From Ornithinibacillus caprae (GTDB lineage Bacteria > Bacillota > Bacilli > Bacillales > Amphibacillaceae): 64,000 nucleotides of DNA. Below are positions 1-64,000 of this stretch, piece by piece. The position numbers and the translations under genes are program-made. Each line of letters begins with the position of its first letter. The first letter of the stretch is position 1. The notes beneath the pieces were generated by a model, which was not told the DNA's origin, made no database searches, and was given only the letters and a program-made list of their open reading frames with translations. The stretch lies in the NCBI RefSeq assembly GCF_009728145.1, contig NZ_WOCA01000005.1:62001-126000 (forward strand), read 5' to 3'.

Positions 1-1104
1 AGATAATGCAATGCGGACATATCCTTCTCCGGAAGGTCCAAATGCTGTCCCAGGTGTTACAATTACACCCGCTTTCTCCAGTAACATGTTTGAAAATTCT
101 ATAGATGTGTGGTTAGCAGGCGTTTTTGCCCATAGAAAGATGGTCCCTTTTGGCTTTTGTACTTCCATGCCAATTTCATGTAATGCTCCGTATAGCTTTT
201 CCATGCGTTCTTGAAATACAGCATTATTTTCTTTTACCACAGATAAATCACTTTTAAGTGCAGTTGCTGCAGCCTTTTGGATCGGGATAAACTGACAGGT
301 ATCCATATTGCTTTTTAATGTAGCAATTGCTTTAATAATCGTTTTATTCCCTACAACATATCCAATCCTCCATCCAGTCATATTAAAACTTTTCGATAAT
401 GATCCAAACTCAATGGCATTGTCTTTTGCATTCGGAACCTGCAATACACTTGGTGCTTTATATTCCCCAAACGTTACCAGGTCATAAGCAGCATCATGAG
501 CAAGTAACATATGATTATCCCGCACAAATGTAATCGCTTCCAAAAATGTATTCAACCCTACTGTTGCAGAAGTTGGATTGCTTGGATAGTTTAAAAATAA
601 TAGTTTTGCTTTTTCTTTCACTTGATCAGGTACAAGATTAAATTTAGGAATATAACCGTTCTGTTGATCCAACGGTAAATATTCACTCACTCCTCCTGCT
701 AGATGGATTGCCGTACGATAAACTGGATATCCGGGATCTGGTATTAATACTGTATCGCCTGGGTTAATGACTGCTTGCACAAGATTGGCAATGCCTTCTT
801 TTGATCCAATGAGTGTAAGAACCTCCGAATCGGGATCTAATTCCACTCCATAATGGCTCCTATAATGTTGTGCTACAGCATTTCTATAGTCTGATATCCC
901 ATCATAGCTCGAGTAACGATGGTTACTTGATACCTTAGCCTCTTCAATTAACTTATCGATCACAAATTGAGGTGTTGGTAAATCAGGAGCACCTATTCCT
1001 AAATCAATGACATCGACACCTTGTTTTTGCAGTTTCTTCTTTTTTCGTTGAAATTCAGAAAACAAATACGGCGGTAAATCCTTTACCCTGTTCGATACTT
1101 GCAT
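1..1104 (-). CDS. Class I/II PLP-dependent aminotransferase (3' end outside window)
   Basis: The reverse strand is open for 368 codons from an ATG at 1104 to the window edge, so the C-terminus is missing. The protein begins MQVSNRVKDLPPYLFSEF and carries fold-type I aminotransferase landmarks: GIGAPDLPTP near the N-terminus, NYPSNPTSA in the middle and SLSKSFNMTGWRIGY, whose lysine should bind PLP. It resembles the LL-diaminopimelate/aspartate aminotransferase-like branch, but the substrate cannot be assigned. A GGAGG lies about 10 bases before the ATG. It diverges from the kynurenine operon, so a role with tryptophan or kynurenine is possible but unproven. Confidence 0.9.
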   Translation of the reverse strand, partial: MQVSNRVKDLPPYLFSEFQRKKKKLQKQGVDVIDLGIGAPDLPTPQFVIDKLIEEAKVSSNHRYSSYDGISDYRNAVAQHYRSHYGVELDPDSEVLTLIGSKEGIANLVQAVINPGDTVLIPDPGYPVYRTAIHLAGGVSEYLPLDQQNGYIPKFNLVPDQVKEKAKLLFLNYPSNPTSATVGLNTFLEAITFVRDNHMLLAHDAAYDLVTFGEYKAPSVLQVPNAKDNAIEFGSLSKSFNMTGWRIGYVVGNKTIIKAIATLKSNMDTCQFIPIQKAAATALKSDLSVVKENNAVFQERMEKLYGALHEIGMEVQKPKGTIFLWAKTPANHTSIEFSNMLLEKAGVIVTPGTAFGPSGEGYVRIALS

Positions 1105-1126
1105 CCCTCTTCATCCTCCGTTTCAA

Positions 1127-1149
1127 TATATGAAATGACATTTCATATA
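1127..1149. promoter_or_regulatory. Perfect 23-bp palindrome, candidate operator
   Basis: TATATGAAATG and its exact reverse complement flank a single central A. The site lies just downstream of the predicted -10 of the aminotransferase promoter and upstream of its ribosome binding site, where a repressor would block transcription. The binding protein is unknown. Confidence 0.6.
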
Positions 1150-1158
1150 CTTATCATT

Positions 1159-1187
1159 AGTATAGAATGGTAATTATGATTTTTCAA
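1159..1187 (-). promoter_or_regulatory. SigA-type promoter for the aminotransferase
   Basis: Read on the reverse strand, TTGAAA is followed after exactly 17 bases by TATACT. Both hexamers are one base from consensus. The predicted start lies immediately before the palindrome at 1127-1149. Confidence 0.65.
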
Positions 1188-1354
1188 TGATTTTTAAAAA
1201 TTTAAATTAATTTTCCAAAAAAAATAATTACTACTAAAAAAATGCCTTCATTTCACTTTATTAGAAACGCTCATTTTTTATTCAAAAAATAATTATTTAA
1301 GCTGACAGAAAACGAATTACCTTGCCTAATTATATAAGGGAACGATAATTCTAG

Positions 1355-1382
1355 TTTTCAAAGAACAAATATTTGTTAGAAT
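1355..1382 (+). promoter_or_regulatory. Candidate kyn operon promoter with internal palindrome
   Basis: TTTTCA (1355-1360) and TAGAAT (1377-1382) are separated by 16 bases. The spacer contains the perfect 14-bp palindrome AACAAATATTTGTT (1364-1377), a plausible repressor site. An alternative upstream pair is TTGCCT at 1322 with ATAATT 17 bases later. The promoter call is by eye and tentative. Confidence 0.4.
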
Positions 1383-1404
1383 AGTCTATAAAGAGGTGAT
1401 GTAT

Positions 1405-2676
1405 ATGAACACAGACAAAAATTATGCCATACGGCTTGATCAAAATGATAATTTAGCTTCATTCCGAAAAGAATTTTATATCTCTAATGAGACCATTTAT
1501 TTAGATGGAAACTCATTAGGATTGATGTCTAAGCGTGCAGAAACAGCTGTAACTACGTTAATGAATTCTTGGAAAACCTATGCCATTGATGGTTGGACAG
1601 AAGGGAAGCATCCATGGTTTTATTTATCGGAAAAGCTAGGAGGTATGTCGGCACAATTAGTAGGAGCCAAACCGGAGGAAGTAATTATAACTGGTTCTAC
1701 CACAACAAACTTACACCAGCTTGTTGCAACCTTTTTCCATCCAACAAATGAAAAAAATAAAATCCTTGCAGATGAGTTGAACTTCCCTTCTGACATTTAT
1801 GCATTGAAAAGTCAGCTTCAGTTAAAAGGACTCGATCCAGCTGATCATCTGCTTCAAATAAAAAGTAAAAATGGATATACATTAGATACACAAAGCATTA
1901 TTGATAGGATGCAAGAAGATGTTGCTTTAATTGTTTTACCAGGAGTTTTGTATCGAAGTGGACAAATTTTAGATATGGAACGGTTAACAAAGGAAGCACA
2001 TCAACGAAACATATTAATAGGATTTGATTTGTGCCACTCCATTGGATCCATTCCACATCAATTAAGTGAGTGGGATGTAGACTTTGCTTTTTGGTGTACA
2101 TATAAACATCTAAATGGTGGACCGGGCAGTGTTGGCGGTCTTTATGTAAATGAAAAACACTTTGGGAAAGAGCCTGGACTAGCTGGATGGTTTAGTTCGG
2201 CAAAGGAAAAGCAGTTTGATATGGAACACACATTAACTGCTGCTGAAGATGCTGGAGCTTTTCAAATAGGTACTCCACACGTATTAAGTGTCGCACCTTT
2301 ACTAGGCTCATTAGAAATGTTTGAAGAAGCTGGAATAGAAGAAATTCGAAAAAAATCGCTAAGATTAACAAACTATCTCATGCAGTTAATTGATAGCGAG
2401 TTAGCCGACTATCATTTTAAAATTGCTAACCCACGTGATGACAAAACACGAGGTGGACATGTTTTCCTTGAACACCCTGAAGCAGCTCGTATTTGCAAGG
2501 CTTTAAAGGCTGAAGGTATTGTCCCAGATTTTCGTAATCCAAATGGAATAAGGCTAGCACCTGTTGCCCTATACAATACTTTTGAAGACGTATGGCAAAC
2601 GGTACAGATGTTGAAAACGATTATGCGTGAAGAACGGTATAAAAAATATGAAAATAAACGAGGTGTTATTGCGTAA
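1405..2676 (+). CDS. kynU: Kynureninase
   Basis: A 423-residue cytoplasmic PLP enzyme that hydrolyses L-kynurenine to anthranilate and alanine. It contains [12 protein letters not shown] near the N-terminus and [15 protein letters not shown], where Lys234 is the expected PLP lysine; the C-terminal [21 protein letters not shown] is also typical of the family. I chose the ATG at 1405 because AAGAGGTGAT ends a few bases before it, whereas the upstream GTG and ATG at 1396 and 1399 overlap that ribosome binding site. It is the first gene of kynU-kynB-kynA, and its stop codon overlaps the kynB start by one base, implying translational coupling. Confidence 0.95.
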
Positions 2677-3320
2677 TGTCATCATGGATTGATATATCTC
2701 AACCGTTAACAAATGATATGGCACACTGGCCAGGAGATACCCCCTTCTCCTTTTCATTAACCTATACAAAGGAGCAAACAGGTTCCGTAAACATTGGGCA
2801 ACTAACTTCTAGTGTACATACTGGAACTCATATTGATGCACCTTTTCACTATAATTCGGAAGGTAAAACAGTTGATCAACTAGATCTTGACCTCTATATC
2901 GGTTCGGCAAGAGTAATTGATGTAAGTCATGTGAATCAAATAGATGTCGCAGTATTAAAAAATTTATCACTTGAAAAAACGGAGCGGTTATTGCTTCGTA
3001 CGTCTTTACCGAATAATCCAAATCGCTTTCCTAAACAGATTCCGTTTTTAGATCCGAACATTGCACCTTACTTACAGGAATTAGGAGTACGCCTATTAGG
3101 TGTCGATATGCCATCTGTTGATGCTCCAGACAGTAAGGACCTTGCTATGCATCATGCTCTTGATGATCACGAAATAAATATCTTAGAAAACCTCATGCTC
3201 GACCATGTTGAAGAAGGAGATTATGAACTAATTGCTCTACCGCTAGCTATCGAAGGTGCAGATGGTAGTCCAGTTCGAGCTATCCTACGCCCAATGAAGG
3301 ATGTGACCAATAATGACTAA
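2676..3320 (+). CDS. kynB: Kynurenine formamidase (arylformamidase)
   Basis: A 214-residue member of the bacterial cyclase-fold formamidases, which hydrolyse N-formylkynurenine to kynurenine. The signature [12 protein letters not shown] (His48, His52, Asp54) supplies the metal ligands, and [10 protein letters not shown] and [17 protein letters not shown] are typical of the family. Length matches KynB (about 210). The start overlaps the kynU stop as TAATG, with GAGGTG ten bases upstream, and the 3' end overlaps kynA by eight bases. Confidence 0.94.
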
Positions 3321-4161
3321 AAAAGAAACAAATGAAACATTTCAATCTGAGCAGGGAATTCACACTGACTTTTTAGAAAAAATGACCTATGGAGATTATT
3401 TGCAGCTTGATACATTATTAGGTAGTCAAAAAAGATTATCAAACCATCATGATGAAATGTTATTCATCATCATTCATCAAGTTAGTGAACTATGGCTTAA
3501 ATTAATCATTCATGAGATTAAAGCAGCAACCATAGCAATACAACAAGGGAAATTACAAGCTTCCTTTAAGATGCTAGCACGAGTTTCCAAAATTCAATCA
3601 CAAATCATCCAGGCATGGGATGTATTATCTACCTTAACGCCTGCAGAGTACATGGAGTTTCGTGATAAATTAGGTAATGCATCAGGATTTCAATCTTATC
3701 AATACCGTCTCGTCGAATTCGTTCTTGGTTATAAAACTCCTCATATTATGAAAATATATAAAAAAGACGAAGAACTGTATACTATCTTAAAGGACGCCTA
3801 TGAAGCTCCAGGACTTTATGATGTGTCGATACAAGCACTTGCTAAGGAAGGATTTACCATTAACAAAGATGTGTTACAACGTGATTTTTCAAAGACATAT
3901 CATAAGGATACATCCGTAGAGCAAGCGTGGCTTGAAGTTTATAAGCACAAGGAAAAATATTGGAACTTATATCAACTTGCCGAAAAACTAGTTGATATTG
4001 AGGATTGGTTCCAGCAATGGCGTTTCCGACATATGAAAACAGTAGAGCGAATTATTGGTCATAAAACAGGTACAGGTGGATCGTCTGGAGTCGGATATTT
4101 AAAGAAAGTTCTTGATCATTATTTCTTCCCAGAGCTATGGGAAATACGAACCAAATTATAA
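3313..4161 (+). CDS. kynA: Tryptophan 2,3-dioxygenase
   Basis: A 282-residue heme enzyme that opens the indole ring of L-tryptophan to N-formylkynurenine, the first step of the pathway encoded here. Visible family motifs are [18 protein letters not shown] in helix region 50-70, [11 protein letters not shown] and the substrate-binding loop [11 protein letters not shown] near the C-terminus. Length matches bacterial TDO (about 280). It is the third gene of the operon although it catalyses step one. No gene for anthranilate breakdown follows, so the product of the operon is probably anthranilate plus alanine. Confidence 0.95.
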
Positions 4162-4162
4162 C

Positions 4163-4189
4163 TTGACATGCATGCTATACTAGTACAAT
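4163..4189 (+). promoter_or_regulatory. Possible weak internal promoter before the transporter
   Basis: A perfect TTGACA (4163-4168) is followed by TACAAT (4184-4189), but the spacer is only 15 bases. It could give the transporter some independent expression; read-through from kynA is equally possible because no terminator is seen between them. Confidence 0.3.
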
Positions 4190-4225
4190 AAAGTTTATAC
4201 ATCAAGAGAAAGAGAGGCACAAAAT

Positions 4226-5572
4226 ATGACACACCAAAAAAGTGATCAGTGGACTTCTAGATTAGGATTCATTCTGTCGTCAGCAGGAGCAGCTGTTGGG
4301 CTAGGAGCAATTTGGAAGTTCCCTTATATGACTGGAATGAATGGCGGTGGTGCCTTTTTCTTTCTTTTCATACTATTTACCGTATTAATTGGATTACCAA
4401 TTCTTATTGCGGAATTTATTATTGGACGTGGATCACAACGAGAAGCAGTTAGTGCGTATCAATTTTTAGCTCCTAAAAGTGGCTGGACAATCATTGGCCG
4501 CTGGGGTGTAGTTGGATGCTTTTTACTTATGTCATTTTACTGTGTAGTAGGTGGATGGGTACTTATATACAGTATCCTATCCATAGTAGGATTGGTTATC
4601 CAAGACCAAGCTAACTACCAGCAGCTATTTGCAACGGTTTCCGAGAATCCATTTATCACACTCTTAGGGTTAGCAGGATTCCTTGTCATTAATATTATTG
4701 TCATATCTTTTGGCATCAAAAGGGGTATTGAGAAATCAACCAAAGTATTAATGCCGCTATTATTTATCTTTTTTATCATTATCGTTTTTCGTTCTGTTAC
4801 TTTTGAGGGAGCGATGGAAGGAATTAAGTTTTTCCTTCAGCCTGATTTTTCTCAAATCACTAGAGAAGGTATATTGTACGCACTTGGTCAGTCATTCTTC
4901 TCTTTAGCTGTTGGGTTTTCCACCATGGTAACGTACAGTTCTTATTTAGGAAAAGATGTGAGTCTACCTATGTCTGCAGCATCTGTTTCCTTGATGAATA
5001 TTGTTATTTCATTATTAGCAGGACTTGCTATTTTCCCAGTAGTATTCTCTTTTGGCTTAACACCTGCAGAAGGGCCAGGATTACTATTTATGGTTCTACC
5101 GGAAGCATTCGGACAGATGCCATTTGGTGAAGTATTCCTTAGTCTATTTTTATTACTATTTTTATTTGCGATTATGACATCATCATTTAGTATGCTAGAG
5201 ATCATCACATCTGCTTTTACAGCAAACCAAAAAAATTCACGAACGAAGGTTGCTTCTATTGCAGGTGTCGTTATATTCTTTGCTGGTATTCCTGCAGCTT
5301 TATCATCTAGTTATATGTCACATATAAAGATTTTTGGATTAACTGTATTTGATGCAACAGACTTTTTAGTCAGCAATATTTTACTACCAGGTGGTTGTCT
5401 ACTAATTGCATTATTTATTGGATTCAAAATGGATAAAGCTTTGATGAAAAAGGAATTTTACTATAGCAATAATCTACCAGCAGGTATGTTCCCTATATGG
5501 CTTCAAATCATGCGATGGATCGTTCCTGTAACTATAATCATTGTGTTTTTAGGTTCACTAGGGATTTTATAA
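4226..5572 (+). CDS. Sodium-dependent amino-acid transporter, NSS (SNF) family
   Basis: A 448-residue polytopic membrane protein with 11-12 hydrophobic segments and the NSS signature GLGAIWKFPYMTGMNGGGAFF in helix 1, followed by GLPILIAEFIIGRG. The later SLAVGFSTMVTYSSY is the second sodium-site helix. Bacterial NSS proteins import hydrophobic amino acids with sodium. Placement 64 bases after kynA on the same strand suggests tryptophan (or kynurenine) as substrate, comparable with TnaT; this is inference from context. AGAGAGG precedes the ATG, and a strong terminator follows. Confidence 0.9.
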   Translation: MTHQKSDQWTSRLGFILSSAGAAVGLGAIWKFPYMTGMNGGGAFFFLFILFTVLIGLPILIAEFIIGRGSQREAVSAYQFLAPKSGWTIIGRWGVVGCFLLMSFYCVVGGWVLIYSILSIVGLVIQDQANYQQLFATVSENPFITLLGLAGFLVINIIVISFGIKRGIEKSTKVLMPLLFIFFIIIVFRSVTFEGAMEGIKFFLQPDFSQITREGILYALGQSFFSLAVGFSTMVTYSSYLGKDVSLPMSAASVSLMNIVISLLAGLAIFPVVFSFGLTPAEGPGLLFMVLPEAFGQMPFGEVFLSLFLLLFLFAIMTSSFSMLEIITSAFTANQKNSRTKVASIAGVVIFFAGIPAALSSSYMSHIKIFGLTVFDATDFLVSNILLPGGCLLIALFIGFKMDKALMKKEFYYSNNLPAGMFPIWLQIMRWIVPVTIIIVFLGSLGIL

Positions 5573-5612
5573 AGAAGGAAAACTAAAGTATTGGAGCTAT
5601 TTTTTATTAGAA

Positions 5613-5645
5613 AAAACCATGGCGGTCGTTGTCTGCCATGGTTTT
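5613..5645. terminator. Bidirectional intrinsic terminator
   Basis: The perfect 11-bp arms AAAACCATGGC and GCCATGGTTTT enclose an 11-base loop, with A/T tracts on both sides. It lies between the convergent transporter gene and the DUF5667-like gene and can serve both. Confidence 0.85.
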
Positions 5646-5657
5646 CTTTCATATTAA

Positions 5658-6845
5658 TTAATTTTTACCGTTACCGTTTTTATTTCCTTTATTTCCTTTA
5701 TTATCTTTAGCTTTTGCCTGGTTGTTCTTTTGATTAGATTTTTCTGATTTTTTATCTTGTTTTTTGACTGGCTTGTCTTTGCTTTTCTTCTCTTTTTTCA
5801 CTTCTTGCTTCTGTTTCTTTTCTTTTGCAGCAGATTTTTGTTCTTTTTTATCCTTCTTAACTGTTACTTCTTTTTCATCTTCAGTAGCTTCTTCCTCAAC
5901 ATCTTCAGCTACTTCTGTTTCTTCTTCCATATTCTCTTCTGCTTCATTGGATTCTTCTACTTCTTCTGTAGGCTGATCTAATTCAAGCTCTTCCTCATCA
6001 ACTACTTTCGCTGATCGCTTCTCAATTTTCTCTGCTAATTTATCAAAAGACTTACCTATATTTTTCATAATTGCTTGTTGTGCACGTGGATTATCAATCT
6101 TAACTAATACAGCACTTAAAGCATCGATATTATTAGCAAGCTTAACTTGAACAGCTTGACGACCCTCGTCTAATTCATCTTCTTCCTCAGTTGCTACATT
6201 TTCATCAGAGTCTTCTTCTACTGTTTCTTCTGACTCAGTTTCCTCTTCCTCGGTAGCAGAATTATCTTCATTTACAGCTTCTTCTTCCGTGGCAGAATCT
6301 TCATTTACTTCCTCTTCTTCAGAACTTTCTTCTTCTAATAATTCCTCTGCTTGCTGTTGTGTTAGAATTGCTTGTTGAAGTAATTCAGAAGCTTCTTCCA
6401 CTTTACCTGCTTCAATTAATGCATTTGCTTCTGCAATGCGCTCCGCAGCAAATTCTGCTAATAATTGGCTTTCTTTATAGTCATTAAATGTTAATGCAAG
6501 TTGAATATTTTCTTTCATAACTTTTACGAAATAGAAGAAATCTCCTGGAACTAAGTCAGCTGTTTCCGTACCATCAGCCTCTTCTTCCGTTGCATCTTCG
6601 TTATCGTCAGTAGCTTCTTCATTCTCTCCTGTTTCTTCGTTAGTGCCTTCGTTCTCTTCTGTTGCTTCCTCAGTAGTACCTTCTTCTGATTCTGCAACCT
6701 CTTCATCATTCTCAATTTCAGTGATGACTAACGATTTATCGTCACCTTCTTCATCTGCTAAAACCGTTCCTGTTCCAGTAATAACTACTGCGGATACTAC
6801 GAGTGAGCTAGTAAGCTTGCTCAAAAATTTACTTGATAATTTCAA
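5658..6845 (-). CDS. Secreted acidic protein with DUF5667-like domain and basic tail
   Basis: The start is probably TTG at 6845, eight bases after AAGGAGG, giving 395 residues; an ATG 33 bases upstream would place that ribosome site inside the gene. Residues 1-31 form a signal peptide ending TGTVLA. An extremely Glu/Thr-rich stretch follows, then a helical segment beginning VPGDFFYFVKVMKENIQLAL that resembles DUF5667, a second acidic region with a helical insert (residues about 235-285), and a Lys/Asn/Gly-rich tail of about 70 residues. It is probably exported and wall-associated. The function is unknown. No enzyme motif is visible. Confidence 0.8.
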   Translation of the reverse strand: MKLSSKFLSKLTSSLVVSAVVITGTGTVLADEEGDDKSLVITEIENDEEVAESEEGTTEEATEENEGTNEETGENEEATDDNEDATEEEADGTETADLVPGDFFYFVKVMKENIQLALTFNDYKESQLLAEFAAERIAEANALIEAGKVEEASELLQQAILTQQQAEELLEEESSEEEEVNEDSATEEEAVNEDNSATEEEETESEETVEEDSDENVATEEEDELDEGRQAVQVKLANNIDALSAVLVKIDNPRAQQAIMKNIGKSFDKLAEKIEKRSAKVVDEEELELDQPTEEVEESNEAEENMEEETEVAEDVEEEATEDEKEVTVKKDKKEQKSAAKEKKQKQEVKKEKKSKDKPVKKQDKKSEKSNQKNNQAKAKDNKGNKGNKNGNGKN

Positions 6846-7028
6846 ACCTAATTCCTCCTTCTTGATAAATAAATGCAATAAAGGTTTCGTATGCTTGACT
6901 AGTTTTCTGTCTTTTTTTGTAGGTATTTAAGAGAAATGAAACTATTTAACTAGAGGAATTAGTAGAAAATACACAGTTATTAGAAATTTTTGCCATACCT
7001 TTATGCAAATAGCCTTCGTTGCATTTAT

Positions 7029-7808
7029 GCAGGATGAAGCTGAGACAAAAAAATATCAATTAATGGAAAATCAAAACTAATTAGTTCGGATTTTTCTTTT
7101 GAGATACTTTCGTAAGCTTCGTTGCTAATTATGTATAGAATCCGCAGTAGCCTGAAATGATGGTTGGTGCTTTATCCCCGCTCCGAAAATACACTTCCCT
7201 TTCCGCGGGCGGCTGGTGTGAGCTTCCTCGTGCTGTCGCACTGCGGGATCTCACCGATGCCTTTGCTCCCGCAGGAGTCTTCGTGTATTTTCTCCGCTAT
7301 CATTTTGCTCTTTAATTTATAAAAAAACTTCTTTTTAGTCTAGTGATTGGAGCAGAGGGCAGTCGATTCCTCGAAAATAAAAAACAAATTTCTTCCTGCG
7401 ATGTAAAGCTGTCGAAGTATTCCTTGGGCCTGCGATTACTTGGCCCACCGAAAACCTTTGTCCTATGGGAACAGCACGTCCCTGAAGACCCCTTAGTGAA
7501 GCGCCTAATTCTGCTAGTATCACTTTGAAGCATAGTTCCTCGGTGAAAGGACAAAGAAGTATATTCAAGATGTTCCCTGGCTGAAGCCGTGCCCGCGGCA
7601 AAGTAGACACTGTGAAAGCGACTGCCCGAAGCGTAAATCACGTTGCTGTTCTTGGTCCTCTCTTGCGTGTTTACTGGGCAATAAGTTACTGCGCTTTTTA
7701 TATCAACTACGTATTTAAGATCCAGCCATAAAAAATAACATCCTCTACTTTCCTGTCCCTGAATCATTCGTCTTTGGAATGGAACGCTTTTGCTTTGTCC
7801 CAGCCTCA
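7029..7808. repeat. Long non-coding intergenic element bounded by inverted GAGGCTGGGACAAA-like ends
   Basis: This stretch is clearly richer in G+C than its surroundings and has no gene with a ribosome binding site. It starts with GAAGCTGAGACAAAA (7027 onward) and ends with TTTGTCCCAGCCTCAAC, i.e. the two ends are imperfect inverted copies of GAGGCTGGGACAAA. That motif is widespread between genes in Bacillales (recalled, not searched). The interior has palindromic pieces such as CCTTGGGCCTGCG...CTTGGCCCACCG. The bases just before it (6880-7028) show nothing beyond AT-rich DNA. Confidence 0.55.
7176..7296. repeat. GC-rich sub-element with alternating hairpins
   Basis: Within the larger element, the segment from CTCCGAAAATACACTTCCC to GTGTATTTTCTCCG is flanked by GAAAATACAC / GTGTATTTTC inverted repeats and contains CCGCGGGCGG, a GTGCTGTCGCAC hairpin and CCCGCAGGAG. 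This pattern recalls a multi-copy intergenic sequence of marine Bacillaceae. The outer stem would close a roughly 100-base structured RNA. Confidence 0.5.
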
Positions 7809-7813
7809 ACTAC

Positions 7814-7846
7814 CAAAAAACCCCTAAAGATTAAATCTTTAGGGGT
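7814..7846 (-). terminator. Intrinsic terminator of the 7860-8531 gene
   Basis: Read on the reverse strand, CCCCTAAAGATT pairs with AATCTTTAGGGG and is followed by six T residues. It directly follows the stop of the hypothetical gene. Confidence 0.85.
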
Positions 7847-7859
7847 GAATAATTATACC

Positions 7860-8531
7860 TTACAAATCTTCCTCTACACGGAAAACTAATTGATATTTAT
7901 TTTCATCTATTAAGTCTGCAACATGTACACGCACGCCATGACCGAAAACAACTTCATCTTCTGTCATCGCAACTACCATTGCCTTTGTACTTTGCTGAAC
8001 ATCTAAATATATATCTCCGACTACAGGTGTTATACTTTCATCACTTTCAGCTAAATAGGAAATAGACTCATCTTCTATCTGCTGTGATTCAGGTACCAAG
8101 CTTTTATCATAATAAGCAATTTCTTGACTTGCATCAGTACGACCAGGAACCATTACAACATATTCATGGTGTTTTACACCATTGTCTCTAGTCGTAACTA
8201 CATTGCCATCTTCTACACTCTCCACTTTTTCTATTGCATTTAGGGAATAGTGATCTAGAAAATCCGGTGCTGGCTTAACAATTAAAATATAGTCACCTGG
8301 TTCTGGCATTTTATTTTTATCAATGGTATAACGTTTGCCGTAGAAGATAAACGTATCATTGTGTTGCGGTTTATACAGATTGATCTCACTCGCTCTTGTG
8401 AGAACCTGCTTCATATCTTTTAAGCGATATAAGTGTACAGATTTCTTAAACATTGGTTTAACAGAGTATACCTGATGGAGTTCATTCTCATAAAAAACAA
8501 ATTGACCTTTTCTTACTTGAAGAAGTTTCAT
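7860..8531 (-). CDS. Conserved-looking hypothetical cytoplasmic protein
   Basis: A 223-residue protein with no signal peptide or membrane segment. It begins MKLLQVRKGQFVFYENELHQ and reads as a chain of short beta-rich segments (KGQFVFY, NDTFIFYGKRYTI, GDYILIVKP, GDIYLDV, EDEVVFGHGVRVHVADL), suggesting three or four small barrel-like repeats. I do not recognise the family. AGGAGGATATGAA gives a strong ribosome site for the ATG. It is monocistronic with its own terminator. Confidence 0.75.
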   Translation of the reverse strand: MKLLQVRKGQFVFYENELHQVYSVKPMFKKSVHLYRLKDMKQVLTRASEINLYKPQHNDTFIFYGKRYTIDKNKMPEPGDYILIVKPAPDFLDHYSLNAIEKVESVEDGNVVTTRDNGVKHHEYVVMVPGRTDASQEIAYYDKSLVPESQQIEDESISYLAESDESITPVVGDIYLDVQQSTKAMVVAMTEDEVVFGHGVRVHVADLIDENKYQLVFRVEEDL

Positions 8532-8717
8532 TTCATATCCTCCTATATTAAAACTTAATCATACATATGTAGTTCACATATATTTTAACAATAATTGCGG
8601 ATCCTTATACTTATGTTCCCTTAACTATACTTCATTTAAACATGAATGCAAGGAATATTCTACTTTTTTTCATCGTTTTGCCATTATATTATTCTCAAAA
8701 TGACCGTTTTATTATTA

Positions 8718-9770
8718 TTACTGGACATTTTCATCCATATGAACGAATGGTAGATCAGTATCTACTTGACCTAATATACGCTTTGTAAAAATGGCTTCTC
8801 CTTTCAGCCACTTTGCGAAGTCAAATATTACAGGCTCGCGGTCACCTCCAAGAGCAAACCAAGCCTTCTTCTCTTTAGGAAAATACGCTGAAGTATGAAT
8901 AGTACCTGACCAACTTTTATATTGATTGGAGAACACACCTCGATTCGTATCATTTAACAATCGAAACGCTTGGTATCCGTCTGTTACATCATATTGATGT
9001 CGTTCTATAGCCTCCATTCGCTTATAGGAATCATCTAGATGGTGACGATTTTCATGCTTTAACAACTCAAAATGGTTCGTACAAACATTAGACTGCCGTA
9101 CTTCAACCGAACGAGGTGTTGCCTCCACAACGTACGTCTCGCCACTTTTATCCAATACAATATAACTAAACGAGTGACGATGAGGTATTTCTTTTAATAG
9201 CTGGACTGCTTCTTCAACATTTGCACAAGATTCTAGCACCATTCTCCCAATCATATTACAAATAAATCCATCTCCTGGCTTTTTGCGATGCATGAAATTA
9301 TATCCCATCGCGAGCCCTTTTTCATTCATTCCGTCCATCCTACCAGTAATCCTTTGTGAAGGACCGATTACCGCGTACCCCTGATCACTCGGTTGAAAAA
9401 TCGTATAACGCCCCTCATATGTTTTGGGATGGTAGTCATAATTACGAATCATGTAATCAGAACTAGTAAAAATGGAACAGCCACTTCGCATATATGCTAA
9501 ACGATAGCCACCAAATTCTTGTAAAACTTCATTCATTGACCATGTTAATGCATCCTGCAATCCTTTTAATTCCTCCCAAATAGCTGGTGCAAATGGTAAA
9601 ATCGCCTGCTTCACTTCCTGCTCATCGATGGTGAAACGTGGTCTCCTAATCTTCCATTGTCTTTTTCTATTTTCTATCGTTAAGGAATCTTTTAACAGTT
9701 TTCCCTGCATAAAACCAAAATCATAATGGTTACCTCGAAATTGAATGATATCACTATATATTTGTTTCAA
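8718..9770 (-). CDS. C45-family Ntn-hydrolase (acyl-CoA:6-APA acyltransferase-like)
   Basis: A 350-residue protein. The family feature is an internal cysteine that becomes the N-terminal nucleophile: here Cys98 in SGCSIFTSSDYMIRNYDYH, followed by the family's RNYD turn. GRMDGMNEKGLAMGYNFM, SFSYIVLDKSGETYVVEATP and TNHF match the C45/choloylglycine-like fold. These enzymes cleave or form linear amide bonds; the substrate is not predictable. The absence of a signal peptide suggests a cytoplasmic enzyme. A gene of 1.9 kb for an ABC-F protein follows in the same direction with its own signals. Confidence 0.85.
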   Translation of the reverse strand: MKQIYSDIIQFRGNHYDFGFMQGKLLKDSLTIENRKRQWKIRRPRFTIDEQEVKQAILPFAPAIWEELKGLQDALTWSMNEVLQEFGGYRLAYMRSGCSIFTSSDYMIRNYDYHPKTYEGRYTIFQPSDQGYAVIGPSQRITGRMDGMNEKGLAMGYNFMHRKKPGDGFICNMIGRMVLESCANVEEAVQLLKEIPHRHSFSYIVLDKSGETYVVEATPRSVEVRQSNVCTNHFELLKHENRHHLDDSYKRMEAIERHQYDVTDGYQAFRLLNDTNRGVFSNQYKSWSGTIHTSAYFPKEKKAWFALGGDREPVIFDFAKWLKGEAIFTKRILGQVDTDLPFVHMDENVQ

Positions 9771-9844
9771 TATCTTTCCCTCATTTATTTTGTACTATTA
9801 TTAGTCTATCCGATCTAACAATTTTTGAAAAAGAATGCGACTTA

Positions 9845-9876
9845 AAAAGGATTAGAGAATGTTCTCTAATCCTTTT
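9845..9876 (-). terminator. Intrinsic terminator after yfmR
   Basis: AAAAGGATTAGAGAA and its perfect complement are separated by two bases and followed by T residues on the reverse strand. It lies about 55 bases after the yfmR stop. Confidence 0.85.
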
Positions 9877-9931
9877 GGACGGAATGAGGATCCACTTCGC
9901 CAACCCAAATCTAATTCAATGATTTCCCACT

Positions 9932-11809
9932 TTAATTGTTCTCATATTCTTCGATCATTAACGAGAGCTCTTCCCATCGCTCCATTTTTGCTTCTAGCTG
10001 GGACTCCGCTCCTTGTTGCTCAGCAAATAGATTTTGCACTTTTTCCGAATCACTACCCGCTTCGACAATGCTTTCTTGTAGTGCTTCGATCTTCTCTTCT
10101 AAAACAGTTATTTGATCTTCTATTTCGTTCCATTCCTTTTGTTCCATATAAGACAATTTTTTCTTTTGTTTTTTAGGCTTAGTTTCTTGCTTAACAGGTT
10201 TTGTCCCTTTTGTCTCATTCGTTTGTTGTTGCTCCAAATATTCACTATAGTTACCGAAGTAGGATTGAACTTGACCGTTTCCTTGAAATACTAGTAACTT
10301 ATCGACAACCCGATCTAGAAAATAACGATCATGAGAAACTGTAATAACTACACCAGGAAATTGATCCAAGTACTCCTCCAAGACTCCTAAAGTTTGCGTG
10401 TCTAAGTCATTGGTAGGCTCATCTAAGAAAAGAACATTTGGTTCGGTCATCAGTATTTTTAACAGATACAGCCTTCTTCTTTCTCCACCTGAAAGCTTCC
10501 GAATATATGTCCACTGATCCGCCCTAGAAAACAAGAAGCGTTCTAGCATCTGCTCGGCAGTAATAACGGAACCGTCCTTAGTATGAATAACCTCTGCCAC
10601 TTCTTTAATATAATCAATAATCCGCATACTTCCGTTGAGTTCTTCGTCACCTTGTGTATAGTAACCGATCTTTACCGTTTCCCCTATAATTACTTCACCT
10701 TGATCTGGTTCCATTCGTTTTGCCATCATGTTTAATAATGTTGTTTTACCAGATCCATTTGGTCCAATAATACCGATCCGATCACCAGGAATAATGAGCT
10801 GACTAAAGTCTTGAAGTAGGATTTTGTTTTCATAGGCCTTTTCCAAGTTCTTTAATTCAATTACCTTTTTACCTAAACGCTTTGATCCAACCTGAAACTC
10901 GACGTTTTGTTTTGTTGTATCAAAGCTTTGTTCCTTCATATCGTGGATACGATCAATTCTAGCTTTTTGCTTCGTTGAACGAGCTTTTGCTCCTCGTTTC
11001 AACCACGCTAACTCTCTACGTAATGTATTGGCATGTTTTTGTTGATTACTATGTTCCAACGCTTCTCTTTCAGCTTTTTTCTCAAGAAAAATTTCATAAT
11101 TTCCTTCATAAATATATAAATTTCCTTTATGCAATTCAAAAATTTTATTCGTAACTCTATTCAAGAAATATCTGTCATGTGTTACAAGTAATAGTGCTCC
11201 CTTGTAGGAGGATAGATATTTTTCAAGCCACTCAACCGTCTCATTATCTAGGTGGTTTGTCGGCTCATCTAAGATTAATAAATCTGCTTGCTGAATGAGA
11301 GATTTTGCTATGGCAATACGTTTCTTTTGACCACCAGATAATGCTGTTATTTTCTTATCAAAGTCTGTTATTCCTAATTTCGTTAATACAGTTTTTGCTG
11401 CCGTATTCGCTTCCCACGCTTCATGCTCATCCATTTTCTGTTGCATTTTCAATAATCGCTCTTGAACAGATACATTCGTTGGGTCCTTTTCTAATTCATG
11501 GAGAACATTTTCATATTCGCGCATCGTTTTCATGATGAGCGATTCACCATAATAGATTTGCTCAATAACCGTTAGATTAGGATTTAACTCAGGGTCTTGG
11601 GATAAATATTCAATTTTATAATCCTTTGGAGCATTAATCTCACCTGCTTCAGCTGAGTCAATACCAGCAAGTACTTTTAAAAAGCTAGATTTACCTGTAC
11701 CATTTACCCCAATTAGACCGATTCGATCATGAGAGGTAATGGTACATGTAACATGATTAAATAATGTTTTTTCTCCATATGATTTATGTAAATTTTCAAT
11801 GGTAAGCAT
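9932..11809 (-). CDS. yfmR: ABC-F ATPase of the YfmR/Uup type
   Basis: A 625-residue soluble protein with two ABC cassettes. Cassette 1 has GVNGTGKSS, LSGGQKKR and LLILDEPTNHLD; cassette 2 has GPNGSGKTT, LSGGERRR and VLFLDEPTNDLD. They are joined by a basic linker (LAWLKRGAKARSTKQKAR) and followed by a charged C-terminal coiled coil (about 530-625), which is the mark of the Uup/YfmR branch. Such proteins bind the ribosomal E site and relieve stalling, partly redundant with EF-P in B. subtilis. There are no membrane segments, so it is not a transporter. Length equals YfmR (about 629). Confidence 0.93.
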   Translation of the reverse strand: MLTIENLHKSYGEKTLFNHVTCTITSHDRIGLIGVNGTGKSSFLKVLAGIDSAEAGEINAPKDYKIEYLSQDPELNPNLTVIEQIYYGESLIMKTMREYENVLHELEKDPTNVSVQERLLKMQQKMDEHEAWEANTAAKTVLTKLGITDFDKKITALSGGQKKRIAIAKSLIQQADLLILDEPTNHLDNETVEWLEKYLSSYKGALLLVTHDRYFLNRVTNKIFELHKGNLYIYEGNYEIFLEKKAEREALEHSNQQKHANTLRRELAWLKRGAKARSTKQKARIDRIHDMKEQSFDTTKQNVEFQVGSKRLGKKVIELKNLEKAYENKILLQDFSQLIIPGDRIGIIGPNGSGKTTLLNMMAKRMEPDQGEVIIGETVKIGYYTQGDEELNGSMRIIDYIKEVAEVIHTKDGSVITAEQMLERFLFSRADQWTYIRKLSGGERRRLYLLKILMTEPNVLFLDEPTNDLDTQTLGVLEEYLDQFPGVVITVSHDRYFLDRVVDKLLVFQGNGQVQSYFGNYSEYLEQQQTNETKGTKPVKQETKPKKQKKKLSYMEQKEWNEIEDQITVLEEKIEALQESIVEAGSDSEKVQNLFAEQQGAESQLEAKMERWEELSLMIEEYENN

Positions 11810-11836
11810 GTAAGAACCTTCTTTACAATTTAATAC

Positions 11837-12028
11837 TTATTTATCTTTTCGATTTTCTATTAACTGTCTAATGAATATTGCAATTAAAAAAAGTAACCAA
11901 GAAGTCACTAAATAAAAAATTATTTTACTTACATCCGTCATTTCCGAATAAAAAATGGCCATCCCTATCCAAATAATGGATATAGCAATAATTTGATATA
12001 TATAAAATCTAATGGAAATCCCCTCCAA
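11837..12028 (-). CDS. Small two-helix membrane protein
   Basis: A 63-codon frame with two hydrophobic segments (IYQIIAISIIWIGMAIFY and IIFYLVTSWLLFLIAIFI) and a charged end ENRKDK. The start is unclear: the TTG at 12028 has no upstream ribosome site, while a strong GGAGGGG lies six bases before an ATT codon at about 12013, so an ATT start or an internal ATG is possible. The function is unknown. It lies just upstream of yfmR on the same strand. Confidence 0.55.
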   Translation of the reverse strand: MEGISIRFYIYQIIAISIIWIGMAIFYSEMTDVSKIIFYLVTSWLLFLIAIFIRQLIENRKDK

Positions 12029-12101
12029 ACATAGGTAATGCTCGCTTTCTAGTGTACCTTACTATCGTCTATTTTTCCATTTGTTTATATCAAAAAACAA
12101 G

Positions 12102-12129
12102 GGGTAACAGCCTATGAAAACTGTTACCC
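12102..12129 (-). terminator. Terminator of the riboflavin operon
   Basis: GGGTAACAG pairs with CTGTTACCC around a 10-base loop. Read on the reverse strand it is followed by CTTGTTTTTTG. It lies 20 bases after the ribH stop. Confidence 0.8.
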
Positions 12130-12148
12130 TCCTATATTTCATTTTACC

Positions 12149-12613
12149 TTATAATTGATTAACTAGATTTGCCATTTCGATAGCAGAAACTGCCGCCTCT
12201 GAACCTTTATTTCCTGCTTTTGTACCAGCACGTTCAATAGCTTGCTCGATCGTTTCTGTTGTTAATACTCCAAAGATTACTGGCTTACCAGATTGTAGCG
12301 CTGCTTGGGAAACACCTTTTGCTGCTTCGTTACATACATAATCGAAATGCGGAGTAGAACCGCGAATTACTGTTCCCAACGTTATCACTGCATCATATTC
12401 ACTGTTTTGTGCCATTTTTTGAGCAACTAAAGGAATTTCAAATGCTCCTGGCACCCACGCAACATCAATGTTACTTTCATCAACACCATGTCTTTTCAAT
12501 GTATCTATTGCACCATCTAATAATTTACTTGTAATAAATTCGTTAAAACGCCCTACAATAATACCAATCTTTAAATTACTTCCTACCAAATTACCTGCAA
12601 TTGTTTTTCCCAT
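12149..12613 (-). CDS. ribH: 6,7-dimethyl-8-ribityllumazine synthase
   Basis: A 154-residue enzyme that condenses the RibB product (3,4-dihydroxy-2-butanone 4-phosphate) with the ribityl-aminopyrimidine. Motifs [31 protein letters not shown] and the C-terminal GNKGSEAA are those of the icosahedral lumazine synthases. I chose the ATG at 12613 because AAGGAG lies nine bases upstream; the ATG three codons earlier is too close. It is the last gene of the operon. Confidence 0.95.
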
Positions 12614-12629
12614 GTACTCCATCTCCTTG

Positions 12630-13259
12630 TTAGTTATATGCTACTCGATTTTCTTGTAGTTTTCGATAGCTAATAAGATCCTCTATGGAAATTAATTTTA
12701 TATCAAATTCCTTTGCCATTACTTCTAAATCTGGCAGACGTGCCATCGTACCATCTTCTTTAATGATTTCACAAATTACTCCCGATGGAAATGCATCACT
12801 TAGTTTTGCCAAATCAACAGACGCCTCCGTGTGACCTGGACGTGTTAGAACTCCACCATCCTTCGCAACTAATGGAAACATATGACCAGGTTGTTTAAAA
12901 TTCGCTATTGTTGCATTTGGGTTGATTAATTCCTGTATGGTTTTAGATCGCTCCGCAGCGCTTATCCCGGTAGTTGTACTTACATGATCAATACTAACGG
13001 TAAAAGCTGTTCCGAATGGGTCAGTGCTGTTAGTAGTCATCATTGTCAAACCTACTTTTTTAGCTAGGTCTTTTTCAATTGTCGTACATACTAGACCTTT
13101 CCCATGTGTAATCATAAAATTAATCATTTCTGGTGTAGCTTTTTCTGAAAGAGCAACAAAGTCCCCTTCATTTTCACGATTTTCATCATCCACCACAATA
13201 ATAGGTTTTCCAGCTTTCAAGTCAAAAATTGCCTCTTCAATCGTATGCAACATAATCAT
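12630..13259 (-). CDS. ribB: 3,4-dihydroxy-2-butanone 4-phosphate synthase, stand-alone
   Basis: A 209-residue RibB that converts ribulose 5-phosphate to dihydroxybutanone phosphate and formate. [29 protein letters not shown] and [15 protein letters not shown] are the metal and substrate motifs. Most Bacillus species carry a fused RibBA of about 400 residues; here the reading frame stops cleanly after the synthase domain ([19 protein letters not shown]) and ribH begins 16 bases later with its own AAGGAG. No GTP cyclohydrolase II remnant is visible. Confidence 0.94.
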
Positions 13260-13268
13260 TCACTTCCT

Positions 13269-13925
13269 TTACATGAATCCATTTTGGCTTAAAAAATCTT
13301 GATCGATTCCACTTTTCTCTTCATTTTTAGAGAATTGCTGATTAAGCATATTTTGAACATATTTTGCGAGCATATCACATTCTATATTAACGATATCTCC
13401 CTGTTTCTTATCACCTAAAACCGTTTCTGATACGGTATGGGGAATAAGTGAGATCGTACATGTGTTTCCGTTGATACCAAAAACGGTTAAGCTCGTGCCA
13501 TCCACTGTGATTGAGCCTTTAAATAGTATAAATTTAGTAAGCTCAGCTGGGACTTGAATATCATAATAGATCGCATTCTCCTGTTTTTGTTTGTGGGTAA
13601 TCTTCCCAATTCCATCTACATGCCCGGAAACAAAGTGACCACCAAACCGTCCATTTGCAGCCATCGCCCTCTCCAGGTTAACGCTTGCTCCTGTTTGCAA
13701 TCCATTTAAGGAAGTTGACTTGACTGTTTCGGGCATAACATCGACTTGAAAATCGCTTGCAGTAAAATCGGTTACGGTAAGACAAATTCCATTAACAGCA
13801 ATACTGTCTCCTAAATTTGCGTCCTCTAAAATTTTCTTTGCACCGATCGTCATTTGGATTGATTGCTCTGAAACATTATTTATTTTTTTGATGATGCCTT
13901 TTTCTTCGATAATACCTGTAAACAT
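13269..13925 (-). CDS. ribE: Riboflavin synthase alpha subunit
   Basis: A 218-residue protein with two homologous lumazine-binding domains (each starting with an MFTGIIEE- or FILFKGSITVDG-type segment). It dismutates two lumazines to riboflavin. MFTGIIEEKG, GDSIAVNGICLTV and GHFVSGHVDG are diagnostic. It is the first gene after the FMN riboswitch and precedes ribB by nine bases. In the common Bacillus order ribD would come first, and it is absent here. Confidence 0.95.
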   Translation of the reverse strand: MFTGIIEEKGIIKKINNVSEQSIQMTIGAKKILEDANLGDSIAVNGICLTVTDFTASDFQVDVMPETVKSTSLNGLQTGASVNLERAMAANGRFGGHFVSGHVDGIGKITHKQKQENAIYYDIQVPAELTKFILFKGSITVDGTSLTVFGINGNTCTISLIPHTVSETVLGDKKQGDIVNIECDMLAKYVQNMLNQQFSKNEEKSGIDQDFLSQNGFM

Positions 13926-13951
13926 GTTTCCTCACCCCTTATTGTACAATT

Positions 13952-13979
13952 AAAAAAACCTCTGAATCAGCTTCAGAGG
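13952..13979 (-). terminator. Riboswitch-controlled terminator
   Basis: Reverse-strand CCTCTGAA and TTCAGAGG pair around a five-base loop and are followed by seven T residues, 27 bases before the ribE start. Its place between the FMN aptamer and the first gene fits control by premature termination when FMN is bound. Confidence 0.85.
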
Positions 13980-14096
13980 CATAAAGACAGAATTTTTTTA
14001 GGCAAGCAAAATAAAAACAATATAGCCAAAAAGACTAGGCGTTTTAGTACATAATCCATTGGTTATGTATTCCAAACCCTTGCTTGCATTCGAAAA

Positions 14097-14236
14097 TTCC
14101 TTCTCCCATCCAGACTTTACTGTCGGTTCCGGATTCGCACCAGATCCACCGTATCGTTATACAACCACACGGGTCACGGACTTAGAAGTACATACTTCAT
14201 CACCGCCGGTTGGGAATTTCACCCTACCCCGAAGGA
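14097..14236 (-). promoter_or_regulatory. FMN riboswitch (RFN element)
   Basis: Read on the reverse strand the element begins CCTTCGGGGTAGGGTGAAAT, continues with CCCAACCGGCGGTGATG and GGTGCGAATCCGG and closes with CCGACAGTAAAGTCTGG and GATGGGAGAAGGA. These are the universally conserved segments of the RFN aptamer. It precedes ribE by about 170 bases, with a terminator hairpin between them. Confidence 0.97.
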
Positions 14237-14299
14237 ATAAAACCTATAAAATTATACACCAAGTTTACCAACAATAAACCAATAAAGCAACATTAAAGG

Positions 14300-14356
14300 T
14301 TCCTGTCACTTGTCGGAAAGTGTCGATATTTGTCGGCGCCTGTCACTTGTCGAATT
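14300..14356. repeat. Degenerate copy of the CCTGTCACTTGTCG repeat
   Basis: Two direct copies of CCTGTCACTTGTCG (14302-14315 and 14339-14352) lie beyond the resA-like stop. The same sequence forms perfect palindromes at 29042-29084 and 30900-30948. Here the inverted half is missing, so no long hairpin forms. Confidence 0.6.
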
Positions 14357-14944
14357 TTAGTTCATTTGTTCATATTCTTGAATCATTTGTTCATAGCTTA
14401 ATGCTCCAAAGGCGACATTATGTACACGTCCGTCCGCGTCGATGAGGAAGGAAGTAGGAATGGGTTGAATCCGGTAAAGATCTGATACTTCACTTTTCTC
14501 GTCCATTAAAATCGGAAAAGACAGATCATACTCCTCAACAAACGTTGTAACATCCTTTTTTCTCAGTTCTGTATCTGTTAAATTAACAGCTAAGATTGTT
14601 ATATCTTTTTCTTGATAAAACTTTTGCATATCAGGCATTTCAGATCGACACGGCCCACACCATGATGCCCAAAAATTAATCATGACAGGTTCCCCACGAA
14701 AATCTGATAGCTTTACTGTTTCTCCCTCCAACGTTGTTAACTCAAAATCTGGCGCTATGTTTCCACGATTTAGTCCAATTTTATCGTTATCCTGTACGGC
14801 CATCACATCTATTTCGGTATCATTCATTTCAGACTCTGTTCTATTATATTCGACCGAATTCGTATCACCCGATTTCATGGAAAAGTCATAAATAGCCCAA
14901 GAGACCATTCCAACAACTATCAATAGAAATATTGATTTTTTCAT
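14357..14944 (-). CDS. ResA-like membrane-anchored thiol-disulfide oxidoreductase
   Basis: A 195-residue protein with an N-terminal signal anchor (IFLLIVVGMVSWAIYDF) and an extracytoplasmic thioredoxin fold. GNIAPDFELTTLEGE opens the AhpC/TSA-type domain, FWASWCGPC holds the active cysteines Cys96 and Cys99, and IQPIPTSFLID is the cis-proline loop. Such proteins keep apocytochrome c or other exported thiols reduced. No cytochrome-maturation gene is adjacent, so the client is unknown. AATGGAGG precedes the ATG. Confidence 0.9.
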   Translation of the reverse strand: MKKSIFLLIVVGMVSWAIYDFSMKSGDTNSVEYNRTESEMNDTEIDVMAVQDNDKIGLNRGNIAPDFELTTLEGETVKLSDFRGEPVMINFWASWCGPCRSEMPDMQKFYQEKDITILAVNLTDTELRKKDVTTFVEEYDLSFPILMDEKSEVSDLYRIQPIPTSFLIDADGRVHNVAFGALSYEQMIQEYEQMN

Positions 14945-15321
14945 ATAAAAACCTCCATTATAAGCTAAATTAGAGAACCGCGTATCTTATTAATCTGTAA
15001 TAAAAAGCTACCTATTACCATCATAACCATTCCATGTAATTTCATTATTTTTTCACTGTATTTATTTTGTAGATCCCTAAAATTTATACAATGAATAGTG
15101 AACTATAGTGTATAGGATAACCCAAATTTGGATTACTTATTGTCAAATAGCAAAGATAGATCTATACAGGGTGTTCGACTCCTAACTCTTGGGTATTATG
15201 AGATAGATTAACGATATAAATAGAATGTAAAAGTAATTAATTGCGTATTTTAATACTAATATTATGCTCTTGCTCTTTCTTCCTCATCCCTGTAATATAC
15301 ATACAAAAGATAGGCAATTAA
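14945..15321. other. Intergenic region without a recognised gene
   Basis: About 380 AT-rich bases between divergent genes. I see no open frame with a ribosome site, no repeat and no clear structured RNA. It must hold the promoter of the resA-like gene. Confidence 0.5.
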
Positions 15322-15350
15322 TTGTCATTATTAACAAAGTACCTTTTAAT
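15322..15350 (+). promoter_or_regulatory. Candidate SigA promoter of the P1 peptidase gene
   Basis: TTGTCA and TTTAAT are separated by 17 bases, and the coding start is 45 bases downstream. Confidence 0.45.
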
Positions 15351-15394
15351 TAAAAACTGAATGATATCAAAGAAACAGTTAAGGAGAGGTTTAG

Positions 15395-16390
15395 ATGCCG
15401 CTACAAAAAGGGAAAAACAACTGTATTACAGATGTCGAAGGAGTACAAGTTGGACATGTCACATTATATGAAAAAATAAATAATGAAGACACGGTCTGTA
15501 CGGGGGTAACAGCTATTCTTCCGCATAGTGGGAACCTATTTACGGAAAAGGTTCATGCCGCCAGTTACGTAATTAATGGATACGGTAAGTCAACTGGATT
15601 AATCCAACTGAATGAATTAGGTCTAATCGAATCTCCGATTATGCTAACTAACACATTTAGTGTTGGACCAGTACTTGAGGGGACCCTTCGATATATGTTA
15701 GAGCAAAATAAAGAAATTGGGGAATCCGCTGGAACCATTAATATAGTAGTAGGAGAATGTAATGATAGTTATTTAAACTCAATGCGAATCCAAGCACTTA
15801 AACCGGAACATGCAATGGAAGCGATTAATAAAGCAAGTACTGGTGTTGCTGAAGAAGGAGCTGTTGGTGCTGGCAAGGGAATGATGTGCTTTGGATATAA
15901 AGGTGGTATTGGGACAGCATCTCGCATAGTCACTGCTGCCAATCAAAAATATACGGTTGGATGCCTGATCAATTCTAATTTTGGACAACGAGATCAAGCG
16001 CTATTTGCTAATTTCCCTAAGCTAGAAATAAAAACTCCAGACGGTTCTATTATGATGATAATCGCAACGGATGCCCCTTTGTATGATCGTCAGTTAGAAC
16101 GTTTAGCTAAGCATACTGCAGCTGGACTAGCTCGAACTGGAAGCAATATTTCCCATGGAAGCGGTGATATTGCAATCGCATTTTCTACCGCCAATAAAAT
16201 ACATCACAATGCAAATGAACATACCGAATCGATGACCTATATTCGTGATAGTCATAAGGTGATGAACCAATTATTCCAAGCTGTGATTGAAACAACCGAA
16301 GAAGCAATCATTAATTCGTTGAAAAACGCTAAAACTACAGAAGGAAAACGAGGGCGTGTCGTAGAAAAAGCTCCAATTCCTCAAGAGTAA
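15395..16390 (+). CDS. P1-family aminopeptidase/amidase (DmpA-like)
   Basis: A 331-residue enzyme of the DmpA/BapA family, which self-cleaves to expose an N-terminal serine. TPDGSIMMIIATDAPL contains the expected cleavage site, with Ser218 as nucleophile. ITDVEGVQVGHVT, CTGVTAILPHSG, NTFSVGPV and ARTGSNISHGSGDIAIAFST are family motifs. These enzymes release N-terminal D- or L-amino acids or cleave beta-peptides. There is no signal peptide, so it is probably cytoplasmic. AAGGAGAGG precedes the ATG, and the gene is followed by its own terminator. Confidence 0.9.
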   Translation: MPLQKGKNNCITDVEGVQVGHVTLYEKINNEDTVCTGVTAILPHSGNLFTEKVHAASYVINGYGKSTGLIQLNELGLIESPIMLTNTFSVGPVLEGTLRYMLEQNKEIGESAGTINIVVGECNDSYLNSMRIQALKPEHAMEAINKASTGVAEEGAVGAGKGMMCFGYKGGIGTASRIVTAANQKYTVGCLINSNFGQRDQALFANFPKLEIKTPDGSIMMIIATDAPLYDRQLERLAKHTAAGLARTGSNISHGSGDIAIAFSTANKIHHNANEHTESMTYIRDSHKVMNQLFQAVIETTEEAIINSLKNAKTTEGKRGRVVEKAPIPQE

Positions 16391-16476
16391 TAAACAAAAG
16401 CATCATTGCTCTTTAATCTACTTACGAATTGCGCCACCAGCAAAAGGTAATGCTGTATCGCTATTCGCTGGAAGTA

Positions 16477-16518
16477 AAAAATGAAGAACCTACCTGTCGG
16501 AAAAGGTTCTTCATTTTT
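16477..16518 (+). terminator. Terminator of the P1 peptidase gene
   Basis: AAAAATGAAGAACCT pairs perfectly with AGGTTCTTCATTTTT across a 12-base loop. Confidence 0.8.
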
Positions 16519-16573
16519 TGATATATACGTCTACATTGATATGAGTGACCGATTAAGAGGAAGCATTATGAAA

Positions 16574-16744
16574 ACAGGCTCTCATTCACCTTGTCAGTGA
16601 CCATTTCTCTCTAGTCTCTCGCCATACGGGCTCTTATTCACCCTTTCAGTGACCATTTCTCTCTAGTCTCTCGCCATACGGGCTCTCATCACCTCTATAA
16701 GTGACCGTTTCTCTCCCGCCTCGATCCAAACGGGCTCTCATCAC
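16574..16744. repeat. Tandem 52-bp repeat, three copies plus a partial one
   Basis: Units start at 16574, 16626, 16678 and 16730, each beginning AC(A/G)GGCTCT(C/T)AT. Units 1 and 2 are almost identical (GTGACCATTTCTCTCTAGTC shared), and unit 3 is diverged. The last partial unit runs into the stop codon of the pseudouridine synthase gene, so the array has grown from that 3' end. No open frame is associated with it. Confidence 0.85.
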
Positions 16745-17634
16745 TTTGATTTATTATAAAAAGAACGAGGAACGTCAGCTTTAAATAATAGTAATTGACC
16801 AGTAGTTGGATGGTTGAACGAAAGTACCTTCGCATGTAATCCAAGTCTTCCAATCGGATTGCCATTCGCACCGTATTTTTTATCCCCTACGATTGGGTGA
16901 CCCAAATCCTTCATATGGACTCGGATTTGGTTTTTTCTTCCGGTTTCTAACTGAACTTCTAATAAAGAAAATTCATTGTTCGATTGAAGAACTTTATAAT
17001 GTGTTACAGCATGTTGACCATTTTTATCTGGGCTCGAATACATCAAATGTGTTTTTGTTTCTTTTAACCACGAAGCAATCCTCCCAGATGGTTTGGTCAC
17101 CTTTCCTTCTACTAAAGCAACATATGTGCGTTCTTTTACAATATCTTTCCATTTATCTTGTAATTGTCGCTTTGTCTTTTCGTTTTTTGCAAACATCATT
17201 ACCCCAGAGGTTTCTTTATCAAGTCGATGTACGACGAAAACTCGATTTTGTGGATCCTGTTGACGAACATATTCCATTAATTGATGATGCACCGTTTGTT
17301 GCTTTTCTTTTTTAGTTGCTATTGAGAGCAACCCAGCTTCTTTATTGATAACAATAATATCCTTATCTTCAAAAATAATTGACATTCCAATTAATTGATC
17401 CTGCTTAATCGCCGCTTTATTTTTTAACACGATAACCTGTTGTCCAGGTTTTAGAGGATAATTATGTTTTGTTTCAATATGATCATCCACTGTAATCTGA
17501 CCACGAGTTAATATAGATTTTACTGAGTTACGACTACGGTTGTGCATTACCTCAAGTAAAAAAGGTAGTAATTCCGTGTGCTCTTTAACCGTGTATGTTA
17601 GCGAATTATTGTTTGATCTAAACTTACTTTTCAT
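16741..17634 (-). CDS. RluA-family RNA pseudouridine synthase
   Basis: A 297-residue enzyme. An S4-like RNA-binding domain occupies residues about 25-75 (LLPFLLEVM, SRNSVKSILTRGQITVDD) and the catalytic domain follows, with VVHRLDKETSGVMMFAKN placing the catalytic aspartate at Asp139. GRKNQIRVHMKDLGHPIVGDKKYG is the second conserved block. It isomerises uridines in rRNA or tRNA; the exact target is not predictable. Its 3' end borders the 52-bp tandem array. AAAGGAG precedes the ATG. Confidence 0.93.
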   Translation of the reverse strand: MKSKFRSNNNSLTYTVKEHTELLPFLLEVMHNRSRNSVKSILTRGQITVDDHIETKHNYPLKPGQQVIVLKNKAAIKQDQLIGMSIIFEDKDIIVINKEAGLLSIATKKEKQQTVHHQLMEYVRQQDPQNRVFVVHRLDKETSGVMMFAKNEKTKRQLQDKWKDIVKERTYVALVEGKVTKPSGRIASWLKETKTHLMYSSPDKNGQHAVTHYKVLQSNNEFSLLEVQLETGRKNQIRVHMKDLGHPIVGDKKYGANGNPIGRLGLHAKVLSFNHPTTGQLLLFKADVPRSFYNKSK

Positions 17635-17652
17635 AAAAGAACTCCTTTTAAC

Positions 17653-17883
17653 TTAGTCCTCATCTTTCACATCAATATCTTCAGGAATAGGTTCATTTAA
17701 ATATTCTTGAATTAACTTCCGATATTTTTCAACCTGTTCTAGATGAGTTGTAAATTGGTCTTTATTGATTAGGTATTGCTCTCCATCATGAATGGCTCGT
17801 ATCCGTCCTTGAAGTACCAATGCACTAACCTTAGAAGCTTCCATAGAAAGATATTCTGCAGTTTCATCAATTGATAAGTACAT
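17653..17883 (-). CDS. Small excisionase-type helix-turn-helix protein
   Basis: A 76-residue protein whose first 45 residues (MYLSIDETAEYLSM, VLQGRIRAIHDGEQYLINK) fit the MerR/excisionase winged-helix pattern, followed by an acidic tail (PEDIDVKDED). GAAAGGGG precedes the ATG. It lies 18 bases upstream of the pseudouridine synthase on the same strand and is probably co-transcribed. There is no neighbouring integrase, so it is unlikely to be a phage excisionase. Confidence 0.75.
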   Translation of the reverse strand: MYLSIDETAEYLSMEASKVSALVLQGRIRAIHDGEQYLINKDQFTTHLEQVEKYRKLIQEYLNEPIPEDIDVKDED

Positions 17884-18046
17884 GTGAGAAAACCCCTTTC
17901 AAATTTAACCAATCATATTTATGGCTCTTATCATATGGGATTGGTAAGTGCCAAATTCCTAAAAATTTCTGATAGTAAAATTGTCCTAGCTATTATATAA
18001 TGTTTGTAAATGTATTTTATTACCAATACGTCTAGGAGAATACTTA

Positions 18047-19399
18047 ATGCTTTTAAAAACGAAGGATGCTACTATCCATTATAAGCTTTACCAATCCAAA
18101 AAAGCTAATGCAGAATATTTAGTTATGATTCATGGTTTAGGATTAGATTTAACTACTTGGGAATTTATTACTCCTAATCTACAGCAACATTTTAACATAT
18201 TGCTTTTTGACATGCGTGGTCATGGTCAAACAAATGGTGAAGAAGAGCATATTACCTGGAGTGTATTCGTAAATGATTTTAAACAACTTATATCACACTT
18301 ACATATAACCCGTTTCCACATTGTCGGTTTAGGATTTGGCGGAAACTTAGCTTTGAAAATCAATGAACATCTCCCAGATAAAGTTCAAAAGCTTATACTA
18401 GCTTCAGTTTTTATTCACTTTCCAAAGGAAATTGTTGAGAAAGAGATTGAAAGAAGAAGGAGTTTACTAACTAGCGGAAATATGGATAAGTTAGCAGACC
18501 AAATGATTTCTCAGATCAGCATCACACGTACACCTGATATAGAAGCACTATTGAAAAAAGCTTACGGGAGAATAAGTCAACTAACCTATTTTAACCTATT
18601 TAAAATGCTTACGGAAACTGTAGCTTTAGAGGATTTAAATCAGATAGAAAATGAAGTTTTATTGATCCAAGGAGATAGTGATCCGCTTTTTCCAATCCAA
18701 CAAACAAACTTATATCAAAGTAATCTAAAACGTTCTGTTAGCTACATTGTTCCAAATGCCGCAAACCTAGTACATGTTGATAATCCCAATATGGTTATCA
18801 ATTTAATCCGCCATTTTATTACAAAAGGAATTTCTAGTTCCTTTTCTCAGATAATGGAGAAACAATTTACGGAAAGCTTAATGCAGATGTACACAGGACC
18901 TAATGAGAAAGCATTGGAAATTAATCTGCTTAACGGTTTCCAAGTTGGGTACGAAGGAAAACAAATAGTAGATAAGTGGAATCAACGGAAAGCAAAAAAT
19001 ATTCTAGCATATCTCGCTCATCATAAAATTGCTACTAGGGAACATTTAATTGAGGAGTTTTGGTATGATAGTGAATTATCAAAAGCAAAGAATAGCTTAA
19101 GAGTTTCCCTTACGCATCTTCGTTCCATCCTAAAGAGACATGACTTAGATAGTTATTTAATTATAGACCGCGAAGATGTAATTTTAAAAGGGAATATTGC
19201 ATGCGATTTAACGAAGTTTTTACAAGCCTTAGAGGTTTGTTGGATTGAGAAAGATATGGCCAAAAAGGAAAGACTTTTTAATGATTTGATTAAGCAATAT
19301 GATCAAAATATGTCTACTCAAATTTATGATGATTGGTTTCTTCATTTAATAAACAAAATTGACTTTATGTTAGAACAGATTTCAGTGGAACTAAGATAG
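18047..19399 (+). CDS. Alpha/beta-hydrolase domain fused to a SARP/OmpR-like winged helix
   Basis: A 450-residue protein with two parts. Residues about 20-255 are an alpha/beta-hydrolase fold: MIHGLGLD (oxyanion loop), FDMRGHGQT, HIVGLGFGGN (nucleophile elbow), LIQGDSDPLFP (acid) and ANLVHVDNP (His243). The elbow should read G-x-S-x-G, but position 96 is glycine, so hydrolysis is unlikely. Residues about 288-390 resemble the DNA-binding domain of SARP/BTAD regulators (LNGFQVGYEG, RKAKNILAYLAHH, LIEEFW, NSLRVSLTHLRSILK). It is probably a ligand-responsive transcription factor. AGGAGA lies seven bases before the ATG. There is no obvious target next to it. Confidence 0.82.
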   Translation: MLLKTKDATIHYKLYQSKKANAEYLVMIHGLGLDLTTWEFITPNLQQHFNILLFDMRGHGQTNGEEEHITWSVFVNDFKQLISHLHITRFHIVGLGFGGNLALKINEHLPDKVQKLILASVFIHFPKEIVEKEIERRRSLLTSGNMDKLADQMISQISITRTPDIEALLKKAYGRISQLTYFNLFKMLTETVALEDLNQIENEVLLIQGDSDPLFPIQQTNLYQSNLKRSVSYIVPNAANLVHVDNPNMVINLIRHFITKGISSSFSQIMEKQFTESLMQMYTGPNEKALEINLLNGFQVGYEGKQIVDKWNQRKAKNILAYLAHHKIATREHLIEEFWYDSELSKAKNSLRVSLTHLRSILKRHDLDSYLIIDREDVILKGNIACDLTKFLQALEVCWIEKDMAKKERLFNDLIKQYDQNMSTQIYDDWFLHLINKIDFMLEQISVELR

Positions 19400-19404
19400 T
19401 AGGC

Positions 19405-19442
19405 GATAATCAACCTGCCACTTTTGTGGCAAGTTGATTATC
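19405..19442. terminator. Hairpin between convergent genes
   Basis: GATAATCAACCTGCCAC pairs, with one mismatch, with GTGGCAAGTTGATTATC around a four-base loop. It overlaps the stop of the IS3-type ORF and could end both transcripts, though the T-tract is weak. Confidence 0.6.
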
Positions 19443-19893
19443 CCGATAGTTTACGGAAATAAAGTGTTTTTTGTTTTGTATTTTCATTACCATTCTTCTG
19501 CTTCTGTTCTTTATACTGGATAAATCCACTTTTTGGTACATTTAATGCATTACATAATGTCTCAACTGGAAATTGATCTTTTAACGCATCAACTGCCTGA
19601 TATTTTTCTTCTATCCCTTGTATAACATTTTCTACATACTTTCTAAGTGCGGCTACCTCTGCTTTAAGCTCTTCTAATTGCTTATCTGTAGATTCTACTT
19701 TCAACTTTCGATCAAATGCCCTTTCACCCTGCTCATTGTATTTTTTAATCCACTCATATACATTGTCACGGTGTCTAATCCCAAGCTCCTCGATTACTTG
19801 TTGTACTGGCTCGTCTCCGTCTAACACACGGCGAACCGCTTCTAATTTGACTTCTTTACTATAACGACTGTAAGGCTTTCGAACTTTCCCCAT
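19438..19893 (-). pseudogene. IS3-family OrfA-type transposase remnant
   Basis: A 151-residue frame. Residues 1-70 form the OrfA helix-turn-helix (YSKEVKLEAVRRVLDGDEP, RHRDNVYEWIKKYNEQGERAF), followed by a leucine-zipper coiled coil (KQLEELKAEVAALRKYVENV). It then reads straight into what is normally the start of OrfB (KYQAVDALKDQFPVETLC, VPKSGFIQYKEQ) and ends. The DDE catalytic domain is absent. It is therefore a truncated insertion sequence or a stand-alone DNA-binding derivative. Sequence resembling an IS end (TGTAATGATAGTGTAACGG on the reverse strand, near 19957-19975) lies upstream; the other end was not found. Confidence 0.75.
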
Positions 19894-19994
19894 AACCTAC
19901 TCCCCCTATGCTTATGTCATAATAGATGCATATAATTAATTTCATGCTATTACACGTACCGTTACACTATCATTACACGAACTTAGACGTTAGA

Positions 19995-20026
19995 AGACTT
20001 GGCGAATGCCTTGATTCACTTAAGCA
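19995..20026. repeat. CTTGGCGAATGCC repeat, copy 1
   Basis: GACTTGGCGAATGCC followed by ATTCACTTAAGCA matches elements at 30382-30432, where CTTGGCATTCGCCAAG and ATCACTTAAGCA occur. The two copies suggest a dispersed intergenic sequence. Confidence 0.4.
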
Positions 20027-20031
20027 AAGTA

Positions 20032-20072
20032 AAACAGGTGTGACACACATTTAATGTAATTCGCACCTGTTT
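20032..20072 (-). terminator. Terminator of the GGDEF-EAL gene
   Basis: AAACAGGTG and CACCTGTTT form a stem with a long inner loop, 14 bases after the stop codon. Confidence 0.65.
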
Positions 20073-20085
20073 ATCATCCCTTCAC

Positions 20086-22344
20086 CTATTTTACATTTAG
20101 TGGTGTTCTAACAGTTAGGAGTTTTTCAAAGTCCCGTTCATATATTGGTTTTGAAAATAAATACCCTTGTCCAAACTTACAGTGATAATCCGAGAGTATC
20201 CTCGCCTGCTGTTCATTTTCTATTCCTTCAGCAACGACACTAAGATCCAGGTTTAAGCCTAAATCAATAATAGTTCGTACCATCGATCTTTTAGCGGAAT
20301 CAGCAACATCATCAATGAAGGATTTATCTATTTTTATTGTATCTATTGGTAATTCTCTTAATATATGAAGCGAGGAATATCCCGTACCAAAATCGTCTAG
20401 TGATATCTTTACCCCCAGATTACGGAGTCCCTTTAAAACTTCTGTTGATTCTTTGATGTTTTGCATGATACTCTCTGTAATTTCTAATTCAAGATACTCC
20501 GGACGTAAACCTGTGTCACGTAAAATACTTCGAACGGTACTGACAAAGTCACTATGCTGAAATTGTCTTACGGAAACATTAACGGATACGCACTGTTTTG
20601 GTAGCCCCTTATCATGCCATTCCTTGTTCTTTTTACACGCTGTTTTTAATACCCATTTTCCAATAGAAATGATTTGACCTGTCTCTTCTGCTATTGGTAT
20701 AAATTCAGACGGCGATACTGCACCTAATTCTGGGTTTTTCCAACGTAGTAATGCCTCCATCCCATCGATATCTCTTGATTGTAAATTAATTTTCGGTTGA
20801 TAAGCTAGTGTTAATTCATCATTTTCTAATGCCTTTCTAAGCGCATTTTCAATGGTTACTTTCCTAATATTACGTTTATTTAAACTTGAATTATAATACT
20901 GATAATTGTTTTTCCCACGACCCTTTGCCAAATACATTGCTGTATCTGCGTTTTTCAATAAAGTCTCTCCATCCTCACCATTTTGAGGATACAAGCTAAT
21001 TCCAATACTAGGAGTAATATTTATCTCATACTCTTTTATTAGAAAGGGTCTTTCAAATTGCTGCAAAATACTTGTTGCTCTATTTTCTAACGTATGATCG
21101 TTGATACTAGGAAGAATAATGATAAATTCATCTCCACCCACTCGGTAAAGCTTCTCTTCTATTTCTAAAATATGTCGTAATCGCTTGGCAGCCTCTATTA
21201 ATAAATAATCTCCAATTTTGTGCCCAAGGGTATCATTAACATCCTTAAAACGATCAAGATCAATTAATAACACGGCTACTTGTTCATCAACTTCCTTCGC
21301 TTTCTTCATGATATAAGTAACATCTGTTGTATATTGTGTCCGATTTAACAAATCTGTTAGTGGATCATGATAGGCTAAATATTTATATTCATCTACTAAT
21401 TTTTCATTTTGCTTGATAATTAATATATGCCGTACAATTACCAAGAAAAAGATAATGCTTAAACCGATGCTAAGTGCGTTAAAGTTCCAATTATAGTTAT
21501 CAATAACGAGTAGAGTTAAAAGCAGGATACTTAAATATGGAAAGGTATTTTCAATTCCCTTAATTCCTAGTTTACTTTCTACAGCAGGTGAGGTATGTAT
21601 TTCTTTAGACGTTAATCCTGCAAAACCAAGTATCAATAATGCGAACGCCCAAGCAGGATTTACTAATCCTCCTAGTTGAAAATCCATCATCAGATTACCG
21701 TAAGCATAAACTAAATCAGCCATAATAAGAATAAAGAATCCTAGAACAAGATACACGGTACTCTTTTTTTCTTTACGAGTTTGTGAAAGATAATAAAGAC
21801 TAGATATGGCTAAAAAAATCCCTAAATCAACAATCGTATATGCTATGGTAAGAACCATTTCTAAAGTAGGACTATTAGCATCTAACATGATTGGATAAAT
21901 TAAAAAATGAATGCAAATCGTTGATATAACAATCATAAATATAACAATATTAAAAATATAATGTTTATTCATTAATTTAGAGCTCATTAACTTTATTCGA
22001 TATATTAATGCTACAAGAAAAATAGAATAAGCAACAAACCATAGTATAGTTGGGAGAATTGAATTTTGAGCTTGCGTAATTTGTGTAATTAACCAACTAA
22101 AGATAGAAAAGGTATATATCAACACTCCACCAGCTAGCATCAACCAAAAATATCTATGCTTATTCGGTATATACAGGTATGTACGAGTTAACCAAGTAAA
22201 ACTGATCAGGCCAGCTATTATCGGAAATAGGAAAGCACCTATCGATCTCATCCATTGATTTTCCCAAAATAGAATTAACCATCCATAAAATAAAATAATA
22301 GTAATAAGTGAGAGAACCAAGGCGTTTCGCCTAGATTTTATCAT
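20086..22344 (-). CDS. Membrane-bound GGDEF-EAL protein (cyclic-di-GMP turnover)
   Basis: I start it at ATG 22344 (752 residues), because GAAGG lies five bases upstream; a GTG four codons earlier overlaps AAGGA. Residues about 1-310 contain ten hydrophobic helices. The GGDEF domain keeps its motif (YRVGGDEFIIIL) and so may be an active diguanylate cyclase, but no RxxD inhibitory site precedes it. The EAL domain has MEALLRW, NVSVRQF, ELEITES, DDFGTGYSSL, IKIDKSFI and EGIENE, so the phosphodiesterase residues are also present. Which activity dominates cannot be told. It is monocistronic. Confidence 0.93.
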   Translation of the reverse strand: MIKSRRNALVLSLITIILFYGWLILFWENQWMRSIGAFLFPIIAGLISFTWLTRTYLYIPNKHRYFWLMLAGGVLIYTFSIFSWLITQITQAQNSILPTILWFVAYSIFLVALIYRIKLMSSKLMNKHYIFNIVIFMIVISTICIHFLIYPIMLDANSPTLEMVLTIAYTIVDLGIFLAISSLYYLSQTRKEKKSTVYLVLGFFILIMADLVYAYGNLMMDFQLGGLVNPAWAFALLILGFAGLTSKEIHTSPAVESKLGIKGIENTFPYLSILLLTLLVIDNYNWNFNALSIGLSIIFFLVIVRHILIIKQNEKLVDEYKYLAYHDPLTDLLNRTQYTTDVTYIMKKAKEVDEQVAVLLIDLDRFKDVNDTLGHKIGDYLLIEAAKRLRHILEIEEKLYRVGGDEFIIILPSINDHTLENRATSILQQFERPFLIKEYEINITPSIGISLYPQNGEDGETLLKNADTAMYLAKGRGKNNYQYYNSSLNKRNIRKVTIENALRKALENDELTLAYQPKINLQSRDIDGMEALLRWKNPELGAVSPSEFIPIAEETGQIISIGKWVLKTACKKNKEWHDKGLPKQCVSVNVSVRQFQHSDFVSTVRSILRDTGLRPEYLELEITESIMQNIKESTEVLKGLRNLGVKISLDDFGTGYSSLHILRELPIDTIKIDKSFIDDVADSAKRSMVRTIIDLGLNLDLSVVAEGIENEQQARILSDYHCKFGQGYLFSKPIYERDFEKLLTVRTPLNVK

Positions 22345-22573
22345 AGCAACCTTCACATCCTTCTATCTAAAACAAAGCCACCATCTAGCGGAGAATAACT
22401 TAGTAGTTGTTTTGAATATGGCGAATTTTGTCGAAATGTGACTAGTTCAATTCTACCATTTTAAAACGTAATCGTATAGAAAAAATTTCTTATAGTTTGA
22501 CTTTACGTATTTTAAATCAATTTTGAAAGTATGAAAGTGTTATTCGTCACAATAATCTAGTCAAGAAATTACA

Positions 22574-22605
22574 AAAGCAGGAATACCATGTTAGGCATCC
22601 TGCTT
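22574..22605 (-). terminator. Terminator of the alcohol dehydrogenase gene
   Basis: AAGCAGGA pairs with TCCTGCTT and is followed by TTTTGT on the reverse strand. Confidence 0.65.
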
Positions 22606-22632
22606 CAATGTAAAATCTATTAACTTATTAGA

Positions 22633-23655
22633 TTAACATTTTTTATTCATATCTATAACCATACGACCTTGTATTTTTCCTTCTTCCATTTCATCAAAAA
22701 TATCATTGATCTCGTGTAAGCATCGAGTTTGAACTATTGGAACTACTTTTCCTTCCGCACCGAATTGAAATGCCTCTTCCAAATCTTTTCGTGTACCAAC
22801 AAGTGAACCAACAACTTCAATTCCATCTAAAACTGTTTTTACAATTTCTAGGTCCATGGTTTCAGGAGGTAATCCAACAGCTACTACCTTAGAAGCAGCG
22901 CGAACAGAATTAACTGCTTGATTAAACGCAACCTTTGAAACAGCAGTCACAACCGCAGCATGAGCACCATCTACTTGTTCATGAATCCATTCTCCTGCAT
23001 CACCATTCATCGGATTAAACGTTAAATCCGCCCCAACCTCTTTAGCAAGTTCTAATTTATCATCGTTAATATCAATTGCAATGACTTTTGCGTTAAATAC
23101 ATGTTTGGCATATTGTATCGCTAGGTTTCCTAGACCACCACATCCATAGATCGCAATCCATTGTCCTGGTTTTACATTAGAAACTTTAATTGCTTTATAG
23201 CAGGTAACACCTGCACAAGTAATACTACTTGCCTGTGCTGGGTCAAGTCCTTCTGGAACCTTAACTGCATAATCTGCTGAAACCACACACTGTTCTGCCA
23301 TTGCACCATCTACAGAAAAACCTGCATTTTTAGCACTTCTACAAAATGTTTCTCTTCCAGTGGTACAATATTCACACGTCCCACAACCTTCGTAGAACCA
23401 TGCAATACTAACTCGATCTCCAATTTTCAAGCTCGTTACATCATCAGCTATATCTTTTACAATTCCAATTCCTTCATGTCCAGGAATTCGTCCTGGTACT
23501 TCACCAAAATCACCTTTTGCAACATGTAAGTCTGTATGACAAACACCGCAATATTCGATGTCAACTAATGCTTGACCCGCGTGTAATTTTGGAACCCCTA
23601 CATCTACAATATCTACCTTACCAGGATTATTTGCACTCACAACTGCTGCTTTCAT
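22633..23655 (-). CDS. adhP: Zinc-dependent alcohol dehydrogenase
   Basis: A 340-residue medium-chain dehydrogenase that interconverts ethanol and acetaldehyde with NAD(H). [15 protein letters not shown] supplies the catalytic zinc cysteine, GHEGIGIV the histidine, and [16 protein letters not shown] the four cysteines of the structural zinc. [17 protein letters not shown] is the NAD-binding turn, followed by AIDIN. AGGAGG lies seven bases before the ATG at 23655, so I prefer it over the ATG 18 bases upstream. A perfect Rex operator just upstream indicates induction at high NADH, as in fermentation. Confidence 0.94.
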
Positions 23656-23674
23656 TGCGATTCCTCCTAACATT

Positions 23675-23700
23675 TATATTGTGAAATACTTCACAATATA
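23675..23700. promoter_or_regulatory. Rex operator
   Basis: TTGTGAAATACTTCACAA (23679-23696) matches the Rex consensus TTGTGAA-N4-TTCACAA exactly, and the inverted repeat extends to 11-bp arms. It lies 20 bases upstream of the adhP start. Rex is the Gram-positive NADH/NAD-sensing repressor of fermentation and respiration genes. Confidence 0.9.
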
Positions 23701-23791
23701 AATTATATAACTCCCCAACCTCATTTACAAGGTGTTTAGGAGTAAGGATTTGACAATTTTGTGTATGGGGTCGGGTCCCTCGTCCCATTTA

Positions 23792-24067
23792 TTATGCTAA
23801 AACATCCTGATATTCACTTGTTTTTTCTAGTTTATTCTTTGCATAGGAGCATTCTGGTTTTATCTTTTTCCCTTCAGCTCTTGCGTAAGATACCACTTCT
23901 GCTACTAGTTTTCCTGCCATCCCCTGACCACGAAGCTCATCTGATACATACGTATGATCTACGGAAATAACAGAAGCATCTTCTGTTCGAAACGTGATTT
24001 CCGCTAATGGTTCTTGCTCGTTTTCACCTACAAAAAACTTATTCGTACCTTTTTGAATGGTTGACAT
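23792..24067 (-). CDS. YjdJ-type GNAT-fold acetyltransferase
   Basis: A 91-residue mini-GNAT. VISVDHTYVSDELRGQGMAG contains the acetyl-CoA pyrophosphate loop (RGQGMAG), and VVSYARAEGKKIKPECSYAK is the characteristic C-terminal stretch of the N-acetyltransferase YjdJ group. The substrate is unknown. AGGAGGT precedes the ATG. Confidence 0.85.
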   Translation of the reverse strand: MSTIQKGTNKFFVGENEQEPLAEITFRTEDASVISVDHTYVSDELRGQGMAGKLVAEVVSYARAEGKKIKPECSYAKNKLEKTSEYQDVLA

Positions 24068-24130
24068 AAAATACCTCCTTACTAGTAGTATAATTCAATT
24101 TCACCAGCATGTAACGAGAAGTAACCTCAC

Positions 24131-24841
24131 CTATTTAAGATTCAATTTTTCCCAATCAAATAATTTTCCCGGATCTGCTTTTCTTTCTGGCGCATATTCA
24201 TTATGTCCAATAATATGCTTTCGATTCCAATGAATATTTGGATGTCTTTTATCGATATCGGTCAATAGTTCTTTTAACGATCGGTATTGTGCATCCGTAA
24301 ATCCTATATTTGATGAATGAACGGAGTCATACTTTTCTTCTGTGATGATTGGTGCCATTTCCTCTCTCGTACCAATAGCCAATAATTCAATTCCGATTGA
24401 AAAATGGTTCATCTTATCCTCATAGGATGGGAATGCGTCAAGACTTCCACTTCCTGCATGGTATGCCACTCTCTCTGCTGATACAAGCCGATAAAAATTA
24501 CCATCTCGATCAATTACATAGTGAGTGGAAACACCATTTTGTAAAAATAGCTTATATATATCTTCCATTCGATAAGGATCTTCTGGCTTCTCTAATGCAT
24601 TACTCATATAATGAATCATCACATGTGTGATCGGGCTTGTACGAAACTCTGAATTTTCCATTGGAAGTAATATCTCATTCACTTGAAGCTTACTTTTATC
24701 CTCTAAACCCTCATCGTTAAAAATATATTGTGATTCTTGAGTTGTTGATAATGCCTGCTCCACTCCAATATTTTGAAATACAAGTAGGAATACGCATATA
24801 ACGATAGAAAACATTAAGAATACAAATACACTACGCCTCAA
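24131..24841 (-). CDS. N-acetylmuramoyl-L-alanine amidase, Amidase_2/AmpD family
   Basis: The start is probably TTG at 24841, six bases after GAGGGTG, giving 236 residues; a TTG five codons upstream lacks a ribosome site. A membrane anchor (FVFLMFSIVICVFLLVF) leads to an extracytoplasmic zinc amidase domain with MIHYMSNALE, YHAGSGSLDAF, SIGIELL and IIGHNEYAPERKADPGKLFDW, which carries the zinc histidines. Such enzymes cut the bond between N-acetylmuramic acid and the stem peptide, acting in wall turnover or spore germination. Confidence 0.9.
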   Translation of the reverse strand: MRRSVFVFLMFSIVICVFLLVFQNIGVEQALSTTQESQYIFNDEGLEDKSKLQVNEILLPMENSEFRTSPITHVMIHYMSNALEKPEDPYRMEDIYKLFLQNGVSTHYVIDRDGNFYRLVSAERVAYHAGSGSLDAFPSYEDKMNHFSIGIELLAIGTREEMAPIITEEKYDSVHSSNIGFTDAQYRSLKELLTDIDKRHPNIHWNRKHIIGHNEYAPERKADPGKLFDWEKLNLK

Positions 24842-24932
24842 TAGAAGCACCCTCAATTTCTATTCACCTAAGATCACATACATAATTATTCCTAGGCTAA
24901 TGGTCTTATATACAGTTTAACACACTAAAAAT

Positions 24933-25169
24933 TCACGAACGATTATTTTCATCCTCTGTAGCGTTCATTTCCTTTTGAATAAACCAATAACCAATGATCC
25001 TTAATTCAATTAAAGAAATTCCTCGGCTCTTCGCCTCCTTTTCGATTAAATGCTTTTCAAAAAGCATGGTATTGATTAGAACTCCTTTGTTTATCTTTTC
25101 CTGTATATAGCAATAAAAGCAACCGAGTAATTCATTTGATAGACTCCTGTAAAAATTTCTTCTGTTCAT
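24933..25169 (-). CDS. Small hypothetical protein
   Basis: A 78-residue protein starting MNRRNFYRSLSNELLGCFYC, with a good AAGGGG ribosome site seven bases before the ATG. It is basic at the N-terminus and predicted helical, with no membrane segment. I do not recognise the family. It precedes the amidase on the same strand. Confidence 0.6.
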   Translation of the reverse strand: MNRRNFYRSLSNELLGCFYCYIQEKINKGVLINTMLFEKHLIEKEAKSRGISLIELRIIGYWFIQKEMNATEDENNRS

Positions 25170-25256
25170 ATTACTTCCCCTTCATTCTTCTGTTATCTCT
25201 AGTAGTCTTTATTTTTCTATACCCAACTGTGTAGTTAGAAAACTTGCCAATAAAAA

Positions 25257-25307
25257 AAGCCAAAAGGAAAAGAAGCAACTATTAATTGCTTTTCTTCCTT
25301 TTGGCTT
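25257..25307 (-). terminator. Terminator of the DUF2294 gene
   Basis: AAGCCAAAAGGAA and TTCCTTTTGGCTT form the base of a long stem, extended inside by AAGAAGCAA/TTGCTTTTCTT. T residues follow on the reverse strand. Confidence 0.75.
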
Positions 25308-25316
25308 ATGTCTAGC

Positions 25317-26045
25317 TTATTTATCTAGCTCATTTCCACCTTTTTGATTGGGGTTAATTATAAATAAAATGACACTTTTGTCACGCTCGAAATCCCATGA
25401 AACGAATGAATCATCGATTTTCGCATCAAGAATCGATTCCAAACGCATATTGTTATGTAATAGACGTTTTTCAACTTTTCGTTTTGCCGTTCTTAGAATC
25501 TCCGATTGCCCCATTCTAATGAGCTCTCGTTCAATAGTAATAAAAAGACCCGTTCGAATGACTATGATTGTTCGTTCGTTCAGTTTATAAGATAAAACCT
25601 CTTCGGGAACTTTTTGAGCTTGTTGCCCAATGTTATTAATTTCTTCAAATAGGTCTTTCTTTCCTGCGAAATCCATATTGGAAAGTTCATCTAAAGCGGT
25701 TGGATCTGTAGAAATCGCAACAAACATTCCAGTTCGATTATGTAAATTCCAATCATAATAAAACTCACCGATTGACTCTCCTGTTAGAACGTTCATATAA
25801 GCTTTTATTTCAGGGATTAGGCTTTTCATTAAAATATCCCTAGAAGTCTGAATATAAGTTTCCTGTTTTTCCTCCATCATTACTTTTTCCATTGGAGAAA
25901 AGAAATTACGTAAATATACGGTTATATAAGGTTTTCTAATCGACACGAACACGGTCTCCGGTCCTCGTCCAAAATTATCTCTCAATAATCTCCCAATATA
26001 ACTCGCTAATTCCTTTTGAACGTTTTCCGTATTCAAGATGTACAT
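25317..26045 (-). CDS. DUF2294 domain protein, two tandem domains
   Basis: A 242-residue soluble protein in which the same pattern occurs twice: FVSIRKPYITVYLRNFFSPMEKVM in the first half and TIIVIRTGLFITIERELIRMG in the second. This is the DUF2294 signature, found singly in many Firmicutes. The biochemical role is unknown. There is no signal peptide. It is divergently placed to the MoxR gene. Confidence 0.75.
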   Translation of the reverse strand: MYILNTENVQKELASYIGRLLRDNFGRGPETVFVSIRKPYITVYLRNFFSPMEKVMMEEKQETYIQTSRDILMKSLIPEIKAYMNVLTGESIGEFYYDWNLHNRTGMFVAISTDPTALDELSNMDFAGKKDLFEEINNIGQQAQKVPEEVLSYKLNERTIIVIRTGLFITIERELIRMGQSEILRTAKRKVEKRLLHNNMRLESILDAKIDDSFVSWDFERDKSVILFIINPNQKGGNELDK

Positions 26046-26237
26046 CCTTTATTATAGATAAAAGCATTTTATCTTTTATCCGTAGTTAGATTCTATTATC
26101 TATTAGGATAATTATCAACTTTTTTTAAGAACTTTATACTACATCAGTGCTATTTTAAGCATGTAGAACTTTCCAATATGAATGTTTTGAGATTCTGTAC
26201 GAAGAGGATTACAATGTGTTAGAAAGGAGTTTACAAC

Positions 26238-27113
26238 ATGAATACAAACTATCCATTACCTGAAAATATAATTAACATATTAGAAGAGAAGAAAATGACA
26301 CATCATAATTCATTTGAGGAATTAATTAGAGAAGGTGGATATGTCCCACCTAGTATAGACTTACTAGTTGACGCGATCTCCGCACTTAGTATGGGGAAAA
26401 ATATATTATTAAAAGGACCTACAGGTGCAGGAAAAACGAAATTTGCCGAGACGCTTTCGCAATTATTTAATCAACCAATGTTTAGTGTTAATTGCTCTGT
26501 AGATTTGGACGCAGAAAGCTTACTAGGATTTAAAACACTAAGCTATGAAGGCGAAAAACAAGTAATTGAATTTATCCCTGGACCAGTTATTCATTCCATG
26601 AAGCATGGTAACTTTTTATATATTGATGAGGTAAACATGGCAAAACCAGAGACATTGCCTTTAATAAATGGAGTTCTTGATTACCGAAGAACGATTACCA
26701 ATCCATTTACAAATGAAATTGTCACTGCCAAAGAAGGTTTTAATGTAATAGCTGCAATCAATGAAGGTTATGTAGGCACGGTTCCTCTAAATGAAGCACT
26801 GAAAAACCGTTTTGTTGTTATTGAAGTTCCTTATATTGAAGGAGAACAATTAAAAGCACTAATTAAGAGCAATACGAGCCTATCTGATGAAACAACGATT
26901 GACTTATTTATAAAATTATCAGGTGATCTCATACAGGCAGTATCTCAAGGGAAGTTATCCGAGGATGCTGCATCAATAAGAGCTTTGTTGGATGCATGTG
27001 ATTTAAGTGTTCTAATTCCAGCAAAACGCGCTATTCAGCGCTCCATTATTGATAAGTTGGATGAAGAAAGAGAAAGAGAATTTGTTAAAAATCTAACAGA
27101 GACTCTTTTCTAG
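26238..27113 (+). CDS. yojN: MoxR-type AAA ATPase
   Basis: A 291-residue AAA+ ATPase with Walker [10 protein letters not shown], Walker [11 protein letters not shown], sensor [21 protein letters not shown] and a C-terminal lid. MoxR ATPases act as chaperones that mature or insert cofactors in partner complexes together with a von Willebrand factor A protein. The next gene, 13 bases downstream, encodes exactly such a VWA protein, matching B. subtilis yojN-yojO. AAAGGAG precedes the ATG. Confidence 0.9.
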
Positions 27114-27126
27114 AAGGAGAATATAG

Positions 27127-29043
27127 ATGTATCGATTTAACGATAAAAAAGTTGATACCAACCTGTTTTTACAATTGGAAGATTTATCAACTGTACTATC
27201 TAATGATCCTGAAATAGCCTATGAGTATAACTATGGTTCTTTTATCGATATGGTAGATCATAAAGTTACAGCTAGCCGTTTCTTTTGGGATAATACAAAG
27301 GATGAAATTAAGGAAGCAGGTTTAAAAACAGATATATATTTACGTACGATCGGCACCTTAAAATATACAAGTATACCGACTATGAGGGATTATTTAGATA
27401 ACATTCAAGAGGTGACTACTCCAAAATTTGCTACTCAACTTGTGGCGCTACTAGAAGATATTCGCCTTGAAGAGCTAATCAAAAAAGAACGCCCTGGAAC
27501 AAAAAAGGTTTTCGAAATTCGCAAAAATTACCATAAACAGTATTTTGAAAGTCAGTTAGCAACAAATGTGAACAGGAGTTATTTACTCGATGAACTATTT
27601 TGTCTAATTTATTTGTTAATCCAGTCGGATCAACCTGACCCTAGATTCCCTAAAGCTAATGAAGGGCAACTGGAACTATTAGAAAAAATAAAACCGTTTA
27701 TTTATTCCTTATTTGAGGCAAAAACAACTGCTGATGTAACAAGTATCGCTGAGCGCATCTTGTTTCAAGTGGAAGGAATTTATAGTGATTCTCTAAACGA
27801 ATACTTTATCTTCCCTATCGTTCACATGGAAAAATACAAACGAAACACACTTTTTGATGAACTAACTCGAACGGACAAATTAAGTAATGACGATTTTGAA
27901 GAGGTAGATGAAGAAAAAAGCGAATATATTGATGAAAGGTTTTCAACCTGGCACCGTGAAAATAAAAATAGCGAAGGAAACCAAACATTTTTACAGTTTG
28001 AACTGGACCAAGGTACAAAAACTAGCTTGATTGGAGATGGGGCACGAGAAACAGAAGAAGGCGACCAAGCCATGGATTCCATTCAAGGTGCCTCCGGACA
28101 AAGTAAGCAAAATGATTATTCTGAAATGGAATCATTAGAAAAAAAGGATACTGACCAGAATAATAAACAAGATGAAGCAGTGTATGGCGAGGAAAATATG
28201 GATGCTGTTAGGATTGATAAAAAAGCAGAAACCCCTTCTATTGAGGATGAGATAGGATACCGGGACTATGTAGCAGAGATTGAGCCTTTTAAACGTAAGT
28301 TGGCTAAGACGATTGAAAAAACATTGGAGCATAAAAAGAATTCGCCCCGTAAAGATTTACTTTATGGTAGATTGTCCAAAAAATTGCTCCCAATCGTGAT
28401 AGATAATGACCGAAGAATTTTTTATAAGAAAAACCATGAATCACAGGAAATCGATGCAGTTTTTACACTATTGGTTGATTGTTCAGCCTCCATGCACAAT
28501 AAAATGGAAGAAACTAAAAAGGGTATTGTCTTGTTTCATGAAGTGCTTCAGGAGCTAAAGATTCCTCATCAGATTATTGGTTTTTGGGAAGATGCAAATG
28601 AAGTAAAAGACGGATATCAACCGAACTACTTTCATCAGGTACATTCATTTTCAGATTCATTCTATGAGAGCAATGGAGCTAAAATTATGCAGCTAGAGCC
28701 AGAGGAAGATAATCGGGATGGTTTTAGCATTCGGATCGCAACGGAAGAGCTTCAAGCTAGAAGAGAAAAAAATAAATTCTTATTAGTATTCTCTGATGGA
28801 GAGCCTGCAGCTGCTAATTATGAACAAAATGGTATTGTCGATACCAATGAAGCAGTAACAGAAGCTCGAAAACGAGGAATTGATGTGATCGGTATGTTCC
28901 TAGCAGATGGAGAAGTTCAAGAACGAGAGGATCTGACCATGAAAAACATCTATGGCAAAGAGCGACTCATGATCCCAAGCGTAGCCGAACTACCAGAACA
29001 CTTCACCCCATTACTAAAGAAATTATTATTAAAAACCATATAG
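27127..29043 (+). CDS. yojO: VWA-domain partner of the MoxR ATPase
   Basis: A 638-residue protein. A helical N-terminal half (1-250) is followed by an acidic linker (about 255-370), then a VWA domain from about residue 440 with the metal site LLVDCSASMHNK (DxSxS), LLVFSDGEP and a late aspartate in GIDVIGMFLAD. This is the NorD/CoxE-like arrangement. AGAAGGAG lies before the ATG, and the pair is an operon. The stop codon overlaps a perfect palindrome at 29042-29084 that probably terminates transcription. Confidence 0.9.
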   Translation: MYRFNDKKVDTNLFLQLEDLSTVLSNDPEIAYEYNYGSFIDMVDHKVTASRFFWDNTKDEIKEAGLKTDIYLRTIGTLKYTSIPTMRDYLDNIQEVTTPKFATQLVALLEDIRLEELIKKERPGTKKVFEIRKNYHKQYFESQLATNVNRSYLLDELFCLIYLLIQSDQPDPRFPKANEGQLELLEKIKPFIYSLFEAKTTADVTSIAERILFQVEGIYSDSLNEYFIFPIVHMEKYKRNTLFDELTRTDKLSNDDFEEVDEEKSEYIDERFSTWHRENKNSEGNQTFLQFELDQGTKTSLIGDGARETEEGDQAMDSIQGASGQSKQNDYSEMESLEKKDTDQNNKQDEAVYGEENMDAVRIDKKAETPSIEDEIGYRDYVAEIEPFKRKLAKTIEKTLEHKKNSPRKDLLYGRLSKKLLPIVIDNDRRIFYKKNHESQEIDAVFTLLVDCSASMHNKMEETKKGIVLFHEVLQELKIPHQIIGFWEDANEVKDGYQPNYFHQVHSFSDSFYESNGAKIMQLEPEEDNRDGFSIRIATEELQARREKNKFLLVFSDGEPAAANYEQNGIVDTNEAVTEARKRGIDVIGMFLADGEVQEREDLTMKNIYGKERLMIPSVAELPEHFTPLLKKLLLKTI

Positions 29044-29084
29044 GTGCCTGTCACTTGTCGAAATTCGACAAGTGACAGGCACCT
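29042..29084. repeat. Perfect palindromic GGTGCCTGTCACTTGTCG element, copy A
   Basis: Two 21-base arms are separated by a single base; each arm runs AGGTGCCTGTCAC then TTGTCGAA or its complement. The element overlaps the yojO stop codon and is followed by TTTGTAT, so it may act as a terminator. The same sequence recurs at 30900-30948 and in part at 14300-14356. Confidence 0.85.
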
Positions 29085-29134
29085 TTGTATTACGAAAAGG
29101 AACATTATATCCGCACTCGTCTTAGAATATATGC

Positions 29135-29175
29135 AATAAAGCATGGCTCCCTTTATATAAGAGCCATGCTTTATT
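29135..29175. terminator. Bidirectional terminator
   Basis: AATAAAGCATGGCTC pairs perfectly with GAGCCATGCTTTATT across an 11-base loop. It overlaps the stop of the L,D-transpeptidase gene. Confidence 0.8.
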
Positions 29176-30349
29176 TATTGATAATACGAACAGAAGTCCC
29201 TAGTGGAAGATTATTATACAACCACTCAACATCTGAATTATTCATACGTATACAGCCTAAGCTTACATACTTACCTATTGTAGAAGGATCATTCGTTCCG
29301 TGTATTCCGTAGATTGTACCATCTGTTCCTGGTACATTAAGACCAAGCCAATGACTACCGAGTGGATTATTCGGATCCCCACCAGGAATTTCCTGCGCTC
29401 GATACCATGGTTTTTCTATCTTATTAATGATTTTGAATTCCCCTTCTGGTGTTTTTGAAACATCTTTTCCAGTACCAACAGCAAATGATTTGATCGGACT
29501 ATTTCCATCGTAAACTGTAAGTTGATTGCTCTTCTTATTAATAACTATTCGGTAAGATGGTTTTTCTGGACTTGACTGAAATATTGGTACATTTCTTTGC
29601 AAAGAAGATGGATTGGGTATATGTAATAGTGTATCGTACGGTAAATGATTAGGATTTTTTATTTCGTTATACTGTGCTAAAGAACCAGCATAATCCTCCG
29701 TACCATAATACTTTTTACTAATAGAAAGTAACGATTCTCCTCTATCTACTTTATGTACTACCATGTAATGTGGATCTGGTATTTGAAGTGTGATACCTTC
29801 CATTATTTCTCTTTCTGGATTAGTAATTCCATTATAAGCCTGTACTTTTTTTTGATATTCCCCACTTGCGTAATATAGCATCGTAATACTAAATAATGTT
29901 TCCTGCTTTTTAACCTTATGCTCGAGAACAAAATCTGCTGTTATCGCTTCCATTTGTTCATTTTTCTCAGATGATTCAACAACTTCCTCTGCTTCATTTA
30001 CTTCATCACTTGTAACAGCAGAATGAATATCTTCATTTTCATCTTTTTCAACCGTTTCTTGTTCTTCCTCTTTATTCGATTCCTTCTGGTCTTCTTTTAC
30101 TTGGAACCTTTTTTCTAGACCATTAGCTTGCTTTTGAATTATCATTTTTGTCGAACCCTCTAAGTTTGTGGCAAGAAAGGAATTGGTTTGATTGGTCTGA
30201 TCGATTGTCATTGTTCTAGATAAGACTACAACTACTACAAAGACAATAACAAGTAGAAGAACAAATAGATAGCTACGTTTTCTCTTTTTCTTTTTATGCC
30301 GTTCTGCTCGTGGAATAAATATAACCTGTGAATCAGCATCTGCTGACAT
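29171..30349 (-). CDS. Membrane-anchored L,D-transpeptidase with two LysM domains
   Basis: A 392-residue protein. A basic cytoplasmic stretch (HKKKKRKRS) precedes one membrane helix (about 26-45), and a Glu-rich spacer follows. Two LysM domains (about 142-189 and 196-242; HKVKKQETLFSI and HKVDRGESLLSI) bind peptidoglycan. The C-terminal YkuD domain contains HGTNDPSTIGKYVSLGCIRM with catalytic Cys366. It is expected to form 3-3 crosslinks or attach proteins to the wall. Confidence 0.93.
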   Translation of the reverse strand: MSADADSQVIFIPRAERHKKKKRKRSYLFVLLLVIVFVVVVVLSRTMTIDQTNQTNSFLATNLEGSTKMIIQKQANGLEKRFQVKEDQKESNKEEEQETVEKDENEDIHSAVTSDEVNEAEEVVESSEKNEQMEAITADFVLEHKVKKQETLFSITMLYYASGEYQKKVQAYNGITNPEREIMEGITLQIPDPHYMVVHKVDRGESLLSISKKYYGTEDYAGSLAQYNEIKNPNHLPYDTLLHIPNPSSLQRNVPIFQSSPEKPSYRIVINKKSNQLTVYDGNSPIKSFAVGTGKDVSKTPEGEFKIINKIEKPWYRAQEIPGGDPNNPLGSHWLGLNVPGTDGTIYGIHGTNDPSTIGKYVSLGCIRMNNSDVEWLYNNLPLGTSVRIINK

Positions 30350-30381
30350 TTCCCCCTACTCCTTCCAATCATTATTAAAAA

Positions 30382-30448
30382 CTTGGCATTCGCCAAGCTA
30401 ACATGATAAAAAGCCTTCGTATCACTTAAGCAGGTTAAGAAGGCTTTC
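30382..30448. repeat. CTTGGC palindrome and adjoining hairpin, copy 2
   Basis: CTTGGCATTCGCCAAG is a palindrome with a four-base loop. It is followed by AAAGCCTTC and GAAGGCTTT, which pair across a 20-base loop containing ATCACTTAAGCA. Parts match 19995-20026. The rest of the gap to 30671 is AT-rich with nothing further recognised, and must carry the promoter of ybxH. Confidence 0.5.
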
Positions 30449-30689
30449 GTATTTACTAGAAAACAAATTAAGTATAGCTTATTTTTTGAGAAAATTATCA
30501 ATTCCTGTCAAAAATAGGTCTATCAAAACACAAAAACCGATCTTAATAACCACTCTTTTTATCCTAAAACAATTAATTACAACCAAAAGAACCACGACAT
30601 TTATAGGCATATATTCCTAAACATTACGATGATAATTATCTACTAATCGTAGAATAATAAGAAAAAATGATATGGAGTTGGTGATTTCT

Positions 30690-30881
30690 ATGGGTGCAAT
30701 TGAGCGAAATGGCTATGTATTTGAACCTGAGTATAGTGTTATTGAACAAAATGGAGCAATTCATGTGTATCACAAAGGAGATTTTGTGGAGGAATTAACA
30801 TTTTCTTTCTCAGGGAAATATCCCGAGCCCAATAAAATAGAAGAATTGGTTGAGCAATATTGTCAAGAACGAGGCATCTAA
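30690..30881 (+). CDS. ybxH: YbxH-like small conserved protein
   Basis: A 63-residue protein beginning MGAIERNGYVFEPEYSVIEQ and containing IHVYHKGDFVEEL. I recognise it as similar to B. subtilis YbxH, also about 63 residues. I start it at the ATG at 30690, because GGTGAT lies four bases upstream, rather than at the ATG six codons earlier. Function unknown. Confidence 0.75.
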   Translation: MGAIERNGYVFEPEYSVIEQNGAIHVYHKGDFVEELTFSFSGKYPEPNKIEELVEQYCQERGI

Positions 30882-30899
30882 GCATCCTGAATGAATAAA

Positions 30900-30948
30900 T
30901 GTCGGTGCCTGTCACTTGTCGAAAATCGACAAGTGACAGGCACCGACA
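30900..30948. repeat. Perfect palindromic GGTGCCTGTCACTTGTCG element, copy B
   Basis: 23-base arms (starting TGTCGGTGCCTGTCAC) flank three bases. It sits between convergent genes ybxH and the DUF2187 gene and can terminate both. It shares the core of copy A at 29042-29084. Confidence 0.85.
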
Positions 30949-30959
30949 AACCCAAACCA

Positions 30960-31172
30960 TTACTTTAAAATTTTGTATTTCTTGTGGTTAACGACTGTCT
31001 TAATTGGTTCTCCGGTCTTTGGATTGGTACCCATTTCAATAATTACCGTATTATCTCTTACGGTTAATACTTTCCCTTTCGTACCCTTGTGTTCTCCTTT
31101 GGTAACCTGAATGGTATCCCCTTCATCCGCTTTTTGGACATTTCTTTGCTCTACCGTGTTTTCTTCTGTCAT
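30960..31172 (-). CDS. DUF2187 / KOW-motif small protein
   Basis: A 70-residue protein with ADEGDTIQVTKGEHKGTKGK, a KOW-type beta-barrel motif found in ribosomal proteins and NusG, then VIIEMGTNPKTGEP. This matches DUF2187 (YkvS-like). Nucleic-acid binding is plausible but unproven. GGAGAG precedes the ATG. Confidence 0.8.
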   Translation of the reverse strand: MTEENTVEQRNVQKADEGDTIQVTKGEHKGTKGKVLTVRDNTVIIEMGTNPKTGEPIKTVVNHKKYKILK

Positions 31173-31270
31173 TTTACTCTCTCCTTTTCTTATATAACCA
31201 TTATTATTGTTTAATTACGTACATCATTTCATGCGGAGAGATTATGTTAGTTATAGAATTTTTCCACGCA

Positions 31271-31792
31271 TTACTTTAAAATACTAAGATACTCTTTCCA
31301 TGGACCAACGTCAACTCCATATCTTTTGGCCATTACCCTTACAATCTGAGAAATATGGGTCAAATCATGGACAACCCATGTTGATATTAATTCCCTCACC
31401 TTCACAACTCCAAATGCTGGGTGTGAGCCAGTACGATCAAGATCATCAATTGATTCAATCAAATCCATTAATTTCTGGACATTAATACTCCTCAGTCTTT
31501 TAAATTCAAGCAACCTATCTTTAATTGGCACCTTAGCAGTATCGTTTAAATGAGCGTAACGATCAAACGGTGGGAATGGATTACTTTCCCCTTCCATTAG
31601 TATGTGTTCTAATCGTGGAATCCAATTATTTTTCTCTCCATCAATAAGATGCCCAATCACTTCATAGGCATTCCAAGTACTTTCTCCCTCGTTACAATGT
31701 ACCCAACCATCGGATAAACCAGATAAAAAATGCTCTAAAGTCTTTGGTGTTCGCTCCAATACATCTATAGCTTCATTCATATTAAATTCCAT
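31271..31792 (-). CDS. DinB-family protein
   Basis: A 173-residue four-helix-bundle protein. [19 protein letters not shown] and [19 protein letters not shown] carry the metal-binding histidines of the DinB/YfiT superfamily, which includes thiol-dependent transferases. The exact reaction is unknown. AGGAGGTGGCAC directly precedes the ATG. It is divergent from the XRE operon. Confidence 0.88.
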
Positions 31793-31950
31793 GTGCCACC
31801 TCCTATTACTTTGTTTGTATTAATTATATGCTATTGCAATGGTAGAAATTTACTAAAAAGACTTAGGAACAAATACACATTACATTCTCAACCATTTGAA
31901 AATAGGCAGCCATCTACTTCAAGCAATATTACTCACCATTCGATGGCAAT

Positions 31951-32005
31951 AATAGTTTACAAAATGACAACAATAGTTTACATTTTGTGAATGATATGTT
32001 ACATT
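31951..32005 (+). promoter_or_regulatory. Promoter with direct-repeat operator for the XRE operon
   Basis: TTTACA (31977-31982) and TACATT (32000-32005) are spaced by 17 bases. AATAGTTTACA occurs twice, at 31951 and 31972, exactly 21 bases (two helical turns) apart, and the second copy covers the -35. This suits binding by a dimer such as the downstream XRE regulator, i.e. autoregulation (inference). Confidence 0.55.
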
Positions 32006-32038
32006 GATTCTAGGATGAATTTAGAAAGGGTATTGCTT

Positions 32039-32233
32039 ATGCTAGAAAATAAAGTTCGAGAGCTTAGGGCAAGATTCAAAATGACACAAAGTGATTTAGC
32101 CAAAAAGGTTGGAATTTCAAGGCAAACCATAGGATTAATTGAAAAGGGAGATTATGCACCGTCGGTTTTACTTGCTCTAAAAATTGCTCAAGCGTTTGAA
32201 ACAACAGTTGAGGATGTTTTTTACATAAAATAA
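32039..32233 (+). CDS. Small XRE-family regulator
   Basis: A 64-residue protein consisting of one Cro/CI helix-turn-helix (VRELRARFKMTQSDLAKKVG and SRQTIGLIEKGDYAPS) with a short end EDVFYIK. The ATG at 32039 has AAAGGG eight bases upstream; longer readings start without a ribosome site. It begins a three-gene operon with two membrane proteins, a common arrangement for YvaO/YozG-type regulators. Confidence 0.88.
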   Translation: MLENKVRELRARFKMTQSDLAKKVGISRQTIGLIEKGDYAPSVLLALKIAQAFETTVEDVFYIK

Positions 32234-32248
32234 GTGAGGTGGAAGCTG

Positions 32249-32704
32249 ATGATTGAAAAAATAATACGTTCCCCATTAAGTATGATGTTCTTTATATTAT
32301 TGTTCGGTGGGTTAATTTGGTCAAAATATTATTCCCCTATTGAAGTAAAACCATATACAAACTGGATAACGATTGGGATATTAGTCATAATAGCAGTGTT
32401 TTTTATACTAATTATGATTCATAATCAAAAACACCCAAATAGGAAAATTAATTTCTTCGGATGGATACCTTATGAGTTTAAAGAAGAGGATGAAGGGAAG
32501 CAATGGGTTACTTTTCAAGCATGCAGAAAAGTATATATTTTCTTTTCCTTTGCTATTCCAATCTCGATAATCTTAATAGCTCTGATTGAATTTCCAGCCC
32601 TTCCATTACTAATTCTTATCGTTATTGGAATGACTCAGTATGGAATTTTTTGGTGGGAAGAAAATAAATATTATAAAAGTGAATCGGAGGAAGATTACAC
32701 ATGA
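32249..32704 (+). CDS. Four-helix membrane protein of unknown function
   Basis: A 151-residue protein with hydrophobic segments near residues 12-27, 38-60, 100-120 and 122-138. The ATG at 32249 follows GAGGTGG by six bases, so it is preferred over the GTG at 32234. It overlaps the next gene by four bases (ATGA). It resembles membrane partners of small XRE regulators, but I do not recognise a family. Confidence 0.7.
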   Translation: MIEKIIRSPLSMMFFILLFGGLIWSKYYSPIEVKPYTNWITIGILVIIAVFFILIMIHNQKHPNRKINFFGWIPYEFKEEDEGKQWVTFQACRKVYIFFSFAIPISIILIALIEFPALPLLILIVIGMTQYGIFWWEENKYYKSESEEDYT

Positions 32705-33198
32705 GTGTTTATATTGCATATATAGTTATCTTCTTATTAGGGGCAACCCCATTTATGGAAGTCATTGGTGTTATTCCAATTGGAGTTGCGGCTGGATTAC
32801 CAGCATTTCCAGTAGTCATACTTGCATTTTTAGGTAATATTCTTACCATATGGCTGCTAATAATGATGATGGATCGCGTAAAGCTATGGCTTCAAAGACG
32901 TAAAGAAAAAAAAGGGAAAAACATACCAGAAAAAAGAGAAAAACGTGCCGTAACTGTTTGGAAAAAATATGGTCTTCCTGGATTAGCACTTTTGTCTCCG
33001 ATATTAATCGGAAGTCATTTGGGAGCAATTTTAGCAATGGGCTTTGGAGGTACCAGGAAAAAAATTACATTTTGGATGACTTCAAGTATTATTGGATGGA
33101 CTATAGTAATGGGAATTGCTTCGTACTTCGGAATTGATTATCTTTTTAAACAAACAGGTCGTGAGGGATTCTTAACTGACATAATTGACATGGAATGA
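32701..33198 (+). CDS. Small multidrug export protein family (PF06695-like)
   Basis: A 165-residue membrane protein with LLGATPFMEVIGVIPIGVAAG at the N-terminus and GLPGLALLSPILIGSHLGAILAMGFG in the middle, the two conserved blocks of the Sm_multidrug_ex/DedA-like family. Four hydrophobic segments are seen, with a basic loop (RRKEKKGKN) between them. Despite the family name, substrate transport is not proven. It is translationally coupled to the preceding gene. Confidence 0.8.
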   Translation: MSVYIAYIVIFLLGATPFMEVIGVIPIGVAAGLPAFPVVILAFLGNILTIWLLIMMMDRVKLWLQRRKEKKGKNIPEKREKRAVTVWKKYGLPGLALLSPILIGSHLGAILAMGFGGTRKKITFWMTSSIIGWTIVMGIASYFGIDYLFKQTGREGFLTDIIDME

Positions 33199-33215
33199 TC
33201 TCTTAAAAATAATGT

Positions 33216-33244
33216 AGCGGATAGTATCCTACTATCTGCTTTTA
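33216..33244 (+). terminator. Terminator of the XRE operon
   Basis: AGCGGATAGT and ACTATCTGCT form a perfect 10-bp stem with a five-base loop, followed by TTTTAC. Confidence 0.8.
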
Positions 33245-33291
33245 CATATCGAAAAAATGATTCATCTCTAAATATCATAACTAACTAAAGA

Positions 33292-33317
33292 AAGAAGTAG
33301 CGTTACCACTACTTCTT
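33292..33317 (-). terminator. Terminator of the ABC exporter operon
   Basis: AAGAAGTAG pairs with CTACTTCTT across eight bases, followed by TTCTTTAG on the reverse strand. It lies directly after the last permease gene. Confidence 0.75.
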
Positions 33318-33322
33318 CCACA

Positions 33323-34423
33323 TTAACCCTTTACCCGTTCAACCATATTTATACCAACACCCATACTCACAACACCTATGAGCAACATAAGGGAAATCGG
33401 TAAAGCAAAATCATTCCATTGTGCATCATATAGTGCAACACTCATCATCGCATCCAAAGCATGAGACAACGGGAATAGATTACCGATAAATTGAAGAATT
33501 GAATTGCTGATTGTTCCTGGTGGCATATATGCACCACTAATAACCGGTATAATGGGAACAATTGATGGGTAGATCATATTGAATTTTTCAGGTGTTTTGG
33601 CGACTCCAGCAATTAACATCGCCATACTTACTGTACTTAGTGTATATACTGCTGTAATAACGATTATCATCTGTAAGTTGCCAATATCATACCCCATCAC
33701 ATATTGAAAAATGAGGAAAACAATAACCATTTGAAAGAAACCAACAAAAAAACTATAAAGTAAGTGCCCTGCATATATACTAGTCTTACTTACCGGGGAA
33801 AGAATCAACCGATTCCATATGCCACTTATCTTATCTGAATTAATTCCATTAACTTTAAATCCAATGGTAAACATAGCGACAAACAAGGTAAAGGTAAATA
33901 ATAGTTGCATACCCATATTATGTTGAGGAATTTCTCCCCCCGTTAGCGACTGTGTTTCAACCTTTATTGGTGGATTTTCCATATAATCATCCACTTCTTC
34001 TCTTAATTCAGAAGTGTCCTCTATGCTTGTAACCGCTTCAAGTCTTGCCTCTTTTGTAAATACCTTTTGAACTTCCTGCTCAACAAGTTGTATATTCGGC
34101 ATATCAGATGCAGTAATTAAACGATAATCTCTCTCCATTAACAGAATAGCTACTTCTCTTCTTCCTTCAGAAACATCGCTACGTGCTTTCTCCTCATCCG
34201 TAATAACAAATTCGATGTGACTATCTTCGTTTAACAACTCTACCCATTTTTCTTCAATTTCCTGAGCATTTGATTCTGTGCTAAAAACTGCAACCGTTGT
34301 TTGTGAATATTGAGTGTTATCTCCAAATATGACAGTTGCTAAAATACTCAATCCAATAAACAATAATATTGTAAGTGGCTTTCTTTTATCTTTCATCCAC
34401 TGTGCCATAAATACTGGATACAT
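33323..34423 (-). CDS. ABC-2 exporter permease, second subunit (LnrN-like)
   Basis: A 366-residue membrane protein. The ATG at 34423 follows GGGGGAGGG and overlaps the stop of the previous permease as TAATG; a longer reading into that gene is a shadow. One helix (LTILLFIGLSILATVIFG) leads to a roughly 150-residue extracellular loop, then five C-terminal helices (FTFTLFVAMFTIGFKV onward) with SGAYMPPGTISNSILQFIGNLFPLSHAL. This is the ABC-2 type of multidrug and lipid-toxin exporters. Confidence 0.88.
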   Translation of the reverse strand: MYPVFMAQWMKDKRKPLTILLFIGLSILATVIFGDNTQYSQTTVAVFSTESNAQEIEEKWVELLNEDSHIEFVITDEEKARSDVSEGRREVAILLMERDYRLITASDMPNIQLVEQEVQKVFTKEARLEAVTSIEDTSELREEVDDYMENPPIKVETQSLTGGEIPQHNMGMQLLFTFTLFVAMFTIGFKVNGINSDKISGIWNRLILSPVSKTSIYAGHLLYSFFVGFFQMVIVFLIFQYVMGYDIGNLQMIIVITAVYTLSTVSMAMLIAGVAKTPEKFNMIYPSIVPIIPVISGAYMPPGTISNSILQFIGNLFPLSHALDAMMSVALYDAQWNDFALPISLMLLIGVVSMGVGINMVERVKG

Positions 34424-35682
34424 TATACCCTCCCCCTTCTCGGAAAGATGGCCATTCCAATGATTATACAGACAATGAAAAATACGATTAGAATAATAAT
34501 TGGCATAACTAAACCTTTCATTTCCGTATACTGAATCCACTCAATCAACGTGACCTGTGTTAGACCATTCGGTGTCCATTCTCCAATTTTTTGCATAAAT
34601 ACGGGAAGACCTTGTATAGGAAAGAAACCTCCCCCAAGAACTCCTAGCGTCATAATAATTAGTGTTGTTAATCCACTAACAGCATTTGAGTCATGCATAT
34701 TTAGAGTAATAGTTGTAAATATCGCAGATAAACCTGCAACCGTTAAAGCAAATACGGTTATGACCATGATCAAGCCTATCCAAAAATCAAAATTTCTCTC
34801 TGGAAATACATCTAAAATCAATTGTGAAACCGTAATGGTAATCATCATCTGTAACCATGTTATACAAAATGTTGCAAGCATCTTTCCCATTAAATAATTT
34901 AGAGGATTACTATTGGTCAATAAGATACGATTGAAAACCCGTTCTCTTTTCTCCGTCACTGTTTTTAATGCAATGGTCTGTGAAATAAATAATGCGAAAA
35001 GAGTAGTCATTGCAATCGTAAAATATTGTGTAATCGTGTAAGTCTCTACACCTTCCACTATTTCGGTTCCGCCTTGTGGGAGTTTCGCTTCTGTTATATC
35101 ACTGCCAGTTGTAGCTCCAATTGCAAATTGTAAGTTTATCGTATTAATGAAATTATAAACAATTTCCTGAAGGACACTAACTTCATTCGATTGCTCTTCA
35201 GCCTGGATTGTTAACGGAATTTCTGATTGCTCCCCTAACATAACCTGAGATAGAACTCCGTACGTAAACCCTTCAGGAAGCTTAATGATAGCATCTAACG
35301 TACCTGCTTCCACTGATTCTGATGCTTCTGCTTCTGTTAATTCCTGTATATTAATCCATTCCTTTAATTCGGGATCATTAAATAATTCATGAATGAGTTG
35401 AATCGGGGTAACTTCTCCAGCTTGTTCAAGAACTTGCTCTCTTTCCTCTACGGAAAAATCCATATCACTCAATGTTTCTTCAAACTGTTCAAAACCCAAT
35501 GCTTCATCATCCTCCTGAACAATAGCCAAATCGATCGTTACTGACTCAGATTCGCTTTCAAATACTCCAGTGAAGGCAATGTTTAATACAAAAATAATAA
35601 CTATAGGAAGTAATAGAGACAACAGAATCTCTTTACGGTCTCTCCAAAATACTAATAAATCTTTTTTAAAAAATGAGCCCAT
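34423..35682 (-). CDS. ABC-2 exporter permease, first subunit (LnrM-like)
   Basis: A 419-residue protein of the same architecture: FWRDRKEILLSLLLPIVIIF, a large acidic external loop (about 45-215), and five or six C-terminal helices with FNRILLTNSNPLNYLMGKM and GGGFFPIQGLPVFM. It is 15 bases after the ATPase gene and translationally coupled to the next permease, so the two probably form a heterodimeric channel. Confidence 0.9.
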   Translation of the reverse strand: MGSFFKKDLLVFWRDRKEILLSLLLPIVIIFVLNIAFTGVFESESESVTIDLAIVQEDDEALGFEQFEETLSDMDFSVEEREQVLEQAGEVTPIQLIHELFNDPELKEWINIQELTEAEASESVEAGTLDAIIKLPEGFTYGVLSQVMLGEQSEIPLTIQAEEQSNEVSVLQEIVYNFINTINLQFAIGATTGSDITEAKLPQGGTEIVEGVETYTITQYFTIAMTTLFALFISQTIALKTVTEKRERVFNRILLTNSNPLNYLMGKMLATFCITWLQMMITITVSQLILDVFPERNFDFWIGLIMVITVFALTVAGLSAIFTTITLNMHDSNAVSGLTTLIIMTLGVLGGGFFPIQGLPVFMQKIGEWTPNGLTQVTLIEWIQYTEMKGLVMPIIILIVFFIVCIIIGMAIFPRRGRV

Positions 35683-35697
35683 TGTTATTACCTCCTT

Positions 35698-36630
35698 TTA
35701 ATCTCGTAACGTTTTACCAGTTAAGTGTAGAAATACATCTTCAAGACTTGGAATCTCTACTTGAAAATGTGAAATCTGACTATTTTCATTTTCGATTACA
35801 TGTACTAAGTCACTAAGAATGTTACTACCTTTCTTAGAAATAATTCGTATCCCATCACTTGTTTCATCCACACGGCGTACATGCTCCATACCTTTTACCT
35901 TTTCGATTATTGCATCACTCGTTTTACTAAGTTGAACTTGAATGGTATCTTCACTAGACAAAATACTTAGTAATTCATTCTTACTGCCTGAAGCTACTAT
36001 TTTTCCATGATCCATGATATAGACACGGTTACATAATTGCTCTACTTCCTCCATATAATGGCTTGTATAAAGGATCGTTGTTCCATGCTCTTCATTTAAC
36101 TTTCGAACCGTCTCTAAAATATGATTTCTTGATTGAGGATCAATGCCCACTGTCGGTTCATCAAGAATAAGGATCTCTGGTTGATGCAACAATGCTGCTG
36201 CAATGTTTACTCTTCGTTTCATACCACCTGAAAATGTTTTAACAAGCTCTTTTTGCCGCTCTTTTAATCCAACCATTTCGAGTACTTCTTGCATGCGATT
36301 TTCTAGTACATCTTTTTTCACCTTATAAATCTTGCCAAAGAATTTAAGGTTCTCATATGCAGAAAGTTCCTCATACAAAGCAATTTCTTGTGGGACAACG
36401 CCAAGCACCCTTCTGATTTCTGATGGATCTTTAATCTTACTCTCTCCATTAAGTCTCACATCACCAGAGGTTGGTTTTAATAAAGACGAAATCATCGAAA
36501 TAGTAGTGGATTTCCCTGCTCCATTTGGACCGAGTAACCCTACCGATTCACCTTTGTCTAAATAGATATCAATTCCATCAACTGCTTTTTTGTCTTTATA
36601 TGTTTTAGTAAGATTTACCGTTTCAAGCAT
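35698..36630 (-). CDS. ABC exporter ATPase (LnrL-like)
   Basis: A 310-residue ATPase with Walker A GPNGAGKST, Q-loop VVPQEIALYEELSAYEN, signature FSGGMKRRVN, Walker B ILILDEPTVGID and switch His in YTSHYMEE. Residues 225-310 form the C-terminal DUF4162-type extension seen in antibiotic and lipid exporters. It begins the exporter operon, separated from the two-component genes by a terminator. Confidence 0.92.
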   Translation of the reverse strand: MLETVNLTKTYKDKKAVDGIDIYLDKGESVGLLGPNGAGKSTTISMISSLLKPTSGDVRLNGESKIKDPSEIRRVLGVVPQEIALYEELSAYENLKFFGKIYKVKKDVLENRMQEVLEMVGLKERQKELVKTFSGGMKRRVNIAAALLHQPEILILDEPTVGIDPQSRNHILETVRKLNEEHGTTILYTSHYMEEVEQLCNRVYIMDHGKIVASGSKNELLSILSSEDTIQVQLSKTSDAIIEKVKGMEHVRRVDETSDGIRIISKKGSNILSDLVHVIENENSQISHFQVEIPSLEDVFLHLTGKTLRD

Positions 36631-36685
36631 CTATTAAGCACTCCTTCATCTAAATCCTCATTATTTCTTGCTCCTTTTAAAGGTA

Positions 36686-36716
36686 CAAAAAAAGAAACAG
36701 TAACACTACTGTCTCT
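36686..36716 (-). terminator. Terminator between the response regulator and ABC genes
   Basis: AGAGACAGTA and TACTGTTTCT form a near-perfect stem with a four-base loop and a run of seven T residues on the reverse strand. The ABC genes therefore probably have their own promoter in 36631-36685. Confidence 0.75.
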
Positions 36717-36765
36717 AGTCACGATGTTTTAATATAACCATTACTTTTGTCATTTTTTCTTTCGT

Positions 36766-37398
36766 CTATACAAGATTATGGCGAATTGCATAAATAGCTA
36801 ATTGTGTCCGATCCCTTAATTCCAATTTGTTCAGAATTTGACTGATGTTATTTTTTACTGTTCCAACTGAGATCGCAAGCCTCTCTGCAATTTCTCCATT
36901 ATTGAGACCTTCACCAATACATTTTAAGATTGCCCTTTCACGGGGCGTTAATGATGGATCTGTCTCCTTAGCCTCTTCACGATTCAACAGGATTGGCATG
37001 ACTTTTGCTGCCACTCGATCTTCAATGGACAACCCTCCGGTCAATGCACTTCGAATCGAACGATGCAATGATTCTGTATCTCCTGTCTTCATAATATAGC
37101 CACTAACACCTATTCTTAAGGACTCCAATACATAGTTATCATCGTCAAACGTTGTTAATATCAATATTTTCGTATTTGGCCAACGAGATTGAATGATTTT
37201 GGCAGCTTCGATCCCATCCATGACTGGCATACGAATATCAAGGATTACAATGTCAAATGCCCTTGTTTCACAAAGAGATACTGCCTCTTTACCATTGTTA
37301 GCTTCTCCAGCTACCTTCATTTCGTCATCGGATTCAATCATCATTTTTAATCCTTGTCTTACCATCACCTGATCTTCCGCCAGTAATATTCGAATCAT
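36766..37398 (-). CDS. NarL/FixJ-type response regulator (LnrK-like)
   Basis: A 210-residue protein. The receiver domain has acidic pocket LLAEDQ, phosphoacceptor Asp54 in VILDIRMPVMDG, and the lysine in YIMKTGD. The C-terminal LuxR-type HTH is LTPRERAILKCIGEGLNNGE with TVKNNISQILNKL. It overlaps the kinase gene by four bases. It probably activates the adjoining ABC exporter operon, as LnrK does in B. subtilis. Confidence 0.94.
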   Translation of the reverse strand: MIRILLAEDQVMVRQGLKMMIESDDEMKVAGEANNGKEAVSLCETRAFDIVILDIRMPVMDGIEAAKIIQSRWPNTKILILTTFDDDNYVLESLRIGVSGYIMKTGDTESLHRSIRSALTGGLSIEDRVAAKVMPILLNREEAKETDPSLTPRERAILKCIGEGLNNGEIAERLAISVGTVKNNISQILNKLELRDRTQLAIYAIRHNLV

Positions 37399-38552
37399 TC
37401 TACATCCCCCATATCCAATTTAATAAAGCCTCTGACAACGAAATGCTCGTCTGTTTGAAAGACTTCAAGATTTCCACCAAATTTCTCTAACCGCTCTCGC
37501 ATGGAGGTAAGCCCAAATCCTTCCTGATACTTTTTAGTATTATCTCTAATTGGATTACTGATTTCAAACCGAAATATACTACCACCCGGTGCTTCAAAGG
37601 TAATCTCAGCCTCTCTTGCATGGCTATGCTTCATTATATTAGTTATTGCTTCTTGTACAGCACGGTAAATGGCAAAAGATTGTTCTCCTGTTAATGGAGC
37701 AGTAAAAGCACCATGTTTCACAGAAAAATGAATGCGTATAAATTTTTCCATTTCCAATTTACGTATTAGTCGTAATATCCCAGAGAGTCCGCCAGATTCA
37801 CTAGCTTTCAGTGATTTCACTGCACTCCTGGTTTCTTCCAAACTAGCGCTGGCTAGATTTTTCAAGGATTGCACCTGCTCTTTGTATGTATCAGAAATTT
37901 TTAATCGAAACATCTCAAGCTGCATGAGCAGAGCAGTTAGCATATGTCCTACTGAATCATGGATTTCATGTGCAATAAGGATACGTTCTTCTTGTCTAGC
38001 CATATCCTCCTCTGAAATAACCCTTCGCTTCAAATCACGGTATTCACTGAGAAGTGCCTCATATCTTGCATCTAGATCATCCTTACCATTTTTTGTTTTC
38101 TTATAAAATACCATTGCTAGGATGAGTAATACGATGTAGATTCCTATTAATATCTGTACAAATAGCTCTAGATTAGAAGAAAGAACGGTTATGATTAACC
38201 CTAATGCTCCATTTACTCCTATAATAATGCTATGTCTAAATGGCAATCGATAAAACCCTTCTGCAATGAGAAGCGATAAGATAAGAATAAGATACGGATT
38301 AAATACTCCTGAATCAAAAGGGAAAAAAGTTATCGTAGTAATGAGTACATTCATACTTATTAGCGATGCTAAAATAGTAGGTTTTCGTAAAACCAATGGA
38401 ATAATAAAAAAGTTAGCAAAATAAAAGAAGGCTCCAAATGAACGTGCTGCTAGTTCATCTATAACTAGTTCATCTATATGCTGGTTATAATAAAGAATTG
38501 AAAACGGCCATATGATAACATTTATAATGAGCCATAACCAATATACGTTCAT
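37395..38552 (-). CDS. Membrane sensor histidine kinase, HisKA_3 (LnrJ-like)
   Basis: A 385-residue protein starting at the ATG at 38552, which follows AAAAGGGG by seven bases. Five or six helices fill residues 1-150, a coiled linker follows, and the dimerisation motif AHEIHDSVGHMLTALLMQLE gives phosphoacceptor His198. The ATPase part has AVQEAITNIMKHSHA and EGFGLTSMRERLEKFGG. Such kinases sense compounds in the membrane. The gene order kinase-regulator-ATPase-permease-permease equals lnrJKLMN of B. subtilis (linearmycin resistance). Confidence 0.93.
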   Translation of the reverse strand: MNVYWLWLIINVIIWPFSILYYNQHIDELVIDELAARSFGAFFYFANFFIIPLVLRKPTILASLISMNVLITTITFFPFDSGVFNPYLILILSLLIAEGFYRLPFRHSIIIGVNGALGLIITVLSSNLELFVQILIGIYIVLLILAMVFYKKTKNGKDDLDARYEALLSEYRDLKRRVISEEDMARQEERILIAHEIHDSVGHMLTALLMQLEMFRLKISDTYKEQVQSLKNLASASLEETRSAVKSLKASESGGLSGILRLIRKLEMEKFIRIHFSVKHGAFTAPLTGEQSFAIYRAVQEAITNIMKHSHAREAEITFEAPGGSIFRFEISNPIRDNTKKYQEGFGLTSMRERLEKFGGNLEVFQTDEHFVVRGFIKLDMGDVE

Positions 38553-38731
38553 GAAATAACCCCTTTTCAAACAGAACAACACAGTTTATTTTTACTCTTA
38601 AGGATTTATTTTATTAAACCTGGCCGTTCGAGTGTCTTTCCAACTATTTTATCACCCTTATTATGTTTTAAAAATATATATGGAATCATAAAACAAGATT
38701 TCGAGTGAATGTATCTTATTTCATGACCATT

Positions 38732-39025
38732 TTAAAATGTATAAAAGAAGGCAATATATCCTGATATTGACCATATGACTAAATATACTATTACTTGAAT
38801 GGTTGCCTTTCTCTTATTTACATTTTCATAAAACTGTATTTTTAGCCATGTGTAAAGGAATATAATGCCTGTAGTAATCAGTAATGATAATCCAAGTGGA
38901 TTGAATGTTTGTTGACTTTCCCAAAAAATTAAAAATAAGATTAGTTGTGAGAATAAAGCAATAGATAATTTTAATGAAGAATTTGCATCACTAAAAATCG
39001 TATGAACAATTCTTTCTTTAGTCAT
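38732..39025 (-). CDS. Small three-helix membrane protein
   Basis: A 97-residue protein with hydrophobic segments LSIALFSQLILFLIFW, LGLSLLITTGIIFLYTW and TIQVIVYLVIWSISGYIAFF. GAGGGAGG precedes the ATG. I do not recognise a family. It is monocistronic. Confidence 0.65.
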   Translation of the reverse strand: MTKERIVHTIFSDANSSLKLSIALFSQLILFLIFWESQQTFNPLGLSLLITTGIIFLYTWLKIQFYENVNKRKATIQVIVYLVIWSISGYIAFFYTF

Positions 39026-39255
39026 GTCAATGCCTCCCTCTTAAACCTATTTTCACATGCTGTACTTTGCATAATTTTATCATATATTCAGACTACTTAT
39101 TTGAATTTAGTGATTTTTCGAAGCAGGTATCTTATTTTAAGTAGAGAAATTAATCGTAAATTCCAAACTAAAAGAAGTAAAATGGTCCGACATTAGTGAC
39201 GGCCCACTACCTTCCGAATGTCTATGGTAATTATACACCTCTGTGCAGTCAAGAA

Positions 39256-39513
39256 TTAATGCACGTTTCTGCTTTTAATAGCTTCAAGATCCTTGGTAAT
39301 TTGTATAATTTGTTTCTTTAACCACTTGGACCTTTTGAAACTTAGAATGTATAATGTTTTCATTAAATAGAGATCCAATTTTGAAGTACCAACTTTATCT
39401 TGATTAGCAATTAGATTCAAATAATCACCACCATAATGTTTTCCTTCTTTTGTATCAATTTGTATATACTTATGTAACCCTCTTAACATCGCCCTTTTAT
39501 AAAGGTTCTCCAA
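39256..39513 (-). CDS. Small basic hypothetical protein
   Basis: Up to 85 residues, starting at TTG 39513 inside the end of the HIT gene; an ATG nine codons later (39489) is an alternative, preceded by AAAAGGGC at short spacing. The protein is basic (FKRSKWLKKQ) and predicted helical. No family is recognised. The 17-base overlap suggests co-expression with the HIT gene. Confidence 0.5.
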   Translation of the reverse strand: MENLYKRAMLRGLHKYIQIDTKEGKHYGGDYLNLIANQDKVGTSKLDLYLMKTLYILSFKRSKWLKKQIIQITKDLEAIKSRNVH

Positions 39514-39823
39514 AAACTATATGCCAATGAAGGTGTTTTGAATCTTGATAATCACCTAAATTGGTAATCACCCTACAAGCCCCGTTTTCTTCTGTTACCA
39601 ACTTAGCAACTTTTTTTATGACACCTAATAATTCAATTAATAACTCGTTATCACTTTCCTCTAGCGTGATTAGAGAAGAAATATGTTTCTTAGGTATTGC
39701 AACAATATGAACTGGCCAAAATGGACGTGTATGATAATAAGCTAATACATTTTCTGTCTCCATCACTTTATTTACTTCTGTTTTTCCACTTAACACTTCA
39801 TCACAATAAAAATCTTCAGACAT
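39497..39823 (-). CDS. HIT-family nucleotide hydrolase/transferase
   Basis: A 108-residue HIT protein with the catalytic triad HLHWH (His97, His99, His101), His99 being the expected nucleophile. TRPFWPVHIVAIPKKHISSL is the typical upstream block. HIT proteins hydrolyse nucleoside phosphoramidates or dinucleotides. The substrate is unknown. AGGAGG precedes the ATG. Confidence 0.9.
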   Translation of the reverse strand: MSEDFYCDEVLSGKTEVNKVMETENVLAYYHTRPFWPVHIVAIPKKHISSLITLEESDNELLIELLGVIKKVAKLVTEENGACRVITNLGDYQDSKHLHWHIVFGEPL

Positions 39824-39980
39824 AATAATCCTCCTAAAAAAATGTATTCTTCCGTTTAGCTACTATTCACTAATAATATTACAATAAAAATTCCTAATAC
39901 TCTAACTAATGCTACTCCTCATTTATTTTTACGTAGGAAAGGAAAATAAGAGAAGAAAAAAATAAGAGTGGGTATAATAA

Positions 39981-40021
39981 AGACCCGGCATTCGGTGAGT
40001 TCATTTTCACGAAAACCAGGC
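39981..40021. repeat. Dispersed TTTTCACGAAA repeat, copy (d)
   Basis: AGACCCGGCATTCGGTGAG then TCATTTTCACGAAA aligns with 44706-44740 (AGACCCCGAAATCGC then TTATTTTCACGAAA). On the reverse strand it follows the MerR gene stop and can form a CCTGG...CCGGGTCTTTATT terminator-like stem. Confidence 0.6.
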
Positions 40022-40028
40022 CATTAAT

Positions 40029-40850
40029 TTAGCTTTGAATTTGTACAGAAAGTTTTATTAAATATTTTTCAAACCCTTTTACAGATAATTCATCTAGTAG
40101 TATATCCTCATAAAAAAATCCTTTTAAAACTAGATCATGCTCGCTCGCATATGTTACTAATTGATTATAGGTTTGCTCAATCCTAGGGTAACCTTCCGTA
40201 TGATAAGCGACCAAATAAGTTCCTTTCTCAATTTTATGAGTAGCATAATTTGGATCATTTACCTTTGTATAAAGATAGTCATACCTCAAATTTTCTCCAT
40301 TTAGAACGTTTTTTACGCTTATCATCCAGCCTTCAGAAGCGGAAGGAAGAATATTAAATTCCTCTAAATACTTGTAGTGAAGCTGTATAGAGTTATAGAT
40401 ATTCTTTTCGTTTGTTAAAGGTTTTGAATTAGTAACTACGATGAATTCATCCTCCTTCTTATATTCAATACCAATATCTAAAGTATTAACTTCCATTGCT
40501 TCTTTGGTCACGTTTATTTTTTCTACGACTAATTTTTTCATCTTTTCGAGATGATTGATTTTCGTCGTAAGGGCTTTTGCTTCTTTTTCGAGTAAAAGAA
40601 CAAGCTCCTCAGGCGATCGATGATCGAGAAACTCTTTGATCTCCTTTAAGGGCATATCTAGTTCTTTAAGTGTAGCAATGACATTGAAAACATCTGATTG
40701 ATAAATCGAATAGTATCGATACCCATTAGAAGCAACAACTTCTGGAGAAAATATACCAACTTTATCATAATAAAATAAAGTATCTTTACTGACACCCATT
40801 AATTTAGCAAATTGTCCTGTTGTTAAGTGAACTTGTGGGTTAATGTTCAT
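40029..40850 (-). CDS. MerR-family regulator with GyrI-like effector domain
   Basis: A 273-residue protein. Residues 9-75 are the MerR winged helix ([30 protein letters not shown]), followed by the dimerisation helix (about 80-120) and a C-terminal effector-binding domain (about 130-270) like BmrR/GyrI ([24 protein letters not shown]). Such proteins bind drugs and activate efflux genes. It lies 30 bases downstream of the MATE gene in the same operon. Confidence 0.9.
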
Positions 40851-40880
40851 ACAAGTATCATCTCTCCTTCAATGGTCAGG

Positions 40881-42224
40881 TTAATAGTAATGATAAATCC
40901 TTCTGTTTCGGTTCAGTAAGATAACACAAACTATAATCGATAGGAATTCTGCTAATGGAATAGCTATCCAAATCCCATGAACTCCCATTACAACTGGCAG
41001 CACCAATAATCCTAATAGAACAAACACTAATGTTCTTAGTAATGAGATTGTTGCTGAAACCTTCCCGTTTGATAGTGCAGTAAACAACATCGAAGTAAAG
41101 ATGTTTAACCCCATGAATAAAAAGCCAATACAAAATATGCGAAAGCCATCTATGGCTATGTTATATACATTACTTCCCTTTTCCACCATAATTTGGATTA
41201 GTAGAGGTCCTAGCAAAAGGGATATTCCAAACACAACTATGGAACTAATGCCAATAACAAGCATACTATTCTTAAAGATACGTTTTAATTGATTGGTATT
41301 TTGACTTCCGTAATTATAGCTTATGATTGGTGCAATACCAACAGAGTATCCCATATAAATAGGAGTTAAAAACATCATAACATAAAGCATAATCGTGACA
41401 GCGGCAACTCCTTCAACTCCGATATATTTTAACATTAACAGGTTAAAAGCAATGGTTACGACCGAAGTGGAAAGATTGGTGACCATTTCAGAAGAACCAT
41501 TTATACAACTGTTCAGAAAGACTTTCCAATCAAGCTTTGGTCTAGTAAAGTAAAGCTTGTTATGCTTTGCTAGTAAAAAGTACACCATTCCAACAAGAGC
41601 AGGAATTGCGATCCCTATTGCAGTCGCAATAGCAGCTCCCTCAATCCCCATATCCCATACCACAATAAAAACATAATCCAAAATGATGTTTGCACTCCCA
41701 CCTATAAGGGTGATGACAAAACTTAAGTTTGGTTTTCCAGCTGTCACAAAGAAATTTTCAAACATCATTTGGATAATAAGCAATGGGCTGATCACTAATA
41801 TGATCTTCCCATAGATCATCGTATACTCAAGAAGCTGATTACTTGCTCCAGCTCCGAGAAGTTCTAACAATGGTCGAATAAATAATAATCCAAAACCCAT
41901 GATTATAAAACCAATTACAACTCCACATAGTACGATAAACGTAAAATTTTTTCTTGCCTCCTGGTAATTATTCTCGCCCATTTTCTTTGCAATAATTGCG
42001 CTTCCTCCCGTACCGAGCATTAAAGCAGTAGCAAAAATCAATGTATAAATTGGCATAAAAATATTAACTGCAGACAATGCTGTTGCATTCACATAACGTG
42101 CTACAAAAATACCATCGACCATTGTATAGACAGCAATAAATAACATCACACCAATCGTGGGAGCTGCGTATGCTAGCAACGATTTCATGGTATACTCTTT
42201 TTCTATTCCTTTTAACACATACAT
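40881..42224 (-). CDS. MATE-family efflux transporter
   Basis: A 447-residue membrane protein with 12 helices. The ATG at 42224 follows AGGAGATGC; a reading starting 30 bases upstream overlaps that site. MLFIAVYTMVDGIFVARYV and GTGGSAIIAKKMGENNYQEA are MATE hallmarks, repeated in degenerate form in the second half (PIISYNYGSQNTNQLKR). It exports cationic compounds in exchange for sodium or protons. The promoter has the 19-base spacer typical of MerR control, and the MerR gene follows. Confidence 0.93.
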   Translation of the reverse strand: MYVLKGIEKEYTMKSLLAYAAPTIGVMLFIAVYTMVDGIFVARYVNATALSAVNIFMPIYTLIFATALMLGTGGSAIIAKKMGENNYQEARKNFTFIVLCGVVIGFIIMGFGLLFIRPLLELLGAGASNQLLEYTMIYGKIILVISPLLIIQMMFENFFVTAGKPNLSFVITLIGGSANIILDYVFIVVWDMGIEGAAIATAIGIAIPALVGMVYFLLAKHNKLYFTRPKLDWKVFLNSCINGSSEMVTNLSTSVVTIAFNLLMLKYIGVEGVAAVTIMLYVMMFLTPIYMGYSVGIAPIISYNYGSQNTNQLKRIFKNSMLVIGISSIVVFGISLLLGPLLIQIMVEKGSNVYNIAIDGFRIFCIGFLFMGLNIFTSMLFTALSNGKVSATISLLRTLVFVLLGLLVLPVVMGVHGIWIAIPLAEFLSIIVCVILLNRNRRIYHYY

Positions 42225-42261
42225 TATTCTGCATCTCCTATATTTTAGAATCAATATTGAT

Positions 42262-42292
42262 ATCCTAAAGTATGGAGTAAGACTATAGTCAA
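42262..42292 (-). promoter_or_regulatory. MerR-type promoter of the MATE operon
   Basis: On the reverse strand TTGACT and TAGGAT are separated by 19 bases, the over-long spacer that MerR proteins correct by DNA distortion. The spacer holds a partial dyad: CTAAAGTAT matches CTATAGTCT in inverted orientation (plus strand CTAAAGTAT ... AGACTATAG). Autogenous activation by the co-transcribed MerR regulator is inferred. Confidence 0.7.
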
Positions 42293-42385
42293 GAGGAAAT
42301 CATTACAGATGGTAGGACGAATAATAAGTAAATAGAAAAATGGGGCATAAAGGAAAACAACGTTTGGTCTAACAGGCACAAAAAA

Positions 42386-42484
42386 TCTCGGGTTTTTATT
42401 GAAAATAACCCGAGAGAATATTGAATTGAACCCTGAAAGTGGAAATGTTTATTTTAACTAAGAGATGTTTATTTTAGTTAGACA
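42386..42484. repeat. Dispersed TGTTTATTTT repeat, copy (a)
   Basis: TCTCGGGTT and AACCCGAGA form a stem with a 12-base loop. Thirty bases later a 20-bp unit occurs twice: ATGTTTATTTTAACTAAGAG (42445) and ATGTTTATTTTAGTTAGACA (42465). Related copies are at 44706-44780 and 45169-45305. Nothing else is recognised in the gap 42293-42693. Confidence 0.75.
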
Positions 42485-42693
42485 TAGTAGAAATAAGAGT
42501 CATTGAAAAAAGAAAATTACAAAGACTTGATATCGAGATCTTTACAACTTATGAAATATAGGAAATATATCCTTTTGTATATTATCCCCTTTATCCTCAT
42601 TTAAAAGTCTTTTGAAGCAAAAATAGGAATACGATAACTTTTTGAAACTTGTAAACATCATTCAACGTATTACTAATAACAGGGGGATTTTAC

Positions 42694-43119
42694 ATGAAAA
42701 AAAGCTTTATGATACATATAGCATTTCTATCCATACTCATCATCACAGCTTGTAGCAACAGCGACGAATTATCGGGAAAAACGTTCGATGTTAGTGTGGT
42801 TTCATCACCTAACAATCCTAATAAATATGACTCTATAATGAGATTAGAATTTTCAGATGGGAATATAGTGAAAAATACGATGGGTTATGAAGAGGGTACT
42901 TATGAGTTGAAAGATGATAGACTTGTGATTCAATTTGAAAATAAAAATGAAAGTTTAGAAATAGGATTTACTTTTGAAGAAAGCGAAAAAGATTTTAGCG
43001 CATATTCAGCAGTTATTAGTGATTCAGATTTCCAAATTGAAGACTCTAAGCAAGTAAGCAAATATCAAGGATTCTACAATAAGTTAACAAGGCATCAATA
43101 TGAATTTATAGAAAGATAA
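42694..43119 (+). CDS. Hypothetical lipoprotein
   Basis: A 141-residue protein with signal peptide MKKSFMIHIAFLSILIITAC, whose lipobox ITAC marks lipidation at Cys20. The mature part (GKTFDVSVVSS, EEGTYELKDDRLVIQFE) looks like a small all-beta domain of the kind common in Bacillus lipoproteins. Function unknown. An AGGGGGAT site lies before the ATG. Confidence 0.8.
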   Translation: MKKSFMIHIAFLSILIITACSNSDELSGKTFDVSVVSSPNNPNKYDSIMRLEFSDGNIVKNTMGYEEGTYELKDDRLVIQFENKNESLEIGFTFEESEKDFSAYSAVISDSDFQIEDSKQVSKYQGFYNKLTRHQYEFIER

Positions 43120-43131
43120 AAAAGGGTGAAC

Positions 43132-43172
43132 AAAAAGTGGTATGACTAATGTTTTGGTGAGTGCCACTTTTT
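43132..43172 (+). terminator. Terminator of the lipoprotein gene
   Basis: AAAAAGTGG pairs with CCACTTTTT, and further T residues follow. Confidence 0.75.
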
Positions 43173-43736
43173 TTATTGAGAAAACTTTAGCCTTTGTGAC
43201 TGTTACAAACCTAACAAGCTCCCTACTAATATGACAGCAGTTGAAATAACAACAAACTTCATCCACTCATAACAGACAATACTTTAATTAGCTTGATTTT
43301 CGTACTTTACTTCCTCCAAATCCTATTAGTTTTTCAATGTTTATTTTAGATCCATTTGAACCTTTTTCCATCATTTCATAAATTAGGTGCGTTTTATCCT
43401 TTGCCAGGAATGATATATAAAAAGAAAATAAAGTATGCTTCTCAATAATCTCTTTGGAAGTTATTTTAGAAGTTGTGGTGGTAGGCAATTAATAAATGAA
43501 TCAAATATTTTGGAAAATAAGAGGAAGATAGTAGAACGTACCTTCCAAATAGATAGATCCTCTACCAAAGCTCCTTTACTTACCATTCCACACATTCTCC
43601 GACATCGTGCAACTACAGAATAAAATAGTTCATTGTCATACCATATAAAAACTTTATGTTGTTCTGTGTAGTATCCTTTATTTGTAATTTTTTGCTATAA
43701 TTAATAATAGATTTTTTTGATAGGAGTGTTAATAGT
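43173..43736. other. Intergenic region without a confident gene
   Basis: About 560 AT-rich bases. A 19-residue frame on the reverse strand near 43200-43262 (MKFVVISTAVILVGSLLGL) has only a weak GAGTGG site and is not called. Two overlapping 62-66 codon frames near 43288-43623 lack ribosome sites. AGGAGTG before 43737 belongs to the next gene. Confidence 0.4.
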
Positions 43737-44432
43737 ATGAGGGGTCAAGTGATCAAGTATTTTGATGATAAAGGTTATGGGTTTATCAAGGACGAAAATG
43801 GGGACAACCGCTTTTTTCATATTTCAAATTTAATAGGGACAAATGATAAAATTCATCCAAGTGCTTTAGTAAAATTCACGCCAAATAGCAACGAGAAAGG
43901 TTTAACATGCCTTAACATAGAGGTCTTAAAGAGAAATAAAACTAATTTTATATCAATAAATAATACAAATATTAAAGTATCAAACATTAAAGAGTTTGGC
44001 ATCTCTCTTAGTCACAAGATTAAAGCAATAAAAGTACCGGTATATAAGATGAATCCAGATTATGTTAAAAGTAAAGAAAGGGCAGGCAAAAATATTCTCA
44101 AGAAGTTATTATTACCCGAAAAGTATATAAACGCTGGTACCTATAAGGAAATATTTATAGAGAAATTTGAAAAGTATACTATTCAAGGTAATGAATTTAG
44201 ATATAGCAGGGATGTATATGAACTTCCTTATATTTTCATTAAACAATCTGAAACCAAGGATGTAAAACATGATGGCTATACACGGATAGATGCAGATGAA
44301 GCAAAATTTGTTTATTGGAAATACTTATACATAACCACTTACCAGAATGATAATTATAAGTTTTATGAGCACGATATAAATATTGAAGAAAATATATCTC
44401 AAATAAACGAATTAATTAACTATGTACATTAG
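43737..44432 (+). CDS. Cold-shock-domain protein with unknown C-terminal domain
   Basis: A 231-residue protein. Residues 1-65 are a cold-shock/S1-like RNA-binding fold with RNP1 KGYGFI and RNP2 FFHIS (KYFDDKGYGFIKDENGDNRF). The remaining 165 residues, basic and rich in Lys, Tyr and Asn (KAIKVPVYKMNPDYVKSKER, YWKYLYITTYQNDNYKFYE), match nothing I know. No membrane helices. AGGAGTG lies nine bases before the ATG. It is flanked by repeat elements and gene-poor DNA, so it may be an accessory gene. Confidence 0.75.
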   Translation: MRGQVIKYFDDKGYGFIKDENGDNRFFHISNLIGTNDKIHPSALVKFTPNSNEKGLTCLNIEVLKRNKTNFISINNTNIKVSNIKEFGISLSHKIKAIKVPVYKMNPDYVKSKERAGKNILKKLLLPEKYINAGTYKEIFIEKFEKYTIQGNEFRYSRDVYELPYIFIKQSETKDVKHDGYTRIDADEAKFVYWKYLYITTYQNDNYKFYEHDINIEENISQINELINYVH

Positions 44433-44699
44433 TAACCGGTAAGATACAGAAAAAGAAAGCTAGAATAGCGAAACATAGATTGTAGCACTTCTATAGTTCC
44501 ATAAAAGAGTGCTCCTTTCTATGATAATTGCTTATGCTTTATTATTCTTCCTTTAATCCATACCTATAGATTTAGTTAATAACAATCTATTAAGTCTGCC
44601 TATTTCCCTGCATTTTTTTTCACCTTTCTCTCCTTTTTAAAGTAATGTTTTCTCAAAATATAGCTAAATGGAAAAATGAGTAAAGACAAGGGATGGGCA
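44433..44699. other. Intergenic region without recognised features
   Basis: AT-rich sequence after the cold-shock-domain gene. A 63-codon reverse frame across 44600-44791 is mostly repeat sequence and lacks a ribosome site. Confidence 0.4.
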
Positions 44700-44705
44700 T
44701 GAAAA

Positions 44706-44780
44706 AGACCCCGAAATCGCAAATGTTTATTTTCACGAAATCTGGGTCTGAACTGGGAGATGTTTATTTTAGTTAGACAC
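44706..44780. repeat. Dispersed TGTTTATTTT repeat, copy (b)
   Basis: AGACCC and GGGTCT form a short stem enclosing AAATGTTTATTTTCACGAAA. A second GATGTTTATTTTAGTTAGAC follows at 44760. The ending TTAGACACTTTC equals the end of copy (c), which reaches into the rlmCD 3' end. Confidence 0.7.
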
Positions 44781-44782
44781 TT

Positions 44783-45168
44783 TCTGTACAATCAAATTAA
44801 ACTCCTGATTTCCCCCACCCTTAAACCCGCATTCCACCGTTCGAGTTAAAATATAGATTTGCTACAGAATACCCATTTTGGACATTTTCTGGATCAAAAA
44901 TGACTGTTTTCAGGCCCCTTTTTCGCCTTTTTTTTCACCTTTTTTTCGGTGTTAAAAAATAGTTTTGATAATGGAAGAAAGAGAAAAATCAAAAAAGACT
45001 ATGGAAAAAATGACGAATAAATATTGAACAACAATTGTTTTTATTATTGTACCACAATCGGAATGAATTATTGAACAAACCCTGTATTGGCAAGGGATAG
45101 GGTCTTAATAAGTTTGTGAAAAAACTATGGATAAGATATTGAAATGTATTGAAAAAGGCATGAAAAAA
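44783..45168. other. AT-rich intergenic region, no gene
   Basis: About 390 bases containing long T-runs near 44915-44960 (CACCTTTTTTTCGGTG could form a small hairpin) and the palindrome ACAACAATTGTT near 45027. No supported gene or known RNA is seen. Confidence 0.4.
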
Positions 45169-45305
45169 CTCGGGTTCCTATTGAAGAAAACCCGAGAATT
45201 TTTTGGATTCTGGATGGAAAAAGCAAAAGTATTTTTTAACGAACTTGGCGTTGGATTAGCAAGTGTTTATTTTGATTAGCAAGTGATATTTATTAATTAG
45301 ACACT
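45169..45305. repeat. Dispersed TGTTTATTTT repeat, copy (c), with terminator
   Basis: CTCGGGTT (45169) and AACCCGAG (45189) form a stem flanked by T- and A-runs, probably the rlmCD terminator. Further on, ATTAGCAAGTG occurs twice about 20 bases apart (45255 and 45275), and the unit ends in ATTAGACAC, which is the last codons of rlmCD. Confidence 0.7.
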
Positions 45306-46678
45306 TTCCTCTCTAACCAACAAACCGCCTCCACATGCATACTCTGAGGAAACATGTCCACTGGATGGACCTCTTTTGTCTCATAACCACCATCTTCTAA
45401 TATTCGTAAGTCTCTAGCCAATGTCGATGGATTACATGAAACATAAACGATTCGTTTGGGATTCATTTCAATCATCGCTTGTAAAAGACTTTTATCACAG
45501 CCCTTTCGAGGAGGATCAACGACAATCACATCTGGATCTAACCCCTCATCCTTCCACTTAGGCATCACTTTTTCCGCTTCACCAACAGCAAATTCTACAT
45601 TCGTAATACCATTTAGTTTTGCATTGATATTCGCATCGTTAATTGCTTCTGGTACAATTTCTACACCGTAAACCTTCTTCGCCTTTTGTGCCAAAAACAA
45701 TGAGATCGTTCCAATCCCACAATAAGCATCGATTACCGTATCACTTTCCCCAGTATTGGCATACTCCAATGCTTTTTCATAAAGCTTTTTCGTTTGGGGT
45801 GGATTAATTTGATAAAATGACTTCGCAGAAATTGCAAAGCGTACATTTCCAATTGAATCGTAAATATATTCTTCTCCCCAAAGAACGTTGGTTTCATTAC
45901 CCATAATTACATTCGTTCTTCTTGAATTAACATTATGGACGATCGATTTTATGTGAGGATATGTTTCTGTTAGCTCACGAATAAGTTCTTCCTTATGTGG
46001 AAGCTCCTTGGTACGAGTAATAAGTACCACCATAGCTTCTTTCGTTTCTCTGCCTGTCCGAACCATAATATGACGTAATACACCACGATGTTTTTGTTCA
46101 TCATATGCTTTAATTCCTAGCCGACTAGCGATCCTTCTTGTGCCTTCTACAATTCGATCATTCGCATCATCCTGCACCACACATGTATCCATATCTTCAA
46201 TAATTTGGTGGCTACGCATTTGATAAAATCCAGTAATTAATTCACCCTCTTTCTCTCCAACAGGAATAGCCACTTTATTACGATAACGCCATGGATCTTC
46301 CATCCCAATAGTAGGGTGAACAGGAACATGGTCCAAATGAGCAATTTTACGCATCACATTTTTCACTTGATTTTGTTTCATTTCTAATTGCATCTTATAA
46401 CTCATATGTTGGATTTGGCAGCCTCCACATTTATAAAACACATCACATGGTGGCTCCACACGATCTGGACTAGGATTTTTTACTTCTAATAATTTTCCAA
46501 AGCCAAACTTCTTATTTACTTTTACAACTTTAACTACCGCCTCTTCGCCGGGGAGTCCATAAGGAACAAATAGCGGATAGCCATCTATTTTACCGACTCC
46601 ACTACCTTCATGCGTAAGATCCTCAAACGTTATCGTAATGGTTTCATTCTTCTTCACAGGTACTTCTTGTTTTGCCAT
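45293..46678 (-). CDS. rlmCD: 23S rRNA (uracil-C5)-methyltransferase RlmCD
   Basis: A 461-residue enzyme starting at ATG 46678 after AAAGGAAG; a longer reading lacks a site. An N-terminal TRAM domain (residues 10-65) is followed by an iron-sulfur cluster motif (Cys78, Cys84, Cys87 in PPCDVFYKCGGCQIQH), then the SAM domain VIDAYCGIGTISLFLA and VVDPPRKGCD, with catalytic cysteine in YVSCNPSTLARD. The B. subtilis orthologue YefA methylates U747 and U1939 and is likewise beside dgkB. The last codons lie within repeat copy (c). Confidence 0.93.
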   Translation of the reverse strand: MAKQEVPVKKNETITITFEDLTHEGSGVGKIDGYPLFVPYGLPGEEAVVKVVKVNKKFGFGKLLEVKNPSPDRVEPPCDVFYKCGGCQIQHMSYKMQLEMKQNQVKNVMRKIAHLDHVPVHPTIGMEDPWRYRNKVAIPVGEKEGELITGFYQMRSHQIIEDMDTCVVQDDANDRIVEGTRRIASRLGIKAYDEQKHRGVLRHIMVRTGRETKEAMVVLITRTKELPHKEELIRELTETYPHIKSIVHNVNSRRTNVIMGNETNVLWGEEYIYDSIGNVRFAISAKSFYQINPPQTKKLYEKALEYANTGESDTVIDAYCGIGTISLFLAQKAKKVYGVEIVPEAINDANINAKLNGITNVEFAVGEAEKVMPKWKDEGLDPDVIVVDPPRKGCDKSLLQAMIEMNPKRIVYVSCNPSTLARDLRILEDGGYETKEVHPVDMFPQSMHVEAVCWLERKVSN

Positions 46679-46769
46679 TATGTATCTTCCTTTACGCTCT
46701 AATATGTGTTCATATCTTATCATAACTCAACAAGGGTATATATATAAAAGAAAAAAAGAAAGACTACTA

Positions 46770-47687
46770 TTATTCGTAATCTTCCTCTTCACTATCCATA
46801 AATGATTCAGGTATGAAAAATTCAATATGTTGCTGTAAATTTTTAAATTCGCCTGGTAACAGACCACCATACTCACCATCAATGTTTAATTGCATTTTAT
46901 CATCTGGTTCCACATTGATCTGTTTTGCTTTTGCATATATAACGTGGTCATCATCTAAATGGGCACCTCTAGATGCTAATGTTACAATGCGGATAAACTC
47001 AGCTAGGTTTGTTTTACGTAAGATAAGTAAATCAAAATAGCCATCATTTAATTTTGCATCTGGAGCTAATTTCTCAAATCCGCCAACAGAATTGGAATTG
47101 GATACCAAAAATAACATAATGTCTTCATCAATGATATTTCCATCATATTCAATCTTTGCTCGAACAGGCTTTAATGAAGGTAGCATCTCAATACCTTTCA
47201 TATAGTAGGCAAGCTGACCAATCATTGTTTTCAATTTACTTGGTACATCATAGGTCAGTTCCGTTAGCTTTCCTCCACCAGCAATGTTCATAAAATATTG
47301 GTCATTTACTTTTCCAATATCAAGTGGTGTCGAATGATCTTCTATAATAACGTCGACTGCTTTTTGGATATCACGTGGAATTTGCAAAGCTCTAGCAAAA
47401 TCATTTGTGGTACCAACTGGGATGATTCCAAGCTTAGGACGATATTCCTGTTCGGCTAATCCATTAATCACTTCATTAATTGTTCCATCGCCACCTGCTG
47501 CAACGACAATATCATACCTTCGTTCCACAGCAATTTTGGCCGCTTCTACCGCATCCCCTTCTCCTGTTGTAGCATGAGCAGATGTTTCATAACCTGCAAT
47601 TTCTAGCCTCTCTAAAACAGTAGGTAATTCACGCTTAAATGCTTCACGACCGGACGTTGGATTATAAATGATTCGGGCCCTTTTCAT
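46770..47687 (-). CDS. dgkB: Diacylglycerol kinase DgkB
   Basis: A 305-residue soluble lipid kinase that recycles diacylglycerol from lipoteichoic acid synthesis to phosphatidic acid. RIIYNPTSGREAF and VVAAGGDGTINEVINGL are the nucleotide-binding motifs, and LGIIPVGTTNDFARAL follows. I start it at ATG 47687, after GGGGAGGGG; an upstream frame adds 13 unsupported residues. Next to rlmCD, as in B. subtilis (yerQ-yefA). Confidence 0.94.
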   Translation of the reverse strand: MKRARIIYNPTSGREAFKRELPTVLERLEIAGYETSAHATTGEGDAVEAAKIAVERRYDIVVAAGGDGTINEVINGLAEQEYRPKLGIIPVGTTNDFARALQIPRDIQKAVDVIIEDHSTPLDIGKVNDQYFMNIAGGGKLTELTYDVPSKLKTMIGQLAYYMKGIEMLPSLKPVRAKIEYDGNIIDEDIMLFLVSNSNSVGGFEKLAPDAKLNDGYFDLLILRKTNLAEFIRIVTLASRGAHLDDDHVIYAKAKQINVEPDDKMQLNIDGEYGGLLPGEFKNLQQHIEFFIPESFMDSEEEDYE

Positions 47688-47822
47688 TATGTCCCCTCCC
47701 CTTGGTAAATTTATGACAAGCAACATCGAGTTATGTTTGGTTAAATTTTCTTTTTACTTTTTTACTCAGTCACTATCATAGCTCTTTTTCTTTGTTTTGG
47801 GAAGTATTTACAACTAATAAGA

Positions 47823-47851
47823 CTAGACTACAAAACATAGTAGTAGTCTAG
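47823..47851 (-). terminator. Putative terminator of gatCAB
   Basis: CTAGACTAC and GTAGTCTAG form a 9-bp stem with an 11-base loop just after the gatB stop. The T-tract (TCTTATT) is weak. Confidence 0.55.
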
Positions 47852-47860
47852 CCTTTATAA

Positions 47861-49291
47861 TTAGCGGTTATCCATTTCTTCTTTTAAAATCTTATTAACC
47901 ATCGGTGGATTGGCTTGACCCTTTGTTGCTTTCATTACTTGACCAACTAAAAAGCCTAATGCACGACCTTTACCATTTTTATAATCAATAATGGATTGTT
48001 CATTATCATCTAATATTTTTCCAATGATCTCTTTTAATTGTCCTTCATCAGAAATTTGCACCAGACCTTTGTCTTTTACAATTTGCTCTGGGTCTCCGCC
48101 TTTTTCTACTAATTCAGCAAAGACTTTCTTCGCAATCTTAGATGATATCGTTCCATCTTCAATTAATTTAATCATTTTCCCTAATGCTTCTGGGGTTAAT
48201 GCTAGATCACTTAATTCCTTATAGTGTTTATTCATATACCCAGAAACTTCACCCATCAACCAGTTAGATGCTTGCTTCATATCTGCACCATTTTTGATGG
48301 ACTCTTCGAAGAAATCACTCATTTCCTTCGAACTAGTTAGTACAGCTGCATCATATGCAGGAAGACCTAAATCATCAATATAGCGCTGTTTACGCGCATC
48401 TGGAAGTTCAGGTATCTCATTACGGATACGCTCTTTCCACGCCTCATCAATGTATAGTGGAACGAGATCTGGCTCAGGGAAATAACGATAATCATCGGAA
48501 CCTTCCTTGACACGCATAAGGATCGTTTCCTTTGTTTTTTCGTCATAGCGACGCGTTTCCTGAAGGATTTCTCCACCAGACAGTAGCACTTTTTCTTGAC
48601 GTTTTTCTTCAAACTCTAATCCTTTTTGAACAAACGTAAATGAGTTTAAGTTCTTCAATTCTGCTTTGGTACCAAATTCCTCTTGTCCAATTGGACGAAG
48701 AGAAATATTTGCATCACATCTTAGAGAACCTTCTTGCATTTTTACATCAGATACTCCTGTATACTGAATGATTGTTTTTAACTTTTCAAGATAGGCATAT
48801 GCTTCCTCTGGTGAACGCATATCTGGTTCAGATACAATTTCGATTAGTGGTGTACCTTGACGATTAAAGTCAACTAGCGAATAACCATCCTCACCATGTG
48901 TTAGTTTACCTGCATCCTCTTCCAAATGTAATCGTGTAATTCCGATACGCTTTTTCTTGCCATTTACTTCAATTTCAATCCAACCATTTTCACCAATCGG
49001 CTGATCAAACTGAGAAATTTGATATGCTTTTGGATTATCTGGGTAGAAATAGTTTTTACGATCAAATTTTGTATCGGTTGCAATTTCACAATTCAATGCC
49101 ATAGCTGCTTTCATTGCAAAGTTTACTGCTTCCTCATTAAGTACTGGTAAAACACCAGGATATCCTAAGTCAATTGGGTTTACATTTGTATTCGGTTCAT
49201 TCCCAAACGCATTCGGACTTGGACTAAAAATTTTCGACTGTGTTTTTAATTCAACATGGACCTCTAAACCTATAATCGTTTCAAAGTTCAT
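47861..49291 (-). CDS. gatB: Asp-tRNA(Asn)/Glu-tRNA(Gln) amidotransferase subunit B
   Basis: A 476-residue subunit that binds and activates the misacylated t[39 protein letters not shown] and the C-terminal YqeY-like domain ending [13 protein letters not shown] are diagnostic. Length equals the B. subtilis protein. It overlaps the gatA stop by one base. Confidence 0.97.
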
Positions 49292-50757
49292 TATTTCGCA
49301 CCTCCTAATTGAGGTTTTTTCGTATGATGTTCTGTTGCTTGTTCATATGCATGTGCCGCACGGAATACCGTACTTTCATCAAAGTGCTTCCCAATAATTT
49401 GTAACCCAATTGGTAGACCCTCTTCAGAAAAACCACATGGTACAGATATACCTGGTACACCAGCTAAGTTAACTGGAATGGTTAAAATATCATTGGCATA
49501 CATTGTCAATGGGTCATCGATTTTTTCTCCAACTTTAAATGCCGGTGTTGGTGTTGTAGGTCCAATAACCACATCATAATATTCAAAGATGTTATCAAAA
49601 TCATTTTTAATTAATGTACGAACTTTTTGTGCTTTTTTGTAATAGGCATCGTAGTAACCAGAGCTTAATGCGAATGTTCCTAACATAATACGACGCTTAA
49701 CTTCCTCACCAAAACCTTCACTACGAGACTTTTTAAACATATCGATCATATTCGTTGCGTTCTCTGAACGAACACCGTAACGTACACCATCAAACCGAGC
49801 TAGGTTCGCTGATGCTTCAGAAGACGCTAATAAGTAATAGGTTGCTACTGCATACTTAGAATGTGGTAACGAGACTTCTTCCCATGTTGCTCCTAATGAC
49901 TCATATACCTTTAATGCGTTCATGATGGCATCCTTCACCTCAGGATTAACCCCTTCAGCAAGATATTCTTTAGGAACAGCAATTTTAAGGCCGCTTACAT
50001 CCCCTGTTAACGCTTTGGTATATTCAGGTATGTCGACTTTTGCACTGGTTGAATCCATGTGATCATGACCAGCGATTACTTCTAGTACACGCGCATTATC
50101 TTCTACAGAACGCGTTAATGGACCTATTTGATCCAATGAAGAAGCAAAGGCTACTAGCCCGAAGCGAGACACGAGTCCATATGTAGGCTTCAATCCAACG
50201 ACACCACAGAATGCTGCAGGCTGACGAATGGATCCACCGGTATCTGAACCTAGTGAAAATAATACTTCTCCTGCTGCAACTGCTGCTGCAGATCCACCAC
50301 TAGAACCACCAGGGACATAGTCTGTATTCCACGGATTACGAGTTGGTGTAAAGCTTGAATTCTCGTTGGAGGACCCCATGGCAAATTCATCCATGTTTAA
50401 TTTACCGATCGTTACAATTTTTTCTGCATTCAGTTTTTCAATAACGGTTGCATTGTATAGTGGATCGTCAAAATTACGTAAAAATTGACTTCCACATGTT
50501 GTACGAAGCGCTTTCGTTACAATATTGTCTTTAATCCCAGCTGGAATCCCGAATAACTTATTGCTCTTATCCGTTTCTAAATCTAACTCTTTCGCTTTTG
50601 CACGTGCATTTTCTTCATCTAATGTAAGAAACGCATGAACTTGATCGTCTACTTCTTTAATTCGGTTGTATGATGTATCTACTAAATCTTCAACCGTGAT
50701 TTCATTATTATGTAATTTCTCTTCTATTTCTTTAATACTATGATCGAATAATGACAT
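49291..50757 (-). CDS. gatA: Asp/Glu-tRNA amidotransferase subunit A
   Basis: A 488-residue amidase that releases ammonia from glutamine. The Ser-cisSer-Lys triad is visible in [25 protein letters not shown] and [12 protein letters not shown]. The ATG at 50757 has GGAGGAGGG nine bases upstream; a TTG three codons earlier abuts that site. Second gene of gatC-gatA-gatB. Confidence 0.97.
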
Positions 50758-50775
50758 GACCTGCAACCCTCCTCC

Positions 50776-51066
50776 TTAATCCAATATTGATGGCACACGA
50801 TACTGACCATCTTGTTGATCTGGGGCATTCTTCATTGCTTCTTCTTTCGTTATCCATTTTTTAGGTTCGTCTTTACGCATTACATTTTTTAAGTCTAATA
50901 CATGTGTTGTAGGCTCTACACCATCTGTATCTAGCTCATTTAATTGTTCTGCGAATGTAATAATAGAGCTTAATTGTTCAGTAAACATTTCTGCTTCCTG
51001 CTCAGAAACTTCTAATCGAGCTAGATTGGCCACATGTTTTACTTGTTCTTTTGATATTTCAGCCAC
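50776..51066 (-). CDS. gatC: Asp/Glu-tRNA amidotransferase subunit C
   Basis: A 96-residue subunit that stabilises GatA. The start is GTG at 51066, six bases after GGAGGTG; this gives the usual GatC length, while a longer ATG frame of 118 codons covers the ribosome site. [20 protein letters not shown] and [20 protein letters not shown] are typical. Confidence 0.95.
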
Positions 51067-51215
51067 TTTCAGCACCTCCACGTTTATCTTTGATATATTT
51101 AATGTTTGGATTAATTCTTCTATTTTAACCATAAAAAAACTGCTACAATACTATAGATAATAGCAGAATTCACCATAGATAAGCAAGAAATCAACCAATG
51201 TCACTCCATGAAACG

Positions 51216-51254
51216 AAAAAGTCACTCCCCTTTTTCTAAGAGAAGTGACTTTTT
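51216..51254 (-). terminator. Terminator of the proline symporter operon
   Basis: AAAAAGTCACT pairs with AGTGACTTTTT across 17 bases, just after the symporter stop. Confidence 0.8.
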
Positions 51255-51262
51255 ACATTTAA

Positions 51263-52804
51263 TTATTCATCTAATTTAGCAACTGTTTCATCAAATTCCG
51301 CTTCCATTTCAGGTGTTGGTCTGCCGGCCATACTTACCACAACGGAAACAATTAAGTTAAGTACGAAACCTGGAACGATTTCATATAAATCAAAAATTCC
51401 ACCTTCTAGGAAATTACCCCAAACGACAACTGTAACCGCACCAGCAATAATACCTGCTAAAGCACCATTACGAGTAATTCCTTTCCAGAATAATGATAGA
51501 ATAATAGTCGGTCCAAATGCTGCACCAAATCCAGCCCAAGCATAACCAACGAGCTCAAGTACAGAAGCTTCTGGGTTTGTTGCAATCAATGCTGCGATTA
51601 GAGCGATTATGATTGTAGCAAATCTACCAACCCAAACTAATTCTTTTTCAGAAGCTTGTTTACGGAAAATAGCTTTATAGAAATCCTCCGCAACCGCTGA
51701 AGAAGAAACTAATAATTGAGAGTCAATGGTACTCATAATTGCTGATAGAATTGCAGCTAATAGAATACCTGCAATAACTGGATGGAATAATAGCTGTGAA
51801 AATGCAATAAAGATTACTTCCGGGTTATCTAGTAATTGCACGCCACCTTCATTTACTACTTCTATTCCTACATTACTTAAAATAGAAACATCCTGCGTAC
51901 TAATAAATGCCAATCCGATAAAACCAGTAAACATCGCACCATATAGACCTAAAATCATCCAAGTTGTTCCAATAAACTTCGCCTTTGGAACGTCCTTAGG
52001 TGAACGTAAAGCCATAAAACGTACAATAATATGGGGTTGTCCAAAATACCCAAGACCCCATGCAGCACCAGAAATAATAGCAATCGTTCCTGCAAACGTA
52101 CCTACACCTGCTAGCATATCTAAGTGATCAGGATTAATGGAACCAATTGTTTGTACTGCTGCATCCCATCCACCAATTTCATTTAATGCAACAATAGGTA
52201 CGACAATCAATGCTAATAGCATTAATGTACCTTGGAAGAAGTCTGTCCATACAACTGCAAGGAATCCACCAAGAAATGTATAAGAAACGACTACTAAAGC
52301 ACCGATCCAAAGTGCAGTTTGATAGGAAAATCCAAATGAAGCTTCAAATAATGTTGCTCCAGCAACCATTCCTGAAGAAGTGTAAAAGGTAAAGAATAGT
52401 AAAATAACTAAAGCAGAAATGACACGTAGAACATGTGACTTATCTTTAAAACGATTTTCCAAAAAGTCAGGAATTGTAATCGAATTATTAGATACTTCTG
52501 TGTAAATTCGAAGTCGTTTTGCAACAAAGTGCCAGTTTAAATAAGCACCTACTGCTAAGCCAATTGCCATCCATCCTCCATATGCACCGCCAAAACCTGA
52601 CGCATATACAGCACCCGGCAATCCAAGTAATAACCAACCACTCATGTCAGATGCACCTGCACTCAATGCAGCAACACCAGGTCTAAGTGATCTTCCACCT
52701 AAAACATAATCAGATAAATTGTTTGTTCGGTAATACATGAACAAACCAATAACTAGCATACCTATTAAATATACGATAAATGTAATTAATACTGTAGTAT
52801 CCAT
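51263..52804 (-). CDS. putP: Sodium/proline symporter (PutP/OpuE family)
   Basis: A 513-residue SSS-family transporter with 13 helices. YVLGGRSLRPGVAALSAGASDMSGW is the sodium/proline-binding region, and GASDMSGWLLLGLPG and FLGGFLAVVWTDFFQG are strongly conserved in PutP. In B. subtilis the same chromosomal place next to gatC holds opuE, the osmoprotective proline importer; here it could serve osmoprotection or, with pruA nearby, proline catabolism. Its ribosome site (AGGGGGAG) lies within the end of the preceding 35-codon gene, so the two are translationally coupled. Confidence 0.94.
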   Translation of the reverse strand: MDTTVLITFIVYLIGMLVIGLFMYYRTNNLSDYVLGGRSLRPGVAALSAGASDMSGWLLLGLPGAVYASGFGGAYGGWMAIGLAVGAYLNWHFVAKRLRIYTEVSNNSITIPDFLENRFKDKSHVLRVISALVILLFFTFYTSSGMVAGATLFEASFGFSYQTALWIGALVVVSYTFLGGFLAVVWTDFFQGTLMLLALIVVPIVALNEIGGWDAAVQTIGSINPDHLDMLAGVGTFAGTIAIISGAAWGLGYFGQPHIIVRFMALRSPKDVPKAKFIGTTWMILGLYGAMFTGFIGLAFISTQDVSILSNVGIEVVNEGGVQLLDNPEVIFIAFSQLLFHPVIAGILLAAILSAIMSTIDSQLLVSSSAVAEDFYKAIFRKQASEKELVWVGRFATIIIALIAALIATNPEASVLELVGYAWAGFGAAFGPTIILSLFWKGITRNGALAGIIAGAVTVVVWGNFLEGGIFDLYEIVPGFVLNLIVSVVVSMAGRPTPEMEAEFDETVAKLDE

Positions 52805-52807
52805 TTA

Positions 52808-52915
52808 TTATCTCCCCCTATTCGTAAACAATGACACGACAGATAGTATTATTAATAAAGGCATTGGTACTAACAACCAAAACCAGGTTGCACCAGATAC
52901 TGCAAACTCCTCCAT
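52808..52915 (-). CDS. 35-residue symporter accessory membrane protein
   Basis: A short reverse-strand frame: ATG at 52915, stop TAA at 52808-52810. It starts MEEFAVSGATWFWLLVPMPL, continues as one membrane helix (LIILSVVSLF) and ends TNRGR. GGAAGGGG precedes it by eight bases. It ends three bases before the symporter ATG. A protein family named symporter small accessory protein is known upstream of SSS transporters, and size, position and hydrophobicity agree. Confidence 0.8.
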   Translation of the reverse strand: MEEFAVSGATWFWLLVPMPLLIILSVVSLFTNRGR

Positions 52916-53153
52916 AATTGATACCCCTTCCTGTTTACTCGATTCTGCCCAAATCGGATTTTGAGAAATAAGCGAACTAATCAATATTATCTCTTTACCT
53001 CGAATTTTTATAAAATTATAAATTCACTCTTCCCGTAACTTATCATAACACAACCTTTTAAAAAAACTACCTATTTTTGTCGAATATATGAAAATACTTG
53101 TATAAAAAGTCTAAAAATGGTATGTTTATTAGTTTAGCATTTATTAAAAAACA
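52916..53153. other. Promoter region of the symporter genes
   Basis: About 240 AT-rich bases between the peptide gene terminator and the accessory gene. It must contain the symporter promoter, possibly with osmotic control, but I cannot pick one with confidence. No other feature is seen. Confidence 0.4.
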
Positions 53154-53194
53154 ACAAAAAAAACGCCTGAAATAGGTTCCACGCTACTTCAGGC
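53154..53194 (-). terminator. Terminator of the regulator-peptide operon
   Basis: GCCTGAAGTAG and CTATTTCAGGC pair with one mismatch and are followed on the reverse strand by eight T residues. It lies 60 bases after the peptide gene stop. Confidence 0.85.
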
Positions 53195-53255
53195 AAATCT
53201 ATCATATATAAGTAATAGGGTAAAAAAATTGGATTACTGACAAGCTTTTGGTTGA

Positions 53256-53408
53256 TTAAAAATCGAATGATGTGTTAATAGACATTGCTTTAAGAATACT
53301 AGGTTCAGATTCACCTGTTGCTACATCAGTTGGTTGATTATCTTGGGTAAATAAAAACCCACCTACTAATAGAGTACCTAATGCGATAGCTGCAATCATT
53401 TTTTTCAA
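53256..53408 (-). CDS. Signal-peptide precursor (PapR/NprX-like) of the adjacent regulator
   Basis: A 50-residue frame starting at TTG 53408, seven bases after AAAGGAGGGG. Residues 1-20 are an export signal (MKKMIAAIALGTLLVGGFLF), then an acidic polar linker (TQDNQPTDVATGESEPS) and the C-terminus ILKAMSINTSFDF. PapR, the signal of PlcR in the Bacillus cereus group, has the same size and layout and ends LPFEF; the shared F-acidic-F end is striking. It starts 14 bases after the stop of the HTH-TPR regulator on the same strand, the usual RRNPP arrangement. The mature signal is probably a 5-8 residue piece at the C-terminus (inference). Confidence 0.82.
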   Translation of the reverse strand: MKKMIAAIALGTLLVGGFLFTQDNQPTDVATGESEPSILKAMSINTSFDF

Positions 53409-53422
53409 TCGTCTCCCCTCCT

Positions 53423-54688
53423 TTATATATTAACTACTTCCTCATATGTGAGGTTAGCTAGCTTATAATATTTAACGGAGTCTTTATACCTTCCTACTTT
53501 TTCAAAATGCTTTGCAAGCATGTTTGAATAAACAATTAAATTACCATAATCTTTACGTTTTTGTAGGTAAGGTAAAAATTCCTCCATTACTAATGAAGTA
53601 AATTGTTCATGTTGCTCACTTATTGCATAACTGAAAGTATGAATTATATACTCATACAGCCTATGATTTACATTATCTGTAGATAGTTGTAATAAATGTT
53701 TTGCTCTTTCTAATTCTTTAGTTGCTTGATCAAAGTTTTGTATTTTATAATATTCTTTTATTAGATTAGTTAAACCTAATAACCTTTCATTTATTTCTAA
53801 CTTTTCATCTTCTACTACTTCAATAAAGTGTTTAATTGCTTCTTTCGAGTCTCCAACAGAAGAATATAAGTATCCTAAATTTTGATTTGTCAACTGTATT
53901 ACTTGTTTACTTTTATTTAATTCACCTAAATGTCTAGCTAAATTATAGTGTTTAATTGCTTTATCATACATTTTTATCCTTCGATAGGATATACCAAGTA
54001 CTATGTGGCACTGTGCACAGCGTATGAAATTATATTCCTTTTGAAAAAGATCAATTGCCTTGTTTGCATATTCTATAGATTCTAAGGTGTTTCGAAGTTT
54101 ACTATGAGTAACAGCCATTGTGTATTGAAGATCAGCAACTTGTTCCTCATCTAACTTAATCTGATTAAGTTTATCTTCAGCGTGTTTATACATTCGCATC
54201 GCCTGTGCAAACTCACTATTAAGCGAACTATAATTACCTTTAAACTTATACCAATAAAATAAATGTAAACTATCAAATGACCCAGAAACTTCGTTTAACT
54301 TATTAATCTGTTCCAATGCATTATCATACTCTCCTAAAATAAGAAAGTATCTTATTTTGTGAATTTCAAACATCATTAAACTATCAGAACGGACTAAAGC
54401 TAATAACTCACTTAGTTCATTGTATGTTTCTGTAATCTCTTTCTTGTCATTCACTTCGAAAAGCATATTGAACCAGTTTTCGCATTTCTCTTTGATCGTA
54501 ATATCCTTATCACTATCCAGTTCAATTCCAAGTCGAGTACATAACATACTGATAACTTCAGGACTTGCTTCTGTACGCTGATTTTCAATCTTGGACAAAT
54601 AGGACATAGAAACAATTCCATCGGCAAGTTCTTCTTGTGTCATCCCTTGTTTGACGCGTTGTAATTTGATAAAGGATCCAATTTCCAT
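53423..54688 (-). CDS. RRNPP-family quorum-sensing regulator (NprR/PlcR-like)
   Basis: A 421-residue protein starting at ATG 54688 (MEIGSFIKLQRVKQGMTQEE), preceded by GGGAGGAT; a longer frame is unsupported. Residues 5-60 are an XRE helix-turn-helix (MTQEELADGIVSMSYLSKIE). Residues about 75-415 are a chain of TPR-like helical pairs (GEYDNALEQINKLNE, AQAMRMYKHAEDKLNQI, KAIKHYNLARHLGE, GDSKEAIKHFIEVVED, GRYKDSVKYYKLANL). Length and layout match NprR (about 423), whose TPRs bind a re-imported peptide. It is co-transcribed with its presumed signal gene. Targets are unknown. Confidence 0.88.
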   Translation of the reverse strand: MEIGSFIKLQRVKQGMTQEELADGIVSMSYLSKIENQRTEASPEVISMLCTRLGIELDSDKDITIKEKCENWFNMLFEVNDKKEITETYNELSELLALVRSDSLMMFEIHKIRYFLILGEYDNALEQINKLNEVSGSFDSLHLFYWYKFKGNYSSLNSEFAQAMRMYKHAEDKLNQIKLDEEQVADLQYTMAVTHSKLRNTLESIEYANKAIDLFQKEYNFIRCAQCHIVLGISYRRIKMYDKAIKHYNLARHLGELNKSKQVIQLTNQNLGYLYSSVGDSKEAIKHFIEVVEDEKLEINERLLGLTNLIKEYYKIQNFDQATKELERAKHLLQLSTDNVNHRLYEYIIHTFSYAISEQHEQFTSLVMEEFLPYLQKRKDYGNLIVYSNMLAKHFEKVGRYKDSVKYYKLANLTYEEVVNI

Positions 54689-54803
54689 ATTGCTATCCTC
54701 CCACATATTTGTTTCTATTACTATTTGCTTAGTTATATAATAACATAAATTTTGAATATTCATATTGGGAAAGTTGTGGTACAAAAGTACCCTTTAAGCC
54801 CAA

Positions 54804-54849
54804 AAAACTTTCCTACTTTCCTAATTTGAGGAAAGTAGGAAAGTTTTTG
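54804..54849 (-). terminator. Perfect 20-bp hairpin upstream of the regulator gene
   Basis: AAAAACTTTCCTACTTTCCT and its exact complement enclose a six-base loop. On the reverse strand a T-run follows. It is the second hairpin after pruA (the first is at 54931-54959), so it could be a back-up terminator or lie in the regulator leader as an attenuator. GGTACAAAAGTACC, a smaller palindrome, lies at 54779-54792. Confidence 0.7.
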
Positions 54850-54930
54850 CTCTACCTAGTATCATATTCTATTAAACTATCAAAATATACCAAAAAATTC
54901 AATGATTTTTTCCTAACTTTCATGATAAAG

Positions 54931-54959
54931 AAAAGCCCCTTTTTGAAAAGGGGCTTTTT
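54931..54959 (-). terminator. Terminator of pruA
   Basis: AAAAGCCCCTTTT and AAAAGGGGCTTTT form a compact stem 14 bases after the pruA stop. Confidence 0.85.
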
Positions 54960-54972
54960 AACTAAATATTTA

Positions 54973-56523
54973 TTAAAACATCTCTGAAGTTGTTTTACCT
55001 TGCATATGTTGGATTAAGTAGTCTGGCCCACCTGCTTTGGAATCTGTACCTGACATATTAAATCCACCAAATGGTTGATACCCAACGATCGCTGCAGTAC
55101 AGCCACGGTTGAAGTATAGGTTACCAACATGGAAGTCTCTACGTGCTTGCTCTAAGTGTTCACGGTTATTTGTAATTACTGCACCAGTTAAACCATATTC
55201 AGTATTGTTAGCAATTTCAATTGCATGATCGAAATCTTTGGCTTTTGTTAAACCAACAACTGGTCCGAAGATTTCTTCTTGCATAATACGTGCATTTGGA
55301 TCAACATCACCGAAAACAGTTGGATTAATGAACCAACCAGTTGAGTCATCTCCAGTTCCACCAGCAAGAAGTTCGCCTTCTTTTTTACCAATTTCAATGT
55401 AGTCCATGATTTTATCATAAGCACCTTGATCAATAACTGGACCCATGAAATGTGAGTTATCATGCGGATTTCCTGCAGATAATTCTTTTGTTAATTCAAC
55501 CACACGATCTTTGACTTGATCGTATACATCTTCATGGATAACTGCACGAGAACATGCAGAACATTTTTGACCAGAGAAACCGAATGCTGATTGTACGATC
55601 GACTGTGCAGCTAACTCTAAATCAGATTCACTATCAACAACGATTGTATCTTTTCCACCCATTTCAATGATTGTACGTTTTAGCCATTTTTGACCTTCAT
55701 GTACCACTGCTGCACGTTCAAAAATGCGTGTACCAACTTCACGAGATCCTGTGAAGCTAATGAAACGTGTACGAGGATGATCTACTAAGAAATCTCCCAC
55801 TTCACTACCAGGACCTGGAATGTAGTTAATGACACCAGCTGGAAGTCCCGCTTCTTCTAATACTTCCATAAATTTATATGCAATTACAGGTGTTGTACTA
55901 GCTGGTTTTAGTAGCACTGTGTTACCAGTAACCATCGCTGCTACTGTTGTACCTGCCATGATTGCGAATAGGAAGTTCCATGGTGAAATAACTAATCCCA
56001 CACCAAGTGGTATGTAATGGAACTGGTTATGTTCGATTGGACGACTATTTATCTCAACACCATCTTTAATTTTTAACATTTGACGACCATAGTATTCTAA
56101 GAAATCAATTGCTTCAGCAGTATCTGCATCCGCTTCTTTCCATGGCTTACCGCCTTCTTTTACTAAGTGCGCAGAGAACTCATGCTTGCGGCGACGAATG
56201 ATTGCTGCAGCACGGAATAAAATTCCCGCACGAAACTTAGGATCTGATTTTCTCCAATACGTTTCAAATGTTTCATCCGCTACTTTCATCGCTTTTTCAG
56301 CAAGCTCTTTATTCGCTTTTGAAACATACCCAATTACTTCATTCTTGTTTGCTGGGTTTACGGAAACAATTTTGTCCTCAGTTGTTACTCTTTCGCCACC
56401 AATAATAAGTGGGTATTCTTTCCCAAGGTCTGCCTCCACTTTCTTTAATGCATCAAGCATTAACTGTCTGTTCTCTTCTGCCGAAAAGTCAGTAAATGGT
56501 TCGTGTTTGTAAGGTACTACCAT
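54973..56523 (-). CDS. pruA: 1-pyrroline-5-carboxylate dehydrogenase
   Basis: A 516-residue aldehyde dehydrogenase (RocA/PruA) that oxidises P5C, i.e. glutamate semialdehyde, to glutamate with NAD. The start at 56523 follows AAGGAGG; an upstream frame adds 59 unlikely residues. [38 protein letters not shown] (general base Glu) and GQKCSACSR with Cys321 are typical. No proline dehydrogenase gene (putB/fadM-type) is adjacent. It is inserted, relative to B. subtilis, between yerH and the opuE-like gene. Confidence 0.95.
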
Positions 56524-56584
56524 GAAAAAAACCTCCTTAAGATATACAATTTTATTCCTTGTATCCGCTTTACATAAGAAATAG

Positions 56585-56612
56585 CTATTATAAAAGAAAC
56601 CTTCTATAATAG
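56585..56612. promoter_or_regulatory. Inverted repeat in the pruA upstream region
   Basis: CTATTATA and TATAATAG are perfect inverted copies 12 bases apart. TATAAT within them could be a -10 on the reverse strand, so a regulator may act here. Tentative. Confidence 0.35.
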
Positions 56613-56640
56613 TCGTTAAAATTTTATAAAATCTTTCCAT

Positions 56641-56670
56641 AAAAAAACGGAGTGGAATACATCCACCCCC
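56641..56670 (-). terminator. Terminator of the pcrB-pcrA-ligA-camS operon
   Basis: Reverse strand GGGGTGGA and TCCACTCC pair (one G-T) around five bases and are followed by GTTTTTTT. Confidence 0.75.
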
Positions 56671-56718
56671 TATTCTAACTGAAAAGAATAAACTGTTCAA
56701 ACAATCTAGGTTCAGATT

Positions 56719-57942
56719 TTAATGGAAAATATGGACAGTTGGATCATTTTGTCCTGCTTCTCGATAGATGACACCCTCTACACCATAGCTCGAGGTTATT
56801 TTAACCTCAAGATCATAGTAATCAGGAAACATTTCTTTAACTAATCCGTATGCGTATTGAGCGAAACCTAAAATTTCTCCTTTTCCATAAAATTCTATCG
56901 GAACTTCTAATGTTAATCTTTGAAGCTCCTCATTTACATAAAACCCTTCACCGATCACACCAACATAGTTCGGGAAGAATTGCGCAATGTCTTCTCCAAA
57001 GCTTTTTACAATTTGTGCATCATCAAAGTACTTCTTCTCCGCTTCATTAGATGGAAAAAGAACATGTTCTTCATCAATGTTCGTCCAGTCGTCAATGGTT
57101 CTACCACTCTCAGACACCAAGGTTTTGGCTACAAAGTTTCCGGGAGTCGAAGATCCATGTGCTTCTTCTCGGTACAAGGCAATCATAACTGGAACAGATT
57201 CTAAACCTTCCATCCCACGGATGCGCTCCAATACCGTCTGGGCAATTTTTTGTCCTTGCTTTATCATTTCCTCTTCTGGTATTTCCTCATAATAATCCGG
57301 TCCACCGATTTCCGTTTGGAATCGATAAACTGACTTCAATGCAAGACCAATCGAAATACCTACCAATTCAACCGTATTATCATCTTTTTTACGTAAAAAA
57401 TTCTGCTCTAGAATATGCGATAAATATCGAGGATTATCACGTAATTCATCTTCATCTCCCGAATCTTCAATTGGTGGGTTTAGCCCTCTAGTTAATTCGT
57501 GGCGAATTTTTTCTTCATTTACTGTCATCTGAGCTTTTTTTAGTCGTTGTATTTCCGCTTCTACTTGGTCTTCTAGCTGCTCTTTTGTTAAATCCCTTCC
57601 AAGCCAATCATAGACTGTATCTTCTGATAAGTACTGTCCTTCTTCAAAGTAATATTTCTGTGGGTCAAAATATTCTTTTGAATGTCTACGTAGTCCTTCT
57701 TCCATTTCATCAATGTCTAATCGATTTGCGAGCTGATTAACAATGACTCCCCTAGCTTCACTTGTACGATATGGAAGGATCATACGATAATTTTCTTCTG
57801 ACAAATTATAACTAGGAACAATTGAAGGCTGTCCTTTTTGTTCTTCATCATTTTGCAAAACTTCATCATCATCATTAAAGTTTGGCGTACAGCTCGCTAA
57901 GACCAGAAGGGTGCTCACTAACAATATAACTATTTTCTTCAC
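56719..57942 (-). CDS. camS: CamS-family sex-pheromone lipoprotein (YerH)
   Basis: A 407-residue lipoprotein with signal MKKIVILLVSTLLVLASC (lipobox LASC, Cys18). LPYRTSEARGVIVNQLANRLD and FVAKTLVSESGR belong to the CamS family, named after the staphylococcal precursor whose signal peptide is processed to a pheromone of enterococcal plasmids. The general role of the mature protein is unclear. It follows ligA by 11 bases, as yerH does in B. subtilis. Confidence 0.93.
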   Translation of the reverse strand: MKKIVILLVSTLLVLASCTPNFNDDDEVLQNDEEQKGQPSIVPSYNLSEENYRMILPYRTSEARGVIVNQLANRLDIDEMEEGLRRHSKEYFDPQKYYFEEGQYLSEDTVYDWLGRDLTKEQLEDQVEAEIQRLKKAQMTVNEEKIRHELTRGLNPPIEDSGDEDELRDNPRYLSHILEQNFLRKKDDNTVELVGISIGLALKSVYRFQTEIGGPDYYEEIPEEEMIKQGQKIAQTVLERIRGMEGLESVPVMIALYREEAHGSSTPGNFVAKTLVSESGRTIDDWTNIDEEHVLFPSNEAEKKYFDDAQIVKSFGEDIAQFFPNYVGVIGEGFYVNEELQRLTLEVPIEFYGKGEILGFAQYAYGLVKEMFPDYYDLEVKITSSYGVEGVIYREAGQNDPTVHIFH

Positions 57943-57953
57943 GTTCTCACCCC

Positions 57954-59972
<2,019 letters not shown>

Positions 59973-62207
59973 TTATTCTTTCGTTATTGGTGCAAATTTA
60001 GCTAACAAACGCTTAATTCCAGTTGGCGCAGGGAATGCAACATCAAGCTCCATTGCTTCTCCTTCACCTTGCACTTTTACAACCGTTCCAACTCCCCATT
60101 TTTTATGGCTAGCCTTATCACCTGGTTTCCATGCTTCATTTTCTGCTCCAGTTGTATTTTGCATTTTTTCTGCTTTACGTTTCACAGGTGCAGGCTGTTG
60201 TTTCGGTTCACCTTTTGGTTGTCCAAAAGGTGCAGAGCCAAACATCGTTTGTTTTGCTTGCTCGATTCCTTCAATTAATTCTTCAGGAATTTCGTTAATA
60301 AAACGGCTGACCGGATTCATACTTGTTCTACCGTATAGTGTACGCATTTTTGCATGTGTTAAATATAATTGATGTTCCGCCCTTGTGATTCCTACGTAGG
60401 CAAGCCTTCTCTCTTCTTCCATTTCTTCATCATCAAACATAGAGCGGCTATGTGGGAAGACATTCTCCTCCATCCCAATAAGGAATACAACTGGAAACTC
60501 CAACCCTTTTGCAGCGTGTAATGTCATTAACGTTACCTTTTCTTCGTTTTCTGGATCTTCCTCGTCCACTTTATCAATGTCTGCAATTAAAGCAAGATCT
60601 GTTAAAAAGGCGATTAATGTTTTATCTTCACTTGTTTTTTCAAAATCCTGTGTAACGGTCATGAACTCTTCTAAGTTTTCTAAACGACTTTGCGCTTCAA
60701 TGGTTCGCTCATTTTTTAGCATTTGTTCATAGCCTGTTCGTTCAAGTACCGCCTCAACCATATCCGTTGCTGTTAAAAATTCCTGTTGTTGAGTCAATGT
60801 CTTAATCAGGTTTCCAAACTCCACTAGCGCATTAGCTGCTTTCTTTGATACACCAGTAAAATCAACGACTTCTACCGCTTGATAAAGGGAAAGGTCATTT
60901 ACAGCTGCATACGTGCGAAGCTTATCAACTGACGTTTTTCCAATACCACGCTTTGGTTCATTCACCACGCGTTCAAAACTGAGATCATCATCTGGATTTG
61001 TAATCAAACGTAGATAAGCAATCATGTCCTTAATCTCTTTGCGGTCGTAGAACTTGGTTCCGCCAACCATTTGATAGGCTATGTTTGATTTCATTAACGT
61101 ATCCTCAATCGCACGAGATTGCGCATTGGTCCGATATAAAATGGCAACTTCACCAGGAGAAAAACCTTCATTTTTGGTAAGCTCTTGGATCTTATCTGTA
61201 ATATACAAAGCTTCGTCCTGCTCGGTAGACCCTTGATAATACGTAATCTTCTTCCCATCTGGATTATCTGTCCAAAGATTTTTCGGCTTACGTCCAGTGT
61301 TATTTTCAATTACTTTATTTGCTGCAGCTAAAATAGATTTCGTGGAACGATAATTTTGCTCCAAGAATACTGTTCGAGCAGTTGGATAATCTTTTTCAAA
61401 TGAAAGGATATTAGCAATATCTGCTCCACGCCAACGATAGATCGATTGGTCTGAATCACCTACGACACATAAATTTTGAAAACGGCTAGCTAATTGTTTT
61501 ACTAGATAGTATTGGGCATGGTTTGTATCCTGATACTCATCCACGTGAATATATTGAAATCTACGTTGATAGTATTCCAATACTTCAGGTACCCGATTGA
61601 ATAAGTGGATGGTTTGCATGATTAAGTCATCAAAATCTAGTGATTGGTTTTTACGAATCCGTTTTTGATATTCCGTGTAAACTTTGGAAATCTGTCTACT
61701 ATAAAAGTCACCTGCATTTTCTTCATACTTTTCAGGTGTTACCAGTTCATTCTTCGCAGCACTGATTTGCCCAAGAACCGCACGGGGCTCGAATTTTTTC
61801 GTATCGATGTTAAAATCTTTCATAATTTGTTTAATAACGGAAAGCTGGTCACCACTATCTAAAATCGTAAAGTTACGACTATAGCCAATACGTTCAATAT
61901 CTCTCCGTAAAATACGGACACACATCGAGTGGAAGGTAGAAACCCACATATACTCACCTTCTGGTCCAACTAAGCGACTAACACGCTCCTTCATTTCTCG
62001 TGCTGCTTTGTTGGTAAAGGTAATCGCTAGAATATTTCTTGGTGCGACTTCTTTTTCTCCCATTAAATATGCGATACGATGTGTAAGTACGCGAGTTTTT
62101 CCACTTCCCGCACCCGCCATAATTAATAATGGACCTTCTGTATGTTTAACAGCTTCTTGCTGTTCTTTATTTAAACCTTTTATTAAGTCATCCATCGTTT
62201 GACTCAT
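59973..62207 (-). CDS. pcrA: ATP-dependent DNA helicase PcrA
   Basis: A 744-residue UvrD-family 3'-5' helicase. Motif [11 protein letters not shown], motif [13 protein letters not shown], motif [16 protein letters not shown], motif [11 protein letters not shown], motif [18 protein letters not shown] and motif [14 protein letters not shown] are intact. The C-terminal Tudor-like domain ([19 protein letters not shown]) binds RNA polymerase in related proteins. AGGATGG lies before the ATG. Part of pcrB-pcrA-ligA-camS. Confidence 0.97.
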
Positions 62208-62226
62208 TTAAAACACCATCCTAAAA

Positions 62227-62916
62227 TCATTTGTCTTGCACAGCCTTTACCGTTTTCAATGCTTTTTTTATGTCTGTATAAATGCTGTTTCCTACAATAA
62301 TTACATCTGCATGTTCTTTCATCTCCGTAGCTTGTAGGGAATTTTCTATGCCACCGCCATAAAATAACACGGTTTCATTCAACTCCTTCTTCACTTGCTT
62401 TACAAGCTCTGGATCTCCGTACTTGCCACTGTATTCCAAGTAAAAAATAGGTAAATGAAATACATGCTCTGCCATGTATGCATATGCCATAACATCCTCG
62501 TCACTTGGCAGCTTACAATTCGTTTTTTGAAATGCCTTGGCATCCTCATTTACAATGCAGTAGCCTTCAAAGAATATCTCATTCCAATCCATGATATCTT
62601 TAAAATCTTTTATCGCTTCATGTTGTATATCCATTACCCACTTTTTCTTTGTACTGTTCATAACCATTGGGATAAAGTAAAAATCGAACCCTGGGGTAAT
62701 AGCATCCATATCAGAAATTTCTAGAATACAAGGAACCGTATAACGTCGTATTCGAGATAATAAATCCAAAACGCCATCTAATGTAATATTATCAGTCCCA
62801 CCAACGATAACAGCATCCGTACCAGACTCACAAATTTGTTCTAAATGCTCGTCCGATATTTCTTTAGCAGGATCTAGTTTGAATATGTGCTTCCATTCTT
62901 TAAAATTCGTATACAA
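62227..62916 (-). CDS. pcrB: Heptaprenylglyceryl phosphate synthase
   Basis: A 229-residue TIM-barrel prenyltransferase that joins heptaprenyl diphosphate to sn-glycerol-1-phosphate, forming the archaeal-type ether lipid found in Bacillales. KLDPAKEI, GTDAVIVGGTDN, YLEYSGKYGDPELV and LFYGGGIENSLQA are the substrate loops. The start is TTG at 62916, nine bases after GGAGG. Confidence 0.95.
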   Translation of the reverse strand: MYTNFKEWKHIFKLDPAKEISDEHLEQICESGTDAVIVGGTDNITLDGVLDLLSRIRRYTVPCILEISDMDAITPGFDFYFIPMVMNSTKKKWVMDIQHEAIKDFKDIMDWNEIFFEGYCIVNEDAKAFQKTNCKLPSDEDVMAYAYMAEHVFHLPIFYLEYSGKYGDPELVKQVKKELNETVLFYGGGIENSLQATEMKEHADVIIVGNSIYTDIKKALKTVKAVQDK

Positions 62917-63076
62917 GGTTTTAAGCCTCCATTATTATAATCCATTTGTATATTATAGCAAAAAATATGGTGTGAATTTAGTAATATGGGGAACTTTTTA
63001 TAGTTTTGTTGATTCGTACATATAGGGTGTATGTTGTGGTAATGCTTGGGGTGTTGCGACTGGTGGTTTGGGGGGT

Positions 63077-63475
63077 GTGTCCGATGATTGGGGGGCTGTG
63101 TCCGATGTTTCCGCTCTTATGTCCGATGTTCCCTCGCTTGTGTCCGATGTTCCCTCGCTTGTGTCCGATGTTCCCTCTCTTGTGTCCGATGTTTCCTCTC
63201 TTGTGTCCGATGTTTCCTCTCATGTGTCCGATGTTTCCTCTCTTGTGTCCGATGTTCTGGCTCTTGTGTCCGATGTTTCCTCTCTTGTTTCCGATGTTTC
63301 CTCTCTTGTGTCCGATGTTCTCACTCTCGTGTCCGATGTTCTGGCTCTTGTGTCCGATGTTTCCTCTCATGTGTCCGATGTTCCCGCTCTTGTGTCCGAT
63401 GTTCCCTCGCTTGTGTCCGATGTTCTCACTCTCGTGTCCGATGTTCTGGCTCTTGTGTCCGATGTCCCCGCTCCG
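63077..63475. repeat. 21-bp minisatellite, about 19 tandem copies
   Basis: The unit is GTGTCCGATGTT followed by nine variable bases such as CCCTCGCTT, TCCTCTCTT or CTGGCTCTT. Eighteen units run from 63098 without interruption; a diverged one precedes them, and degenerate remnants continue to about 63540. Because 21 is a multiple of three and no stop occurs, several frames are open on both strands, but none has a ribosome binding site. Copies differ in blocks, suggesting repeated duplication. Confidence 0.93.
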
Positions 63476-63554
63476 ATACCCACGCTCTCGTGTCCGATTC
63501 TCACACCACTGCGTCCGTTGCGCCAACTCTCGTATCAGATACACAGACCAGAAT

Positions 63555-63580
63555 AAAAACCGCCACCAAGCTGGTGACGG
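63555..63580 (-). terminator. Terminator of yerC
   Basis: CCGTCACCAGCTTGGTGGCGG forms a near-perfect palindromic stem when read from 63580, followed by five T residues. It lies ten bases after the yerC stop and before the minisatellite. Confidence 0.8.
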
Positions 63581-63589
63581 TGTATCATT

Positions 63590-63892
63590 TTACTTTTCCG
63601 CTGTGTCAATCAGTCTATCAAGTACGGTCTGGTATCCGTCACTACCATAATTGATGCATCTGCGAACACGTGAAATTGTAGCAGTTGATGCTTTCGTCTC
63701 CTTCTCGATAACACTATACGTATAGCCTTCTGTCAACATTTTGGCTACTTGTAATCGTTGTGCTAAAGATTGGATCTCTCCCATTGTTGCAATATCATCA
63801 AAAAATCGATAGCATTCTTCACGATCTTTTAAAGATAGTATCGCATCAAATAATTGATCTAATTGTTTTCCCCGTAATTTATCAATCTGCAT
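63590..63892 (-). CDS. yerC: YerC/TrpR-like DNA-binding protein
   Basis: A 100-residue protein of the TrpR/YerC family: MGEIQSLAQRLQVAKMLTEG and KASTATISRVRRCINYGSDG form the helix-turn-helix. Length and neighbours (yerB upstream, pcrB downstream) match B. subtilis yerC. The regulon is not known to me. GCAGGAGG lies before the ATG. Confidence 0.93.
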   Translation of the reverse strand: MQIDKLRGKQLDQLFDAILSLKDREECYRFFDDIATMGEIQSLAQRLQVAKMLTEGYTYSVIEKETKASTATISRVRRCINYGSDGYQTVLDRLIDTAEK

Positions 63893-63909
63893 GCTGCATC
63901 CTCCTGCTC

Positions 63910-64000
63910 CCTACTCATTTGTTACAATTACTGATTGTTCCATACCAGGGTTAGTTGGAACTACATTGATCCAGGTTTTACCTGGGACATAGTCAACGGG
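63910..64000 (-). CDS. yerB: C-terminus of YerB (DUF3048 lipoprotein), truncated by the window
   Basis: Thirty codons are visible, ending TWINVVPTNPGMEQSVIVTNE and TAG at 63910-63912. PVDYVPGKTWINVVP is the typical end of DUF3048 proteins. In B. subtilis yerB precedes yerC in the same orientation. The N-terminal part is outside the window. Confidence 0.75.

Follow-up and report, generated by a model that had tools for sequence, protein, structure and literature searches.

Among peptide-sensing receptors, Rap proteins have no helix-turn-helix (HTH) domain and target response regulators. RRNPP signals are described as usually C-terminal (PMC10075063); PapR7 occupies this position, PapRa7 is internal in its precursor (PMC3519770), and NprX is said to break the C-terminal rule (PMC10075063). 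For Rap systems, propeptides that hold several pheromones have been described (excerpt of PMC11343458), and atypically large NprR propeptides carry tandem copies in 17/17 cases (excerpt of PMC9765709). The same paper counts NprR-type receptors in Virgibacillus; elsewhere, PlcR is assigned to a five-TPR clan (excerpt of PMC12700828) and RRNPP_detector predictions amount to 34 clusters (excerpt of PMC10075063). RRNPP pairs, multi-pheromone propeptides and internal heptapeptides are therefore already in print, as far as these excerpts go (PMC9765709, PMC10075063, PMC11343458, PMC3519770).

A pair of genes of this type lies in the window, a 64,000-nucleotide stretch of the Ornithinibacillus caprae genome. 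Its features are as follows.

53423–54688, minus strand: receptor/transcription regulator, 421 aa, XRE HTH plus TPR, RRNPP type (ORF list, Pfam, structure matches, orthologs)
53417–53422, minus strand: ribosome binding site AGGAGG of the pro-pheromone gene (sequence)
53256–53408, minus strand: pro-pheromone gene, 50 aa, TTG start (ORF list, ortholog loci)
53349–53408, minus strand: signal-peptide region, precursor residues 1–20 (precursor alignment; judged by eye)
53313–53348, minus strand: polar linker, precursor residues 21–32 (sequence)
53292–53312, minus strand: proposed pheromone core ESEPSIL, residues 33–39 (conservation, tandem repeats in relatives, co-variation)
53259–53291, minus strand: variable C-terminal tail KAMSINTSFDF, residues 40–50, proposed to be trimmed (precursor conservation)
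53164–53195, minus strand: intrinsic terminator of the pair, 12 base pairs plus a run of eight T (terminator prediction)

The receptor frame extends from ATG 54688 to a stop at 53423. An alternative frame of 453 aa opens with a TTG that lies upstream from the predicted −10 element (54737–54747), which makes the ATG the better start. The pro-pheromone frame follows 14 nt after the receptor stop and runs for 50 codons from TTG 53408 to the stop at 53256. All parts of this arrangement that the original prediction had described (421-residue HTH-TPR regulator, 14-nt gap, TTG-started 50-codon frame, strong ribosome site and terminator) were confirmed in place. The receptor matches HTH_3 (E 3.9e-12, residues 7–58) and TPR_12 (E 2.4e-12), and its 421 aa and TPR repeats place it within the RRNPP(A) range of 250–500 aa; with the adjacent exported propeptide, the pair bears the signature of the RRNPP_detector families, an adjacent exported propeptide plus a TPR receptor of 250–500 aa (excerpt of PMC10075063). 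Signal peptides were called by eye (MKK plus a hydrophobic stretch). The precursor gave no match over the cut-off in Pfam and NCBIfam (PhrK model, E 0.1), and a related precursor reached E 0.0023 at best against Phr_nterm. The pair is flanked by genes for P5C dehydrogenase upstream and PutP downstream. Within 3-kb flanks of 80 named loci, P5C dehydrogenase recurs in 35/80, PutP in 35/80 and GatC in 61/80; since this neighbourhood is kept in part only, no link to proline use is implied. A short membrane-protein frame, MEEFAVSGATWFWLLVPMPLLIILSVVSLFTNRGR, sits right before putP in the window (52808–52918, minus strand), and the same small protein is found downstream of the receptor in L008, L111 and L114. 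A viral origin of the receptor was discarded, as viral contigs gave just two partial matches (39% over residues 3–58 and 28% over 1–82).

A receptor search in 61 genomes gave matches in 47, with at least 46% identity in 23 (own genome included). All 23 loci of this first set, that of the window among them, have at the same spot a small ORF whose beginning resembles a signal peptide. The larger set comprised the best 80 of 121 loci from a scan of named genomes, plus the window; counts based on 79 receptors leave out L118 and L131, whose receptor frames are broken. A precursor gene is present beside 69 of these 79 intact receptors (window included), which, with the 23/23 above, bears out the receptor/pro-pheromone pair of RRNPP layout. 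Among the best 80 of 121 loci, the closest named relatives are Oceanobacillus limi (87%), then Ornithinibacillus and Paucisalibacillus species. In loci of about ten named genera, the two genes have stayed side by side and in the same direction. One record, titled Roseburia sp. 1XD42-34 and contributing L101, L102 and L118, is Virgibacillus-like and probably mislabelled or contaminated. The situation that had been named as counting against the pair, an intact receptor with no peptide, does occur in 10/79 loci (four Aquibacillus, six of the Oceanobacillus sojae/oncorhynchi group), against 69/79 that keep the peptide gene; examination of the sequences upstream and downstream of these ten receptors revealed no recognisable precursor. 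All ten show at most 46% identity, and other members in this range retain the peptide gene. Position 221 is L or I, not F, in the four Aquibacillus receptors, and N270 is lost in two of the ten (L123, L125).

When a profile of the 23 orthologs was compared with solved structures, NprR ranked first (E 4.2e-26), followed by Rap105 (1.2e-24), a second, unnamed regulator chain (5dbk) and RapH. The single receptor sequence placed RapF (1.8e-14) and RapI (6e-14) slightly ahead of NprR (8e-14). Rap TPR proteins are thus among the best PDB matches; unlike Rap, the receptor has a DNA-binding domain, the HTH_3 at residues 7–58. The anticipated likeness to NprR in size was upheld. The idea of a PlcR-like receptor was not, PlcR being absent from the 28 single-sequence structure matches and from the best 60 of 78 profile matches.

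With the NprR-NprX system of the Bacillus cereus group, whose receptor has an HTH and nine TPRs, the locus shares an HTH plus TPR receptor of similar size and the residues of the tetramer interface: Y219 and F221, equivalent to NprR Y223 and F225, are kept in 23/23 orthologs. Overall identity is low, and the functional contacts of NprR (list taken from an excerpt of PMC4970707) diverge. Three of the four Spo0F contacts, D107, Y118 and E188, are replaced by R/L100, K111 and V/I184, the fourth, Y223, being kept. The NprR peptide site (R126, Y165, W167, H201, N306, D309, R343) is not kept overall, the equivalents being mostly G119, G/N/S158, F/Y160, K197 and variable residues at 304 and 339; N306 is kept in 12/23. 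These replacements bear on the proposal that the pair is an NprR/NprX orthologue with both NprR functions, a Spo0F-binding sporulation inhibitor without peptide and a transcription activator with it. The best profile match, the similar length and the tetramer residues agree with such an orthologue, and NprX SKPDIVG can be written in the register of SEPSILK, but with the three Spo0F contacts exchanged and the peptide contacts R126 and D309 and the Y165-R343 pair lost, we consider it unlikely, and strict orthology was rejected because the contact residues fail. Retention of the tetramer residues together with the absence of three of four Spo0F contacts leaves room for an NprR-like activator function, and the receptor may work like the activator form of NprR.

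The original prediction took the last five to eight residues of the precursor, ending in NTSFDF, as the signal. The conserved part of the precursor proved to be internal: ESEPSIL in the window and xx[E/H]P-x-[I/V]-[F/L] overall. When 59 distinct single-copy precursors were aligned without supervision, Pro36 proved invariant and Glu/Asp33 and Glu/His35 dominant, followed by I/V38 and F/L39. Tail columns 41–47 have entropies of 2.8–3.25 bits, and core column 34, at 3.3 bits, varies just as much. Mean pairwise identity is 45% for the core heptamers and 15% for the last seven residues (29% with the best of five offsets); the core used for these figures was found by a proline-based pattern, a bias in its favour of which the unsupervised alignment is free. 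Furthermore, 9/69 precursors contain 2–6 copies of the core. The constant unit of each array, as read by eye, is 7–8 residues long and ends at F/L, and the spacers vary. Three of the nine arrays (L109, L112 and L124) end exactly on a core unit; these precursors are from Sediminibacillus terrae, Terribacillus halophilus T-h1 and Weizmannia acidilactici. Further arrays are SKEHEPSIFSDFFA in L022 and HESHPDPQSVIEVA in the distant L024.

The tail is not devoid of regularity. Its last residue is F in 32/59 precursors and F, L or Y in 47/59, and its length is 9 in 32/59; the frequent F and the common length suggest some constraint, which may guide trimming. One could propose that the pheromone is, as with PapR, formed by the C-terminal end (NTSFDF or longer), the EPSIL stretch serving only for processing or export. 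The precedent of PapR7 (excerpt of PMC3519770), the usual RRNPP position (excerpt of PMC10075063), the prevalence of F, L or Y at the end and the fairly constant tail length are all in line with this proposal, which is nonetheless very unlikely given that identity falls from 45% in the core to 15% in the tail, that the repeated unit of the arrays is the core, with three of nine finishing on it without a tail, and that the core residue preceding the proline tracks a receptor residue (see below). We therefore abandoned the C-terminal pheromone as the main reading: comparison of the precursors indicates that the signal is a short internal stretch and not the precursor end. As judged by sequence, the precursor departs from the PapR scheme of a C-terminal heptapeptide signal. 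The suspected likeness to PapR thus fails for the NTSFDF end and reappears inside: ESEPSIL, PapR7 (ADLPFEF) and PapRa7 (CSIPYEY) are all seven residues long with Pro at position 4. Unlike here, papRa lies upstream of plcRa. EPSIF did not occur among the literature matches listed.

The receptor residue in question is encoded at the following position.

54098–54100, minus strand: codon of receptor Lys197 (aligned with NprR H201), which co-varies with the pheromone residue that precedes the proline (position counted from the ATG)

It was one of 13 NprR positions looked up, and all 421 columns were scanned; the NprR residues consulted include N275. In NprR, the Lys of SSKPDIVG, the residue just before Pro, stacks on H201 and W167 (excerpt of PMC4970707). 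In an alignment of low identity, H201 corresponds to Lys197 and W167 to Phe160 of the window receptor; thus the Lys of NprX facing H201/W167 would be replaced here by a Glu facing Lys197 and F/Y160. Among 69 focal pairs, the ten precursor-less receptors being excluded, Lys197 accompanies a Glu before Pro (P-1) in 51/51 cases and a different residue in 8/18 (Fisher 1.3e-7), and column 197 ranks 2 of 421 for association with P-1. Tree simulations reached the focal association in 2/4000 runs with a count statistic and in 1/4000 with the Fisher statistic; departures from Glu at P-1 map to seven places on the receptor tree, plus one reversal. The exceptions that keep Lys197 are five Gln cores (L102, L103, L105, L112, L113) and three of nine focal His cores (L093, L094, L095).

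Paralogous and distant HTH-TPR receptors (L185–L204, L024–L029) have precursors of their own with another proline core (EEPYPW, EEPDPW, HPDP). In a second set made up of paralogs and distant members, whose paralog cores were chosen by eye and several of whose paralogs look mutually orthologous, Lys197 is present with 12/12 Glu cores versus 2/10 non-Glu cores. The 27 rows correspond to 26 genes (L025 = L189), and 22 were used, rows with no peptide found (L189, L191, L204, L025, L030) being left out. After pooling, Lys197 is found with 63/63 Glu and 10/28 non-Glu residues, column 197 ranks 1 of 421, and the association was reached in 0/5000 tree simulations. Receptor columns 175, 199 and 201 associate with the P-1 residue too. 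Co-variation with the receptor, proposed at the outset as a check on the peptide end, is seen for P-1 of the core and position 197; the peptide end itself varies. Lys197 itself would lie in the TPR groove.

Inspection of the region upstream from the receptor gene uncovered an inverted-repeat promoter (54737–54848) absent from the original prediction. It consists of three parts.

54803–54848, no strand assigned: predicted distal operator, a perfect inverted repeat of 20 bp with two ACTTTCCT units in either arm (sequence; genus loci)
54765–54774, minus strand: predicted proximal operator ACTTTCCCAA by the −35 region (comparison of loci)
54737–54747, minus strand: extended −10 TATGTTATTAT of the receptor promoter (comparison of loci)

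The last AGGAAAGT is separated by 34 nt from TTTCCCAA (54765–54772), which is followed after 17 nt by the extended −10. The 20-bp inverted repeat is complete or nearly so in ten other genus loci (L002–L011). TTTCCCA combined with the extended −10 is present in 53/69 pair-bearing loci (mononucleotide shuffles, 0/4050); nine others have TTTCCCA at −87 to −98 with a different −10 spacing, and seven have neither in place. A search for the composite GGAAANNNGGAAAN{33,41}TTTCCCAA returned 51 places in 44/159 family genomes, and the reversed-pattern control 1.

The inverted repeat might be a terminator or RNA element, with TTTCCCAA belonging to another regulator. An A/T run at each end of the repeat would suit such a role, as would the retention of TTTCCCA and −10 by 6/10 precursor-less receptors and the TTTCCCA found upstream in three of 20 paralog loci (L190, L195, L198); but the upstream gene has a separate terminator of its own (54958–54931), and across genera TTTCCCAA and its −10 distance recur with the 20-bp repeat mostly shrunk to shorter half-sites. 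In addition, the composite recurs before unrelated genes and appears on the receptor strand in 0/20 paralog loci (L185–L204), 13 of which carry AGGAAAnnTTTCCT upstream instead (8 exact, 5 near). We regard a terminator or RNA element as improbable and favour a two-part operator. A single distal unit, ACTTTCCTACTTTCC, with one mismatch allowed, gave chance-level extras (10 control places in 11 genomes), and three such places (L159, L160, L162) contained no composite. Of seven further places examined for the promoter-only pattern TTTCCCAA-N-TATGnTAnnAT, two are inside coding frames and three lack the distal unit, so that among them only L207 and L208 are site-like.

In the six loci of the Oceanobacillus sojae/oncorhynchi group with no recognised precursor (L121, L122, L125, L127, L128, L129), TTTCCCAA-17-TATG(G/A)TACAAT is kept and the leader is longer, roughly 150–210 nt. 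With their TTTCCCAA and −10, these receptors could listen without a signal of their own, as has been proposed for a class of Rap, AimR and PrgX receptors (excerpt of PMC9765709).

Across 11 genus genomes, the composite is found at the 11 receptor promoters and at six other places; related patterns added two more (G002:C6, G003:C3). Downstream from the site in the window's own genome are two proteins, one of 272 aa whose start resembles a signal peptide and a membrane protein of 106 aa. The former weakly resembles the geobacillin-26 family (E 8.9e-4, 19 bits, cut-off 40) and had no match on plasmids. Elsewhere the sites precede 191-aa and 213-aa proteins with signal-peptide-like starts and small partners, and proteins of 238, 348 and 151 aa without a family. 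One site leads into a DUF3021 operon, behind which lies a paralogous receptor, and another into a cluster that includes a Lant_dehydr_C/thiopeptide-type protein (Pfam E 7.2e-35). The latter is a bacteriocin-type biosynthesis cluster behind the promoter element in a genome matching Ornithinibacillus halotolerans (L182, 2599–10312, plus strand); besides the Lant_dehydr_C protein, SagB-like, E1-like and ABC transporter frames were recognised by eye. The −10 has five or six matches, at most 1 base from the receptor spacing, at L176, L178, L180 and L182 (shuffles, 0.077 per site), four at L177 and L181 (shuffles, 0.37 for four or more) and three of 6 at L179 and the own-genome site. Comparison of the target proteins with one another gave no convincing kinship (best E 0.019). 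Because the −10 matches are uneven across the eight sites and no antimicrobial-type match other than the thiopeptide-type cluster exceeds a curated cut-off, antimicrobial targets are put forward as a hypothesis: the composite-bearing promoters, some before secreted or bacteriocin-type genes that differ by species, are possible targets of the receptor. Among the open-licence papers listed, we found no detailed account for this Bacillota group.

Altogether, the comparisons make it highly probable that the locus is a self-contained, self-regulated RRNPP quorum-sensing operon, NprR-related but forming a separate subfamily, with an internal core signal. Its precursor would be exported by Sec and cut by proteases on both sides of the core to release a heptapeptide-sized peptide, which an oligopeptide permease would bring back in. 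Re-import, part of the original prediction, stands as a possibility, given 11 matches to PF00496, the oligopeptide-binding protein family, in the genome. The Glu of the peptide would touch Lys197 inside the TPR groove. Once loaded, the receptor, possibly tetrameric by analogy with NprR, would bridge the distal AGGAAAGT units and the proximal TTTCCCAA by the −35 region, thereby activating its own operon. Within the excerpts available, we did not find a description of this subfamily with its signal, of the Glu-Lys197 coupling or of the promoter element.

A broader, tentative proposal, to which we give somewhat less credence than not, is a specificity code in this RRNPP branch and its paralogs whereby one TPR residue reads P-1 (Lys197 for Glu; His201 plus Trp167 for the Lys of NprX), combined with a genus receptor that drives, via two operator parts 34 nt apart, a small, fast-changing regulon of secreted antagonism. 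This regulon would comprise the geobacillin-26-like protein, the thiopeptide-type cluster and orphan secreted proteins paired with small membrane proteins or lipoproteins. If the code holds, pherotypes would be predictable from the receptor; if the regulon does, quorum-controlled weapons would be swapped behind one conserved promoter. With the candidate signal placed in an internal heptapeptide and no longer at the C-terminus, the right synthetic peptide would be tested. The analysis also offers one checkable residue pair for RRNPP specificity, which holds across orthologs and paralogs, and a predicted operator that lets targets be found by pattern, some of which point towards quorum-controlled antimicrobial genes.
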